Assembly: GCA_963854735.1 (NCBI GenBank)
Contig: OY978098.1
Location: 2,864,001 to 2,928,000 of the forward strand
Source of the DNA: Marvania coccoides
Lineage: Eukaryota > Chlorophyta > Trebouxiophyceae > Chlorellales > Chlorellaceae
DNA length: 64,000 nucleotides
Direction of reading: 5' to 3'
The first letter of the stretch is position 1; each line of letters opens with the position of its first letter. Both the position numbers and the translations under genes were made by a program. The notes below the pieces were generated by a model, which worked only from the letters and a program-made list of their open reading frames with translations, was not told where the DNA came from and did not search any database. This document shows, piece after piece, positions 1-64,000 of the stretch.

Positions 1-791
1 TAGGGAGAAATGTAGTAGCATGCATGAAGGCAAACAGCGTCTTGCATTATCTTTTTTCCTTTTTTTCTCTTTCCCATTACATTCTGGGGATTTAAAAAAA
101 GAATGCATTTTACAAAATAAAATAAAATAGAGGGAGTACTACCAGTAGTGCATTGAGCGTGGCCTAATGTTTTTTTAGGTTGTCCTCACCTCCTGGCACT
201 TCACGTGTATATCTGTTATGTTTTATCGTTTCTATTTTTTGGCAAAGCTCTTCGTATGACCTTTAGGGGCAGTAGTCATGGCATGCAGAGGGCTCCTAAA
301 CACAGTAGTTTGCAAAAACAAATGAAGAGTGGCAATTCGTATGAGCATCGAGGGTCATGCACATCACAAGCGACTCGATCCAATACAAAATATGGCATCG
401 TTCATTTGCCTATGGCCCGGCATCAAGAGAATTGAGCATTTTGAGCGAATTGAACCATTCAAAATTTGGGACTTAAGCCATTACTGATGAACGTATGTCG
501 AGCCAATATTCAGGATTAGTTGTAATTTTTAGAGCCATCTCAACGATTGACGCCACGGCCTTTCTCACTTGGTTACAAATGCCTTTGCAACTTTTGAACA
601 AAAATTTGAATTTGATGTATTTCACCTGGCGTTTTCCCAGCCGCTGCTGCAGATTAATTAGTTTAAAGCCATATAATTTTGCAAGTAAGTACTAGAACAG
701 CGCAGAATAGGTGTAAGAGTCGAAAATTGAAACTACTTTGTGTTTAAATCCGCTCCCGAAAATTCACACCAACGCGGATACCAAAGGCGGT
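1..791. other. Intergenic flank, no gene seen
   Basis: AT-rich sequence with only short open frames that lack codon bias, domains or splice structure. Nothing here resembles a gene, RNA or named repeat. It could hold the 3' end of a neighbour to the left, or the 5' UTR of the CDCA7-like gene in its last bases. Confidence 0.6.
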
Positions 792-2045
792 ATGACTATG
801 AACGAGTATGAACTCGAACGGCAGGTAAGCTTTCCCGTCTGTCGTTCTTACGTGCAAAACGAAAATAATCAATCTTTGCTCCGCCTGCAGAGGAGGATTG
901 AGGAGAACAAGGCCAGGATGGCGCAGCTGGGTCTGGCGCAGACCGTGGCTGACATCCAGGACACCGCTGCCGCCACCAACAAGAAGGCGCGCGAATTCAA
1001 AGAGCGGACGTCACGCAAGGCATCGCCAGGAGGCTCAAACTCAGTCGCTGCGCTGTCGCCTTCCGCGCCCCGCCGCCGCTCTGGGCGCCTGCAGGGTCAG
1101 CCTCCCGAGCTGGAGGACGAGATTGACGACAACGATGGCCTCGTCGCTGGGGCGCAACGAGAAGGTGCGGCCGAGGTGTACGGCACCACGCAGCTGAGGG
1201 CCCTGGGGTCGTACAAAAAGGAGTGGGAGTGCTTTGTGGATGGCTACGACAAGGATGGCAACCGGATTTACGACAAGGAGAGCGGGATTACTTGTCATCA
1301 GTGAGTGTGATAATACTTGTATATTCGCAGTGTGGATATAATAGGGGGGCTCCAAACGAAAACTACAGCCATTCTTTTGTTGAGACTGTTTTTATGTTCA
1401 AATGTTGTTCTTGCACATTATTTACCTGCTTCATTGTGCATTGAATCGTGTGCAGGTGCCGGCAAAAAACGCTGGGCCGCCGCACGACGTGCTCGGAGTG
1501 CAAGTCGCTGCAGGGGAACTTTTGCGGAGACTGCCTGTTCATGCGGTACGGAGAGAACCTGGATGAGGCGACAGTCAATCCTAACGTACGTAAGCTGCGT
1601 TTTATTTTTATTATGGTTTTTTATTACGATTTCAATTGATTATCCGCTGCGTGTGTTGCTGCAGTGGACGTGCCCCAACTGCCGTGACCTGTGCAACTGC
1701 TCGTTCCACCGCACCCGGCGCGGGTGGACTCCCACTGGCTCCGCCTATCGCCTGGTTGTGAGTTTGGGGTTTTCCTCTGTGGCGCACTACCTGGTGCTCA
1801 GCAACCTGGCGCCAGAGGCGAGGGAGGAGGGCCTGCTGCTGATGCCGGCGGATCTGGCGGTGCAGGTGCGGGAGGAGATGACGAAAGCAGAGGCGGAGGG
1901 AACAGGGAAAGAAACGGAGATGGAGGAGGTGAAAGGGAGGGGCAAGCGGGCGGCGGAGCACGATGCAGCTGTGATTGAAGTGGGTGGCAGTCCTGGGACA
2001 CGGCGGCGGCAGCAGAGGAAGGAATTACAGGGGGCAGCATCGTGA
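792..2045 (+). CDS. CDCA7-type zinc-finger protein (zf-4CXXC_R1)
   Basis: Four exons: 792-824, 891-1300, 1456-1585, 1665-2045; 317 residues. The phases agree at every junction and all introns are GT-AG. Residues about 146-230 form the cysteine-rich zf-4CXXC_R1 domain: CHQCRQKT, CSECKSL, FCGDCLFMRYGE, then WTCPNCRDLCNCS and RRGWTPTGS, and finally the usual SLGFSSVAHYL tail. The family includes CDCA7, the partner of the HELLS/DDM1 chromatin remodeller in DNA methylation, and plant relatives. The N-terminal half is basic and Ser/Pro-rich, with an SGRLQGQ patch; the C-terminus is charged and low in complexity. One odd point: where CDCA7 proteins have CNCSFCR, this one has CNCSFHR, so a zinc-binding Cys is His. 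The start at 792 is the first ATG that splices in frame; ATG 798 is two codons later. The domain call is firm; the methylation role is inferred from the family. Confidence 0.88.
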
Positions 2046-3079
2046 AACTCTTTTTGATGCATTTCAGAATGCGGTATACTCGGTGAGACCAGTCCAGCCA
2101 CGATCAAACCAGCGAGCAGGGACATGCACCTACTGCTGGCTTCCCCCCCCTGGGGACTCGAAGTTTTCAATAACAAAAAGACGTCTATATTCTCGGAGCA
2201 CGATGGGCTTATGTAAAAAGAACTGCAGCGCGCTGAAGGTACAGTTGGTGTTAAGGGAGGCGCTGCCCAGACTTATTTTACGTCGCCGCCGCGCTGGAGG
2301 GCGGCTTGGACCTGCTGGCACGGCTGCGGCACCTGGGGTGGACGCTGGGCTCTCTTTTGGCAGAGACGGCGGCGCAAGTGAAAGTGGCCTACAGAGCACT
2401 GGGGACAGCTAACGATGACTGGTCACGCCCTCCTCTTGCGTGCGGATATGCGAGGAGCCTGTGCATTTTCACCAAAACTAGTTGTTTTGGCGGAGCTTTT
2501 CCCCCAGACCAAGATTGACGACTGCGCAGCGTTGCCTGGCACGGCAGGCCATTTTCCTTGAGGGCTGGGAGGCCGTGGAGGAAGGATAATAAATTAACGT
2601 GACAGTGGCAGATGTGGCGACTTGAAAATGCTCTGTCAGGGTGGCTGGCTGCACCGGTGATGCCGACAGGTTGCTGCGATGCGCTGTGGAGGTTCCAATG
2701 TATTTTCCCATAGAAATTAGCCTCAAGATCGACCTGGGTGATGACCGCCAGATTGCTGCATGCGCTATATGCCGCTGCTTCTCTTTCTATTGCAGTGACG
2801 GTGGGCTGGAGGGCTGCAGCGGTCGCTGGCTGGGCCAGGAAGCAGCGTGTCAGTTCATTTTGTGCATCAGAGCTGCGGCACGTATTTGGCATGCATTTAC
2901 ATGCCGCCCAGCTGGCTGCAGCAGCCCCATGATGCGGAAGATACCTTCACCACTGGTATTGCGCGCCCCCCAATGCCAACCAGTGCTGGCAAAACCACTG
3001 GCGGCGCTGTCCAACGCCTGTGTGCTGTCTGCAGCGCGCGTGGGCATGGTGGGTACATCTCCCGGTCACAACAAGCATG
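2046..3079. other. Decayed, gene-poor sequence
   Basis: GC-rich patches with scattered short frames, e.g. an Ala/Leu-rich stretch near 2300-2440 that looks once-coding but is cut by stops in all frames. It runs into the reverse transcriptase scrap to its right, so part of it may be the 5' portion of the same dead retroelement. I cannot assign a domain. Confidence 0.4.
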
Positions 3080-3310
3080 GCCTCAGTGTGCAAGCAGAGG
3101 GGGGAACTACTGGAGCGAGAGTTGATGGCTGCGGCTGGGGCAGACCTGCCGCTGCTGGGAGGGCGCTTGCTTTCGCCGCTGCTCTATGCTGACGACCTGG
3201 CCATCGTTTCAATCTGCGCAGCAAGCATCCAACATGCAGCTCGACACCCGCAACGCCTATATCACCGCCGCTGGGCTCGCTGTTGACCTCGTCTAAACTG
3301 AAATATCATC
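3080..3310 (+). mobile_element. Fragment of a non-LTR retrotransposon reverse transcriptase (dead)
   Basis: In one frame about 3100-3220 reads ELMAAAGADLPLLGGRLL, then SPLLYADDLAIVS, which carries the YADD catalytic box of LINE-type reverse transcriptases. About 3230 the reading must shift frame to continue as QLDTRNAYITAAGLAV, the segment that follows the catalytic box in LINE enzymes. A TAA stop then interrupts it at about 3293. The frameshift, stop and absence of other RT motifs show it is non-functional. I see no target-site duplications or poly-A tail, so the ends are approximate. Confidence 0.6.
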
Positions 3311-3599
3311 ACTCGGAGGACGTGGCGCTGGGTGTGACGCTACGAGGGTGGTGCCACCCCGCGCTCGGCCGCCTTCACGTACGCGGTTTTTTTTTTCCAA
3401 GCGCTGTATTTTAATCGACCAAAGACAATTTTCTGGACTAAATATACGGGCAACGGCAAACTGTTTTGGTGACACAAAAAAGGACAGCAAGCAAATTGAA
3501 TGTTGACAGGCGTTGCGCGTGTACCACCAAAGATTACATACACATGCATCAGCAGCCATATGCATAGCAAAAACGACATACAATAGAAGGGCGCTTATT

Positions 3600-3638
3600 G
3601 ATGCCTGCACCCCCCACCCCCCCTCCCCCCCCGTCTAG
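3600..3638. repeat. C-rich low-complexity tract
   Basis: Runs of C broken by single A or T bases, just 3' of the reverse transcriptase scrap. It resembles the other long C homopolymers in the window's non-coding DNA. Confidence 0.7.
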
Positions 3639-3689
3639 AATTCGTGTAATAGTGAAAAGACAAAAAAGGGATTCAAATATGTTATGTAT

Positions 3690-3880
3690 TCTGCTCAACA
3701 TAAATACTAAATACCACGTATATGGCATCGGTCTCTGGCTCATGCATGTTCTCCGTGCGAGCGTTGCCGTCAAACGAGCCTGACTGCAGCAGCCGCTCGA
3801 TGCGCCGCAAGTCGCCTGGCATGGCGACCGTGTGCAGGCGTTTTGGCCCACCGTAAATCATTGACAGGAACCTCTTTTTG
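3690..3880 (-). pseudogene. Ankyrin-repeat gene fragment, copy A
   Basis: On the minus strand about 3863-3755 reads LHTVAMPGDLRRIERLLQ, then SGSFDGNARTE, the start of an ankyrin repeat. It closely matches copy B at 5494-6290 (LHKAAMEGDLRRVEQLLQ). Reading is lost after about 40 residues. No second repeat is found, so this is a truncated copy. The function of the parent family is unknown. Confidence 0.6.
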
Positions 3881-3967
3881 CAAGCCTGGGCGTTGGCAAC
3901 CTTAAAAAAATGAGCAAGTAAAAAGCATCTGCGTCGTCGGCGCCTGTCATTTGACCCGATTTTAGAG

Positions 3968-4620
3968 GTGTGTTTACTGCCACTTATAAAAAATGCACGC
4001 TTTTTCTCCAAGGTGTACCCGAAAATTTTCATGGAAAAAAGAAAATCGCCGGCTGCTCGATTTCAGCAGATTGTCGGGCGTCCTTTGAACGCGTGCATGA
4101 CGATTGAGGTCATTCAGCATCTCCCTGGTCTGGGGCCTGCAAGTGGATGGTGCGAGCTGGGGGTCCAGCTGGAGGTGGAAATCAGTGACGGTGCTGAGGC
4201 GGGAGGCAAGGCTCTGGCGGCGTGTGTCCTGACTCCTGGGCCCAAGTGGCGCCAGATGGTGGTGGGATCGACGTTGGAGGGGTCAAGGCCCTGGGCGTAC
4301 GGCCCTGCATTTTCAAGGATATCCTTGTCGAGCGCAGCGTCGGTGGGGTGGGGGGGTGGGGGGGTGGGGGGGTGGGCAGCTCACGTAGAGCTGCAATTGT
4401 GTCATCCAGGGAGTCCGAATCCCTGGCGTCCGAATCCCTGGCCATAGCTGCATCAACACGGGCGGGATCATCATCGCCCAGGTCAGTGTCGTTGTTGGGC
4501 GCTGGAGCCTCCCTGAACTCCTCCATTTAGTCTGAGATGTCGTCCTCGTTCAGCAGGTCTTGAAAAATGGAGGGGCGCGGCGCCCCAGACGCTGGCGGAG
4601 GTGCAGCTTGGGCCCGCGGA
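3968..4620 (-). pseudogene. Possible broken coding remnant, unknown
   Basis: The minus strand has an acidic, Pro-rich stretch in two pieces. One piece (about 4620-4530) ends in IFQDLLNEDDISD and a stop. Directly after it a second open frame starts MEEFREAPAPNNDTDLG and runs to 4182. The composition looks coding, but there is no domain, and the intervening stop suggests decay. The plus strand also has a 159-residue open frame here that I consider an antisense artefact. Weak call. Confidence 0.25.
4342..4377 (+). repeat. G-rich minisatellite
   Basis: Tandem units of T followed by four to eight G. The plus strand has five or more G-runs within 36 bases, enough for an intramolecular G-quadruplex. 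It is followed by a short direct repeat (tccgaatccctgg twice, 4410-4441). Confidence 0.75.
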
Positions 4621-4901
4621 GGTGCCAAATTCGTCATGATAACTGAAGAAAATAGTGGCTGGGAATTCATATGGCTGGGAAGCGGCACGAGGGAAGAGAA
4701 GCAAAAGGGGGGCTAAGCATGATCGCCAGGATAGGCGGGGGAGACGGGCTGTTCCAGGGACGCGTGGAAGGGCCAGGGGAGCAGGCGACGGTGTGGAGGA
4801 CCGTGCGCGAAAAGCTCTTGGGGTTGTTGACATCGGGGTTGATGGAATTTTCACATTTGACTCATTGATTGACCCGGCGGCTTCAGGCCGAATATGTGTC
4901 G

Positions 4902-4984
4902 AGGCTGGGGTCGGAGGTTCAAGCCCTTCATTTGGCACTGGCTTAATGTCAAATTAGCTCAGTTGGCAGAGCACAGTGAGTTCA
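4902..4984 (+). tRNA. Permuted tRNA-like locus (3' half before 5' half), possibly degenerate
   Basis: The 3' half comes first. 4903-4907 is the 3' strand of the anticodon stem and 4908-4912 the variable loop. The T-arm stem is GGAGG/CCTTC (4913-4917, 4925-4929) with loop TTCAAGC. Acceptor 3' strand ATTTGGC is 4930-4936 and discriminator A is 4937. After ten bases the 5' half starts: acceptor GTCAAAT (4948-4954), TA, then D-arm GCTC-AGTTGGCA-GAGC (4957-4972). The acceptor strands pair over all seven positions with one G-U. Anticodon stem CAGT pairs with GCTG, with one G-U. Nucleotide 32 (A) can pair with T 4899, as in eukaryotic tRNA introns. Defects: G31-G39 mismatch, G instead of U at position 33, and no T-run until about 5118. 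With a 37/38 break the anticodon would be UUC; another break gives GUC. It may be a pseudogene. Confidence 0.55.
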
Positions 4985-5493
4985 GACTAACAGTAGACAA
5001 AAGATTGCGAAAAAGAAAATCTTGCCAAAGTTGTTGCCACTAGCTAACAGATTACCTGTTCCTTATCGTCGCAGGCTTTCATATCTATACATAAACAAAT
5101 CCTCTAAGGATACCAACTTTTTTTTTCTCGAACATTATCCTCCGCACTTGCACTGCCCTCCACCAGGAACGCGCGCCAGCGCTCGCGGTGGTGACTGCGG
5201 CGCCCACGGCGAGGGACCTACTCCAGCTGGAGGCGGCAGACCTTTCCCTGGTGGCGGACCTTTCCCTGGTGGCGCCCTGGCGAGGGCGCACTCAGAGCGC
5301 GTGAGAGCGGCGTGATGGGAGAGGTACGAGAGGAGCCCGAGATGGTACGAGGGCGCCCAAGCCTTTGATGATGGAGGCGGCGCCGGGCCACAAAATTGTG
5401 TAGATACTTTTTTACTCGCCCAATTCATTTTGGTTTCCCATTGTCTAGGCTGTAAAGCGCCCGGGCTTGCAAATAAATAGGTTCATATAAAGT
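4985..5493. other. Spacer with no gene recognised
   Basis: Contains a T-run at about 5118-5127 and a GC-rich patch (5150-5300) with a short direct repeat (cctttccctggtggcg, twice, near 5240 and 5257). No domain or splice structure is seen. Confidence 0.5.
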
Positions 5494-6290
5494 GAATTAC
5501 GATGGTCTCGATGACCTGCACAAGGCCGCCATGGAAGGCGACTTGCGGCGCGTCGAGCAGCTGCTGCAGTCGGCCGCATTTGACGTCGACGCTCGGAGGG
5601 CATGTACGATCAGACTGCGCTGCATCTAGCTGCACAAAATACTGAAGGCGATGGGGTTGTGATTGCCTGCCTGCTCCAAGCAGGGGCCGACAGTGATGCA
5701 AGGGATTTTTACAGCTGGACTCCTCTCATGCGCGCTGCACAGCACAGAGCAGCTGCTGCTGTGGAGGTGCTGCTTGTTGCTGTACTTTTGTAGTTGGCAT
5801 AATTGGCTGGCTGCTGGCTGCTGGAGCAGAAGTAAATGCCGCTGATGCCTATGGATGGACGCCATTAATATTATGCACTGCTTGCAAATGGAGTCAAAGC
5901 AAACTACGTAAGGCAGACTCAGCTATTCTGAGCAGCCACATGGAATGGGAGCCAGGCGGCGGTGACGGCGACAGCGGCGAGCTTGATCAACGCCTGCGCT
6001 GAGCTGAAAACCGGCTTTGCCAGTTTATCTGAGCTCGCGGCCATGACCCTGGTATAAGATGTCTACCGCAAATGGGAATGTATTACAGCCCACTGCCCTG
6101 GATTGAAGGCCGCTCTGCTGTGTGCGTGGCAGCGCCACCCCGAGGACCTGCGGAACCTGATTTCAAGGCTAGAGGAGACTGCAAAGAAGCGGATAAGAAT
6201 CATTCTGCTGTGCCTGCACCGCTGCGTGCCTGGTTTCCTACGCGCACGGCTTTCACTAGCGTGCCAGTCTGCTATGGGACCTTAGTTGCC
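5494..6290 (+). pseudogene. Ankyrin-repeat gene, copy B (frameshifted)
   Basis: Reading starts near 5496 as DLHKAAMEGDLRRVEQLL. It breaks at about 5598 and continues in another frame as ALHLAAQNTEGDGVVIACLL and SWTPLMRAAQH, clear ankyrin repeats. After more frame changes it gives AYGWTPLIL near 5850. A distal part near 6105-6230 reads CCAWQRHPEDLRNLISRLEE and then AKKRIRIILLCLH, preceded by a stop. This matches the distal part of copy C (WQRDPGDLSSVFSKLDE). Several frameshifts and stops over 800 bases make it a pseudogene of a family with N-terminal ankyrin repeats and a conserved C-terminal helix. Confidence 0.7.
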
Positions 6291-6566
6291 TTTTTGTGTG
6301 GACTTAAACCCTCCTGGAATGTATGTATGTATGCTGTCAAGACACACGACAAATCTACTGAAATCCCATCCAGGAAAAAAACGAGGAGAACACCAAAAGG
6401 TTTGAAGGTTTCAAGTTTATAAAAGCATAGTAATGAGGGGTGAGCGTAGCGCATTCATAACAATTCTTGTTACATAAATGGGGGGCAACTTTAAAGAAGC
6501 ACAGTGCAAACGCAATGCTACTTTCAGTATTAGTAGTAGATAAAAAAAAATACAACGCCCTTGCCT

Positions 6567-7883
6567 TCAAAACACAAGCGTTCCGGGCATTCTCGATGCA
6601 AGCTGCGGGTGCCGCATTCCAGCAACTGTCTCTCTGCGCACAAAAGGCCTCAACCCACATATTTCCTGCTGCTTGTACATGCGCCTTTTTCCCGCCCCAT
6701 TGGAAATACTGTACTGCCGCCACATTGTCTTTGGTGCACTCCACACCCCGCCCACGTTCCCGACTCGCTGCGCTGCAAACTCACCCACACCCAGCTCACC
6801 AATGCCATCGACGCTACCAGTGTCCGGCGCCTTGAATGGGGTTTCCTCCATGTAGTCACGAACGTCTGCAGGCGCAGCGCTGGCCATCTCCAGCAGGTAC
6901 GCCTGCAGCGCCTCCAGGGCGTCGCTCCTGCGCCCCAGGATCTCCGCTGGGCCCACCTCTGGCAGGAGGATGCCGTTGCGTGGCTCCTCTTGGAACTTGC
7001 GGGGATCGTGGTCCAGCAGCAGCGTGCGCTTAGGGCCAAACCCAGGGAGCCTCCTCCACACCTTGGGCCTGCAGTAGTGGAAATTGCAGCGAGGTGTGTA
7101 AACTGGTTGTCTATGCGTCCAGAAATTACTTGGAGAATACAAAACAGAGCGTGCATACCCACTAATAAAACAATTCAAGCACTGCTAAAACAATTCAACG
7201 TCGTACGAATCTTGTTTAAAAATTACAGCCCTCCCTCTACCTCTACCGCAGACACCACACACTCACATGTCTCGCACTGTGTCCCAATCGTTCACCCCCT
7301 GCAGGTCTGGCTTGTTCATGCTGCGGTCCAGCACCGCCCTGAGGACGCGCCTGGAGGGGAGCACCGCTGCCAGCACAGCCTCGATGTTGTGGGCCTTCAT
7401 GCTGCTGTAGACACACACCTCAAAGAAACCACTTTCGTGCAGAGCACGCACGAAGTCGTCGACCTGCAGCACGGGGGTAAAATAAATAAGTAACAAACAA
7501 ACAAACAACTATCCAGCAGACAACTGCGACGGTGCTGAAAGTAATTGCTGCACGGGTCGGCGCGCCCTTTCTATCAAATCAGAATTTCGAGAAGCTAGGC
7601 TCCCACCAGGGAGTGTGCTGTAACAGATACTACAGGGTCGGCGCTCCCTCCCCCTCTCTCTCTCTTGGGTCTCACTCACCCCATGCCGGGCGTAGTAATA
7701 CTTGCGTCGCAGAAAGATATTGTGGACAGCGCCTGGAATGGGGGTCTCGTCGCGGTAGCACATGGTGCCGTTGACCCCCAGCAGCACGACGTATTTTCTA
7801 GGGGGCTCTATGCCGCCGTCAGGGCTGCTGCCGCTGCCGCTGCCGCTGCTGCTGCTGCTGCTGCCTGGCCCTGCTGTCGACAT
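6567..7883 (-). CDS. NIF/FCP1-family HAD domain protein lacking the catalytic Asp
   Basis: Three exons on the minus strand: 7883-7680, 7463-7267, 7068-6567; 300 residues, introns GT-AG with agreeing phases. After a Ser/Gly-rich N-terminus (a trinucleotide-repeat tract), residues 30-40 read KYVVLLGVNGT, the place of HAD motif I. The FCP1/SCP homology continues with RHGVDDFVRALHESGFFEV, YSSMKAHNIEAVLAAVL, the DRS block, KVWRRLPGFGPKRTLLLDHD and PRKF. In active members motif I is DxDGT and the late motif is DDSP; here they are GVNGT and DHDP. The nucleophilic Asp is therefore missing. The family dephosphorylates proteins such as the RNA polymerase II CTD. This member is probably a pseudophosphatase or binding protein. 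The last 90 residues have no recognised domain. Confidence 0.82.
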
Positions 7884-8369
7884 TCTGGCTGCAATACAGG
7901 AACGTGTGCAGGTACTGCAAGGCTTTATATCGTGGTGGAATGCGTGTGGGGTAACAAATTTGATTGAAAAAAAAATTTGGCGGAGAGAATAATTCGTTTC
8001 GTTCAGACGCCTGCACACGGCACTCTGTAGGTCTCGGTGCTGGGGGCGACCACACAAAATAAATAAGTAATGATCAATGAAGGAAAACGTCGTGCACTGC
8101 AGATGATATTCTTAGTTTTGGGGGGCCAAACGTCACTTGTTTTAAGATATTAAAATTGTGTGTATACTCGAGATACTAGGAGCTGGCAAATGAACGCGGC
8201 AACAACCCTCAATCACAAGAAACCATAAAAACTAGTTGGAAATTATTTTAAAACCATTTTGGAGAGGCCTGAACATCCGTATAGAGCTCGCTATCGTCGA
8301 GTTTACTATCCAGCGTGGCATCTACCGAAAGCTGCGACGATGCGGATCCACTAGTATCTTGATTTTGAA
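7884..8369. other. Divergent intergenic spacer
   Basis: Lies between the divergent NIF-like and 8370 genes and must hold both promoters. AT-rich; I see no clear element beyond A/T runs. Confidence 0.5.
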
Positions 8370-9820
8370 ATGGCCCGACTTTTCTGGCGGCGAAAACGCC
8401 AAGAGCAGCAGCAGCAGCAACAACAACAACAACCGCTGCTGCAGCCTCAAGCACCGCCCATCTTCCCGCCTCCCGCCGAGCAGGGGCAGGCGCAGGCGCA
8501 GCCTCGCCGTCCCGTTTTGGGTCGGCAGTCGTCTGGCGTTGCCGCTGCAGTTCAAGAGCGGCTGGCAAAGGAGGTGCTGCGCAAGCTGGGACTGGCCACC
8601 GAGGCCGAGGAGAAAGAGGACCGCGACGTTGTGTGCAGCGAGGTGTTTGCTGACATCACCGGAGAGCTCAATTCGGCAGCGAGAGGTGAGGGAGGGGAAT
8701 ATACCAAACAGCGTTGCTCAAGATGTCCGTTACAAATTTCCTTTGTTTAGCTGCCCCTCCCGCTCATTCTTACTTTCCGCACAACGCGTATAGTAACAAT
8801 ACTAATTAATACTATATATATATTACTGGACTACTTCTTCCACGCCTCCCCTCATGGTGGTGGACCTTTTTTTTTTTTTCTCCCGCAGAGAGCACTGGAG
8901 CCATCTACCAGCGGTGGTACGAGGTGCTGGCCCCCTACTTTTGCCGCACCTCTGACAAGTCCGACGAGGTGCTGGCGGTGTGCAGCCAGCTGTGGGGCCA
9001 ACCATTTACCGCCCCCATCTTTGCGCTGCTGTTGCACCAGTGGTTGCTGGTGCACCCCGAGGCGGGGGGCGCAGACCAGCGCATCAAGCACCTCAACATC
9101 CTCATCTCAGGCGCCAAACAGCTGTTTTTGGGGGACGTCGACACAGGGAACGCAGCATTCAAGCCGCTGTTTTCGTTCATGGCGGAGCAAATCGTGCTGG
9201 CGGTGCCCAGGACGCGGCTGGAGGGGCTGCCGAGCGCCGCCAGGGAGGGCGTGGCGGCGCTGGTGGCCTCCTTTTTGCCCTACTACTCCCCACCAGAAGC
9301 TCTGAGCGCTGCGCTGGAAGAGTTTCCGCCGCCGGTGCCGCCGGCCCCTGGCGCGCCCTGCCTGCCTGGCGAGGGCGCAGACTTTGTGGTGAACCGCGTG
9401 GTCGACGCGCTGGGGCGTGAGGTGCGTGCTGAGGGTGCTGTGCTGCGCTACCTTTCCTCCTTGGCGGCGCTGCGGGGCTCCCCGCACTTGGCCGCCCTGC
9501 GCACCTCCACGCGAGTCAGGCTGCAAGGGGAGATGTGTGCGCTGACGCAGCCAGGCGGACCGCGGTACGCGTCTCGCGCGGTCAATCGCGAGGCGTTTTC
9601 TGTGCTGGATGCACTGTTCCCTCACGGCAGGCGCTCACGCCGGATGATCAACCTCGCATTCAGGTTTTTGCACCCCCAGGAGTGGCCCTGGGTGTGGTGG
9701 GACACGTATGGGGCGGTGTTGCGAGCTGCAGCGGCGTGGGTTGCAGCGGGAGTGGCAGGGACGGTGGCGCTGGTGCAGCGGTGGCAGCCTGGGCGGCGAC
9801 GAAGAAGGAGGCAGCAATAG
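8370..9820 (+). CDS. Conserved protein of unknown function with poly-Gln N-terminus
   Basis: Two exons: 8370-8685 and 8889-9820; 415 residues. The donor is gtgagg; the acceptor follows a T-rich tract. The N-terminus is MARLFWRRKRQ, then a Gln run (CAG/CAA repeat at 8402-8433) and a Pro/Gln-rich linker. Residues about 65-100 are charged and helical. Exon 2 encodes a mostly helical region, e.g. WYEVLAPYFCR, LHQWLLVHPEAGG and SFMAEQIVLAVPRTRLEG, which has the look of a conserved globular domain. Near the C-terminus AVLRAAAAWVAAGVAGTVAL is a likely membrane helix, followed by an Arg-rich tail (RRRRRRQQ). That layout suggests a tail-anchored or organelle-membrane protein. I do not recognise the family. 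Confidence 0.75.
8402..8433 (+). repeat. CAG/CAA trinucleotide repeat (coding)
   Basis: Ten or so Gln codons in the first exon of the 8370 gene. Related CAG/CTG tracts lie in the coding parts of the lipase gene (about 11395-11420) and the ANTH gene (47385-47480). Confidence 0.85.
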
Positions 9821-10066
9821 TACTAAGTGCATGGCGCAGACGATGATTGAATGAATATAACGAGGCGGAAATTTTGGGGCAGGACATCATTCTTGTTTTA
9901 GACGGTAAAAAAAAAAAAAAAAAAACTGTGTTACAAAATCGATACTGAGCAGTTGTAGGTATGCCAAAATCTCTCTCTCTCCAAACACGCGCATACTCCC
10001 TCTCTCTCTCCCTCTCTCGCTCTCGCTGTTGCCAAAGCCCAACCAAAAAATCGTCATTCATTCACT

Positions 10067-13000
10067 CTACCACCACCGCTGCAACATGGCCGCCGCCCGC
10101 GCCCCTCGCAGCCCCAGCCTGGACATCACGTAGTACTTCACATCGTCTTTTGCCGCAAACGTCATGTCCAGGTGACCCACGTCCAGCTCCTTGAGCGTGA
10201 CATCCAGCCCCGCCTTTTGCATCGCGTGGTAGTGGGCGCCAACGTCCTCCTGGGCAATGACCCCGTCAGACCGCCCCGCCACCAGGTCCACGGGCAGCCC
10301 CTTGAGCAGGTGGTAGTGCTCGGCCACGTCGGGCGGGGTGTCTGTGCCGTAATGCTTCCTGTTGGCAGCGGCCGAACCGTAGTCAAACAGCTGGAACTTT
10401 CCCGTGAGCATGAGCTGTATGAGGTGGGCGCCAGTGTGCAGGGAGATGGCGGGCATGGAAGCCACAGCGTAGTGCGGCATCTGCAGCGCCCTGTCCCACT
10501 CTGAGGCGTCGCCGTTGAGCAGCAGGCGCAGCCCGGCACGGGTGAGCTCGTTGAGCGCGGGCACCTGCTGCATGTCCACCGTCAGCTTGAAGGTGATGTA
10601 GCGCATCAGAGAGGATGGAATGTACACCGGGGCTCCCTGTGAGGGAAGACGCGAAGGAGCGAGGAAACCGTTAAAAAGAAGCAAGTATTAAATAGATTAA
10701 AAAAAACCTAAGAAAAATCATCTCTCTTACCACGCCTGGGCGGTACCAATTGAGGAGGCGCATGACGACTGGGAGTATGTAAAGAAACGGCGCTGCCACC
10801 TTCGGGTAACGTCGGTGAAACCCAGCCGGGGTCAGCAGAATGAGGCGGGACAGGTGGTGGGGCCTGCCCAGCACGCGGCACATTACCGCATAAATCAGCA
10901 GCGCACCGCCGCCCAGAGAGTGCCCCACCGCCTGCAGGCGGTACAGCTCTGGGGAGGAGCTGCTCAACAGCGCCGCCCTGGCGGCTGACGGCGCAGGAAC
11001 GGAGGGAGCCCACTCCAGGGGGACTTCCTGCTCCTTGCCTCCGAATGAAACGCGGTCTGGGGTCATCAGACACGCCATTGGGGGGAGAACGCCCTCGCTG
11101 GGGTCCCTCTGCAAGCCGCCGCTGCCGCTGCCAGACGGCCCAGCTGCTGCGTCCTTTTCTCCCTCTTCTACCGGCGATATCTCGCACACTACGCCGCCGC
11201 TGCTCACGTTGCTAGCGCTGCCGCGCTCCTCAAGGCTGCACCGAGGGGTGAGCGGCTCAGGGGAAGCGCCGCAGGGGGAGTCCGGCTCGGTCTCCAGGAT
11301 GGGGAAGCTGTGGACGCGCTGCGCAGAGAGAGTGCCCCGCTGCTTGGCCCGCCGAGACCACCTAGGCGGCAGCCGCAGCATGCTCATCACGCTCTGCCGC
11401 TGCTGCTGCTGCTGCTGCTGAACAGCATCTCCGCCGTCGCCTTGCGCCCCGCCCCTCCCCGCGTTTCCCTCACCGCCAGCCTCTGCCGCCGCCGCCGCAA
11501 GGTTGAATTTCTTGATCTGCGCTTCGTTGGGGGCCTGCGCGGCTCCTTCACCGCCCTTTCCCAGCCCCATCCGCCCCACCGCCATTTCCAGGAGGTGCCG
11601 CGATGCCAGCGCAGAGTCGCTGCCGCTGCGCTTGTGCCGCGGCGTTGCAGCTGCCGCGGAGGGTGCCGCCGGCCCCCCTCCTACTGCCGCTGCTGCTGTC
11701 GGCGCACCTCCTCCACCCCTGCTGCCTCCCACCACGCTCGACATGAAGCTCCCCACCCCTCCAGCCATTTTCATTGCCTCCAACTCGGCAGTTTTTACAG
11801 CATGGATGCGGTACACCTGTGCTGCAACGTCCTCCATGCCCAGTTCGTTGATGGAAAACGGCCAGTAGGCAGAGCCAGAGCGGGCAGAGTCCGCGTGCGC
11901 CCGGGGGGGGTTGGCCCTGCTGTTTCCCAGCCACACGTCTGCCCCCGCATCGTACGCTGCAAAAGCTTGGCTGCCCTCGGGCCCGTTGGCCACCCACCCC
12001 AGCGAGGTGTCAAACACGCCGTGCTGGAAGAACACCACCTCCCGGGAGTCTGCGTGTGTTCAAGGCAGGCAAACGAGTTGGTTTCAAGTACGGATTTTCA
12101 TCGATTTATATTATTTAAAAAAACGTCATTAAGTAAATCAAATTGGTGATGGTATGCCCTTGGCTCTTTACTCTTTACCTTTCCGGGGGATGCGCTGCAA
12201 GCAGAGCACGTAGCCGTCCGACGTGGTCACCATCTCCTCCTCCAGCGGGTAGCCAGCCTGCAGGATGACGTCTGCTGCTGTCCACACCCCTCGGTCCTCC
12301 CAACTGCCAAAGCTCTTGGTGCGACGCAGGCGCTCCGCAGCAGCAGATTGCGGGTGCTGCGGGGCAGGCTTGGGGCGAGAAGTAAACCAGCCCTCGTCGT
12401 CAAAGTGGCCATTTAGTGCCGCAGGGCCGCCGCCACCGCCAGCAGTGCCGCCGCTGCCGGGACTCCTCAGCATTAGAACTGTGCTCACGGCTGAGCGAAA
12501 CGCGTTGAAAACCGCGCCAATTGCTATTTCCACGCTCACGCGCGCCCCCTCCACCAGCCCTCGCTTCTCCATACGCTCGTCTGCAGCGTACCCGCTGGGT
12601 CGTCGAAACAGGTCGCTGCCGCTGCGTCGCATGCCCTTCTTTTTGGTGGGAGAGCGCGGGGTGGTGGTGGAAGCCCCCCCGCTGCCCCACCACGACCATT
12701 GTGCCCACCTCAACCAGCCGGAATTGCTTTGCCTCTGGATTTTGGGCCGAGGCGACCTAGTGGCTTGGGCGCTGGCGCTGGTGCTGGGAAGGCTGGGGGA
12801 GATGAAGCCCTCTTGCTCGATGACGGCGTTGAGGGTGCCAGCCCGCGCGTTTTGGGCCCAGAATGCTTTCCACGCTTTGGAGCGGCGGTGGGCTTCCCGG
12901 CCGCCCCCCTTGGTGCGGTGGAAGTCTCGGTCGATGAAAATAGCCACGATCCATGAGGCAATGCCGTTGATGACCCGGGAAGCCAGTCCAAAGTACTCCC

Positions 13001-13151
13001 GCACGGTGGCCTTGGTGGACTCCTCAGCGGTGCCAACCACGTTGTCCAGCCACCACTGGGCGGGACCAGCGATGAAGCAGGCATGGAACCAGCGGGCTAC
13101 GATCAAGGCGCTCCACACCACGGTGCCCGCCAGCCGCTGGAAACCCCACAT
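10067..13151 (-). CDS. Large alpha/beta-hydrolase lipase (lysosomal acid lipase-like, At1g73920 type)
   Basis: Three exons: 13151-12179, 12049-10731, 10636-10067; 953 residues, all junctions in phase. The N-terminus has a hydrophobic segment (GTVVWSALIVARW). After a long variable, Ser/Arg-rich part the lipase homology starts (EEEMVTTSDGYVLCLQRIPR) and continues REVVFFQHGVFDTSLGWV, then ADVWLGNSRANPP, YWPFSINELGMEDV and the nucleophile elbow GHSLGG (Ser near residue 700). Asp and His of the triad are likely in LVAGRSDGVI and LDVGHLDM near the C-terminus. The domain order and the long low-complexity insert between the lid region and the elbow match a plant family of membrane-linked acid-lipase-like proteins. 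The likely role is ester hydrolysis of a neutral lipid; substrate unknown. The start could instead be 13265, but the first 38 codons there are AT-rich. Confidence 0.85.
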
Positions 13152-13561
13152 ATTACAGAGAAACGATGGTATGAGTAGCTCTAGAAGAATGCAGGAAGAG
13201 GCCCCGGCATCGCGTAAATGACATATAAAAAATATAGAAGTGCTGGAAAAAAATCTAAATGGCAAAGAGAACCTTTTCTAGGCAGCGAAAAACTGAAAAT
13301 AAAATAAAATTAAAGTGGACGGTTTGGGTCACAAGGGCCCGCTTCTGCGGGGCCCTGGTCACGCATGGATATTCAGCATTTTTATGAAATTAAATTTTAA
13401 TGGTTCGAGCGTTGTTCTGCACGGATATCAATTTTGAAAAAAGTGCGCCTTGGCCACCTCAGGTTCTCCTCTTGGCGTCATCCGATGAGGGTCCGCAATC
13501 AAACAAATCAACTCCCTAGACACTCGCCCCGCACCCCAATTCCCCTCCAGGTCTTCACAAA
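13152..13561. other. Divergent intergenic spacer
   Basis: AT-rich region between the lipase gene and the 13562 gene. It contains the direct-repeat-like GGGCCCGC/GGGGCCC around 13336-13354 but no recognisable gene. Confidence 0.5.
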
Positions 13562-14777
13562 ATGTTTAACTTGGTTACATTCCCCGCAAGAGCGCCTTTT
13601 GTTGGAATTTCTCAGCAGAAAAGGAGTCGATCGGGACGCTTTGTGTGTCAGGATGGCGTCAAAGATCAGCAGCAGCCGGGACCGGCGATCAATGAAGACT
13701 TGATTGCAAGGCTGAAAGTTGCTGAGGAAGAGGCGAGCTTTCTCAGCTTTCTCAGCTTGTTTTATAAGCAAAGCCAACTAAAATGTAACTAATTTCATTG
13801 CACTGCTGCAGGCACAGCGGCTGAAGAAGGAGCTGGCCAAGGTGCAGACAGTCGACGCCTCCGCCGCTCCTGCGGCAGCGCCAGAGCGCGCCTCCCGCCG
13901 TATCGACGGCGGGGACCTTCGCAGAGAAACCCTGTCATTTGTCGGTACGCTTACTTTTCCAATGTACACGCCGCAGTTGTTTTTCTTTGAAATAATTAAA
14001 AAAAAAATCACCGGTCTCACTTCCAATTACAATTTCATTGCTTCTCCCTCTCAGAATCCAGACCTCGCAACTGGCTTAACGAGTCCGACGTGGACTTCTT
14101 TACGGGGGGTGGCCCCAGCGAGGCTGCAGGCGCCGACCAGACCTCTCAGGAGGAGGGAGCGGAGGTGCAGCGGCGGGTGCTGCTAGGCCTGGCACTGACT
14201 GCCGCAGTGGGCGCATTCGCGCTGGTGCCTACCGAGAAGCTGCAGGCCCCGCCCTCTAAGCCGCTTTTTTTTTACCTGGTGCCGTTGGTGCGCGTGCAGG
14301 GGTTGCTGGGCGAGGCTGAAAAGATAATTCCCGAGGGCGACTATGAGCAGCTCAGGGCGCTGCTGGACCGCATCGAAGGCCAGCCCAACAACATCCAGGA
14401 GAACCTCCGCAGCGCAGCAGCATGTGAGCTACTTTTCAAATGCGGTTTACCTCTTTCTTTTTGAATATTTTATTTTCCACTTTCGTCTAAATTTATTTTC
14501 CTCTCCTGCAGCGCTTTCGGGCTCCCGAACTGCAGAAACAGCGGACTACGTGGCGAGAGACGTGTACGAGTACGTCAAGGGTATCGACTATCAGACCTAC
14601 TTTGACAGCATGGGAGGGATGAAGGGCAACCGGGGCGGCAGCGCTCAGAAAGACCTGTTTGAGTACTCGCTGCAGAGCGCGGTGGCGGCGGGGATGAAGC
14701 TGAAGGAGTTTATGGCGTTGATGCCTGCGGACCAGCTGGATGCAGCCCGACAGCAGGCGGCAGCACTGCCGTTTTGA
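13562..14777 (+). CDS. Probable plastid membrane protein, unknown function
   Basis: Four exons: 13562-13732, 13812-13944, 14055-14423, 14512-14777; 312 residues. The N-terminus (MFNLVTFPARAPFVGISQQ followed by KRSRSGRF) is Ser/Arg-rich and acid-free, like a chloroplast transit peptide. A short coiled coil follows (LKVAEEEAQRLKKELAKVQ), then a membrane helix VLLGLALTAAVGAFALVP. A conserved-looking domain follows: FYLVPLVRVQGLLGEAEKII, EGDYEQLRALLDRIEGQPNN, then an ARDVYEYVKGIDYQTYFDSM block. The first intron seems to be GC-AG (gcgagc), because the heptads join cleanly that way; a weaker GT donor lies 12 bases upstream. I cannot name the family. It looks like a thylakoid or envelope protein. 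Confidence 0.78.
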
Positions 14778-14977
14778 AAATAAAATAAAATAATAAAATA
14801 ACGTTTTATTTTTGCACTGCATGACCCTTTGATTATCTACATTTTTAAGGGACGAAATTTAATTTTGTAATTTTGATTCAAGCAGCAACACCGGTGCATG
14901 CATCTCCTTTTGTTATCGTCATCTTTCTTCAACTTTGTTTTGTTAATTCCGAACAACGCCAACACTTTCTCACTCCT

Positions 14978-15555
14978 TTAGGTGTGGAAGCGCAGGGGAT
15001 TGGCGGTGCGCTCCCGCTCCCCTCCCTCCTTCTCGTACGAGCTGGCCAGTACCAGCAGCGTGCACCCAAACGACACCACAGCCAGCCCGGAAGTAACGCA
15101 GTTCAACATCTGGAACGATGACACCCATGAGGCCTTCTCCTTGGCCGGGTGCGTCTCAACGCCGGGTTTGGTCACAGCAGACACGACGGGGGACAGCACC
15201 TGCACGCAATTTCAGCATGTTCTTTAGTTGTAAACTAAAGAGGGGAGTAAAAGAAAAAAGAACTCGCCAGCAAGTTGTATATAGGAATGGCAGCAGCGAT
15301 CAGAGCACAGGTGAGGTGCGCGGGGTCGGCTTTGTCCCCCGACATGTAGCTTTTGAGCGAGGCAGCGCCGGAGATGGCCGCCAGAGTGGAGGAGTAGGAG
15401 ACCTTGGTGGCTGCGGTGGAGCGAAATATCTCAAAGAGCGTCTCGGTTTGAGCGGGGTCGGCGGAGGGGGGTGGTGCCGCCTCCATGATGATGCATTGCA
15501 GTCCAGAACCGGCGTTGAGGCCGGCTGCAGCAGTGGCAATGAGCGACCAAGACAT
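14978..15555 (-). CDS. Small multipass membrane protein (DUF1772-like?)
   Basis: Two exons: 15555-15268 and 15199-14978; 169 residues. The intron uses a GC donor (gcgagt) and an AG acceptor. Three or four hydrophobic stretches are visible: an N-terminal LIATAAAGLNAGSGLQCIIM, a Ser/Ala-rich middle (LAAISGAASL), HLTCALIAAAIPIYNLL, and VTSGLAVVSFGCTLLVLA. The C-terminus is charged. Size and helix pattern are like the DUF1772/anthrone-oxygenase superfamily, but no decisive motif is visible, so the family is uncertain. It is convergent with the 13562 gene, 200 bases between stops. Confidence 0.65.
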
Positions 15556-15839
15556 TTTTCTATTTTTTAACTAGCGAGGTGCCTGGCAAATATATAGATC
15601 CTGGAACTGGCCTCCTTTTTCCTTGGATTTCTATTTTAAATGTTTATCTATATATTGATTATCGAGAACAAATTTGAAATGGTATTAGAAATGGTAAAAA
15701 AAGAGCGAGAAATTGTCCCTTCGGCTCAAATCACCAGCTTCTCTCAGGTTCCTCTGAGAGCAAAGTACATGGCATGCTATCTAAATTGAAGTACACCCAC
15801 TACACCCTCTATACGTGCCGGAAAACATCCGGAAACATC
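15556..15839. other. Intergenic spacer, nothing recognised
   Basis: AT-rich. No coding signal or RNA motif seen. Confidence 0.5.
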
Positions 15840-16421
15840 GCCCCCGCCACAATTTTCATGCGCGCCGCATGCCGCGCCGCCTTCTTTGCCCAGGCGCCAA
15901 GCGAAACAGGCACAGGAATGCGGCACGTGGCACTCTCTTCTGGTCATTCTCATCCAGCTTTGAAAATACACTCGAGAGATCCCCGGGATCGCGCTGCCAC
16001 AACGCAAACAAACCGCTCCAGCCCTGCACAGCGTGGGGATAGCGCAGCCCAGTTGCGATAGCGCAGCCCAGTTGCGATTCTACCTCTGCCGTAGAAATCA
16101 CGCTCCTGTGCTGCCACTTGAACTCCGCGCCTGCCTCGAGCAGCACCTTTGTGGCCCCTGATTTGAAGGAGCTGACAGCATGCAGCCCGGCGTCGATCGC
16201 AAACCGGCTGGACCCAAAGTTCAAAAGAGGATCCACTACGCCCAGGTGCCCGCGCGGCAGCTCACAGCAGCGACGTGCGGCTGTCACTCGAGTCGCGGGC
16301 TTCTTTGTATGCGCCTGCAGCGAGCATGCGTGCGATAGCCACATGGCCGCTGATGGATGCTGCGTGCAAGGGTGTGTGCTCGTTAACGCGGTCAAGTCGG
16401 CGATGCTGCTGATTATACATT
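15840..16421 (-). pseudogene. Ankyrin-repeat gene, copy C (frameshifted)
   Basis: The minus strand from about 16385 reads EHTPLHAASISGHVAIARML and AAGAYKEARDSSD, an ankyrin repeat, and soon meets a stop. A second frame continues DPLLNFGSSRFAIDAGLHAV and TKVLLEAGAEFKWQHR, further repeats. It ends in GLFALWQRDPGDLSSVFSKL, which pairs with the tail of copy B. At least one frameshift and one stop separate the parts. There is also a small direct duplication (gcgatagcgcagcccagtt) at 16039-16076. Confidence 0.68.
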
Positions 16422-16986
16422 TTTTGTTTTAGTTATGCTGCTGTGGGAGGGCGAATTTTACCCTCGACCGTGGAGCTCCTCCGCCCTTCCTTTCAATCCA
16501 TACAAAAATATTATTTCAGCTGGTTCGAGGGCATTTCCATACAGTCTTGTGCAAACCCCGTTCTTCAAATTATTAATATATTTTTGTACATTAAATTACT
16601 GAATTCCAGCGCCATGCAGCTCTACTGAAAAAATGGGCGCCAGGTAACCGTCCTCTGGGCCTCTTTTCTATCATAACTCCCCTGAGCAGCATGATAAATC
16701 TAATATATGAAAATAAAACATGACCAAGCCATATTTATTTAAAAAAAACTAAGTAAATCACACATGCTGGTAGACCTGTAGACCGCTTCCCCTTATTTCA
16801 GCGCTCGCTCCACGGCGTTAAGCACGACTTATTTCTCCCTTTCAGACGATTCTAACGCCGTTCTTGAATTATTTCAATTACTAAATCATGTTCTCTTTAA
16901 AAAAATAAAATAAAATAAACAAATGATAACAAATAATCAGATGTATGTTTCCCCCTTCAACCCCCTCTCCCCCCAACGTATTACCT
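16422..16986. other. Intergenic spacer
   Basis: AT-rich with several A/T runs; no gene or structured element recognised. Confidence 0.5.
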
Positions 16987-18875
16987 CTAGTGCGTCAGCC
17001 CCGGTGCCAGCTTGGCGTTGATGAGCTGCTGGATTGCCCCCAGCCCCTGCGGGTGCGCCTCGTGCCCCGTCAGTTCCAGCGACAAACTCCTTACCACCTC
17101 AATCGACGCCGAAAGCCGCTCCATCAGATTGACCAGGGCAATCACCTCGTTGCGCTCCAGCACCAGCGGCGGCAGCCCCGAAGTGCCCACCGCCCCCGAG
17201 CAGTCTTCCGTCGAAAACAGCACCTTCAGCGACGTGGCGATCCCGAGCAGCTGCAGCTTGCCCCACATTTTGCATTTCTCACACCCCACGCAGTCCATGA
17301 TGTGCGTGATGTTGCGGAACGCCGTCTGCAGCTCTTCCCGCAGCTCCTCTGCGCCCTCGCCCTTCCACAGCCGCCCTTCGTCAAACGGAATCGGGCAAGA
17401 GTGCTTCAGCGCCGCGTTGTCCACCAACGACCGCATCAGCTCCGCGGTACGCACGTCCTCCGCGGGGGACCCCGTGTCAAAGTGCACCGACCGCAGGATG
17501 GGCCCTGCCTTGAGCACCGCCCGCAGCACAAACAGGTAAGCAAAGTAAAGATTCTCTATACGATCTTTGACCCCGGGGTTGCCCAACCGCCACTTGAACA
17601 GCTCCACGTTGGGCCCCCACACCCCGCGCGCCTCGTCGATGAGGTAGTCCCCTGCTATGTGCGCTGTGATGGACGAGTGCATCCCCGAGATGAGCTTGTA
17701 AAACACGCGGCGCTCGGGGTGGTCGTCTGCCGACCCGTGCGTGAGGGCCTCAAAGCACTTTTGCTGGTAGATCGCGCCCCACACCCTGTTTGCGTGCTCC
17801 CCCTTGTACCCGGTGTAGCGCTCCCCGTTGCGGAGGAGGTTGATGTAGCTGTACTCAACGCCGTTCTCTGCAAAGATGCTTTATTCGTAGTTAATTCGAG
17901 TTATTGTGGCCGAGAGATTTAAACAAGAAAAAACTGTGCAAACGAGGACTCATGGTATGAAGAAAGATGCATGTGGGATTCTCACCGTCTGGCATCCACG
18001 GGTTTTTGTAGCCCTTCCAGTCGGGCACGCTCATGAGCTTGGCCTTGACCGAGGGCTGGATGGTGCGATCGATGTCCGACTCGTGCTGAATGCCTGTGGG
18101 AAGAGAATAGAAAAGCGATGGAAAGAAAGAATGAATATCAAATAGGAAATAAAGAATGAAATACAGTACAAAAGACCAAAGAAAAAGAAAAAGGTCGTAC
18201 TGAATCAATATGCAATGCATACTACTGCTACCGCAGCTGCAAATTACTGATAAAACTCACTTGCGCACGACTCTGGCGCCTCTTGCTTCCTCGCCTCCTC
18301 CTCCGCATCCCTCCACGGCTGGGGCACCTCCTCTGGCTCACACTCGCACACAGAACAGTCCCTGAGCGAGCACATGGCGTCATCAGGCCACAGCGGGCAC
18401 TCGCAGTACAGGTCGGTCTTGAAGTAGCGCAGGAAGGGCGTCTGCACAAGTTCCTTCAGCACCGGCAGCATGCCGTCGCGGTTGAGGCGCTCCACCGCGG
18501 GGTAGCTGCAGCAGCAGTCGGGCACCACGCCGCCCTCCAGCTGGCAGGCGCCGCCCTCCTGGGGGTCCGAAACATTCTAAGAGAGAGAGAGAGAGAGGGA
18601 AAACAGAAGGTAAGCTAGTTTGGGTGGTTGAGCGGGAGGTTTTATTCGAGCAAGGTAAGAAACCGTACCCAGCAGGAGCATGCGTCGTGCTTTGGGCCTT
18701 GTGGCTTCCCTGCCAGCGACGTTCTTGCCCGGTCAACGAGGGCTGCGATCGCTTGGTGCGACGGCAGAGCGTCCAACAGCTGGGCAACATCCAGAGGGGA
18801 GGAGGTGCGCTGCTTGAGTGCCACTCCCACTGCCACCAGCACCACCACCACGCTGAACCAGCCCCAGCGCTTCAT
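16987..18875 (-). CDS. ERO1: Endoplasmic reticulum oxidoreductin ERO1
   Basis: Four exons: 18875-18669, 18576-18261, 18093-17986, 17867-16987; 503 residues, all phases agree. The N-terminus is a signal/anchor helix (FSVVVVLVAVGVAL). ERO1 landmarks follow in order: DCCCSYPAVERLN, YFKTDLYCECPLW and the shuttle-cysteine region LRDCSVCECEPEEVP. Exon 3 has DIDRTIQPSVKAKLMSVPDW. The FAD-binding part has YTGYKGEHANRVWGAIYQQ and DEARGVWGPNVELFKWRLGN. The active-site motif CVGCEKCKMWGKLQLLG is at about 403-419. The enzyme reoxidises protein disulfide isomerase with O2 in the ER lumen, driving disulfide formation. The length and all catalytic cysteines look normal for the family, so it should be active. 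Confidence 0.95.
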
Positions 18876-19519
18876 TTTTGATTCAAAAACTTTAGGTGAT
18901 GGCCGAAGTTTCGATTTCGATCAAATTTATATTTTGTGGGGAAACACGCTGCGACGCTTGCTTAAATTAACGATCTGGTCATGGCGTTTATTTCAGTATT
19001 TTTTTTCGCGGTTTGGGATCGATTTGCCAGCAATTGCGGGGCTCGGAATTCGAATATGTACATCCAGCTGCGTCACCTGTACCGCCAATGAAATTCTAGT
19101 CTATGACCATGCAGACGATATTAATGCGTCAACGCACAGCCCCTTAGCGCACTGGACTCGCCTCGAAAAATTTCCGGATGCTGCATGATTCATTCCCGGA
19201 GCTGGTCTTGAAGTGTGTGTTTGGTCTACGTCTTTGGCAAGCATGGGCCATCATGTTGGCTAGTTTGCCCACTCTGTTAGTCCTCAACATGTTGTTAAGA
19301 TGCATCAGCTCAAAGGGGCGCCGTCTTGGCTGTGTGTCTTCACAGAGGTTACGCCAATTATATTAAAAAAAATGAATGAAAATGAATGAATGAATGAATG
19401 TGTTCATTCCAGAAAGAGCAGTACGTAGTGTAAATCAGAAAAACAACAAATGCAGTCAGTCAGCAATCACCCCCTCACATCCAATCTACCAATAGCTATT
19501 ACTCTCCAATTAGTTCTTA
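18876..19519. other. Intergenic spacer with TGAA microsatellite
   Basis: Between ERO1 and the MutY gene. A TGAA/ATGA tetranucleotide repeat lies at 19368-19400. A 62-codon open frame (19178-19366) has no coding features and is not called. Confidence 0.55.
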
Positions 19520-21053
19520 TTACGCCGACGCCGGCTTGAAGAATTTTTTGATGCTATTCGTGCTCTTGCTCTTCTCCTTCTCGCGCTCCTGCGTGTACAG
19601 CTTGAACACCTTCTTCACCCCGCTGGTTAGGCCCTTGGCTCCCAGCTCTTCCTCGCTCAGCCACTGCACCTCTGCCGTCGCATCCAACACTGCCGGCACT
19701 TCGCACTGCAGCGTCACCGCCTCGACGTGCATGGTCATGCGAATGTGAGAGAACACGTGCACCACCTCCCCCAAAGGCTTCCTCACCGCCGCCTCTTTGC
19801 CTGCGTCCACCCCCAACAGCTTCTTCAAAAAATCGTCGTTGGCTTTCCGGCGGTCGCCAGACCCCGCTCCCTTCTCCACTGGCTGCAGCGGAAATTCCCA
19901 CAGCCCCGCCAGCAGCCCCCCAGCTGGGCGCTTCACCAGCAGGTACTTCCCCGCTGCCGTATCGCTGAGTTTTGCCCCTGGCGGCACAACTTTTACAACT
20001 GCCACTGCCACCGCCTCCTCTCGCTTCTCCGCCTTCTCCACCTTGGCGGGGTAGTCAGTCACGAAGGTGGGCTCCCCCGTCTTCTCCTTTTTGTACCGCC
20101 GCTCCGCCTGCAGCGCCGCACACCACTTTGACACTGGGCACGCAGCGCAGTTGGGCTGTGTGTTGGGCACGCAAACAGTGGCTCCTAGCTCCATCACCGC
20201 CTGGTTAAAGTCTCCGGGCCGCTCCGGGTCCAGCGCCTGCTGTGCCAGCTCAGCAAACAGCTTCACCATGCCAGCTGAGCGGGTGTCGCCGCCCAGCCGC
20301 CGCAGCCGCGCCAGCACGCGCACCACGTTGCCGTCCACCACCGCCACGTTCTCTCTGCACGCGCACGACGCGATGGCATTGCCGGTGTACGCCCCAACCC
20401 CCGGGATCTTCTGCAGATCCTTGGCATTTTGGGGAAACTCGCCATCCAGCTCATTCACGATGTATTTGGCGCCATCCAGCAGGTACTTGGCGCGACGGTA
20501 GTACCCCAGCCCCGCCCACACCTCGTTCACCTCCTCCTGCGTGGCTGCAGCCAGCGCTGCAACGTCTGGCCACTTTGCGACCCATTTCCGAAAGTACTCT
20601 GCCGCCCGAGACACCTGCGTCTGCTGGCTCATGATCTCGCACACCCACACGTAGTAAATGAAGGTGTCGGTGGGGAGGTCGGCGGGGGCTGGGTGCTCCC
20701 CTGCTGCCGCTGCCTTGTCCACCGCCGATTGAGGCAGCTTTGAGTGGGGGTTGCGGCGCCACGGCAGGATGCGGTGGTTGGCGTCGTACCAGGCCAGCAG
20801 CGAGGAGCGGAGCTGGAGAGGAGAGAAGGCTGATGGGTGAATGGCAAGTTTGGTGAAATAATCACAAGGGGCGGGTTTATTTTGAATGCCAACCACTCAC
20901 CGCCGGCAAATCGGCAGCTGCGAAGCCGCAGTCCTCCAGGTCTGGCACCGGAGCGGCCTTGCCACCCGACTTTGAGGGGGTGGCCTCGCTCTTGGGGCGC
21001 TTGGAGGAGCCAGGCGTGGAAGTGGATGCTGCCTCATTTCGTTTGGGAGCCAT
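19520..21053 (-). CDS. MUTYH: Adenine DNA glycosylase MutY/MUTYH
   Basis: Two exons: 21053-20901 and 20812-19520; 481 residues. Exon 1 gives a basic, Ser/Pro-rich head with KRPKSEA, a possible nuclear signal. The glycosylase core has LLAWYDANHRILPWR, the catalytic-Glu segment EIMSQQTQV, the helix-hairpin-helix IPGVGAYTGNAIAS and the catalytic-Asp segment RPGDFNQAVMELGATVC. The iron-sulfur cluster loop is complete (C-x6-C-x2-C-x5-C: CVPNTQPNCAACPVSKWC). A C-terminal NUDIX-like domain for 8-oxoG recognition follows (LLAGLWEFPLQPVEKG, GEVVHVFSHIRMTMHVEAV). The protein ends NSIKKFFKPASA, similar to a PCNA-binding box. It removes A opposite 8-oxoguanine in base excision repair. Confidence 0.95.
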
Positions 21054-21328
21054 GACGTGCAAACTTGTGCCAATTACTCTCCTGCTTTTCAACACAAACT
21101 GGAAAGTTCTCCCAATGGAAAAATGTAACATTAGAATACTTCTAGAGCCATTGCCATTTTTGAAATCGTGGACGAGGAAAAAAATAAATAAGAAACGTCC
21201 GCAACCGCGCGTCATTGGCACTTTCCGATTACACAATTCCGAATACATGATGCAAGAACCCGACGCAGAACCATGTCTCCTATGGGCGGACAGAGGGCGG
21301 TAGGCCCATCACACTCAATCATCCTTAC

Positions 21329-22477
21329 ATGCAGAGCGACGTAACTCGGGACCGCGCGGCTGCGGGGCAGGATGTATCAACGTTTGACATCCGGTTCAGC
21401 ACATTCTATTCAAGGTTCGAGGACGAAACGCTTGAAAAGGTGGGATTTAGCTGCCCCTGTACCCTCCGCCGTCCGTCCGTTTCACAACAATACGACGCCA
21501 TGCTTTCCCCGCAGGAATATGCCAAGTACTTTGCAAGGGAACAAGCTGCCAGAGACCCTCTGTGGGGCTTCCTCACAGTTACCATTGTTACCATTTTCCT
21601 CACAAGAAAGGTAAGATTGAAAAACGGGGCGTCGCTGCCTGTGCTTTTTAGATTCACCTTCAACATCCTAAACTCCCGCCCTTAACGGTCACAGGTGCTG
21701 GACCCCGACAGCGATTTGGAGTTGGCCACGGCTGTGTTCATGGCGTTTATGTATTTGGCTGCCGACTTTATGATATTATTTCTGATCTTTTTTCGACGCG
21801 ATTTCTACCTGAGGTGGCGGTCTTGGATCCTCATTTCTGTGAGACTGATCCGACCTGTGGCCTTTCACATGATCATACGCAAGCCCCACTCGCTGGCCAA
21901 TCGCTTTTCTGGGTTTTTCCCCGATGCGCCTCTATCCCAAGCGCTGGTTGGCATCTGCACAGAAAATTTCCTCCTTTTCCTGGCCATAACGCTTGGGTAC
22001 CAATTCATTTCGAAGCTGCACGCGCTGCTGGCTGTCACAATAGCAGGATCCTCAGCGGTCAAACATTTTTCAGTTACTTGTGCGAATCTTTCCACTACTA
22101 GTCAGCCCTTGCATGACGCCTACATGGGCATTGCGAGCTCCATTTCAAGGGCGTGCCACATTTTGCTGCCCATTGGCAAGCCCTCAGATGTCCTGCCGCC
22201 TTCCCTTGCGTGCTTTCCCGTTCGCGTTTGGACGCTCGTAGTGTTGACAATTTTCTTACCGATGGCTGTGAGAAATGCCGCGGAAGAGCGCTCGCGGTAC
22301 CAATTTTTGCGGTACAGAGGGGTGCTTTCTTTTTCCAAGCCCACAACGCACATGCCCGCCCTTGCTGCCGTTTTGTTGATGATTCTAGCTGGCGCCATTC
22401 TATGGACGGCGATAGAATTTGTAGAGATACTGGTGTCGCTCTACCTTGACCAAACGTGTGGCGCAACTGCATACTGA
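21329..22477 (+). CDS. Multipass membrane protein, unknown
   Basis: Likely exons 21329-21439, 21515-21610, 21695-22477; 329 residues. The first intron is 75 bases, in frame and stop-free, so retention would give 354 residues; it has gtgggatt and ccccgcag ends. The N-terminal 60 residues are soluble. The first membrane helix is GFLTVTIVTIFLTRK. Further helices are LATAVFMAFMYLAADFMILF, ALVGICTENFLLFLAITLGY, VWTLVVLTIFLPMAV and ALAAVLLMILAGAILWTAI, giving about six. No family is recognised. It starts 275 bases from the MutY start, so the two share a divergent promoter. Codon use is less GC-biased than in its neighbours. Confidence 0.7.
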
Positions 22478-23645
22478 GTGCCAAATAGACTATTTTTGTT
22501 ACGCAGTAGTAAGTAGTATTGTCTGAGCATTTTTCATTTATTATACTGTATATAACCTAAAGTATCGTAATATAACGTCCTCTTTTTCTCTTTTTGGGGG
22601 GAGCCACGTACCCGTATTCCCCCCCCTACATTCCTTTGCATATTGCAGTGTTTGGGTTAACCCATTTAATTACTAGAAAATTTAATCTCCTTTGTCCCCG
22701 TAAATGTGAGCTTAATTATCCTTTGAGCATATTGGGCATATGAAAAAACTGTAATGAAGAGCAGTGTGCGCCACCTGCAGCCGCGGAGTGACGAAATTCA
22801 CAGCTCTGGGTTGCAACAAAACATCTTTAGAATGTGAATGTGGACATGAGGTCGTGTTTCACAAAAGTGCAGTGATAAAAAAGAGCGAGTGGTTGGGGGC
22901 CAGCAGCTTGTACTTTGTAAGCGCTGGGCGGCTTTGAGCACGAAATTCGAGCTCCCCTCATTTCTGATTCGCTATCTCGGCAGATTCGGAAAATGCATTG
23001 CATACTATTGAAATAGAGAAAATTCAGAAAAAAATAGTAAGTCTGCCTGCAATAGTATAAATTTGAAACTGCTGCTCGGGCTTTTCACCGCCGCCCTGTA
23101 AAAAATCGAAGAACTTGCAAGTGGCGGTAGAGCAGCAGGCTGGTTGCATGGCATACGATGCATCTTGTGAAGACTTGTGTGCACTTCTGGCTGACTGACG
23201 GGGAAAGGGAGAGAAGCACTCGGGGGGTGAGCTCTCATGTGACTGGACCCATGTTTTTCTCCCAACGTAGAAAACGTGTGTCTCGCCACACACCAATCCT
23301 ACTATTTTTGTTATTCTTTGTGAGGACTGAGCGCTACCACATTTTGGGATTGCGGCTGTTGAAAAGGAGCTCACGTTTCATTCCGAACAAGTTGCGACTG
23401 TTTCGTCTACCCAAAGAGAGACTCTCTCGCAGCGTCTCACCCTTCCGAGCGGCCAGTAGCTGGTGTCTGGGAGCCTCGTTGCCCTGAAAAACGCTTTTTT
23501 TTTTTTGCGTCTCGCGTTTCCCACATTTTCACAGGTAATTTTACCGCAACAGACGCGAATTTTGACTTTCGGCGACACCATTCGGACCCACAAACATCGC
23601 ATTTCAACCTCAAAACGCCTTCTTTCTGCCCACGCAGGCCCAACA
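22478..23645. other. Long intergenic region
   Basis: About 1.17 kb without a supported gene. The right end probably carries the 5' UTR of the kinase gene, perhaps with a 5' UTR intron (gtaattttac at 23536 to the AG before 23641). The rest is AT-rich with no recognisable element. Confidence 0.5.
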
Positions 23646-25891
23646 ATGGCGGCTGAGGGCACCGTTCGTGGTGGAGCGTCAGTGTGGTCTTCTATCAAAC
23701 AAATTCTGCCCTTTGGCGCCAAAGTAGCCCCCACCCCGGCCCCCGCTTTATCCAAGATCTCTGGGGAGCCTCGCCGGCTGGATGTTCACGCCAGCGGCGC
23801 CGTGCTGGATCGCGTTTCTGTGGGAGTTGAACGTTCGAGCCCCGCCACCCACAACTCCGATGCTAAACAGCCCTCCAACGGCTCTGCCGCCGCCACAACA
23901 ACCTCCGATCCCGCGGGCGACGCCGCCCCACAGCCTGGCGCCGCCGTCTCTTTTGGCTATGCCCGCAACCTTGAGAAAAGGTTCCGCGTGGAGGAGGAAA
24001 TTGCGAGGGGCGGCAACGGCGTGGTGTCTCTCGTTCGTGACCTCGAGACGGGCCAGGAGTGGGCCATGAAGAGCCTGCCCAAGGTGCTGAGTGACCCGGG
24101 GCTGTCTGACTTGAAGAAGCGCGAGCACATGAACGCCATCAAGCAGGAGGTTGACGTGATGCGCCGCCTGCGAGGGTGCCTCAACGTGGCCTCGCTGGAG
24201 GAGGCCTACGAGGACGATACGCATGTGTATCTGGTGATGGAGTACTGCCGTGGAGGGGAGCTGCACCACCGCATTGGCGCAGCCCACTACTCCGAGCGCA
24301 CAGTCGCCTCCTTCATGCGCGCCACGCTGCGCACGCTGGCGCAGTGCCACGCGAACAAGATCCTGCACCGCGACATCAAGCCCGGAAACTTCCTGCTGCT
24401 GTCTGACGACGAGCGCGCGCCCCTGAAGGCCGTCGATTTTGGTCTGGCAGTGTTTTTTGAGGACAAGCAGCTGCCGAAGACGGACCTGGGGCTGGAGGGC
24501 ACGCCCTGGTTCATGGCCCCCGAGACTCTGCGCTCCGAGGTTTTCCCTGCGTCCGACGTGTGGGCTGCTGGCGTCATGGCCCACCAATTGCTCACGGGGC
24601 GCTTCCCTTTTGACGACAAATCCAATCAGCTCAGCCCATCGCTGTCCAAAGTCTGGTGAGCTACTAAGGATGATGATGATGGTTGCAGCATTTTTGGTTT
24701 GAAAAACTATCGATACTTTGTTAATGCTGTCCTCGCATACAGCTGAATTTTTCATCGGACCAATCTTTCTGCAGGAAGAGCATTCTCACCGATCAGGTGG
24801 ACTTCAACCGCAGCCACTGGGCCGGCATCAGCGATGACGCCAAGGACTTTGTCAAGATGCTGCTCAACAAGGATCCGCAGGCACGTCCCACCGCCAAGGA
24901 GGCACTCAAGCACCCGTGGCTGCGCGGCCGCATCGAGGAGCGCTCTGCAGGGCGCCCGCTGTCGCTGGCCGTGGTGCAGCGCATCCAGCGATTCTCACAG
25001 GCATCCCTGTTCAAGCGCACGGTGCTGGAAATGATCGCAGAAGAACTGCTGGCCGACCGCCCCACCGGCGAAGAAGACACCCAACCCAACGCCTGCGAGC
25101 TCAACGAGGATGCGCTGCCCGTGATTTCAGACCCTTCCGCCTCCCCGCTGGAGTACTTGTACGAGCGCCTGCGCCTGGTGGACCGCTCTCTGGTGGACCG
25201 TTCGGCGCTGGCAGAGGGGCTGCACGAGCTAGGCTACAAGCTCAGCGCTGAGGAGGTGGACAGTCTGCTGGACCAGCTGGACCCTGGAAATACCGGACAG
25301 GTGGCCAAGAGCCAGCTGGCTGCGTCCCAGATGGACTGGAGGGCGCTGCAAGAGAACCAGACGGAGCGCTGGCTGCGCTGCGCCCGTCGCGCGTTTGCCG
25401 GGCTGGACGGCGACAAAGACGGTCTGGTGTCCACCGAAGACATGGTGGCGCTACTGCGGCACAAGCTGCCGCCCGCAGAGGTGGAGCAAGCGGTGAAACA
25501 GGCTCTGGTTGAAGCCTCCCGCCGCCGGGACGAGCCTGCCGTTGCAGGAAAAGGTGGGGGCGCTGCCTCCGCGGCGATCGACATCAACGCCTCTGCCGAA
25601 GGGTCCTCCCACGGTGGCGCCAACGGCAGCGCCCACGGCGGGTCTGGCGGCGACCCTTCTCTGCGCAATGGCCTCAACTTCCGCCAGTTCATGCGCATGC
25701 TGAAGACCGGGTCAGCAGACTCTCTGGACCTGTACGACGACCGCCTGGGGTCCCTGGGCAGCCCAGAGCGCCTTGGCTTGGGCACCACCCCCACCTCCAT
25801 CGACCGGGTATCCCTGCTGCTGGAGCGCAGCATCAAAGGCGGAGAGGGCTATGCCAGGGCAGCTCACCTGGAGCCTGTGCCCGAAAACTGA
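23646..25891 (+). CDS. CDPK-like Ser/Thr protein kinase with EF-hand region
   Basis: Two exons: 23646-24655 and 24775-25891; 708 residues. A 110-residue Ala/Ser/Pro-rich head precedes the kinase domain. Motifs: glycine loop IARGGNGVVSLV, lysine strand EWAMKSLPK, catalytic loop ILHRDIKPGNFLLL, DFG (KAVDFGLAVFF), GTPWFMAPETL and DVWAAGVMAHQLLTGRFPF. The domain closes with RPTAKEALKHPWLR. A junction helix and EF-hand pair follow as in calcium-dependent kinases: one hand is degenerate (LDPGNTGQVAKSQ), the next is canonical (LDGDKDGLVSTEDMVALL). The C-terminus is Ser/Gly-rich. The first glycine of the loop is Ala. It presumably phosphorylates proteins in response to Ca2+; targets unknown. Confidence 0.9.
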
Positions 25892-26618
25892 TAGATCGGT
25901 AGTATCGATTTTCATTTTTGGCTAGACTGTGTTTTCCCTTTTTGACAAGGGAAATTTTGATTCTATCTTTGTTTCAAAGCAAATTTGTTTTGTGGATTTC
26001 CAGAATGAGATTATATAACTCCAAAAATACTTCTTTTGAATACGACCTTGTGTGCCATTCTCATCATCATATTCTTCTTATTCTTCCTTCTCCCCCCCCC
26101 CCCCCCCCCCAGTATTACGTCTACTACTACTAATAAACTTACGAGAGGAGCGTTTTTTTTTTAGCGAGTGGCCAGCATGCCAATATCTTAGCGTTTAATA
26201 TATTTTGTTATTTGTTTTGGGTGAATGTCACCCTAGCTCGGATTTTTTCGACTCGTTTTGAAATATAAATCATTCCTTCATTTGGTTTTCCGTTGACACG
26301 TAGTCGCCACGTATATTTTTTGTTTGCATTCCATTTTCTTTCTGTTTATATTCTCCAGGAGCGGCTGTAAACCCCATCCCTCCACTTTTGTTCCTTCACT
26401 CTTCTTCAAGCTACTAGCCGACTGGTTAGTAGTAACTATGCTGTGAAGGCATCGATATATGTTCTTCATTTTGTGTTTCTTTTGCCTTCAAAAGCCGAGA
26501 TGCTAAACCTTTTTAGGGAAGCCCAAATGCTGCTTTGTAATATTCTACGCTCTCAATAATTAAAGAATTATGCAGACGAAATTAAACGATATCTGGAAAA
26601 ACACATTGCAGCACGCGC
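25892..26618. other. Intergenic region with poly-C tract
   Basis: Holds a run of about 19 C at 26092-26110 after a T/C-rich stretch, on the 3' side of the kinase gene. Convergent with the PDZ-like gene. No gene seen. Confidence 0.6.
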
Positions 26619-27223
26619 TCACGCCGTTTCCTCTCTCCGCAGCGTTAACGTCACATTCATGAACCCCCACCGCTCGTTATTCGACCCGATGGCGGCAAGG
26701 ACGGTCTTGAAATCTTCTCCAGCGCAAGGAAATTCAACAGTCTCAAAATTATCGTAAGGCCTGCTCCCGTGGCCCTCCTTCTCGTAGGCACCCTCTTTGC
26801 CACTCTTCAAGACTATTGCGCTCGTTGCGGCAATAATATCGCCAACCCGTACTTGCTTGGTCTTCTCAGCATTGCCGCCTGCTACAATTTCATCGATGAA
26901 GACTTCGCCGCTGCCCGCTTTCTCAGCAAGCACCAGGCCCAGGGGCTTCTTGATTGTGATGCGGATGAGCTGCTGCTCTGGAGCGGTGCTGGTGGGGGAC
27001 CTGGCGAGAATTAATTGATTGGCGGGGTGCGGTGAAAAATGGCCAAAGGAGGCGAGCAGCCGCATGCAGCGTGGCTGAAAAAAATCAGAATTTTTTCTTA
27101 CTGTTTTGCCTCCTCTGAAGCGCTGCAAACAGGCCTAATTGAGGCCCTGGAGGCCCTGAAGACTCCGGCATTATTGTGACGAACTTTTAAAAACAAAGAG
27201 GGTTTCAGCGCTACTGCAGACAT
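26619..27223 (-). CDS. Plastid PDZ-like domain protein
   Basis: Two exons: 27223-27102 and 27000-26619; 167 residues, joined in phase within a Gln codon. Residues 1-41 (SAVALKPSLFLKVRHNN, VFRASRASIRPVCSA) are a typical chloroplast transit peptide. The mature part has a PDZ fold pattern: IRITIKKPLGLVLAE, GEVFIDEIVAGGNAEKTKQV, VGDIIAATSAIVLKSGKEG. It ends with PYDNFETVEFPCAGEDFKTV and IGSNNERWGFMNVTLTLRR. Plant and algal plastid proteins share these blocks, some fused to other domains (as in Arabidopsis ZKT). The likely role is thylakoid or stromal protein-protein binding; no enzyme site is visible. Confidence 0.85.
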
Positions 27224-27396
27224 TTTATCTAGAAGAACAGGGATCGTTCGATTTTTTAACAAAATATTTTCTGAGAAGCCATCAATTTTCGCCCCAAATT
27301 TGTGTGGTTTTTGTGCCATTTTTGTTCATATTTTCCAGGGGCTTTCCTTCTTCTTCATCCCTTTGTTTTTATTTATTACTTTTGTTCCCAAGTAAA

Positions 27397-28301
27397 ATGT
27401 CAAAAGTGGAAGGGTCTGAGGGCGGGGCTTCGCCCGCTCAGAAGTTTTTTGTCAAAGCAGCATCCTCATCCACTGTGCGCTCTGCAGACAGCAAACCCGG
27501 CACCCAAGCAAATGCGGCTGCAAATGGTGCTCCAATCTCAGCCGCAGGCAAGCATTTCCCCCAACCTCGTTCCTCTCAACCAATTTAGTTCTTACTCACC
27601 GCTGTGGCCACCATTATAATAAATATGTATCTGCAGGCTGCCCTGTCGTTGGAGGAGCTGCTGCGGCATCCAACTACCCCGCCGGAGGGGGTGGCTGCCC
27701 TGTGGTTGGCGTCAACCCTGGCAACCAGATGCCAGCTTCCCCCAACGCCCCTCTCCCCGGCCAAACAAAGCCGCTGAGCACTTGGCGCCAGGAGTCCACA
27801 ATCCCTACTGGGGAGGCAGGAGCAGATTCCGCCCCCAAGTGGACCTACCCCTCTGAGCAGATGTTTTACAACGCCATGCGGCGAAAGGGGTGGACCCCCG
27901 CAGAGGACGACATGACAGCGGTGGTGGCCATACACAACGCGGTCAACGAACGCGCGTGGAGGGAGATTCAGCAGTGGGAGGCAGTGCAGGGGGAGTGTTC
28001 GGCGTGTGGTGGGCCCCGGTTGGTGAAGTTTCGCGGCCGCCCGCAAGACTACTCGCCAAAAGCTCGGCTGCTCAACCTGCTGGGCTACAAGCTGCCCTTT
28101 GACCGGCACGACTGGGTGGTGGACCGCTGCGGACGGGAGGTGCGGTACGTGATTGATTTCTACAACGCTGCGCCACTGCCTGAGGCCCCCGCTGCCCTTC
28201 ACTTGGATGTGCGGCCAGCGCTGGACTCGCCCGCTGCGCTGTGGGAGCGGCTGTCCATGCAGTGGCGGTGGGTGTCATCAGGTCGGTGGCACAGGGAATG
28301 A
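27397..28301 (+). CDS. HCCS: Holocytochrome c synthase (cytochrome c heme lyase)
   Basis: Two exons: 27397-27547 and 27637-28301; 271 residues. The intron looks GC-AG (cag|gcaagc). A GT donor at 27527 would also keep the frame but shortens the head. The N-terminus has two Cys-Pro heme-regulatory motifs (AAGCPVV and GGGCPVVG). The core reads WTYPSEQMFYNAMRRKGW, then the heme-ligand His segment VVAIHNAVNERAWREIQQWE, FRGRPQDYSPKARLLNLLGY, PFDRHDWVVDRCGREVRYVI and a final DVRPALDSP block. These are the hallmark blocks of the family. The enzyme attaches heme to apocytochrome c in the mitochondrial intermembrane space (system III). Start and length fit. It is divergent from the PDZ-like gene with about 170 bases between starts. 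Confidence 0.95.
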
Positions 28302-28535
28302 ATGTCTTGTCCCTTCAAAAAGTAAACAAGGCAATCAGCACGCACTGGCGGTCTTATAACCCTCGGAATATGCTGGGCATGTGAAATTTCGCTGCGACGG
28401 TCTTTTTTTAGTACTCAACACAAAGTCGTTTCGTTGTACTGTACGAATGTTTAAAAAATTGAAGTAAAAATAACAACAAACATCAGTAAAGCTTAATCAA
28501 TCTATCAAACTACTAGCTCTTATTAATTATTATTA

Positions 28536-31500
28536 TTACACCACCCGCTTCAGCTCAGCGAAGAATCCAGGGCGCTCCTTGTTGGCGGCCTCTGCCCGGT
28601 CGGCAGAAGTCACCGCCACGACCTTGCCCTTGGCGCGCACCGCATCCAGCACTGCCGCAAACTCCTTGAAGTCCTTGAGGCTGGTACCCAGAACCTCCTC
28701 CCTGCGAATTTGGCGCTCCTCGTCGTTGACGTTAAGGATGTGCCGCATGAAGGCGGTGCGGCCCTTGGAGTCGGGCAGCTGGTAGGAGTCGATGTCGCCC
28801 ACGGTGCCAATGATGGCGCGGGCAAGCTCGTCGTCGGTGAGGTCGAGCTGGTGCAAGAAATCAACGGTGCCTGCAGAAATCCATCCCATCATATGTTTCA
28901 GATACACCACATCAACAACCAAAATGGTTGAGAAATGTTGTTTTATCCCTTAAATATATATAGTTGGCTCACCGTCATACACGTCCACCGTCTTCAGCAG
29001 GTTTGGGTCTCTGTAGGAGGAGTAAGTGAACATGCCGGAGTGGGTGTCAAAGTCGCAGAACCCTCCGTACGCCCCCCCACTCACGCGCACGCGATCCCAC
29101 AGCCATGTGGTGCCCAGCAGCTTGTTGATCACGTAGGAAGACCCCGACAGCTTGTAGCCAGCGTCCTCGTACAGGTTGGCAGCCTTGCACACGTAGTTGA
29201 CTTGGGTGGGCACCAGCAGCGCCTCGTTCACGGCGGGAAGGGCGCCCGCCCAGCCAGCGTCCCCAGCAGAGGTGGCGGGTAGCGTCTGCCAAAAGTCCTG
29301 CAGGTGGCGGGATGCGGCAGTCAGCGCCCCCTCGTCTCCCGTCAAGTTCACCAGCGCGCCCTTCCGCTGCAGCAGCGCCGTGCGGATGGCCTCCAGGTCG
29401 GCCTGCACGCCCTCCCAGTCGGAGTCCACGCGCGCCACCAGGCCTCGGATGAAGTCCAGGTAGCTGATGCCGCCCATCTGCTCGCTCACCCACCCAGCCA
29501 CACTGCGCTGGGCGTCCAGGCGGGTGCCGGCGAAGCTGTGTCCGCTGCCAATCACCCCCGATTCCATCCCGCTTTTTGTCTCCAGCGCCATCTGGCGGAA
29601 GCGGTCGCGGTCGTCCAGCCTGGCAGTGGTCAGAATGTCCCGCACGATGTCGAGCATGTCGCCAGTCTTGCCGGCCATGGTTTTACCGCGCACCATGACG
29701 TACCCCACGGGGGAGTCCTGGCCCTTGATGGACGATACAAAGGGGGACACGCCGACGCCGCCGGTCTTGCGGCCGATGCGCTCGGTGAGCTCAATGAACG
29801 ACTCAGTGGCAGTGCCCATTTGGGTGAGGGCGCTGCAAAACAGCGGCACCAGGGGCAGCAGGCTGACGGGCACCGGGCGCAGGTCCAGCGCGATGTCCAG
29901 GTAGAGCACGTCGTTGGTGAAGAGGTCGTGGGACAGCGTGGTGACGCCGTCGTTGGAGGAAGACAAAGCGGTGGGGATCTTGCTGGTCTCGCGGGGGATG
30001 TCGGACAGGGACAGGGAGGGCACGCAGGCCAGGACGTCCGGCGAGTCGGGCGTCTCCTGGCGCTCCTTCAGCTCCTTGGTGGAGTCGACAATGCGAGCGA
30101 GGTCCTCTGCTACCATTTTGGCGCGAGCAGCCTCCAGCTTGGCCGCCTCCTCCGCCTCAATCTCCTCGCCCAGCGCGGCGTCAGGGCGCAGCTCCACCAC
30201 CACCTTGTGGCTGTTCTCCAGGAGGTACTTGCGGATGAGGGGGCCAAATACGTCTTCGCCCGCAGCCAGCCGCGCCTTGAAGCTCTCCAGGTCGTCGCGC
30301 CACTTGAGCGGGCGGAATGGGTCGCGGTCGTAGATCCAGGCCGACATGGCGCGCAGCATGAGCGACAGCCCACGGGGGAAGCGCCCGGTGTTGTTCTCAC
30401 GCAGGCTGAACTCAATGGTGTTCACAGCGGCCTCGACAGCGGAGTCAGAGAAGCCCTCCTTCTCCAGGCGCTCTAGGGTGGACACCACCAGGGCCTCCAC
30501 GGCCTCTGCGTCTCCCTCCTTGACGCCCTTGAGCCCAATGCTGAACACCGGCTGGCGCAGTTCATCCTCCACCCCGCCGCCGATCAGGCTCTCTCCCAGC
30601 CCGCTGTCGGTCAGAGCTTTGCGTAGGGGCGACGCGGAGGTGCCCAGCATGAGGTAGTTGAGGAATCCCAGCGCCAGCTCCGTCTCCAGGTCCAGCGGTT
30701 CCTCGGTGAGCAGCCAGTTGATGGAAACGAAAGACTTGGGCTCCTCACCCTCATCACCGCCAGCCGCGTAGTGCTCCACCACGCGACGGGGCTCAGAGAA
30801 CAGCGGCTGGGGGCCCACAGCGGAGTTCACCGGCCGGGCCTCAAACTCGCACAGGTAGGCGTCCAGGCGGCGCAGGCGCTCCTCCGCGGGGTCGTCGCCG
30901 TGGAACCAGAACCTGGCGTTGGAGGGGTGGTAGTAGGCGTCGTAGAACGCCTTGAACTGGTCGAACGTGAGGTCGGGGATCGTGCGAGGGTCTCCCCCAG
31001 AGTCCTCAGCGTAGGTGTTGTCAGGGAACAGGGCCTGCTGGGTGACGCGACCATTGACGGAGTCGGGGGAGGAGTACACACCCTTCATTTCGTTGAACAC
31101 CACGCCCTTGAAGGTGAGCGGGTCTGAGGGGGTGTCCAGCTCAAGGTGCCACCCCTCTTGCGCGAAGATCTGGGGGTCTTTGACGCAGTTGGGGTGCAGC
31201 ACCGCGTCCAGGTAGACGTCCATGAGGTTGTAGTAGTCCTGGAGGTTGGTGGACGCCACGGGGTAGCAGGTGCGGTCGGGGTAGGTGAAGGCGTTGAGGA
31301 AGGTGTTAAGTGACCCCTTCATCAGCTCAACGAACGGCTCTTTGATGGGGTACTTGCGGGAGCCGCACAGCACGGAGTGCTCCAGGATGTGGGGGGTGCC
31401 CTTGGAGTCCCCCACGGGGGTGCGGAAGGTCACGCCAAATGTCTTGTTCTCGTCGTCGTTGATGACGGACATGCACTGCGCTCCGGTCTTCTCGTGGCGG

Positions 31501-31961
31501 TACAGTAGCACCTGGGAGTCATACTCCGCGATGTACTGCTCCTCCACCAGCTTGAAGCCATGCAGCTCCTTGGGGGCTGGGGCACGCACGGTTGCAGCAG
31601 CCTCAGGGGCAGCCACGGCCACTACAGGGCGCCGCTGTGCTGCGGGCCGGAAGGGAATCGCCCGACGCGACATTAGCGCGGATCCGGAACGGAGCCCGGT
31701 GCGCAGGCCGGAGGCAGAGCCGCTGAAAAGGGAGCGACGAGAGGAAGACACCGCCGCCGATGCCTGCAATTGTGTGTGTGAACATTTGTTGAGAGGGGGT
31801 GAGGGGCGGTGTGTGTGGTTGAAATACCGCGTAAAGCGATTCTGACCATCAGTTTGTGCATTGATTACCTGGACGGAGGAGCGAACAGCTGAAGGATTCA
31901 CCATCCCCATAGTGTTTGCAGTGCTAGCAGCTCGCTTGGTGAGCATGCTGGCCAATTGCAA
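28536..31961 (-). CDS. PREP: Presequence protease PreP (M16C metallopeptidase)
   Basis: Three exons: 31961-31869, 31763-28973, 28870-28536; 1072 residues. A Ser/Arg-rich N-terminus of about 90 residues (SSSRRSLFSGSASGLRTG) is an organellar transit peptide. The inverted zinc motif HILEH is at about 156-160 in the block GDSKGTPHILEHSVLCGSRK, followed by KGSLNTFLNAFTYPDRTCYP. The second zinc ligand is likely in GVVFNEMKGVY. The four M16 repeats are intact in length. C-terminal landmarks include GAYGGFCDFDTHSGMFTYSS and SYRDPNLLKTVDVYDGTVDF. The enzyme degrades cleaved targeting peptides in mitochondria and chloroplasts. Its first intron is in frame without stops, so some unspliced message could still be read through. 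Confidence 0.95.
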
Positions 31962-32387
31962 GATCGTCTTGGCTTGCTGAGATGCCAGCGTGAATTAGCC
32001 TCAAATCCCACCACAAAAATGAAGTCTGTGGTTTTGATTATTCTGGAGATCGTTCAGCTGCGACGTTAAACGCGTCAATTCCGTGCCCTTGAGGTTGGAA
32101 GGCGCAACAATGATTTGTTCTGCGAAATTAATAAATATCGTGGGGAACAGCTTTGATTTTAGAGGCTCAGCGAGCGGCTCGCTTTTGTGAGCGAGCGCAT
32201 AAATAGAGCTTCCCTTCAGCAAAACAGTCAAACCCATTTTTTATTACTCGATTTGAAGTGGGATCTGCGCCACCACAGCAGCGGTGGGGCCTCCTCTTTC
32301 AGCTTTGAGAGAAAAATACAATCAAAAACAATAACAAGCTCGCTGCTTCTCAAACAAAGTTAGTTCAATCAGCTTCAGGCATCCGCC
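31962..32387. other. Divergent spacer between PreP and UBA5 genes
   Basis: 426 bases between two start codons, so it must contain both promoters. It carries an imperfect GAGCG/CGCTC-rich patch near 32169-32202. No gene. Confidence 0.5.
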
Positions 32388-33684
32388 ATGGGAGACCCTA
32401 CCGCGCCCCGCCAGCGCGTTGAGAAGATGTCAGCTGAGGTTGTCGACTCCAACCCATACAGCCGGCTGATGGCGTTGCAGCGGATGGGCATCGTGGAGGA
32501 GTACGAACGCATCAGGGACGCAACCGTGGCGGTGGTGGGAATGGGCGGGGTGGGCAGCGTGGCAGCGGAGATGCTCACCCGCTGCGGCATCGGCCGCCTC
32601 CTTATGTACGGTGAGTTCTCAAATAAAATTGAAATTTCAACCAACTTGCGCATTATTTTTATCAATCATTCTAAAGTCATGTTTTTTTCCCACATCCATA
32701 AAATATCCCCCACCCCACTAAATCACATCAGACTACGATAAGGTTGAGCTGGCCAACATGAATCGACTGTTCTTCCGCCCTGAGCACTGCGGCCTCACAA
32801 AGACCGATGCCGCTGCCAAGACGCTGGCGGAGATCAACCCCGACGTGGCGCTGGAGTCCTTCACCATGAACATCACCACCCTGCAGGGATTCGATGCTTT
32901 TAAGGCCTCACTCTGTGACTCGCCCACCGGCGCTTCTAGGGTGGACCTGGTGCTATCGTGCGTGGACAACTACGAGGCGCGCATGACTATCAACCAGGTG
33001 TGCCTGGAGCTCAACCAGACGTGGATGGAAAGCGGCGTTTCCGAAGACGCGGTGTCAGGACACATTCAGGTGGTGACGCCAGGGAAAACGGCGTGCTTTG
33101 CGTGCGTTCCGCCGCTGGTGGTGGCCTCGGGGGTGGACGAGCGCACGCTGAAGCGGGAAGGCGTGTGCGCTGCGTCTCTACCCACCACCATGGGCATCAT
33201 AGCTGGGCTGCTGGTGCAAAACTCGCTGAAGTACCTGCTGCACTTTGGCACAGTGACGCAGTACCTGGGCTACTCCTCGCTCAAAGACTTTTTCCCGTCA
33301 ATGGAGATCAAACCCAACCCCGGGTGCGTCAACCCACTGTGCGGGAAGCGGCAGGCGGAGTGGGCAGCGGGGGCGACAGAGCGGGAGGCGGCAGAGGCAG
33401 TGGCAGCAGCTGCGGCGGTCGTGGAGGAAGGCCCGCTGCACACGGAGAACGAGTGGGGCATTGAGTTGGTGGGCACGGCTGGGGATGAAGGCGAGAGCGA
33501 GGCGGCGGCCGCGGAAGAGAGCAGCAGCAGCAGTGGTGGAGCTGACGTGCTTCCTACTGGGGTAAAATACGAGCTGCCTGCCGGTGGAGGGGTATCTGAG
33601 AAGACGCTTGCGGCGGAGGGCGTGGCCAAGACTGACGCAGGGGTAGATGACCTCATGGCGCAGCTGCAGAACCTGACGTCTTGA
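32388..33684 (+). CDS. UBA5: UFM1-activating enzyme UBA5
   Basis: Two exons: 32388-32610 and 32732-33684; 391 residues. A nucleotide-binding E1 fold begins with [20 protein letters not shown]. Then come [19 protein letters not shown], the Mg-ATP Asp strand [18 protein letters not shown] and zinc-cysteine pairs (CFAC and CVNPLC). The active-site segment [16 protein letters not shown] places the catalytic Cys at about residue 220. The C-terminal tail has the UFM1-interacting sequence [11 protein letters not shown] and ends [12 protein letters not shown], like the UFC1-binding end of UBA5. The enzyme adenylates UFM1 and passes it to UFC1 for ER-linked UFMylation. It is complete and should be active. 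Confidence 0.95.
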
Positions 33685-33816
33685 AATTTAGATTCAATTA
33701 AACCACCCCAATTAATTAATTAATTGTGGGTTTTTATGCTATTTATTTTTATCAACTGAAATATTGAATAATTAAACGGGTTCTTCAAAGCTTCGAGTTT
33801 TCCAAGCAGGAGAAGT

Positions 33817-34488
33817 TCACCATCCGTTCTGCCCCCTCCGCTGGACGGTTCTTCGCACTGTGTCCCACGCAGTCAGCCCCCAGTACCTGGCCCACTTCAC
33901 CCCAGCTCGCGCTCTCTCCGCCGCCACCTCCCGCGCCGCCTGCCCCAGCTGTCTGAACACCAGACGGGGGGAACGCCCTTCTGGCGCCATCTGCAGCCCA
34001 AAAACGACTCTGAAAGGGTAGCCCAGGGGGTCCCTCCCCCTGTAACGCGCCTCTGAGGGCGCCTGCCGCGTGGCTGCATGCGTGCTGACAACGACGGCCG
34101 CCAGCGCCAGCCCCAGAAATATGATTGGCATGCACTTGGTGTAGGCCACGACAAACCACGCCGCAATTGCCAAAAATGCACCTATTTGGGTGCTTTGAGG
34201 CGGGAGAGCAGCGGCGCCAGCAGCATTTGCGCCTCCCCCATTTCCGTGTCTTTGCTGCTGCTGGCGATTTTGGTGGTGCTGGTTTTCTATTGCTTGGTTC
34301 AGGTTGTATCCAATGCTGATGGCCAACGCTGCAGCGCCAAACAGCGCAGATGGGCGCAGGTAGAGCGTGAGTAATATGCACACCACGATGAGGCGCAGGT
34401 AGTTCGTCACGTAGAAAGACCCATTTTCCTGCAGACAGAAATTGAATAGAAGGTGGCGGAGGTGAGAATTGAATTTTAAGAGAGCCTC

Positions 34489-34520
<32 letters not shown>

Positions 34521-34920
34521 ATCCGCTCCTTTCCCCCCTGCCGCAACTCACCTCCATGCGCTCACACAGGATATCCAGTGTGGCTGGGACGTTGTACCCA
34601 AACAGTGAAAATCCTACGGGGGGCGCCCCTGCAAACTGCCGCCACGGCCTGGGGTCGCGCTTGAAGTCTTCGGAGCTGAGCTGCTCCAGGAACGGCCCCT
34701 TGAAGCGCTGATACCGCCGCCGACGGCTGGGCTGCGAGGCGGGGCCACGCCGGCCTGTGGGGGGGCGGCCGTCGTCGCCGTCCTGCAGCAGGTTTGCTGC
34801 TCTGAGGCGCTCCAAGGTGCGAAGGCCTTGCACGGTGTCGGAGCCTTCAAGAGGCACTGAAGGCGCCAGTGGGCTGCGCTCAAGCCGCCACCCGCCGATG
34901 TTGTTGAATAAACTCATCAT
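33817..34920 (-). CDS. PRA1-family (prenylated Rab acceptor) membrane protein
   Basis: Two exons: 34920-34552 and 34428-33817; 326 residues. The soluble N-terminal third is Arg/Gly-rich and ends DPRPWRQFAGAPPVGFSLFG, the PRA1 entry pattern, then NVPATLDILCERMEENGSF. Four membrane stretches come in two pairs, as in PRA1: LRLIVVCILLTLYLRP with LFGAAALAISIGY, and IGAFLAIAAWFVVAYTKC with IIFLGLALAAVVVS. A Gln/His/Asn-rich loop separates the pairs. The C-terminus is basic. PRA1 proteins bind Rab GTPases and sit in ER or Golgi membranes. An in-frame ATG at 34968 would add 16 residues. Confidence 0.75.
34493..34522. repeat. (TA)n microsatellite
   Basis: About 14 TA units within the single intron of the PRA1-family gene. 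A second (TA)n tract is at 37811-37829. Confidence 0.9.
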
Positions 34921-35302
34921 ATCGTATGCAATAACGCTGCAATTCAGCGATGGTTCTGCGGGTTTCAATATTTTGATAAAAAATCAACTATGAAGATGTT
35001 GATTTGGAGGGCGTGTCTCGTTTTCTATAGGGTTGAAAACACAAAATTTAATCTCGTAAATGTGTGGAAACTGCTGAAAGAGATGCAAACAACGGCGAAG
35101 GCTGGAAATTTATGAAGGAAATTTTGACTGATCAGTGGGGCGATTTTCCGCAAACATGGCGTTCTACGCACGTTATTCAGCATTATAAAAATAATATCAC
35201 ATGTTTGCAGGTCTTTGGCGTGCGTCAGAAGCCTGCAGTTGCATATTTGTTTCCAAAAAAAATAGTAATTTTATTTAAAAAAGACTTCCCAACGACCCAA
35301 TA
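34921..35302. other. Divergent spacer
   Basis: AT-rich, between the PRA1-family gene and the 35303 gene. Short open frames with no coding signal. Confidence 0.5.
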
Positions 35303-36352
35303 ATGCCGGGCGACGACGAGTTCCCGGGGTCTCCAGACACCCACGAGCCTCTTCTGGATCACAAAATCGACATGGAAGGGGGCAGGCCTTTGCCACGGAG
35401 CAGGAGCGGCACCCCTGGGCTTCGACTCACCGTCCGAGCCCCTCAGCCCCAGCCTCCGCCCCCAGGAGAGGTAAGTAGAGCAGCTTTAATGAAATATGCT
35501 CGACTGAAGTTTTCCTTTGCAAGGGCGGCCCAGTGCATAGCTCCCAGCCGAGTGCGGCAGCTTGGCGGTCGCACACTGCTTTGGTGTGCCTCAAATCTTA
35601 CTTCATCTGAGGCATACAGCTGATCTCATTCTATTCTTTTCAACATGCAGGGGGCTACTCCACTCGCCAGCCCTCACTACAGCAAAGCCTACGCTCTGGC
35701 GCTCCGCCCTGGAGACGGTTCCGCACCCCAAGGCGACCAGGTCCACGAAGTTGAGGTGGAGGTGCTTACTGACGCGGTGTGTGAAGCTGTGGCTGACGCT
35801 GTGGGCGAAGTGGTGCACGAAGCGGTGCAAGAGGCAGTACAGACGGCGCTGGAAGAGTCACGGTTTGATTTCCGGGCCAACATTTCCACCTTTGTGGCAG
35901 TCACTGCAGCGGTGAGTAGCCCCCGTGGCTGTTTTGCGGTTGCAGCTGCAAGCAGCCATGCGAAATATAATGGATGCTGACGTTGCGGGCGGCAGCCCAT
36001 TTGTTGTTCTCCGAATTGGTGGCTGGCCGGCCTCATTCTCGCTCGCAACTGTTACTTGAAACAGCATCGCCACGCTGGGCATAGATTACTCCCAGCGCCA
36101 TGTTGCTCTTATTTATTGTGTTTTGCTGTTTCACTTTTCCCAACCATGCTCTCACACCCCTCTTTGGCGTTTCTCTCAACTCAACTGCTTTTGAAGGTGC
36201 TGCTCGAAAGGGGCATTTGGCTCCTATGGGATATGAGTTTTGGAGACGACACCTACCTGAGCAATGTGGGCAGCCTTGTTGTGGGGATGGCGGTGCTGCT
36301 GGTTATCCGAATTTTAAATCTGCCTCTGGTGTCAACGGTGCCAGGGAGATAG
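35303..36352 (+). CDS. Small protein with C-terminal membrane anchor, unknown
   Basis: Three exons: 35303-35470, 35651-35911, 36197-36352; 194 residues. The intron ends are gtaagt/cag, gtgagt/aag. Residues 1-55 are Pro/Arg-rich and probably disordered. The middle is a very acidic amphipathic helix (EVEVEVLTDAVCEAVADAVG, EVVHEAVQEAVQTALEE) built of Val/Glu/Ala repeats. The last exon encodes RGIWLLWDMSFGDDTYLSNV and the hydrophobic VGSLVVGMAVLLVIRILNLP, a likely tail anchor. No domain is recognised. The last acceptor (ttgaag) lacks a strong pyrimidine tract, so exon 3 is slightly less sure. Confidence 0.65.
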
Positions 36353-36765
36353 CACCAGCGTCCCCCCATAGTATCATCGTGTCTACTATACCCTGCCACT
36401 GCTAGCGCTTTCTCTGCTTTATGTTTTCCTTCCCTTTCTTCTCTTGATTAGTAAAAATAATCATCAAGCACAAGGGAGAGGCAGAATAAGGTTTCAAGGT
36501 TTCAAAGTTTAATAATGTCGTAGGCATGGGCTTAATTTTCAGCATGGCAGAGATTTCTAATCATTTGGTGTGTATGTTTCAACCGCGCTTGCAATTATAT
36601 TGCCATGCCATCACCTGAGTACTAAATTAATTTCATGATGACTGAGAAATTAAAATTGCTTGCAAATTTATTTTTTACTCGGTTGAAAGCATCCTTTCTT
36701 TCAAGATCCATCGCTGGTGACCCCATTAACAGAACGTTACACCTTGTCCTGCTCACCCGCTACTG
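36353..36765. other. Convergent intergenic spacer
   Basis: Between the 3' ends of the 35303 and 37765 genes. A tandem ggtttcaa (36490-36507) is the only repeat noticed. Confidence 0.5.
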
Positions 36766-37765
36766 CTAGGACCCTGCAGCGTCTTCTTTCAGGTAGTCTC
36801 GCAAGTAGTACTCGTCCTCCTGCAGAACCGCATCGTAGTCGTTTCGGGGCTCCTTCTCCAGCGTAGCGAATTGCATCCTAAAGGGGGAGAACAGGAAAAT
36901 TACAAATTTTACACTTTGAAGGAATATTTAATCAGGTCCCAGGCGGGTTTCAACGAATTTAAGCATTAGAACCTTACCAGTAATCGCTGTAGCGCGCCAG
37001 GGAGTCTGCAAGCTGCCGCAGCGGCATCAAATGGCCAGCCCCCCGGATGCACTCTTTCAACGTGCGCCCGTCCAGCAACAAAGGCGTCGTCTGCAGCATA
37101 GCAGCCACCCCCGCTGTTCCCACCTCGGTTTCAAACACATCCAGCATTTCTTGGTACGCTGCCAAAACCTGGTCTATTGATAAGAGCATGATCTCAGGCC
37201 ATCGGGAAACCACCGCAGCAACGTCTACCTGCTGAGGCAACGCCTCTCGCAGCGCAATCAGCTGGGAGGGGACGGTGTCAAGCTGTGCAGCTAGCCTGAC
37301 TTGCTCTGCTGGCTTCAGTCGCTGCAAGGTTTCAATGCCTCCAGGGACAACGCCAACCAGCGCCTTTGCGTTATCAATAAGATCCTCTGGATCGCGCCCC
37401 AGTGCATCTGCCAGGACGATTGCAGCCAGGCGTACTTTGTTTTCTGGCGTCCACGCAAACGACTCTGCAGTATTGTCTGGGCTGTCAATGATATTGCCCA
37501 GCTCGTCGATGGGGCGGCTCTTCTTCTTGGTGTAGTAATTTGTGACTTGCCAAGGGGACGTTCGGGAGTTGGTGGTGTCGCTCGAGGCGCTGAGACGGGA
37601 GAAAACGTGGCTGTGACGAGAAAAAGGGGCGTCAGGTTGGCGCCACATGGAGCGAGCGGTGCCAAACGGAGCTCTGGGTTGGGATACGCGGCAAAAGAGA
37701 GAGTTGCAGTGTGGAGCTCTTGGCGTTTCGTTGATTAGAAGCGAATGGCGAGGAAAACGCGGCAT
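36766..37765 (-). CDS. Organelle-targeted helical-repeat protein (mTERF-like?)
   Basis: Two exons: 37765-36978 and 36877-36766; 299 residues, joined within a Trp codon. The N-terminal 70 residues (MPRFPRHSLLINETPRAPH) are basic and Ser/Arg-rich, like a transit peptide. The rest is all-helical with repeated patterns such as VVSRWPEIMLLSIDQVLAAY and AAMLQTTPLLLDGRTLKECI, reminiscent of mTERF repeats (a Pro in the middle of each helix pair). The last exon adds a charged, Tyr-rich tail (EPRNDYDAVLQEDEYYLRDY). mTERF proteins bind organellar nucleic acid. The family assignment is tentative; the gene itself is well supported. Confidence 0.7.
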
Positions 37766-38048
37766 GATATTTAAGAAAAAATAAACTCTGAATTTTCAAA
37801 AAAAAAAAAAATATATATATATATATATAGTCGCAAAATGGCTCTGCAATGATTAGCGCAAAGCCATGGGTATTGAGAACTCTCTACATACAAAACGCGT
37901 TTGAATTTGAACAATACCATAACATAAAATTGTTCGTGATAAAGAATAAGGTGATTGCATTTCGGAGCTCGTGGCAGCTCATTATTTAAATTAAGAATAT
38001 TTAAAAATAACGATTCGGCGGTTAACGTATTTCATCACACCACATGTT

Positions 38049-39303
38049 GTGAAAGATTGGTGCTTTTATCGATTCAAAGAAATTGCAGTGATTGAACTAG
38101 TATCCCTCGTTAGAGCGAGGCTCACTGCTGTGAACGCACCATATCTGCATAGAAAATTAATAATACACAGTGCGCGACCAACCGTTTTTGTCAGCGGCCT
38201 TGAAAGGCGCAGGGCGGTGGCGCCCCTGCCGGCCTCCGCCCGCAGCCTCGCAGAGAATTCGACCTCGCAGAACGGCGTCGGCGAGGAAAGGAAGAGGCAG
38301 AAATCTAACTCTACCACGCGAAGAAACCCCGAGCTTGAGCCTCCAGGCAGCTTGGCTGGTGAAGAAGCATCGCTGCCGTGTTCCGCCAGCGGAGAGGAGC
38401 ATGTGTCCGCACAGAATGGTACCGAGGAGGCCAAGAAGCGGAAATATAAATTCAGCAAACGAAAGCCCATGAGGTGGGTTATCAATTTGTCTCCAGGAGC
38501 AGCAGCACTGTATGAAAGACTAATTCGAGTGGTTGCTGAATTATAATTTTATTCGCTCGCTGCAGTGAGGAGACCAAGAAAAAAATTGCTGTGGCAAAAC
38601 AGGGCAAGGCGCGCGATCCCGAGACCAAGAGAACGATATCCAAGTCCATGCTGGGGCGAGAGAAGAGTCTGGGTGAGCTGAAGCACAAGCAACGATACAT
38701 TAAGATATTATATATACCAGCTAAAATTTCGCGTTCTTTCTCGGCAGCCCACCGGTTCAGCTTGTCGCAGAGCAAGCGTGGCATTCCTCGTCTGGAGGAG
38801 ACCCGAAGAAAGATCGGAGCAGGGGTCAGCGCGTCCAAACAAAAGTCACGCACAGAGCGCCTGGCAGCCATCGCGGCAGCAGCAGCTGAGGATGCCACCG
38901 CCGACCTGCGCCCTGCGCTTCTGAAGACTGCTGTCAACGACGAGGAGGATGTAGTTGTGGACGTGTTTGAGCTTGAGAAGCTGGTCATTGAGCTGACCAC
39001 GCTGCGGCGACAGCTCAGCGTGTGGATGGACAGCTACGAGAAAAGTAAGTGGCCGATTGTGGTTAACGTGATTCACTGTCAACCCCCCCCCCCCCCCCCC
39101 TCCCCTGGCTTGCCGTTTGAATTTCTGAATTCCAACTCCTCTTACTTCTCCATTGCGAAGAATTCGGAAGGAAGGCAGACCTGACCGAGGCGTCCGAGAA
39201 CCACCCGCTGGTGTACGCCCGCTTCGTGCGCTATGTGGCGCTGCGTGAGCTGGTGCGGAGGTCTTCTACAGCAGTGGGAGAGACGCCGGTGATATGGACT
39301 TAA
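38049..39303 (+). CDS. NUMOD3-motif protein, probably organellar
   Basis: Four exons: about 38049-38473, 38566-38672, 38748-39044, 39161-39303; 323 residues. Three short helices of the NUMOD3 type recur: SEETKKKIAVAKQGK, DPETKRTISKSMLGR and LEETRRKIGAGVSASK. NUMOD3 is a DNA-binding module first described in homing endonucleases and also found in plant plastid proteins. No nuclease domain accompanies it here. The linker is basic and Lys-rich (KKRKYKFSKRK). The C-terminal part has a helix ELEKLVIELTTLRRQLSVWM and a tail ending VGETPVIWT. The start is uncertain, since the first 40 codons are AT-rich. Intron 3 holds an 18-base poly-C tract. Confidence 0.7.
39083..39100. repeat. Poly-C tract in an intron
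   Basis: Eighteen C in a row inside the third intron of the NUMOD3-motif gene, about 60 bases before its acceptor. Confidence 0.9.
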
Positions 39304-39623
39304 CCGACGGGAGAGCATGCGCGGTGCTGCATGCTTTTCTCTCGTGAAAGAGTAAACGTGTGGATGCTTCTCAGTTTTGGGTTGAAGTGCCGTGGAGATC
39401 TCAACTTTCTTTTTTTCTGCTTTTTGACACCCCTTTGGGCGCGCTTGATTTTCCGAGACACAGAAGCTCAGAAATTGAGCCACGCTCGCGCTTTTCAGCT
39501 TATCAGCGAGTCCTCTAAAGGCTGCACGCGGTTTACGATAGGGTGCTGCTCTGAATAGCCTTCTCCCCCCAAATTGCAATACATCTTGTTCGTGTTGAAG
39601 CCATATTCCACGCGTGTTAGAAG
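39304..39623. other. Intergenic spacer
   Basis: Short promoter region of the SAM-domain gene and 3' region of the NUMOD3-motif gene. A gctc/gagc hairpin near 39466-39484 is noted but is not a tRNA. Confidence 0.5.
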
Positions 39624-40706
39624 ATGTCTGTACCTCAGCCTGTGCCCAAGTGGGATGTCGAGACTGTTTGCGGCTTTTTGGCCGGCATTGGTCTTGATCA
39701 TCTCCAAGGTGCGTTCAGAGCCAACGCCGTGAGCGGCAGCGATCTGATTGACCTGACGGACGAAGATTTCAAGGACTCTCTGGGCTGCACTGCCCTTCAG
39801 GTGCGAAAATATTGCCTTGTCTCAAATGTTCACTGCCGCTGCTTTCTTCCTTTTTTCAATTTCCCCCCTTCTTTGACTAACTCATTTTCCTTGATCCATT
39901 TTGGACATCAGACCAAGAAGATCCGCAAGGAGCTCGTCGCGTACGGCATCAACCCGCCTGCGGCCGCTGTGCCCGTGGCTGCTGCTCCTCCCCCGCCGGC
40001 CCCTGTCTACGAAGCCCCTCCCCCTGCCCCCTCAGCCCCTCCTCCCCCGGAGCCGGTTCGCACCGAGTCCGCCCCTATTGCTCGCGACGACTCCGCCGCT
40101 GCTTACGCAGAGATCGAGCAGCTGAGCGCCCGCGTGGCTGAAGTGCAGCGCGGTGCGGTTGCCTACAGCGCCGCCCAGCAGGAACTGCGCCACGCCGAGC
40201 AGGGCCTGAAGTCTGCCGCCGGCGCGCTCACCGTCACCCAGGTCAGCGGCGCCACCGAGACATTGCAGGATCTGCGCATTGGGCGGCATGGCGGGGGAAT
40301 GTTTGGGCGCCACAATGAGATTGGTCGCAGGGCCGACCGCCAAAACGACATGGGCCACAACGTGGTGGAGATGGCCACCATTTCCAAGGCCTCTGGCATG
40401 GTGAAAGAGGCGGCGGGGCACATTCAGCGCGCAAAGCAGCACGTCCCACAGCTGCCCTTCATTCAGCCCGCCAACGTGCAGGCTGCCATGGGGGGGGTGC
40501 TGTTCAACGCCATTTTGGCGCCTGGCCTGGTTGGCGACATGATGCAGAACTCAAAGGTGCGTCGTGCCAAGGATCAAGTTCGGGAGATGCAGACGGAGGT
40601 GCAGCAGGCGCTGGACTGGTGCAACAACAACATGAACGCTGCCCAGGCGGAAGCGGCGCAGCTCAACGGCACGCTCCAGGCCAAGCGCGCTCAACTGGGG
40701 CGTTAG
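39624..40706 (+). CDS. SAM-domain protein
   Basis: Two exons: 39624-39800 and 39912-40706; 323 residues. Residues 8-75 form a SAM domain across the splice: KWDVETVCGFLAGIGLDHLQ, GSDLIDLTDEDFKDSLGC, KKIRKELVAYGI. A Pro/Ala-rich linker (PPPPAPVYEAPPPAPSAPPP) follows, then helical segments (YAEIEQLSARVAEVQRGAVA; later VREMQTEVQQALDWCNNN). The centre has an unusual GRHGGGMFGRHNEIGRRADR patch. SAM domains mediate protein self-association or RNA binding. There is no second domain to fix a function. Confidence 0.85.
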   Translation: MSVPQPVPKWDVETVCGFLAGIGLDHLQGAFRANAVSGSDLIDLTDEDFKDSLGCTALQVRKYCLVSNVHCRCFLPFFNFPPSLTNSFSLIHFGHQTKKIRKELVAYGINPPAAAVPVAAAPPPPAPVYEAPPPAPSAPPPPEPVRTESAPIARDDSAAAYAEIEQLSARVAEVQRGAVAYSAAQQELRHAEQGLKSAAGALTVTQVSGATETLQDLRIGRHGGGMFGRHNEIGRRADRQNDMGHNVVEMATISKASGMVKEAAGHIQRAKQHVPQLPFIQPANVQAAMGGVLFNAILAPGLVGDMMQNSKVRRAKDQVREMQTEVQQALDWCNNNMNAAQAEAAQLNGTLQAKRAQLGR

Positions 40707-40873
40707 AATTTCTGTTCCTCTTTGTTTATCTGTTTTGGAAAAAGGGTGCGGGTTTCAGTTACAGCATCTCTGTTTTTACATGAAGAATTAATTGCACGCA
40801 ATTCTTGTCGGTTCATTAAATAGTCAATGCGTCTTTTTGTGTTATCAAAATTTCAAATTTGTGTCAAAGCGCT

Positions 40874-42620
40874 TCACGCCAACTGCCATGGGCACACTTG
40901 GCCTGCCCACATCGGCACCACCGTGGCATCCCCAAAGGGGTACTCCGCAGGCACCGTCCAGGGCTGCCTCCGCAGCGTCACCGTGTCAGCGTTGCGTGAC
41001 AAGCCATAAAAGTCGGGACCATTGAAACTGGCAAATGCCTCAAGGTGCTGCAGCGCGCCCGCCTGCTCAAACGCATGCGCGTACAGCGGCAGCGCCACGG
41101 GGGCACTGAACAGCCCAGCGCACCCGCAGGCAGACTCTTTTGCGCCCTTGGGATGCGGCGCGCTGTCAGTGCCCAGGAAGAAGCGAGGGTGGCCGCTGGC
41201 GACCGCCTCCAGCACCGCCGCCCTGTGCTTTTCTCGCTTCAAAATGGGCAGGCAGTAGGCGTGCGGTCGCAGCCCCCCCAGGAACAGCGCGTTGCGGTTG
41301 AGTAGAATGTGCTGCGGCGTGACTGATGCCGCCAAGTTCGAGGGCCCTGCAGCCACAAACTCGGCAGCGTCCTTGGTGGTGATGTGCTCCATGACGACGC
41401 GCAGGTCGGGGATAGCGTCCAGCAGGGGCTTCAGTTTGGTTTCTATGAAAACTTTTTCTCGGTCGAAAAAGTCGACGTCAGCATCAGTCACCTCCCCATG
41501 CACCAGCAACGGCATGCCCTCCTGCGACACAATCAACATATAAAATAAAAATAAAAAAAATTGCAGAATACATTGTTGAAACAACCATACACGGAAGGGA
41601 GTGATTGTGCAGCAAGAGTGAAATTGTCGAAAAACGTAAAACTATTTGGGAAAGAAAAGTATCAGGGAATAATAGAAGTGTCCCTGGGTGCCGACACGCC
41701 ACCCCCGAATTAAAATGGGGAATAGCAGTCAAGGTGACACCCAGGAGAGGTTGCTGTTGCCTCTTAATGGAAGCGATCTCGTGATGAAAATGGGTCTCAA
41801 GATGCTAACGAAAGAGGCTTAAAATTATACGGAGAAAGAAAAGAAATCGATACACACTAGTTATTGAATATACTAACTCACCGCTGCCATTGTCTTCAGC
41901 GTTGCCAGGCACTTTTTCCAGTCTGTGACCCCTGAGTCGCTGTTGGTGGTGGCGCCAGCTGGGTACAGCTTGAAAGCAACAACGCCGGCGGCGCGAGCCG
42001 CTGCCACCTCCTTGGGGGGCGTGTTGTCGGTCAGGTAGAGCGTCATGAGGGGCCGGAAAGCTGCCCCGGGAGGGACAGCCGCTGCTATTCGCTCCTGGTA
42101 CTCCACCGCCTAGAAAAGGGGGGGGGGGGAAATCAAAAATATAAACACGTGTTTAGGAATTTAATAATCGTACCATTTTTTATACATTTTATATTCAACG
42201 TTGCAGTACTAGAAACATCTACCAACTGACCTGGTTGGCTGCCGTGACAGGGGGAACAAGGTTGGGCATGATGATGGCGCGGCCAAACAGGGAGGCGGTG
42301 TGGGGGACCACCGATCTTAGGCCCTCTCCGTCCCGCACGTGAAGGTGCCAGTCGTCTGGGCGGGTGATCACCAGCTCAGAGGGCTGGGCAGAAGCAGAAG
42401 CGTCGGCAGCGGAAGAAGAGGAGGCCAGGCGCCGAGAGGCCAGACATCGGGCTTGGCCAGCCGCTTTTCGAAGGCCTGAATATCATCAAAATGGGGTGAA
42501 CATGCGGGAGGGATGCGCTGGATATGGTGGCGGGCCGCCAAAGAGTTTGGAGATGAGGACGCACCAAAACTTGCCTTGCATGTGTGTTTTGCAGTCGATG
42601 CCGCGCTGTGCAACAACCAT
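40874..42620 (-). CDS. pyrC: Dihydroorotase (PyrC type), organelle-targeted
   Basis: Four exons: 42620-42575, 42475-42231, 42109-41882, 41521-40874; 388 residues. The first intron is GC-AG with a perfect gcaagt donor. It creates a presequence ([20 protein letters not shown]) from a 46-base exon. The zinc-binding start is [20 protein letters not shown]. The carboxylated-Lys strand is [20 protein letters not shown]. His ligands follow in [11 protein letters not shown] and [11 protein letters not shown], and the catalytic Asp is in [20 protein letters not shown]. It catalyses the third step of pyrimidine synthesis, the reversible ring closure of carbamoyl aspartate. Plants have the enzyme in plastids, which fits the presequence. 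The start ATG is the only one that splices in frame. Confidence 0.9.
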
Positions 42621-42839
42621 AGTCGTCCCCTCAACCCCGATCTTTTGATTTTTTAATATGTAAAAATTCAACTGCTGTCGAAGAAGGAAGGCATTGCCGA
42701 AACCCTCACAATTGCAACCAAATGTTTTATTTTTTGAAGCTTGATCAGCAACGCATTTCTTTTTGAAATGCGAGCGCATTTTGCTTGACCCGCAACGGGT
42801 TCGTTTCCCACCTTGAGATCATTTTTGTGTGTGACAAAA

Positions 42840-44815
42840 ATGCCGAGCCCCTTTCGCTCCCTCGCTTTGGCGCTGCTCAGCGTTCTGGCATGCAGCACCA
42901 CTCTCGCGACATCCCTCGACACCAGGACCGCTTCCGGAGGCGTTCACCTCTTCTCCCCGCAGCGCAGCGCCTCCGCCGGCCACAGCTGCGCCCCCATTCC
43001 GCCCTCCTTGCACGCCAACCTCACCGCAGCCGAGCTCGAGACGCTGCAGCACATATGTTGGGACTCTGCAGCCCTCCAGCAGCCCATGTCCGTCCTCCAG
43101 CGCTCCGGAATTCCCCCCGGCGTTGCCTGCCAGCCCATCGAGTGGTGTGACTCAGGGTCCTGCACCACGGTGTGCTCCCGCGGCAGCGTGGCGGTGGACC
43201 CCTGGCTGGCCAACGCCCTGCGACTGCAGGCCCACCTGGCGCGTTCCCTCCCTTTTTGTTTCTCGATGCTGTTTGGCACCCACAACAGCGCCATCACGCT
43301 GGCAGACGGCTACGGCAATCTGGACCCAGCCTACCAGGCGCTGTTCAAGTACGTAAAGTGGGCGTCTGCCGACTTTCACGACGCCATTCTGCGCACTAAC
43401 AACCAGTGGCTGAGTCTGACCGACCAAATGAACCTGGGCGTTCGGGTGGTGGAGCTGGACACCCACTGGGTGGAGGTGAGCTGTCATAGAGTGAAGTTTA
43501 CTATATATCATACGAATTCCCTCATAATGAGCATTTCAGAGGTATACATCCGGTCATAATTTTATATTTTTCATTTGAATATGAAGGGCGTTTTGAGGAT
43601 TGCGCACTGCGGCGGCCTGCACGTGGGCCCCCTGGACACCATAGTGCGCATTCTGAACACCATTGCCAAGCTGATTGGACACCACATTCGCTGGGACACC
43701 GAGACTATGGGGTGCGACCCTTCGCTGTCCTCAATCCCGGCATCGCTGCAGCGACCGCTCACGGCAGCGCTGGAAGAGATCAAGGCGTGGATGGAGGCGC
43801 CAGGCAACGAGGAGGAGCTGCTGGTGCTGTTCTTCGACGACCAGCCCAACCTGTCGCAATGGGTAAGCGAGAGTATTTAATGCAGCGAACACATGCCCCT
43901 TGTGTTTCATTGTTTATGTGAAGTTTTAAGTTTTAGTTTTTTTTTCCCTATTAAATCGGTTTCCAGGGTCTGGCAGGCAAGCTGAGGGAGGACCTGCTGA
44001 AGGTGTTTGATCCCAGCCTCATTTACACCGCCGTGGACCTGGCTGAAGCAGGGGGTGTGTGGCCCACCGCAGCTGACATCGTGGCCAGTGGCCGCCGCCT
44101 TGTGCTGGTGTCTGTGGCAGACTACGGCTCGCAAATGTCCCCCATAGCGTTCCCGCGCGGCAAGAAGGTGTGCGGGTGGACCGAGCCCCCTCTAAACCGC
44201 GTGAGAGGCGCCCCAGACTGCGTGATGGCGTCCCGCAAAGGGCCCAGAGACCTTTTTGACGGCTCGCTGGTGCGGGTGTCCTCCTGCGAGCTGATCTACG
44301 GCCCGCTGAACTGCGACTTTGTGTGGCGTGGCGACAACTCTCCCTACTTGGGAGAAGGCAACATCCCTGGGGTGGTGGACTGCGGGCTCAACATCCCATC
44401 GCCAGACCTGCTGACGCCCTCAAGAGCGGCAGCGGCGGTGTGGACCTGGGCCCCAGGACACCCGTACCAGGGGGACCAGCCACCGCAGCAGCAGTGCGGA
44501 GTGATCAGCGCCGCTGACGGGCGGTGGCGTGCGGCCGGGTGTGAGTCGGTGGGATCGCTGCCGTCAGCATGCAGGCTGGCGGGGATTCCCATGGGCAGCG
44601 ATGAACAGTGGGTGCTGGGCCCTGCTGGGCCTGCTGCACAAAAGGGCAGCAGCTGCCCCGAGGGGTCTACGTTTGAGGTTCCTCGCCACCCTAGGGAGAA
44701 CTACAGGCTGGCGGAATTGGCAGGGGAGGCAGGGGCTGCGGCGGTGTGGCTGCCTGTATCTGGGCCTGAGTGGGCAGTGGATGGAGTGCCCGCACTGCCA
44801 GCAACAACAGCTTAG
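42840..44815 (+). CDS. Secreted PLC-like phosphodiesterase-fold protein
   Basis: Three exons: 42840-43475, 43587-43862, 43967-44815; 586 residues. The N-terminus is a clear signal peptide (RSLALALLSVLACSTTLA). The PI-PLC X-like barrel begins FSMLFGTHNSAITLADGYGN with the catalytic-type His, then DQMNLGVRVVELDTHWVEG and LRIAHCGGLHVG with the second His, and EELLVLFFDDQPNLSQW. Many Cys residues suggest disulfides. The C-terminal 200 residues are Gly/Pro-rich with a poorly defined module (CGVISAADGRWRAAGCES). Members of the superfamily cleave phosphodiesters such as GPI or glycerophospho-compounds. The substrate cannot be predicted. An ATG at 42813 would lengthen the signal peptide by nine residues. 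Confidence 0.83.
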
Positions 44816-45491
44816 CGAAAGGCGCCATAGCGCCATAGGGCTAGTTTTTTTTTTTTGAATTTACGACTCAACTCAGTAGCGAAACTAGATGCCCATTACT
44901 GCTCTTTATTTCTTACCTATCTTTTTGTTTGATACTATTAAAAATCAAGCCTTGTATTCTTTTTGATTTGCCTTTGTTTGATACAGTACTTTTCCTTGCC
45001 CTTTGTTTGAATATGTTTTGCTCTGCCGCTGCTTTCATTCGCATAGATGTCGATATATGTATAATTTGCTTTTTATGAACCGTTTTTGAAGTCATTTTAT
45101 CAACACTTTAATGGGAATTCTTTAAATCATAGGAGACCAAGAGCAGAAAATGGGAGACGGAAGTTTAAAAGCAAAAGGAACAAGAAGTTGAGCTCTCCAT
45201 AAAGCTTCCACAAGCTGGCAATGTTTGGATGCACACGGCATGTATATTATGCTCACACTTGGTTGCGAATAGGCACAATTTTAGGGCGTTTGCATGAAAA
45301 AACCCGGCAAAGCGTGTCCCCAAAAATCCAGATTAGTGCTGATACCATTGAAGGCAAAATTAGAAAATCTTACCATGGCATATGCCATGCAGCAAAGAGA
45401 GTAGTATTTATGTGCATGGTTTTGTTTAATGACATCTGGAGTTTATTTTCTTCTTTTCGTTTTTTCGTTTTTTCGTCATTCTTGGTTCCAC
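44816..45491. other. Convergent intergenic region
   Basis: Between the PLC-like and TFIIA genes. AT-rich with T-runs. No gene or RNA recognised. Confidence 0.5.
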
Positions 45492-46687
45492 TCAGAAGTT
45501 CATCTCCCCTGTGACCTTCTTCAACAGGTAGTCTTTACCGTTTATGGTGGCCACGCAGCCCCTAAGGTTGATTTTCCATTTTGTTTTGGTGCGGTGCACC
45601 TTGTCAAACTGACCCACCATCACGTTCTTGATGGATTCCTCGTCAATCTCCTCGTGGTCATCAACGTCAGCGAGATCATCACCCTCGTTCAACTCATCAC
45701 CTTCACCCTCCAGATCACCCCCTGCTGCCGCCAGTTCTGCCGCTGCCCCTTCAGCAGGCTGCTCACCAGCGTCGTCTGCGGGGCCGTCCCGCTGCGGGAT
45801 CGTAGCAGGCGGGAGCCCCAGCTGGAGCTGTTTAGCAGCTGGCTGGCCCTCCTCTGCCCCCTCCAACGCTCGCTTTTCGCCCACAGCGGCAGCAGGCGCT
45901 GGCATTGCTGCCGGCGCAGCAGCGGGCATGGGAAAGGCAGGAGGGGCGTACCCTCCCTGGAAAACACCTGGGGCGGCTTGAATTTGCCCCTGCCACCCCG
46001 CCTGTGCTGTCATTTGTTGGTACTGCGCTGCCATTGCCGCCATTACCGCATGCTGGTTGGCCATGCCAGGCATCTGCTGGAACTGCTGCATCATGGCATA
46101 GTGGGGTGGCATCATCATCCCAAGAGGGCGCATCCCCATGCCCATGCCAGGGGGGACGCCCATTGGGGGCAGTGCAGCAAGGCCTCCGCCTGGCAGGACT
46201 GGGTGCAACACCTGAGCGGGGGTTGGGCGGGCAGGTTGTGGCCGTGCGTGACCCCCGACTGGCTCCTCCTCATCCCTGCGATGCAATGGGGGGAAGGTGA
46301 GCGCTCAGCGTGGGATATTGGGTCGAGGAAAAATATGGACAAGATTGGTGAAGAAAAAAGCGGCGCAACGCACTCTGATTCTTCTTCCTCCGCCTCGTTT
46401 TCGTCGGCTAGCACTCCTGTATTGACCAGCGTTGCCTCCCACAGCGAACGGAGCTCATCCAAGACGGACCTGAAGGGAGCGATCACTAGTGTTCAAAATG
46501 TATTTCGTGCTGACCAATGAGCAGCAGACGAGCAGCAGACGATATCGACGCACTCATCCACGCCCTCTTGGACAAACTCAGGCTTGACCTTGCTGATTGT
46601 GTCGTCAATCACACTCTGGTATAATCTCGTGGTTAATACTTGCAAATTCATCCTCGATTTATCGCTGCCCTCTGCGTTTTTACTCAT
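45492..46687 (-). CDS. TFIIA-L: TFIIA large (alpha/beta) subunit
   Basis: Three exons: 46687-46515, 46469-46374, 46275-45492; 350 residues. The N-terminal helix-bundle part is typical: LYQSVIDDTISKVKPEFVQE, GVDEC, then SVLDELRSLWEATLVNTGVL. The middle is long, Met/Pro/Gln/Ala-rich and acidic before the C-terminal block. The C-terminus forms the beta-barrel piece FDKVHRTKTKWKINLRGCVA, TINGKDYLLKKVTGEMNF. TFIIA stabilises TBP on the TATA box. The first intron as modelled is only 45 bases and leaves an insert (DIVCCSSAAHW) where the family has none. It overlaps a duplicated 11-base repeat, so the exon 1 end is the weak point. Confidence 0.88.
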
Positions 46688-47218
46688 TTGCTCACACAAG
46701 TCGAATTTAAAAATAAAAAAGCGGCCGCCAAAGGAGCTTTTTGGGGGGTGGGAGAATAATAATTTTCTTCTTCTTGCTGCCCATGCAGCTCAACTTACTA
46801 AGTTTCGTCCCCAGTGGGAAATAAGTTATTTCCCACTGGCTGCATCACCCACACCCTGGCGACAAAACTGCTTACAGACTGTGGCCTCAACCACACAGAA
46901 ATCTCCGCCACAGTACATAATATCCATGTCCTCACAACCAACTACAACAACCTAATATCCACTCGACGACACTTGACGCTCAGCCCTCCACACGCTCCCC
47001 CGCCTGCCCCAAACTCAGCCACAGGAATCGGCTAAATTCCACTATACCCAACCTATTTCCCTAGGGGCAATTTATTGCTCCTTTAGTCATCCCCCTTGTG
47101 GTCTTTGTTTTGTTTTGTTTTGTTTTTGGTTACAGGTATATTCACAAAATTTCTCTCTTCAAAGAGATCACTACTCGAGTTGCCATTATGTTCAACCAAT
47201 CAGCACAGCGCCCCTCCC
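46688..47218. other. Intergenic region with palindrome
   Basis: Contains a perfect 14-base inverted repeat with a one-base centre (46811-46839). It is followed by a C/A-rich stretch (46840-47060) of unusual composition, then TTTTG repeats (47104-47130). No supported gene. Confidence 0.5.
46811..46839. repeat. Perfect palindrome, 14-base arms
   Basis: Left arm ccagtgggaaataa, centre g, right arm ttatttcccactgg. It could form a cruciform or a hairpin in RNA. Confidence 0.95.
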
Positions 47219-49364
47219 TCAGGAGAGGAGACCCCCAAAGGGGTCGTGCACCGCCGCCTGCTTGAACAGCTGAGGGTCGCGCTGCCCGGAGCCAGGGGTG
47301 GCTCCAGGCGGGGGCGCCATGCCGGTGGCCGCGGCGGCCGCGGGGGCAGGAGGGAAGGCTGGCGGGGTCGTCATCATCGCCCAGTGTTGCTGCTGCTGCT
47401 GCTGCATTGGAGGAGTGGCAGCTGCAGGGGGAGACTGCACCATCCCGTACGGATACTGCTGCTGCTGCTGTTGCTGGGAAGTGGGCAGCGCCCAGTGCGT
47501 GGAAGTGGTGTGCAGGGGAGGTGGAAAATGCTGCATTGGGGGGTGCTGCTGCTGGGCGAAAGGGTTGTTATCCATCGGGGGAGGGCGGCCGTAGACGTCT
47601 GCTACAGCGCGCACGACGAATGCGTCCGGAATAGCGGGCGAAGACGTAGGCGCAGCGGCAGCAGCGGGTGCCTGCGCCTGTGGCTGTGTTTCAATCGACA
47701 GGGAGCCGAAATCCAGCTCGCTGAGAAGGTCCAGCGCCGAGGGAGCAGATTTGGGGGCTTGTTGGGCCGGCGGGGCAGCAGCAGGTGCTCCCTCAGCAGG
47801 AGTGGAGGTTGAAGCTGCTGAGAAGTCATCGTCAAAGCCCAACAGATCGATGATGGGAGGGGGTTCAACGGGCGCAGGAGCAGCCTCGGATTTGGCTTCT
47901 TCGGGCTCAGGCGCAGCTGTTTCTTCGGTCCCGGCGCGTGGAGACATCGCAGGAGAGGTGGCGATGGGTGTCCCTGAGGCAACGGCAACGCCAGCAGGCA
48001 GCAGCATCCCAGGGTCGCGCACAACCCCAGAGCTGGATCCAACGTTGTCAGACGAGGCTTGGCGGGCCCCCATGGGCTGCGCCAGGCGGCCTTTGCGCAG
48101 GGGCACCCCTCGGCGAGGCGCCGCCGTTGCCGCTGCCCCATCTTTTTCCGCCGGCCTGGGGGCTTCTTTGGCGTAGGACTCCATGGCGTCGAGGAAATCG
48201 GAGGGAGGGTGCGACAGCTGCGGCAACTCCCCTGATTTGAGAGCGTGCAGGCTCTGCAGCGAGGAGTAGTACCCAGAAAGGGCCTCGCTGGATGTCAGCG
48301 CCTCCCTGTATACCTCCAACCCTTTGATGGCGTCCAGGTAATCCATGGTGAAGAAGCAGTCTGCCAGCTTGATGACCCCCTCGCTGAGCGCCTTGTACAG
48401 CTTGAAGGACTCACGGACGACCATGGACAGAGACAGCTGCACACATGGGGTGGAGTGTTGAAGAAAAAGGGCGAGCAGATGGAGACCATGGAGCTGGGGA
48501 GATAGTCAATTCCTTATACGGTTGAAAAAAAAACTACTCACCAGCACGATGTCGTCCCTTGCTGCCTGGCCGCGCGGCACGCAGTCCACGAGTCTGCGCT
48601 GCAGCCGCTGCAGGTAGGGCATTTGCTTCAGCAGCTCCGCGGGTGACAGCGAGCGCAGCTTTGACTCAATCCCTGCAGCCTCCAGGTCAACGTGCCACGC
48701 CACCGCTGAAAACACCTCCAGGGTCTCATCCAGGTACTTGCCGTACGCGCGCACCCACTCTGAGAAGTCGAACCGGCCGTCAATGTTGGTGGTGTCCAGG
48801 AAATTGTCCACAGAGAGGACGCGAGCGCCACGGCCGCGCCCACCGCCAGACCCCCCCACCCGCAGCAGCTCCTCCATGAACACGGCGGGGTCCGTCTCGC
48901 GGATGAGGCGGTGCACCACCACCAGCGTTTTGAGCGCCGTCATCCAGTCTGTGGCGGACTGCAGGCGCTTGAGCAGGGCGCCGGCGATGTACGTGCCGGT
49001 GGCGCGGGAGGAGGCCACGGCGGACTTCAGGGTGACCACGTGCTTCTCCTTAGGCACCACATGGAAGCGGGAGGAGGTGGCTTTGACCAGGGCGACGTCA
49101 ATGTCCTGCACGGCAAGGTGAAATATTTGGGGGGCGGTAAAAGTGGTCCGAGAGTTGCCTCGACGCGGTGCAGCGCAATTTTATAGGAGATGCACTGCAT
49201 TTTGGATATCGTATTTTTTTGAGAATGGGAGAGTTTTTGGCATCTCTCACCTTTGTCGAAGCGCTAGATGTTTTTGCAGAGGCAACCTTCAGGCGCTCTC
49301 CAAAGCTCCGTCCCACGGATTTGGCAGATTGTTTCACGTTCTGCGCGGCAGACAGCTCCGCCAT
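47219..49364 (-). CDS. AP180/CALM-type clathrin assembly protein (ANTH domain)
   Basis: Three exons: 49364-49251, 49105-48542, 48436-47219; 631 residues. The ANTH domain fills the first 290 residues: DIDVALVKATSSRFHVVPKE with the PtdIns-binding basic patch, TLKTLVVVHRLIRETDP-type helix (ALKTLVVVHRLIRETDPAVF), WVRAYGKYLDETLEVFSAV and QLSHPPSDFL near its end. The C-terminal half is disordered and carries endocytic motifs: clathrin-box-like IIDLLGFDDDF and LDLLSELDFG, NPFAQQQ, and a terminal DPFGGLL. Gln runs come from CAG repeats. These proteins link PtdIns(4,5)P2 membranes to clathrin and recycle SNAREs. Plant homologues share the arrangement. Confidence 0.93.
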
Positions 49365-49723
49365 GACTTGTATAAAGTGCAGAGATCACTTGAATATAAT
49401 ATGAAACACAGGTTCTCGTAAAAAAATAATTACGCTTTAGTCCACCCTGTCAAGGCTACTGTGAGTCTCTTATCTATTTAAATGCATCCAATTTTTGTTA
49501 AAATAAAACCCGCTGCAGAACAGCTAAAACAAATTAGGCGTCTTCCCTCTACATATGTTTGAAGGCCCTGTTTGTGAAGCGCATTTTGATTATCTTGCCA
49601 CTTGCAAATCCATTGCGCGCCTTCCAACGAATAAAGGGTTGCGATCACAGGGGGCTCCTAGGCTGTTGGGAAACAGATCAACAAGTTTTCAACATCTCCC
49701 CCCCTTTCCTCTCCTGGCATAAA
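49365..49723. other. Divergent spacer
   Basis: Between the ANTH gene and the SR-protein gene, so it must hold both promoters. Nothing else recognised. Confidence 0.5.
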
Positions 49724-50856
49724 ATGAGCCGGACCGCCGCGGATCAAGGGCGCCTCGTCTACGTGTAAGTCGGAGCCGTCTTTCGAAGGCACGCGAGCGC
49801 CGTAGGTTCTCGATACTTTGGTCAACGACATTGAATGAAATGTGTTTGCTGCCCTTTTTTTGCAGCGGAAACCTGCCCGAAGATGTGCGAGAGCGGGACC
49901 TTGACGATCTCTTCTACAAGTTTGGCCGAATCGCCAACATCGACGTTAAACGGCCTGTCCGACCGCCCTACTTTGCGTTTGTTGAATTTGACGACCGCCG
50001 GGACGCTGACGACGCTGTGCACGCTCGCGACGGCATCAAGTTCTGCGGCAGCCGTCTGCGGGTGGAGCTCGCCAAGGGATCGGTCCAGCGCAACCGCAGC
50101 GGCCGCAGCTACGATGGCGTCGGCGATCGGGTCATTTTTGAGCCTCGCAACACCGGCTACAGGGTGCTGGTCAAGGACCTCCCTTCCACCGCAAGCTGGC
50201 AGGACCTGAAGGATTTCGTGCGGCAGGCAGTGCGGCCCGTTTACACAAAGGTGGAGAGCAAAGGCGAGGGGGCGGTGGGCTTGGTGGAGTTTGAGAGCAG
50301 GTGAGGGCTACATTTGATTGACGGTTTGGGGGGGAGGGAATGTGGCATGTACCGCATGTGAAGATTTGTTTGCTCCTTCGCGCCTTCTTTTGTTTAGCAT
50401 ATTTCAGCACGCCCTCCATTCCTGTTTGTATTATTCAAATTTTCCCTCTCCCTTCCTCTTCTTCTTTACTCCAGGGCTGACATGGAGCGCGCCATCCGCA
50501 AGCTGGACGACACCGAGTTCAAGAACCTGTATGACAAGGCTTACGTGCGGGTGGTGGAGGACACAAACGGAGGAGGAGGAGGAAGCAGCAGGAAAAGGGA
50601 GAAGGAGCGGCCGCCCTCGATGTCTCCCTCCCGCTCCCGGCGCAGGTTCAGCATCAGCTCTCGGTCTCGGTCTCGATCTCCCGCCCGCGGCAAAAAACAC
50701 CACGACAAGTCGAGGTCAACCTCCAGGTCGCCCTCCCCCGATCGCAACCGCAACCGTAGCCCTAGCCCCTCCAGAATGGAGAAAGACGGCGTCCGCGCCC
50801 CTGCAGAGCCGACCAGCGCGCCCACCGCAGCGACCTCAGTGCCCGATACAATGTGA
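49724..50856 (+). CDS. SR splicing factor, SRSF1/SR34 type
   Basis: Three exons: 49724-49764, 49866-50300, 50475-50856; 285 residues. The first RRM spans about residues 11-85: VYVGNLPEDVRERDLDDLFY for RNP2 and PPYFAFVEFDDRRDADDAVH for RNP1. The second, pseudo-RRM carries the SWQDLKD signature (residues about 120-126), the mark of the SRSF1 group. The C-terminal domain is rich in RS and SP dipeptides (RSRRRFSISSRSRSRSPARG). It should bind exonic enhancers and recruit the spliceosome to 5' splice sites. The Gly linker between RRMs is unusually short. It is of interest here given the many GC donors in this genome. Confidence 0.93.
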
Positions 50857-51307
50857 AATATGAAAAAATGTGAATACAACTGTGCTGCTGCATGGTGGAT
50901 GGAAGCTGTAGAGCACATGGGGCTGATGATGCACGACGCTGCTGCGAAACATATTCTGAAACCGAGACACATTTAGCTAGCTAGCTTCAACCGACTCCCT
51001 GCTAGCGCAAGTAACTTTGGCTTTGGCGGAACCCTTTTTCGCTTTTTGACTACAACTTTGACTTGCACTCGATTGGATTGATTTTGATGTTTTAACCCGC
51101 CACCGCTACCTTTAAACTCGCCATGGAAACAATCAATTTGCGGGAAGGCCGCCGCACAAACGTGCTGGACTCTCTTCTTTCTTAAGGGCTGCCATTACAG
51201 CTGGAGCAGCCAAAACATTTGTTTAAAGCACCGCTGACTGCTAGCACTTCTCTTCTTTTTTCTTCTGCTGCTGGCCACTCAATTCATTCACCGAATAATT
51301 TATTTGT
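50857..51307. other. Convergent intergenic spacer
   Basis: No gene or structured element recognised. It lies between the SR gene and the 3' end of the SDR gene. Confidence 0.5.
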
Positions 51308-52587
51308 TCACAGTGTGCTGCGCGGAGGCAAATCTTCCTCAGGTTTCAGCCCCACCGCATCTGCAGACCACTTCCACAGCCACGCTGCTGCATCTGGATC
51401 GCGCGCCTCTGTTGATGGCTTTCCTGGAGCGCAGTTTGAGTCGAAGTACACTGCGCCACTCAGCTTTGGTCGGTCCAGGTCGGGGCTGGTGGCGCAGTAC
51501 ACAGAGCAGCGGGCACCTGAATGAAGGTACCGGTGTTGGGGAAGCGTTAGGCGCAGTAGATAGAGAGCACATGGTTAAAAACAAGTCAACACTAGTAACT
51601 GTTGATATTTCTCACCTTGCGCGGGTGTTAGCAGAATGGCGCCCATGATAACGGTGTACATTTTCTGAATGAACCCCGGCAGAGAGCGCACCACATCGGT
51701 GGTCACCTCCCCCGGGTGCAGCGCCACCGGCCGCAGGTCCCCCTGCGGCACCCGTCTGGCCAGCTCCTCGGCAAACGAAATCTGTGCCAGCTTGCTCTGG
51801 GCATAGGCAGACAGCGAGTTGTAGCCAGTAGTGGTATTGGGGTCCTCTCGTCGCAGCCTCCCCATCAGGTGCAGCCTGGAGGAGACGCTGACGACTCTGG
51901 CTGGCCGTTTCAACGCTCGCGACCCGGCCCGCAGCGATGGCAGCAGCAGCATTGTGAGCAGAAAGTGGCCCAGGTGGTTGGTGCCCATGTGCAATTCGAA
52001 ACCATCGGCGGTCTCTGCGCGGGGCGCTGCCATTGAGAAGATGCCGGCGTTGTTGATCAAAATGTGGAGGGGGATGCGGGTGGCGCTCCAGGCTGCGGCG
52101 AAGCGGCGCACCGACTCCAGGGAAGACAGATCGAGTTCCATGACGTCCAGCCTGGGCTTGGAGCGCCCTGCAGCTGCTGCCTCTGCCTCAATCTCCTGCG
52201 CCAAGGCCTGGCCTCGGCCGACGCTGCGGCACGCCAGAATGACTGTACCAAAGTGAGGGTCGGAGGGTGGTGAGGGCGCGTATATAATTGATAGTTATAA
52301 CTCAAAAGTGGGTTCGCACCGTGAGCGCCGCGCCGGGCCAGCGCGCTGGCTGTCTCTTTGCCGATCCCACTGGTGGGCCCAGTCACAATGCACACCAGGC
52401 CCTCAGCTGGGCCCCCCGCCAGGTCTAATGGCGGCAGATTGAACATCCATAATTTCTGCAAACGGCATTTGGGGGTGATTCAACGCGCCCAAAGTGTAAA
52501 TTATTTGAATTCCATATTATTTCTCACCTGCAAGGCGATCTCCACGCCCAAGGCCAGGGTCTCGTATCCTATTCGCAAGGCCTCCAT
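51308..52587 (-). CDS. Short-chain dehydrogenase/reductase (retinol dehydrogenase/TIC32-like)
   Basis: Four exons: 52587-52528, 52455-52320, 52242-51616, 51516-51308; 343 residues. The Rossmann entry is VCIVTGPTSGIGKETASALA (TGxxxGIG). The next blocks are VILACRSVGRGQALAQEIE, LDLSSLESVRRF, ILINNAGIF, GTNHLGHFLLTMLLLP, SVSSRLHL and the catalytic YxxxK in SLSAYAQSKLAQISFAEELA. PGEVTTDVVRSLPG then closes the active site. The CRS after the second strand suggests NADP(H). The N-terminus (IGYETLALGVEIALQKLWMF) could anchor it in a membrane. The closest type is the RDH11-14/WWOX/TIC32 subfamily; the substrate is unknown. An ATG at 52611 would add eight residues. Confidence 0.9.
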
Positions 52588-53161
52588 TTTGATCGTGATG
52601 TTTAAAACCATAAATTCTGTTCAATACTATTTTTTTTGAACGCGCCACTTTCTTCTTCTCTCATGATCGGGCAAAAAAGTGATATGCCGTTGTTTCGTGC
52701 TAGAATAAATCGGCTCCAGAGTACATTGCATCATTTACAAGACCCATTTCGCTCGAGATCTATCTTGCGATTGCCGGGAGCATAGCGTAAATCTGGTTAT
52801 TTTTCATTAATTTGACTTTGGAAAAACAACACCCAAAATTTGCTGCATCTCAACCTAACAACCGCACACATGTAAGGCTGCTTGAACTGCACGTCTTAAT
52901 GCTATATCCTTGCCCTTGCACACGCTTTTAGGCGTGCCTCTTAGCGTGGCTTATTACCCCTTCCAAATTGGCATCCGCAGCTCTTCTCCTGCTTCTTTTC
53001 GACAATTGCGATATTAAAAAAGGTGAGATGAGCCACAACCACCGCCGACCGAGCCCGCCAGCGGCAGGGTTGCTCGAAATTTTATTTTGGTGCTTGTTTG
53101 TTGACAACTCTGCATCCCCTCAGCGCACATTTGGCAGTACGCAACGACCCGAATCCACGAA
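52588..53161. other. Divergent spacer
   Basis: Between the SDR and PWWP genes. AT-rich on the left, C/T-rich toward the right. No gene seen. Confidence 0.5.
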
Positions 53162-54135
53162 ATGAACACTGATCATGCTTCGCAGAATCCCGCCCAGATG
53201 AGTCACGACGTCCAAGCGCCCTCTTCCGCGCTGCACCCGCACACTTTTGAAGCTGCCTTTCACAACGGCGTGCAAGGCCGCAAACGCCCAGCCGATGACG
53301 ATATTGAGAACCCCAGGCCCGCCCATCGATCCTTGCCCGCTTCTGGCGCCCCCTCAGGCGATCTGACGACTGCCTACGCTTCCCGCAAAATGCTTGCCCC
53401 CGGGGCCACTCAGGCAGCCATTGCCCGCATGGCAGAGCTCAAGGCCAGGGGAGCCGCCAACCAGAGCATTTCTGCCCCCGTGGACACCGCTCCCTTGGTG
53501 CAGCAAAGCAAGAAGATGCCGGCACCAGGCGCCACGGCCACTGCAATGGCCAGCCTTGCCAGCCGGGGCTCCTCATCCAACCTGGCGGCTGCGCCCACCG
53601 GTGGAGGCGGTGGATCTGTGAAGATGCCCGCCCCGGGGGCCACCCAAGCTGCCATGGCGCGGCTGGCCAGCCTGAAGAGCAGTGCCAGTGGCCTCCCGCC
53701 AGCAGCGCCAGCAGCTGCCAGCGCCGCAGACTACGCCAACGGCACTGTGGTGTGGGCCAAGATGCAGTCGTTTCCCTGGTGGCCCGCCCAGGTGCAAAAG
53801 CCCACGCCCGAGCAGATGCGACTGCGCCACCAAGCCTCAGACATCTTTGTCGTGTTTTACGGCAAGTTCTTTGTATTTTTGTTATATATATATATGTTGT
53901 TTTTAACTTGACACCGTCTCATATTGTTTATTGAATTCCAATAATAGGCACCGCCGACTACACCTGGCTGTCGCTGGCTGACGTGCGCCCCTTTCGGGTG
54001 CACCTCCCCGATTACCCCCGCTTTGCTGCCTCCAAGAGCAAGCCGCTGCAGCGGGCCATCGACGACGCGTGGGTGAGCCTGGGACAGCCACGGCCAGACG
54101 TGCTGGGCAGGACAGCAGCGCCATTATTATTATGA
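53162..54135 (+). CDS. PWWP-domain protein with three internal KMxAPGAT repeats
   Basis: Two exons: 53162-53861 and 53948-54135; 295 residues. The intron has a GC donor (gcaagt) and splits the PWWP domain exactly at the expected FYG-T join. The N-terminal half holds three copies of a motif of about 25 residues: KMLAPGATQAAIARMAELKA, KMPAPGATATAMASLASRGS and KMPAPGATQAAMARLASLKS. The PWWP domain starts NGTVVWAKMQSFPWWPAQVQ and continues ASDIFVVFYGTADYTWLSLA and DVRPF. PWWP domains read methylated histone H3K36 and DNA. The repeats are not a family I know. The C-terminus is short, ending in a Leu run. Confidence 0.85.
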
Positions 54136-54767
54136 TTATACCCTCTTCCTTTTAGTAATATAATCTGTACAACACTGCCCCAACCCCCACAGCCGCTCTA
54201 TTCCTTGATGGGTTCCACTTGGGCGCGTATGTAGGCACGCATTCTCAACACCCCTCCCCCTCTTCCGGATCCAACCCTGTTTTATTGTATCTTCCTCCTC
54301 GACGGGGAGCAGCCTGCTGCAAACAGCAGCCCCACCTCAACATATTTTTGAATACGGTGCATTATGTTCACTACGCGATGCATTTTTTTCTCTTTTCCAA
54401 TCATCACGCGCGGTTGATACTTATAGGAGCAGCAGTAGACCAAAGAGCGACAGCGGCAAGTTTTTTTTAATATCGACTAGCTTGTTGATGCTACCCCAAG
54501 AGATCCTCCCTGTTTTCTGAACAGTATATATAGTAACAAGATGTGTAAAGAGACCAAAGAACTGGGGGGGGGGGGAATCAGCAGCCAACTTTTTTTAAAC
54601 AACTTCGCCCGACGACGGGGACTAAGAGGCTTTGCGGTGATGGTGGGCGCGCCAAAAAAGGATAAGAACTTTGATTGATCGGAAAAACTTATTTATTTTT
54701 CAATTTACCAACACAGCCACGTGTTCTTCACTCTACTACTTATTAAACACATACATCGCCGGCCAAA
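54136..54767. other. Intergenic region upstream of psbP
   Basis: Contains the psbP promoter. A G12 run lies at 54564-54575. A tatatata patch (54525-54531) could be a TATA element, though it is about 240 bases from the start codon. Confidence 0.5.
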
Positions 54768-55809
54768 ATGCAGACCCTGAGTGGCAAATGCTTCGTCGCG
54801 ACGCCCGTTGTGGCCAAGAGCCGTGTCTCCAAGGCCGCTCGCGCCGCTGTGGTCGTGCGTGCTTCCCAGGAGGTACGTACATTAACCAGCTGTGCATCCG
54901 CACCGCGTATTTGGGACACCCGCGACTGAAAAACATTCGATGATCGAACATCTTAGCCAGAACCGGGGGTGGCCCACTCAGCACTCCAATTCTTCCGTTT
55001 TTGCTCACTCCCTGTCGCATTTTACATTGCAGGGTGTGGAGCGCCGCGCTGCCCTGGGCCTGCTCGCTGCTGCCGCTGCCCTGACCGGTGCCAAGTCTTC
55101 TGAGGCTGCCTATGGTGATGCCGCCCGCGTGTTCGCCGGCAAGGTTACCAACAAGTCTGGTGGGTAAACGTGCCCGTATTAAAATTGCGAGGCTGGAGGG
55201 CATTGCAGGGGGCCCCATCAAACCATGATCCAATTTTCATCAGCAGCAATCACCTCAACTCACATATTTTTATTTCTAAATTGGTAAACAGGCTTCGTCC
55301 CCTACGCCGGCGAGGGCTTCGCCCTGCTCCTCCCCGCCAAGTGGAACCCCTCCAAGGAGCGGGACTTCCCCGGAGCCGTGCTGCGCTACGAGGACAACTT
55401 TGACGCTGTGAACAACCTGGTGGTGCTGCAGCAGAAGGTGGGCAAGAACTCCATTGAGGACCTGGGCTCCCCTGACAAGTTCCTGCAGGACAACGCCTAC
55501 CTGTTTGGCGACTCTGCCGCCTTCACCAGCAACACCCGCTCCGAGGGAGGGTTCGCGGCCAACAAGGTGTCTGCCGCATCCGTGCTGGACGTGCAGGAGG
55601 CCACCGACAAGAGCGGCAAGAAGTACTACAAGTTCGAGGTGCTGACCCGCACTGCCGACGGCGACGAGGGAGGGCGCCACCACCTGGTGGCCGCCACCGT
55701 CTCTAAGGGAGACCTCTGGCTGATCAAGGTGCAAGTGGGAGACAAGCGCTGGTTCAAGGGTGCCAAGACCGAGGCCACTGGCGCCTGGAACTCGTTCACC
55801 GTCGCATAA
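54768..55809 (+). CDS. PSBP: Photosystem II oxygen-evolving enhancer 2 (PsbP, 23 kDa)
   Basis: Three exons: 54768-54872, 55033-55159, 55292-55809; 249 residues. The stroma-targeting part has VVAKSRVSKAARAAVVVRAS. A twin-arginine lumen signal follows (ERRAALGLLAAAAALTGAKS), with a likely cut before AYGDAARVF. The mature protein has the family blocks GFVPYAGEGFALLLPAKWNP, LRYEDNFDAVNNLVVLQQKV, the EGGFAANKVSAASVLDVQEA block and YYKFEVLTRTADGDEGGRHH. It ends RWFKGAKTEATGAWNSFTVA. PsbP is a thylakoid-lumen extrinsic protein that helps retain Ca2+ and Cl- at the water-splitting site. The normal length and intact Tat signal indicate a working copy. Codon use is strongly GC-biased, as expected for high expression. 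Confidence 0.97.
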
Positions 55810-56132
55810 ATGCATTTTTCCTTTCTTTCGCTGCATTTGTGTGATTTTGAACTACGGTGGTGGATGGGGGTTGGTGACTCGGAGGGTGTGTTAGTGTGAA
55901 AAACAACAACTACAACTATAAAAAAAGTTATAAACGACGAGAAGAGGAAAAAACAATCTTTATGGCCCTGCTACTTTTCTTTGTAGAAGATTTTGCTTAA
56001 TTTGGCGGAGAGGAGGGAGACCCTGCTGCTCCGTTCGCCCGTTACATATGTAACATGTTTGTAGGATCATGAGAGTTCTTTACACTCGCTGAGGATAGCA
56101 AGGATTGAAAAAAATATAGGAGAAAACACATT
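55810..56132. other. Convergent intergenic spacer
   Basis: 3' UTRs of psbP and the LRR gene. Nothing else seen. Confidence 0.5.
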
Positions 56133-57443
56133 TTACTGTTTTTGAGATGGGCCTTCGCCAGTGTCTGCATTCCGCCGCACCACATCCAACCCTGGTCGCT
56201 GGGTCTGCAGCGCCTCCACCTCATGCGCCACAGCCTCCTCGTTGGCCCCTGGGTTGGCTGCAATCACTAGCAGCGTCAGTTTGGGAAAGGCGGTGGGAGC
56301 TGCCGTCAGAGCGCCCAGCACGGCGCACAGGTGCTCGCTTTCAAGCCCGTTTGCCGATAAATCCAGCTCCTGCAAACCCTGAAAGCTTCCTCCAGCTGCG
56401 GCGATGGCCTCCTGCAGCGCCTCCGCCCCTGCAGCCCCCAGCTTGCAGTCGTGGAGGCACGCCGAAGCAACTCTGCTGCTGGCTGCAAGGGCCTGCAGCG
56501 TTGCCGGCCCAGCGGCGTTGCCGCCCAGGTCGATTTCTACGCTGGCTGCACCTTTTTCGCCATTATCCAGCGCAGCGATCAGGGCAGCCAGCGCTGCATC
56601 GTCGCCGCCGCAGCCACAGGCAATCAAGCGGCTCAACTGGCAAGACGATGCTGCTTCCAAAGCAGCTGCCAGGGCAGCAATCCCATCGGGCCCTGCTTCT
56701 GATGCCGAGATGTCCAGGGTCTGCAAGCTGGCAGGCAGGTTGGTTGCCACGGCCGTTACTCCTGCGCCACCCAGAGGGCATTGGCTCAAATGGAGGGACA
56801 CCAGGCTGGTGCATGCCCGCAAAGCTGGCGAAAAATCGGCGGCGCACGCGGCCTGCAGCTGGTTTCCGTCCAGCCTCAGCGTCTCCAGCTGGGTTGACCC
56901 CAAAACGGAGGCGATGGCACCGCCGCCGAAAACTCCACATCCGCTGAGGTCTAGAAGCCGCAAGGACTGCAGCGCAGGGGCCAGAGCCTCCACGCCTGCC
57001 GGGCCAATGGCGTTGCGCGCCAGCACAAGGTCTGTGAGTGAGGAGTTTTGCCGCAGAGCCTCAGCCAGGGCAGCACACCCAGAGGCCGTCACCCCCCTCG
57101 CCTCCAGGTTGAGCTGCAGGAGGGAGGAGGAAGCAGCCAGCCCTGGGCACAGCGCCGTCAACCCCTCGTCTCCAAAACTAGCGTCCCCCAGATCTAGCCG
57201 CTGCAGGGTGGTGCTGGAGGTGAGCAGGGCGCCAACGGCGGCGGCCATCGTTGGGGAAATGGCGTGGCTGGCGATGCTCAGGTCGCGCAGCGCTGTGTTC
57301 TGTGCAAGGGCGCCACACAGCGCCGCTGCGTCGGCCTCACCAAACCGGCGTTGTCGCATCAAGTAGAGAGAACTGAGGGCCGGGTCATTCGCTCGGATGC
57401 GGGCCAGAATGTCATCGATGCCGCGCGCTGCCCCCCATGCCAT
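56133..57443 (-). CDS. Leucine-rich repeat protein (RNI-like)
   Basis: Single exon, 436 residues. About thirteen ribonuclease-inhibitor-type LRRs run from residue 20 to 410, e.g. ALAQNTALRDLSIASHAISP, TTLQRLDLGDASFGDEGLTA, SSLTDLVLARNAIGPAGVEA, QGLQELDLSANGLESEHLCA. No signal peptide, kinase, NB-ARC or F-box is present. It ends in a charged tail (RRNADTGEGPSQKQ). RNI-type LRRs act as protein-binding scaffolds. The open frame extends upstream to 57686, but the extra residues are low quality; ATG 57443 is where coding bias starts. An intronless gene is unusual for this window. Confidence 0.9.
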   Translation of the reverse strand: MAWGAARGIDDILARIRANDPALSSLYLMRQRRFGEADAAALCGALAQNTALRDLSIASHAISPTMAAAVGALLTSSTTLQRLDLGDASFGDEGLTALCPGLAASSSLLQLNLEARGVTASGCAALAEALRQNSSLTDLVLARNAIGPAGVEALAPALQSLRLLDLSGCGVFGGGAIASVLGSTQLETLRLDGNQLQAACAADFSPALRACTSLVSLHLSQCPLGGAGVTAVATNLPASLQTLDISASEAGPDGIAALAAALEAASSCQLSRLIACGCGGDDAALAALIAALDNGEKGAASVEIDLGGNAAGPATLQALAASSRVASACLHDCKLGAAGAEALQEAIAAAGGSFQGLQELDLSANGLESEHLCAVLGALTAAPTAFPKLTLLVIAANPGANEEAVAHEVEALQTQRPGLDVVRRNADTGEGPSQKQ

Positions 57444-57685
57444 CTTGGGTGTGTGTGATGAAAATCGATTTGCGCTTGAACACCCGGAATTGGGCACAAA
57501 CTGAGGCAGAACCAGCCTGTTTTTGCGCGAAGCTGCAGGCCAAAAGCCTCCAGAGCCCCCGGATGCATTGTTTTTTAAAATAAAAATACATAATCCCACA
57601 TTCATTTTTTTCTCAATTTTCCCCATGCGGCTGCCCGCCGCGTTGCGTTGATTGTCACATTTTATAAAATACAATTTTATACGCA

Positions 57686-60600
57686 ATGGCCACCAAGCTG
57701 CCTACTAAACGCTCTGAGCTTCTCAAAGACCGAAATGACAAGCTCAGCGCGCAGGTGGCGGTGCAGCGCCAGGAAGTCAACCGCCTGCACCACCGTGTCG
57801 ACGAGCTGCAGTCGCAGGAAGAGCGCCAGCAGGAGACCATGCTGTGCGTCAATCGCCTCTGGGAGGAGCTCAACGACTCCATAGCCTTCCTTTCCTTCAG
57901 GTGACTACTGCGGAACAGCATGCTGGGATTGCTTAATTTTCTCCGTCTCCTACGGTACAGTGTTTTATTCTCCTTTTCACCACCTCCATTTTATTATCAT
58001 GTTTATGTGACCATGCAGGGCCACTGGCTCCCTGCAGCGGGAGCGCAGTGAAGCTGGCGAGGCTGCCGACTCCGAGCTCCTAGAGGGCACCAACCCCTTT
58101 CTGGCCAAGCTGCTCACCGCTTTTCTTCCAGACGACCGCCCAGCCACTGCAGCTGCCAAGAAGCTGGAGGACGGCGTCACTGAGGTAGAGGCTCTTCTAC
58201 GCAAGCGCATGGAGGCCACCATGGCCGCCGCGTGTCGCGTGCTGGAGGAGCTTGAGACGCTGCGTAACGGTGGCGGCACCCCCTCCCCAGACGGCTCGGC
58301 ATCCAAGGAGTCGCAGCTGGTGGCCATGAACAACCTGCTCAAGGCCGAGAACAACCGGCTCAGGGACCAGGCGCTGGCAGACGCCTCGAAAATCAAGGAA
58401 CTGCAAACGAACTTGGCCGGTGAGAGAGAAGTCTCGCGGAAGAAATCAGTTTAGTTTTTTTCTTCTTTTCAACCGTTTGTATTTGCTTGCCCTGCTTGCA
58501 GACAAAGAAGACGAGCTACTGGTAGCCCACCGAAAGGTGGTGCAGCTGAAGGAAGCTGCCGCCAATGGGGGAGGGCCGTCGCCTGCCGTCAAACAAGAAG
58601 CAGGGACTGCGACAGCATCGGCACCAGCGCCGGCGGTCAAGACCGAAGATGGCGGCGCTGCCTCCGCCCAGCAGCAGCAGCAAGAGACGGGTCCCAGCGT
58701 GGAGCACTTCCAGCAGCTGGTGGCGCGGCGGGAGACCGAGCTGGAGCAGCGCGACGTGGCTTTGAGCAAGACAGAAAGGTGAGAACGTTCAAAAAAACAG
58801 CAAAAAAAACGGTGCCGAAGTCTGGCGCGCTGATCCACTGCGCTAAGGCGACGTCCCTCGGTGTCGAGGGCAGACAACATAACTTTCGTTATAGTTATCG
58901 CCTGCGGGGATCGAACCCGCGACCTCCAGATGACCATCTGGGCGCCATCAAGGCGGCGAAAAAGCAGTCTGCAAGAATTTCGAGCGGGTCCTGATACGGC
59001 GGAGGCTCCTGGCTTTTGGGAACTCACTGCAACTAACCAACTTTCTTTCTTTTCTTCATTTCATCTGCTATGCAGGGAGGTGAGGGACCTGCGCGCCAAG
59101 CTGTCGTCCGAGCGCGAAGCCGCCGCCCGCGCCCGCCAGTACGCGGGTGACCGCGCCCACCACCTCAGCGCTGAGCTCGACGGGTTGGACGCCCGCCTGC
59201 GGGAGACGCAGCGCGACAGAGACCACCTGCTGGCCAGGCTGCATGACGCGCAGATGGACGCGGAGCGCGGGGCGGCAGCTGGGCGGCGGCTAGCCGCGGC
59301 AGGGGCCCACGTGGCCGACCTTGAGGAGCAGCTGGCATCCGTGAGGGCCGCCCGCGCCAAAGCAGAGGCCCAGGCGCACCGCCTCCGCGTGGAAATGGGC
59401 AACGCCCGCACTGCCGAGCAGTTCTCCGAGCTCGCGGCTGCGCTGGAGCGCGACGTGGTGGGGCTGCGGCAGGCCAGGGACAAGTACAAAGTGGCGGCAG
59501 AGGGCAAAGAGGCAGCGCACGCGGCAGCTGCGGACGCCGCCTGCAGCTTGAAGGAGACCCAGGCAGCGCTGGGGGCGGTGAAGGCGCAGCTGGAGGAGGC
59601 CCGCGCGGCGCTGGCAGCCGCTGCAGCGGGGCAGCGTGCGGCGGCGGAGCGGGAAGAGGAGCTGCGTCTGTTTGCCGAGGTGGCCCAGACCTTCCTGGGC
59701 GGGTCGCAGGAGGACACTGCGGCCCTGCAAGCCCAGGTGGCTTCTTTCCTGCAGCAGCAAGCAGCGGCGGTCGAGGCTCGGCTGGTGGCGGCGGTTGCAG
59801 CCTTGTCTCCCAGGGAAACAGAGCTTGCTGCGAGGGTGGGGGCCCTCCAGGAGGAGCGCGTCGCGCTGCAGGCGCGGGTGACTGCGCTGGAGCGCGAGAC
59901 TGCGCGGCTGCGTGCTGAGGCTGGTGCCCACAAGGAGGAGAGCGACGCGTACGCGAAAGAGGTGGAAAGCATGGCTGATGCGTACGAGTCGGCGCAGCAA
60001 GACAACGCAAAGCTGCTCAAGGCCATCGCCACCCGCGACGCCGACAACACCCACCTGCTGGGCGAAGCTGCCGCCGCCACGCGCGAGCGCTCAGCGATGA
60101 TGGAGGAGCGGGACTCGGCGGTAACGGGGGCGCGCAGGGCGGAGGAGGCCGCGGCAGCTGCAGCGGCGCGCGCCTCTGAGCTGGAGGCCCGTGCCATGGC
60201 GTTGAAAGACGATCTGGATGCGGCCCGCAAAGAGGCACGGCAGCTGGCAGCCAGGGCCGATGTCGCGGTGCGCGACCTGCAGGCGGCGCAGACGGCTGTG
60301 GCGGCTGCCACGCGCGACGTGGAAGCTGCCCGGAAGGAGGTCTCAGCGCGCGCAGCGGAGCGGGATGCCGAGGCGGAGGCGCTGAGGAAAGAACGCACCA
60401 GGGCTGAGCACGCTGAAGCTGACGTTGCAGATCTCAGAACGCGCGCTGAGCGCATGCAGCGGTCGATGTCCGCGGGCGACGGCGGCGGCGCCGGCGGCAG
60501 CGGCATTGCTGCCGAGTGCACCGCCCTGCGGAAGATGGTCAACTGCAACGTGTGCCACACCCGCCTCAAGGACCGCATCATCACAAAGTGCAACCACATC

Positions 60601-60708
60601 TTCTGCTCTCACTGCATCGACGTCAATCTGGCCAACCGCCACCGCAAGTGCCCTGGCTGCGGAGACAAGTTTGGTGCGTCTGACGTGAAACCCTTCTACT
60701 TCACGTAA
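57686..60708 (+). CDS. BRE1: BRE1-type RING E3 ubiquitin ligase (histone H2B)
   Basis: Four exons: 57686-57900, 58019-58419, 58502-58778, 59076-60708; 841 residues. It is coiled coil almost throughout (NDKLSAQVAVQRQEVNRLHH, later LRAKLSSEREAAARARQYAG and a very long Ala/Arg/Glu helix), with WEELNDSIAFLS near the start as in BRE1/RNF20. The C-terminal RING is CNVCHTRLKDRIITKCNHIF, CSHCIDVNLANRHRKCPGCG, ending DVKPFYFT, a close match to the BRE1/HUB class. The enzyme, usually with RAD6, monoubiquitinates histone H2B during transcription. The third intron (58779-59075), at 297 bases among the longest here, contains a permuted tRNA-Arg gene on the opposite strand. Confidence 0.93.
58802..58809 (-). 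terminator. RNA polymerase III terminator (T8)
   Basis: Eight T on the transcribed strand, five bases after the 5' half of the permuted tRNA-Arg. Confidence 0.85.
58815..58931 (-). tRNA. Permuted tRNA-Arg(UCG), 3' half upstream of 5' half
   Basis: Transcribed right to left. The 3' half is 58931-58896: A38, anticodon stem TCTGG, variable AGGTC, T-arm GCGGG-TTCGATC-CCCGC, acceptor AGGCGAT, discriminator A. A 43-base linker follows (58895-58853). The 5' half is 58852-58815: acceptor GTCGCCT, TA, D-arm GCGC-AGTGGATCA-GCGC, G26, anticodon stem CCAGA, loop CTTCGG. The acceptor pairs over 7/7 (one G-U), the anticodon stem 5/5, the T-stem 5/5 and the D-stem 4/4. Joining 37 to 38 gives the loop CTTCGGA with anticodon TCG. 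The break is at the canonical intron site. C32 can pair with the G three bases before A38, leaving a three-base bulge, as tRNA splicing endonuclease expects. A T8 terminator follows. It lies antisense in intron 3 of the BRE1-type gene. Confidence 0.93.
58855..58892 (-). other. Two hairpins in the permuted-tRNA linker
   Basis: Read on the minus strand, ATAAC-GAAA-GTTAT (58892-58879) is a five-pair stem with a GNRA loop. CCCTCG-ACAC-CGAGGG (58870-58855) is a six-pair stem. Together they fill most of the linker between the discriminator base and nucleotide 1. Confidence 0.8.
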
Positions 60709-60908
60709 ATGAAAATAAGTGCCTTTACGTACCTGCTACTGACTTTCTGCAATGTAATTGACTTGATTTTAATTGTTTGCTGCGTGCAATATGGTTTTTT
60801 ATCAGTTCTATTTTACAAAATTAAAAAACAAATCGTCAACGCCAAATTCGAAAATTAGCTGATATGGTAAAAACAGAATAGAAATAATGCATTAAATCAA
60901 TACATAGT

Positions 60909-63900
60909 TTAATGGGTGCGCAGGGGGGTCTGCTGGGGCATGGGCCCCCCGCTCCTGCCTCCTCTGCTTCTGCTGCCGCCGGAGTGGCTTGCCAGTTTCT
61001 GTTGAATCCTCGCTGCATACTTTGCGGTGGTGGGGTCCCTGCTGGAGCCCTCCAGGGCCACCACGATGTCTGACACCCCCAGCGCCACGAGCTCGTCCGC
61101 GCACTCCCTGTGCGCTGCCATGTTGCCCAGAGAAAACAGCGCAATGGCAACAGACGAACCAGACGAAGGCGAAGCCTCAGGGGAGTCGCCAGGCCCCCCA
61201 GACACCAGCCGCAGCAGCGCTTGTGCCGCCCCTGCTGCCAGCACGTCTGGCACCAGGTCTGCCGAGTTGCGCAGCAGGTTGCCCAGCGCGCCGGCAGCGT
61301 TGGCCCTGGTTCGGTCTTCGTCGTCCGACAAAAGGTCCACCAGGGGGGCCACGGCGGGGCGCAGCAGCGGGTACAGCGACGCGTTGTGGAACCCCGCGTT
61401 TCCGATGGCAAAGCACGCGAATTTGCGGGTGGCACGGTCAGCGTCCCTGCACAGCGCAATCAGCGGATCTATCACGCCATGGCGCGCCAAATCGGGGTAC
61501 AGGCGGTCGCTGTGGCGGCACAGGTTGCCCAGCAGGTTGGCTGCGCGCGCGCGCACCGGAGGGTCAGCGTACCCCAGCAGCGGCGCCAGCAGCGGCACAA
61601 TCCCCGAGGCAGCGAACTCGTCTTGATGCTGACGCGCAGAGGGGCCCCGCGCCAGCTGAGACACCACCAGCAGACCGTTGGCCAGCACCCCGCCAGGGTT
61701 GTCACCTGCCAGCAGCACCCCCAGCACCGCAGGAGCCAGGCCACCAGCCTGAGCATACGTGCCGGCAGCGGCCTCGCTGGACATGCCCAGGCGGGCCAGC
61801 AGCGAGGCGCACGCGGGCAGCATGGCGCGCGCCTGGTCCCTGAAGTCTGGGTCTGCTGTGCCCACGGCTGAGAGGCATGACACCAGCGCAGGCACGGTGC
61901 CGCGGGACGACAGCAGCGCCTCAGCCACAGCGGTGGCAGCAGGCTCGGCGTCGGCGAAGCGCGCAGCGTGCGCAAAGGGGGCTTGCAGCATGGAGGTGAC
62001 CAGGAAGCGCACGTGCAGGGCACACACAGGACCAGCCCCAGGGGGGCCGGCAGCTGTGGCATCCACCGATCGTTCCAGCGCCGACAGGAAGTCGGGGTGC
62101 AGCGTGGCCAGCAGCGCAGGCACCGCCAGCGCCTCCTTGCCCAGCAGCGCCGCGCCTTCGTGCTCCGCGATGGCCGCGCTGTGCAGGGTGGTCAGCAGGG
62201 ACAGCAGGCCGGCAGGCGACAGTTCGCTGCCTGGGGCGGCAGAACCCGAGTTGCCAGGGTGCGGCAGGGAGCACAGCAGCTGCAGCGCGGCAGACACCAC
62301 GCCCCCCTGCAGCGTACGTGGGGGGTTTGCCCGCGTGAGCGCCGCTGCCAGCGCTGCTGGACCGTCGAGGAGGCCTGTGGCGCAGGGCCACCCCTCCAAG
62401 GGCTGAAACCACAGCTCCTTGGAGGACTGCAACGACGACAGCAGGAAGCGCCGCAGGGAGGGCATCACCGAGTCTGGCAGGCGGGTGGCCAGCGCCTTGA
62501 GGGCGGCGTGAGGCTGGTGCTGGGTGGGAGACAGCTGGGCGTCGTGCAGCGCCGATGGCGGGAAGGGAGGCGCAGCCAGGGACAGCGCGGCCGCCAGAGC
62601 ACCCGCAGCAGCAGACGCTGCCGCCACATCGCGTGGCAGCGCCTGCAGCACGGGGAGCAGCGCTGAGAGGACGCGCTCTGGTCCACCAGGACCTGCCGCC
62701 CTGGTGAGCGTGCTCATGCCTGCCTGCTGCGGGGTCACCGATGCCGTGGATGCCAGCACAGACCCCAGCGCCAGCAGGGGCAGCACCGCGTCGGGCCCCT
62801 CTGCGGCATCCAGAAGCTGCTGCGGCAGGCGCGCTGTCACCACCGCAGGGCCCACGTGCGGCTCCAGCAGCGCCGCACGGTGCAGCAGCCTCGCTGCTGC
62901 CATGGACAGCGAGGTGTCGGGCCCATCTGCCACCAGGCACGCCCCCAGAGCGTGCTGCACTGGAACAGACCCCAGCACTGCTGTTGCCGCCTCCCCCCAG
63001 CACCGTGCAACCAAGGCGTGCGGCGCCCCGGGCTGCCACTCCCGCAGCTCAGGGGTCTGCCCCAGCAGCGCGCAAGGGAAGTGGCGCGCCGCCGCCGCCG
63101 CCTCTCCTGCGCTGTCTTTCAGCGACCGCCGCACGTTGGCTACGCAGGGAGCAAGGCATCCCAGTGCGCGCACCGCTGACTGCGTGGCGGTCTGCGCCCC
63201 AGGGAGGTTCCCCGCCTGCGCGTCCTCAATGGCCCTGCACAGCCGCCCAGCGCAGCGCTTGTCCAGTGCCGCAGTCAGGAGTGTCTCCGCCTCCGGCTTG
63301 GAGGGCCACGCCCGAGAAGACGGGTGAGGGGACAGCAGCGCGGCCTGGGCGGCGGTGATGACTTGGGCCAAGGCAGCGCACCCTGCTTTCGGCGCTGCCC
63401 ACGCCCCCCTGGCGCTCACCATTTCGCAGAAGAACACCACGGCCTCGCGCTCAACACCCACCAGCTCGGCGCCGCGAAGGGCGTCCACGGCGGTGCAGGC
63501 CAGCGTGGGGTACACCCCCAGGGAGGCCTGCCCCGCTCGGATCACAGCGCGCAGTGCAGCAGCATGGTCCTCTCCGCCTTTCTTCGGTGGCCGCCTCAGC
63601 ATGGTGTCCAGCAGCCGCAGCGCCTGCCCCGTCTCCTGCTTCTTCGTCCACCGCGCCACGGCGCCGTTGCTGTGCGGCGGCTGCAGCGCCTCTTGTATTG
63701 TGATGTGCAGTGCTTTGTCTGACCAGGTGGAGGCCATGCCGTCTGGGGACCGCCGCGCCCGCCGCTCTGCGTCTGCCAATACCGACAGCACCGACTGCTG
63801 GGCTGCCTGAGCCGCGTTTGCCTCCTGAGCTGCTGCTGTCAGTGAGGACGTCAGCGCTGAGGAGGCTTGCGGTGAGAATTGTGGTGGGTCGAAAAACACA

Positions 63901-64000
63901 GGCTCCTGGTCAAGGCGGGCGGGGCTGAGCATCTCCGCAGAGTACTCTCTTCGCATGGTGGAGATGGGGCGGGAGGAGGGGGCTGCAGAGGTGGGGCGTT
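60909..64000 (-). CDS. Fused/TIO-family protein, ARM-repeat part (runs off the window)
   Basis: The frame is open from the right edge (64000) to the stop at 60909, at least 1030 residues without introns. An ATG is at 63956, but the frame stays open beyond it, so the 5' end is probably outside. The C-terminal armadillo repeats are clear: APLLGYADPPVRARAANLLG, LCRDADRATRKFACFAIGNA, FHNASLYPLLRPAVAPLVDL, DDEDRTRANAAGALGNLLRN, IALFSLGNMAAHRECADELV. These blocks match the ARM domain of plant TIO, a Fused-kinase relative needed for cytokinesis, and animal STK36, involved in Hedgehog signalling and motile cilia. In those proteins a Ser/Thr kinase domain lies at the N-terminus, which would be to the right of the window. 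Whether it exists here cannot be seen. Confidence 0.82.
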   Translation of the reverse strand, partial: RPTSAAPSSRPISTMRREYSAEMLSPARLDQEPVFFDPPQFSPQASSALTSSLTAAAQEANAAQAAQQSVLSVLADAERRARRSPDGMASTWSDKALHITIQEALQPPHSNGAVARWTKKQETGQALRLLDTMLRRPPKKGGEDHAAALRAVIRAGQASLGVYPTLACTAVDALRGAELVGVEREAVVFFCEMVSARGAWAAPKAGCAALAQVITAAQAALLSPHPSSRAWPSKPEAETLLTAALDKRCAGRLCRAIEDAQAGNLPGAQTATQSAVRALGCLAPCVANVRRSLKDSAGEAAAAARHFPCALLGQTPELREWQPGAPHALVARCWGEAATAVLGSVPVQHALGACLVADGPDTSLSMAAARLLHRAALLEPHVGPAVVTARLPQQLLDAAEGPDAVLPLLALGSVLASTASVTPQQAGMSTLTRAAGPGGPERVLSALLPVLQALPRDVAAASAAAGALAAALSLAAPPFPPSALHDAQLSPTQHQPHAALKALATRLPDSVMPSLRRFLLSSLQSSKELWFQPLEGWPCATGLLDGPAALAAALTRANPPRTLQGGVVSAALQLLCSLPHPGNSGSAAPGSELSPAGLLSLLTTLHSAAIAEHEGAALLGKEALAVPALLATLHPDFLSALERSVDATAAGPPGAGPVCALHVRFLVTSMLQAPFAHAARFADAEPAATAVAEALLSSRGTVPALVSCLSAVGTADPDFRDQARAMLPACASLLARLGMSSEAAAGTYAQAGGLAPAVLGVLLAGDNPGGVLANGLLVVSQLARGPSARQHQDEFAASGIVPLLAPLLGYADPPVRARAANLLGNLCRHSDRLYPDLARHGVIDPLIALCRDADRATRKFACFAIGNAGFHNASLYPLLRPAVAPLVDLLSDDEDRTRANAAGALGNLLRNSADLVPDVLAAGAAQALLRLVSGGPGDSPEASPSSGSSVAIALFSLGNMAAHRECADELVALGVSDIVVALEGSSRDPTTAKYAARIQQKLASHSGGSRSRGGRSGGPMPQQTPLRTH

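Follow-up and report, generated by a model that had tools for sequence, protein, structure and literature searches.

We identified a circularly permuted gene for tRNA-Arg(UCG) at positions 58815–58931 (minus strand, coordinates exact) of the window, by which we mean the whole 64,000-nucleotide stretch of DNA analysed here. We are confident that it is a genuine permuted nuclear tRNA gene of type II (junction 37/38) that is apparently single-copy and forms a transcription unit of its own, antisense within an intron. On the minus strand the order is 3′-half (35 nt), spacer (44 nt), 5′-half (38 nt), trailer (5 nt) and T8, with the following features:

58897–58931, minus strand: 3′-half, tRNA positions 38–72, encoded first; carries the whole T stem (5/5) plus the 3′ side of the acceptor and anticodon stems
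58853–58896, minus strand: intervening sequence of 44 nt, the prospective acceptor loop
58815–58852, minus strand: 5′-half, tRNA positions 1–37, anticodon TCG
58802–58809, minus strand: T8 run, putative Pol III terminator, beginning after the 5-nt trailer
58807–58813, minus strand: trailer strand of a 7-bp helix beside the 37/38 junction (bulge-helix-bulge-like)
58933–58939, minus strand: leader strand of that helix

The first-pass annotation of this DNA had proposed a permuted tRNA-Arg(UCG) with swapped halves, complete stems and a T8 terminator, and all of this was borne out. When the halves are rejoined, stem complementarity is complete in the acceptor (7/7, one G-U), D (4/4), anticodon (5/5) and T (5/5) stems of the cloverleaf, with CUUCGGA as the joined anticodon loop and UUCGAUC as the T-arm loop; the discriminator is the first A of the spacer. 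Two hairpins are predicted in the spacer, and TTTT is absent from both the spacer and the tRNA halves. ARAGORN called the rejoined sequence with CCA added as tRNA-Arg(tcg). A leave-one-out covariance model in permuted order, trained on 18 rearranged tRNAs from the same genome with Arg-UCG excluded, scored the locus at 58.7 bits (E = 1.2e-17), and its sole further match across the 64-kb window was at 4902–4984 on the plus strand (52.5 bits); the corresponding model with Arg-UCG in the training set gave 63.8 and 52.7 bits, respectively. A stem-by-stem scan gave two hits on the window, against zero once the window was reversed, and fired in 10 of 1,480 trials when the sequence downstream of the T-arm was shuffled. 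Run on the window as it stands, ARAGORN reported no tRNA genes, even with introns of up to 250 nt allowed, and Rfam gave no tRNA match at gathering cut-offs, as expected because the genes are permuted. Ordinary neighbouring tRNAs can imitate the permuted model, with organelle loci reaching up to 45.5 bits; beside Arg-UCG, ARAGORN called no ordinary tRNA, with or without introns, and no tandem of ordinary tRNA genes flanks it.

The 7-bp junction helix appears in the constrained fold, and the minimum-energy structures of both the precursor and the rejoined tRNA are non-cloverleaf when folding is unconstrained. The leader repeats CCAGA (58926–58941, minus strand), so that CCAGAT-GGTC-ATCTGG could form a decoy anticodon hairpin; once the leader is at least 10 nt long, this hairpin beats the constrained cloverleaf by a margin of 1–5 kcal/mol, and folding the precursor without constraints gains a further 5 kcal/mol. 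Across the 18 permuted genes of the genome, pairing of the leader with the loop plus trailer was at best weakly above that of swapped partners under four settings (P = 0.03, 0.05 and 0.09 with four or five loop bases included and 0.21 with two).

The first-pass annotation had called for a search for an ordinary second tRNA-Arg(UCG) gene, and patterns for the anticodon arm and the end of the 5′-half found none. The joined 17-nt anticodon arm had no genome match at zero or one mismatch and one match at two mismatches, at a locus without an ARAGORN tRNA. This pattern is blind to any copy with an intron at 37/38, whereas the last 18 nt of the 5′-half are not; these matched only their own locus at zero or one mismatch and three places at two mismatches, and neither of the two places inspected holds a tRNA. 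The 161-bp Arg-UCG locus likewise matched only itself. CGA accounts for 19 of the 345 arginine codons in ten long open reading frames of the window, which are uncurated as genes. A tRNA-Arg(ACG) gene is present in the genome, and by wobble its product could decode CGA after inosine editing, so the Arg-UCG gene need not be essential. We infer its transcription, circular intermediate, acting ligase and decoding function.

The annotation had also placed the tRNA on the antisense strand of a BRE1-type gene, within an intron, a placement that the gene model and homology both uphold:

57686–60708, plus strand: host gene, BRE1/HUB-type RING E3 ubiquitin ligase, four exons
57686–57900, 58019–58419, 58502–58778 and 59076–60708, plus strand: host exons
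58779–59075, plus strand: host intron 3, GTGAGA...ATGCAG, 297 nt, containing the tRNA in antisense

The host reading frame encodes 841 amino acids and ends in a RING domain. Among five relatives the best is a hypothetical protein from Nannochloris sp. 'desiccata' (54% identity over the full length), and a relative in Micractinium carries the name BRE1-like. Going by this one match to Nannochloris, the alga probably stands close to that genus. The Nannochloris protein aligns without a gap over the join of exons 3 and 4, and 58779–59075 is therefore an intron with the tRNA antisense inside it. For intron 2, four acceptors leave the frame open, of which 58501 agrees with the Nannochloris homologue.

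We considered whether such a placement is common to permuted genes and rejected this, as Arg-UCG alone stood out: in a coding-potential scan of all 18 permuted genes, with splice sites sought up to 260 nt away (about 300 nt of flank per side for Ser-GCT, Ala-CGC and Ala-TGC), it was the sole intronic one. The first-pass suggestion that an intronic, antisense site is an undescribed theme has to be narrowed, given that PMC5358760 already describes a Pol III unit in such a position (the Polr3e MIR), and that the same genome holds a contiguous, intron-containing tRNA on the minus strand (locus L102), which lies antisense in an intron-like gap flanked on either side by coding potential. We read the latter by eye as a putative Ser(CGA) and the surrounding gene as eIF3c-like, a putative name. 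At L071, a contiguous plus-strand tRNA lies in sense orientation in an intron-like gap, also with coding potential on both sides. ARAGORN named the intron-bearing tRNAs at L071, L102 and L106 Thr(tgt), Gly(ccc) and Ser(tga); by eye we read them as putative Ser(TGA), Ser(CGA) and Ile(TAT).

Permutation proved to be widespread in this genome (22.46 Mb, 15 contigs). Two contigs, of 49.0 and 99.9 kb, look like organelles and hold most ordinary tRNA matches; their GC contents are 28% and 33% (one sampled locus each), and open reading frames of the 99.9-kb contig read as plastid genes. Only 9 of 62 tRNA-family matches were nuclear (63 of 454 first-look candidates were scored), and we therefore listed T-arm B-box patterns. 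GGTTCRANYCC occurs at 86 nuclear places, all examined (78 new, 6 known tRNAs and 2 in the window), and AGTTCRANYCT at 98 listed nuclear places (3 known, 81 examined and 14 left out); the census covers these two T-arms. By combining covariance-model scans, the stem scan and reading by eye, we identified 18 permuted nuclear tRNA genes at separate loci, all read as having the junction at 37/38:

First nine: Arg-TCG, Met-CAT, Gly-GCC, Leu-CAG, Thr-CGT, Glu-CTC, Arg-CCT, Ser-GCT, Asn-GTT
Other nine: Phe-GAA, Ala-CGC, Leu-CAA, Thr-TGT, Arg-CCG, Ile-AAT, Arg-TCT, Val-CAC, Ala-TGC

ARAGORN recognised the rejoined sequence in 18/18. Among the 16 genes outside the window, eight scored at least 52 bits with the model and six between 20 and 37 bits; Ala-TGC scored 11.7 bits (E = 0.21) and Gly-GCC went unreported, and both rest on the stem scan. 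The low scores overlap those of neighbouring ordinary tRNAs, so the weaker permuted calls depend on half-to-half matching. With 17 contiguous nuclear genes counted (9 + 4 + 4), permuted genes make up 18 of the 35 detected, both numbers being lower bounds. The count leaves out partial second copies of Leu-CAG, Ala-CGC and Ala-TGC and a second Lys 3′-half (L097). At L183, ARAGORN gives His(gtg) within the locus, and the rejoined sequence has no clear anticodon.

Three of the 18 genes yielded a full 5′-half only once an internal stretch, read here as GTRAG...YAG, was removed. One is the second permuted gene of the window, Met(CAT); the others are Leu-CAA and Val-CAC:

4902–4936, plus strand: 3′-half of permuted Met(CAT)
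4937–4947, plus strand: intervening sequence, 11 nt
4948–4975, plus strand: 5′-half, exon 1
4976–5074, plus strand: candidate intron of 99 nt in the 5′-half (anticodon stem), GTGAGT...CTAAC...CGCAG
5075–5083, plus strand: 5′-half, exon 2, which restores the 5-bp anticodon stem and the anticodon CAT
5118–5126, plus strand: T9 run, putative terminator, 34 nt downstream of the tRNA
Locus L101, minus strand: candidate intron of Leu-CAA, 81 nt, D-loop, GTAAGA...ATCAG
Locus L144, minus strand: candidate intron of Val-CAC, 88 nt, D-loop, GTAAGA...TGCAG

These interruptions are apparent spliceosomal introns at unusual positions; the other tRNA introns that we read in the genome lie at or near 37/38. 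We scored every deletion of 20–199 nt for its ability to repair the cloverleaf. Among GT...AG deletions, the proposed one scored 31 against 23 for the next in Met (27 candidates), 31 against 13 in Leu (14 candidates) and 28 against 8 in Val (14 candidates), where it tied with one deletion that overlaps it. Among all deletions the proposed ones ranked 2, 1 and 4, with 8, 49 and 23 ties (Met, Leu and Val, respectively), and cloverleaf repair alone therefore leaves the intron ends unfixed. Repair admits an exact GTRAG...YAG pair in all three genes, and the joint chance of three such pairs is of the order of 1e-8, a rough, post hoc reckoning from counts and the donor consensus. A branch-site-like YTAAC lies at −31, −40 and −30 in the three introns; in 37 crude introns of the window, true and false mixed, the branch motif occurred in 5%, compared with 10% of shuffled sequences. 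The interruptions may also be removed in some other way, for instance by the tRNA endonuclease.

On balance, we lean towards the view that permutation is the commonest nuclear tRNA layout in this genome and that some permuted precursors (Met-CAT, Leu-CAA and Val-CAC) are interrupted by true spliceosomal GU-AG introns. If this is true, production of a single tRNA would call on the spliceosome, on the tRNA endonuclease together with circularisation, and on RNase P and tRNase Z, and the GU-AG introns, if spliced, would bring the spliceosome into tRNA maturation. Judged by titles and abstract openings, no publication that we found describes a tRNA gene with a spliceosomal intron. In fission yeast, the U6 snRNA holds an mRNA-type intron and so provides a case of a Pol III transcript with a spliceosomal intron, which is what we propose for the Met, Leu and Val tRNAs; that RNA is, however, an snRNA and not a tRNA, and splicing of the tRNA siblings is deduced from their sequences.

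Arg-UCG might also owe its transcription to Pol II, being excised from a long antisense transcript through BRE1 without a promoter of its own. We found no TATA-like promoter upstream of the gene, and leaders of the 18 permuted genes showed no enrichment of a TATA-like element; such a promoter, as in Cyanidioschyzon merolae, is typical of permuted tRNA genes but not defining, and for green-algal ones PMC3978253 describes only a vague AT-rich region upstream of some. The GT-AG introns in three siblings also suggest contact with Pol II-type processing. Against this, termination looks Pol III-like: T8 stands right behind the 5′-half of Arg-UCG with no such run inside the gene or its spacer, and TTTT follows the 5′-half within 12 nt in 16 of the 18 genes (background 5.4%), the T runs of Met-CAT and Leu-CAA coming after 34 and 15 nt. 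Spacers across the set measure 7 to 112 nt, and one of the 18 contains TTTT. We consider a Pol II origin improbable. About equally unlikely, in our judgement, is that the antisense unit serves mainly to regulate BRE1 through transcriptional interference in the manner of the Polr3e MIR. The geometry is the same, in that a Pol III-type unit runs antisense within an intron (PMC5358760), but the other 17 permuted genes lacked intronic antisense placement in the scan, and the position of Arg-UCG therefore looks incidental. The Polr3e MIR of mammals, likewise transcribed by Pol III and lying antisense within an intron of a gene read by Pol II, is a repeat with measured interference according to PMC5358760, whereas Arg-UCG is a tRNA gene. 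Least credible of all is that Arg-UCG is a dead relic, its unexpressed halves left by tandem duplication of ordinary tRNA genes, a reading to which the mimicry of permuted order by neighbouring tRNAs and the partial duplications at its siblings Leu-CAG and Ala-CGC lend some colour, but which sits badly with intact stems, a T run in place, the failure of genome searches with the anticodon-arm and 5′-half-end patterns to find a second copy, and leader/own 5′-half and trailer/own 3′-half scores that did not exceed those of swapped pairs across the 18 genes (lowest P = 0.20).

One own-pair score was high, that of the Leu-CAG trailer, and is due to its second partial copy. By eye, the Arg-UCG leader resembles a decayed 5′-half; we rejected this, as the alignment score was reached in 160 of 2,000 shuffles.

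For the permuted, Pol III-type gene that we favour, processing would follow the pathway demonstrated in other algae, as summarised in PMC3978253. Pol III would transcribe leader, 3′-half, spacer, 5′-half and trailer, ending at T8. The tRNA-splicing endonuclease would then cut the precursor at the junction beside the leader–trailer helix, a ligase would join position 37 to 38 to give a circle, and RNase P and tRNase Z would excise the spacer at the acceptor end, after which CCA would be added. The genome encodes tRNA_int_endo domains (PF01974) at two places and an RtcB gene (PF01139). A B-block (TFIIIC) match scored 46 bits; this family also matches in 8 of 14 prokaryote controls, and the match is therefore weak evidence for TFIIIC.

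The kind of gene is already known; what is new is its context, with 18 of 35 nuclear tRNA genes permuted, three of them with GT-AG introns and Arg-UCG intronic. A 2014 review counted 34 permuted genes in six algae and one archaeon, and its type II examples come from Ostreococcus, Micromonas, the Bigelowiella nucleomorph and Cyanidioschyzon merolae (PMC3978253). As described there, those genes share with ours a 3′-half before the 5′-half, a 37/38 junction, a short spacer and a downstream T stretch, and ours differ in lineage, in the GT-AG introns of three genes and in the antisense intronic position of Arg-UCG. C. merolae has 11 permuted genes of 43, compared with 18 here, and spacers of 7 to 74, compared with 44 in Arg-UCG; those of Gly-GCC (86) and Ala-TGC (112), discriminator counted, exceed the 74-bp maximum given in that source. 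The first-pass annotation rightly named Cyanidioschyzon and prasinophytes as carriers of permuted tRNA genes, but the phenomenon is not limited to them: Auxenochlorella UTEX 250-A, also a trebouxiophyte green alga, is reported to have such genes, which were found later, its tRNAscan-SE set having been incomplete (PMC12636532). Permuted tRNA genes are usually treated as rarities. A compact green-algal genome with 18 of 35 permuted would open their promoter, processing and origin to testing, and this share illustrates how large a part of a tRNA set can escape ordinary annotation.

Several permuted loci carry additional partial units. Ala-CGC (L091, from position 280, plus strand) has a tandem second 5′-half with its own T run, and a similar extra 5′-half is described for Ostreococcus Cys-GCA in PMC3978253. 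Leu-CAG (L047, 293–469, plus strand) has a second unit with a truncated 3′-half. Ala-TGC occurs as two permuted copies on contig C5 (L158 and L159), about 4 kb apart on opposite strands, the second without a matching 3′ anticodon strand. In the trailers of many of the 18 genes, GC often directly follows the T run, as in TTTTTGCAC or TTTTGCT.
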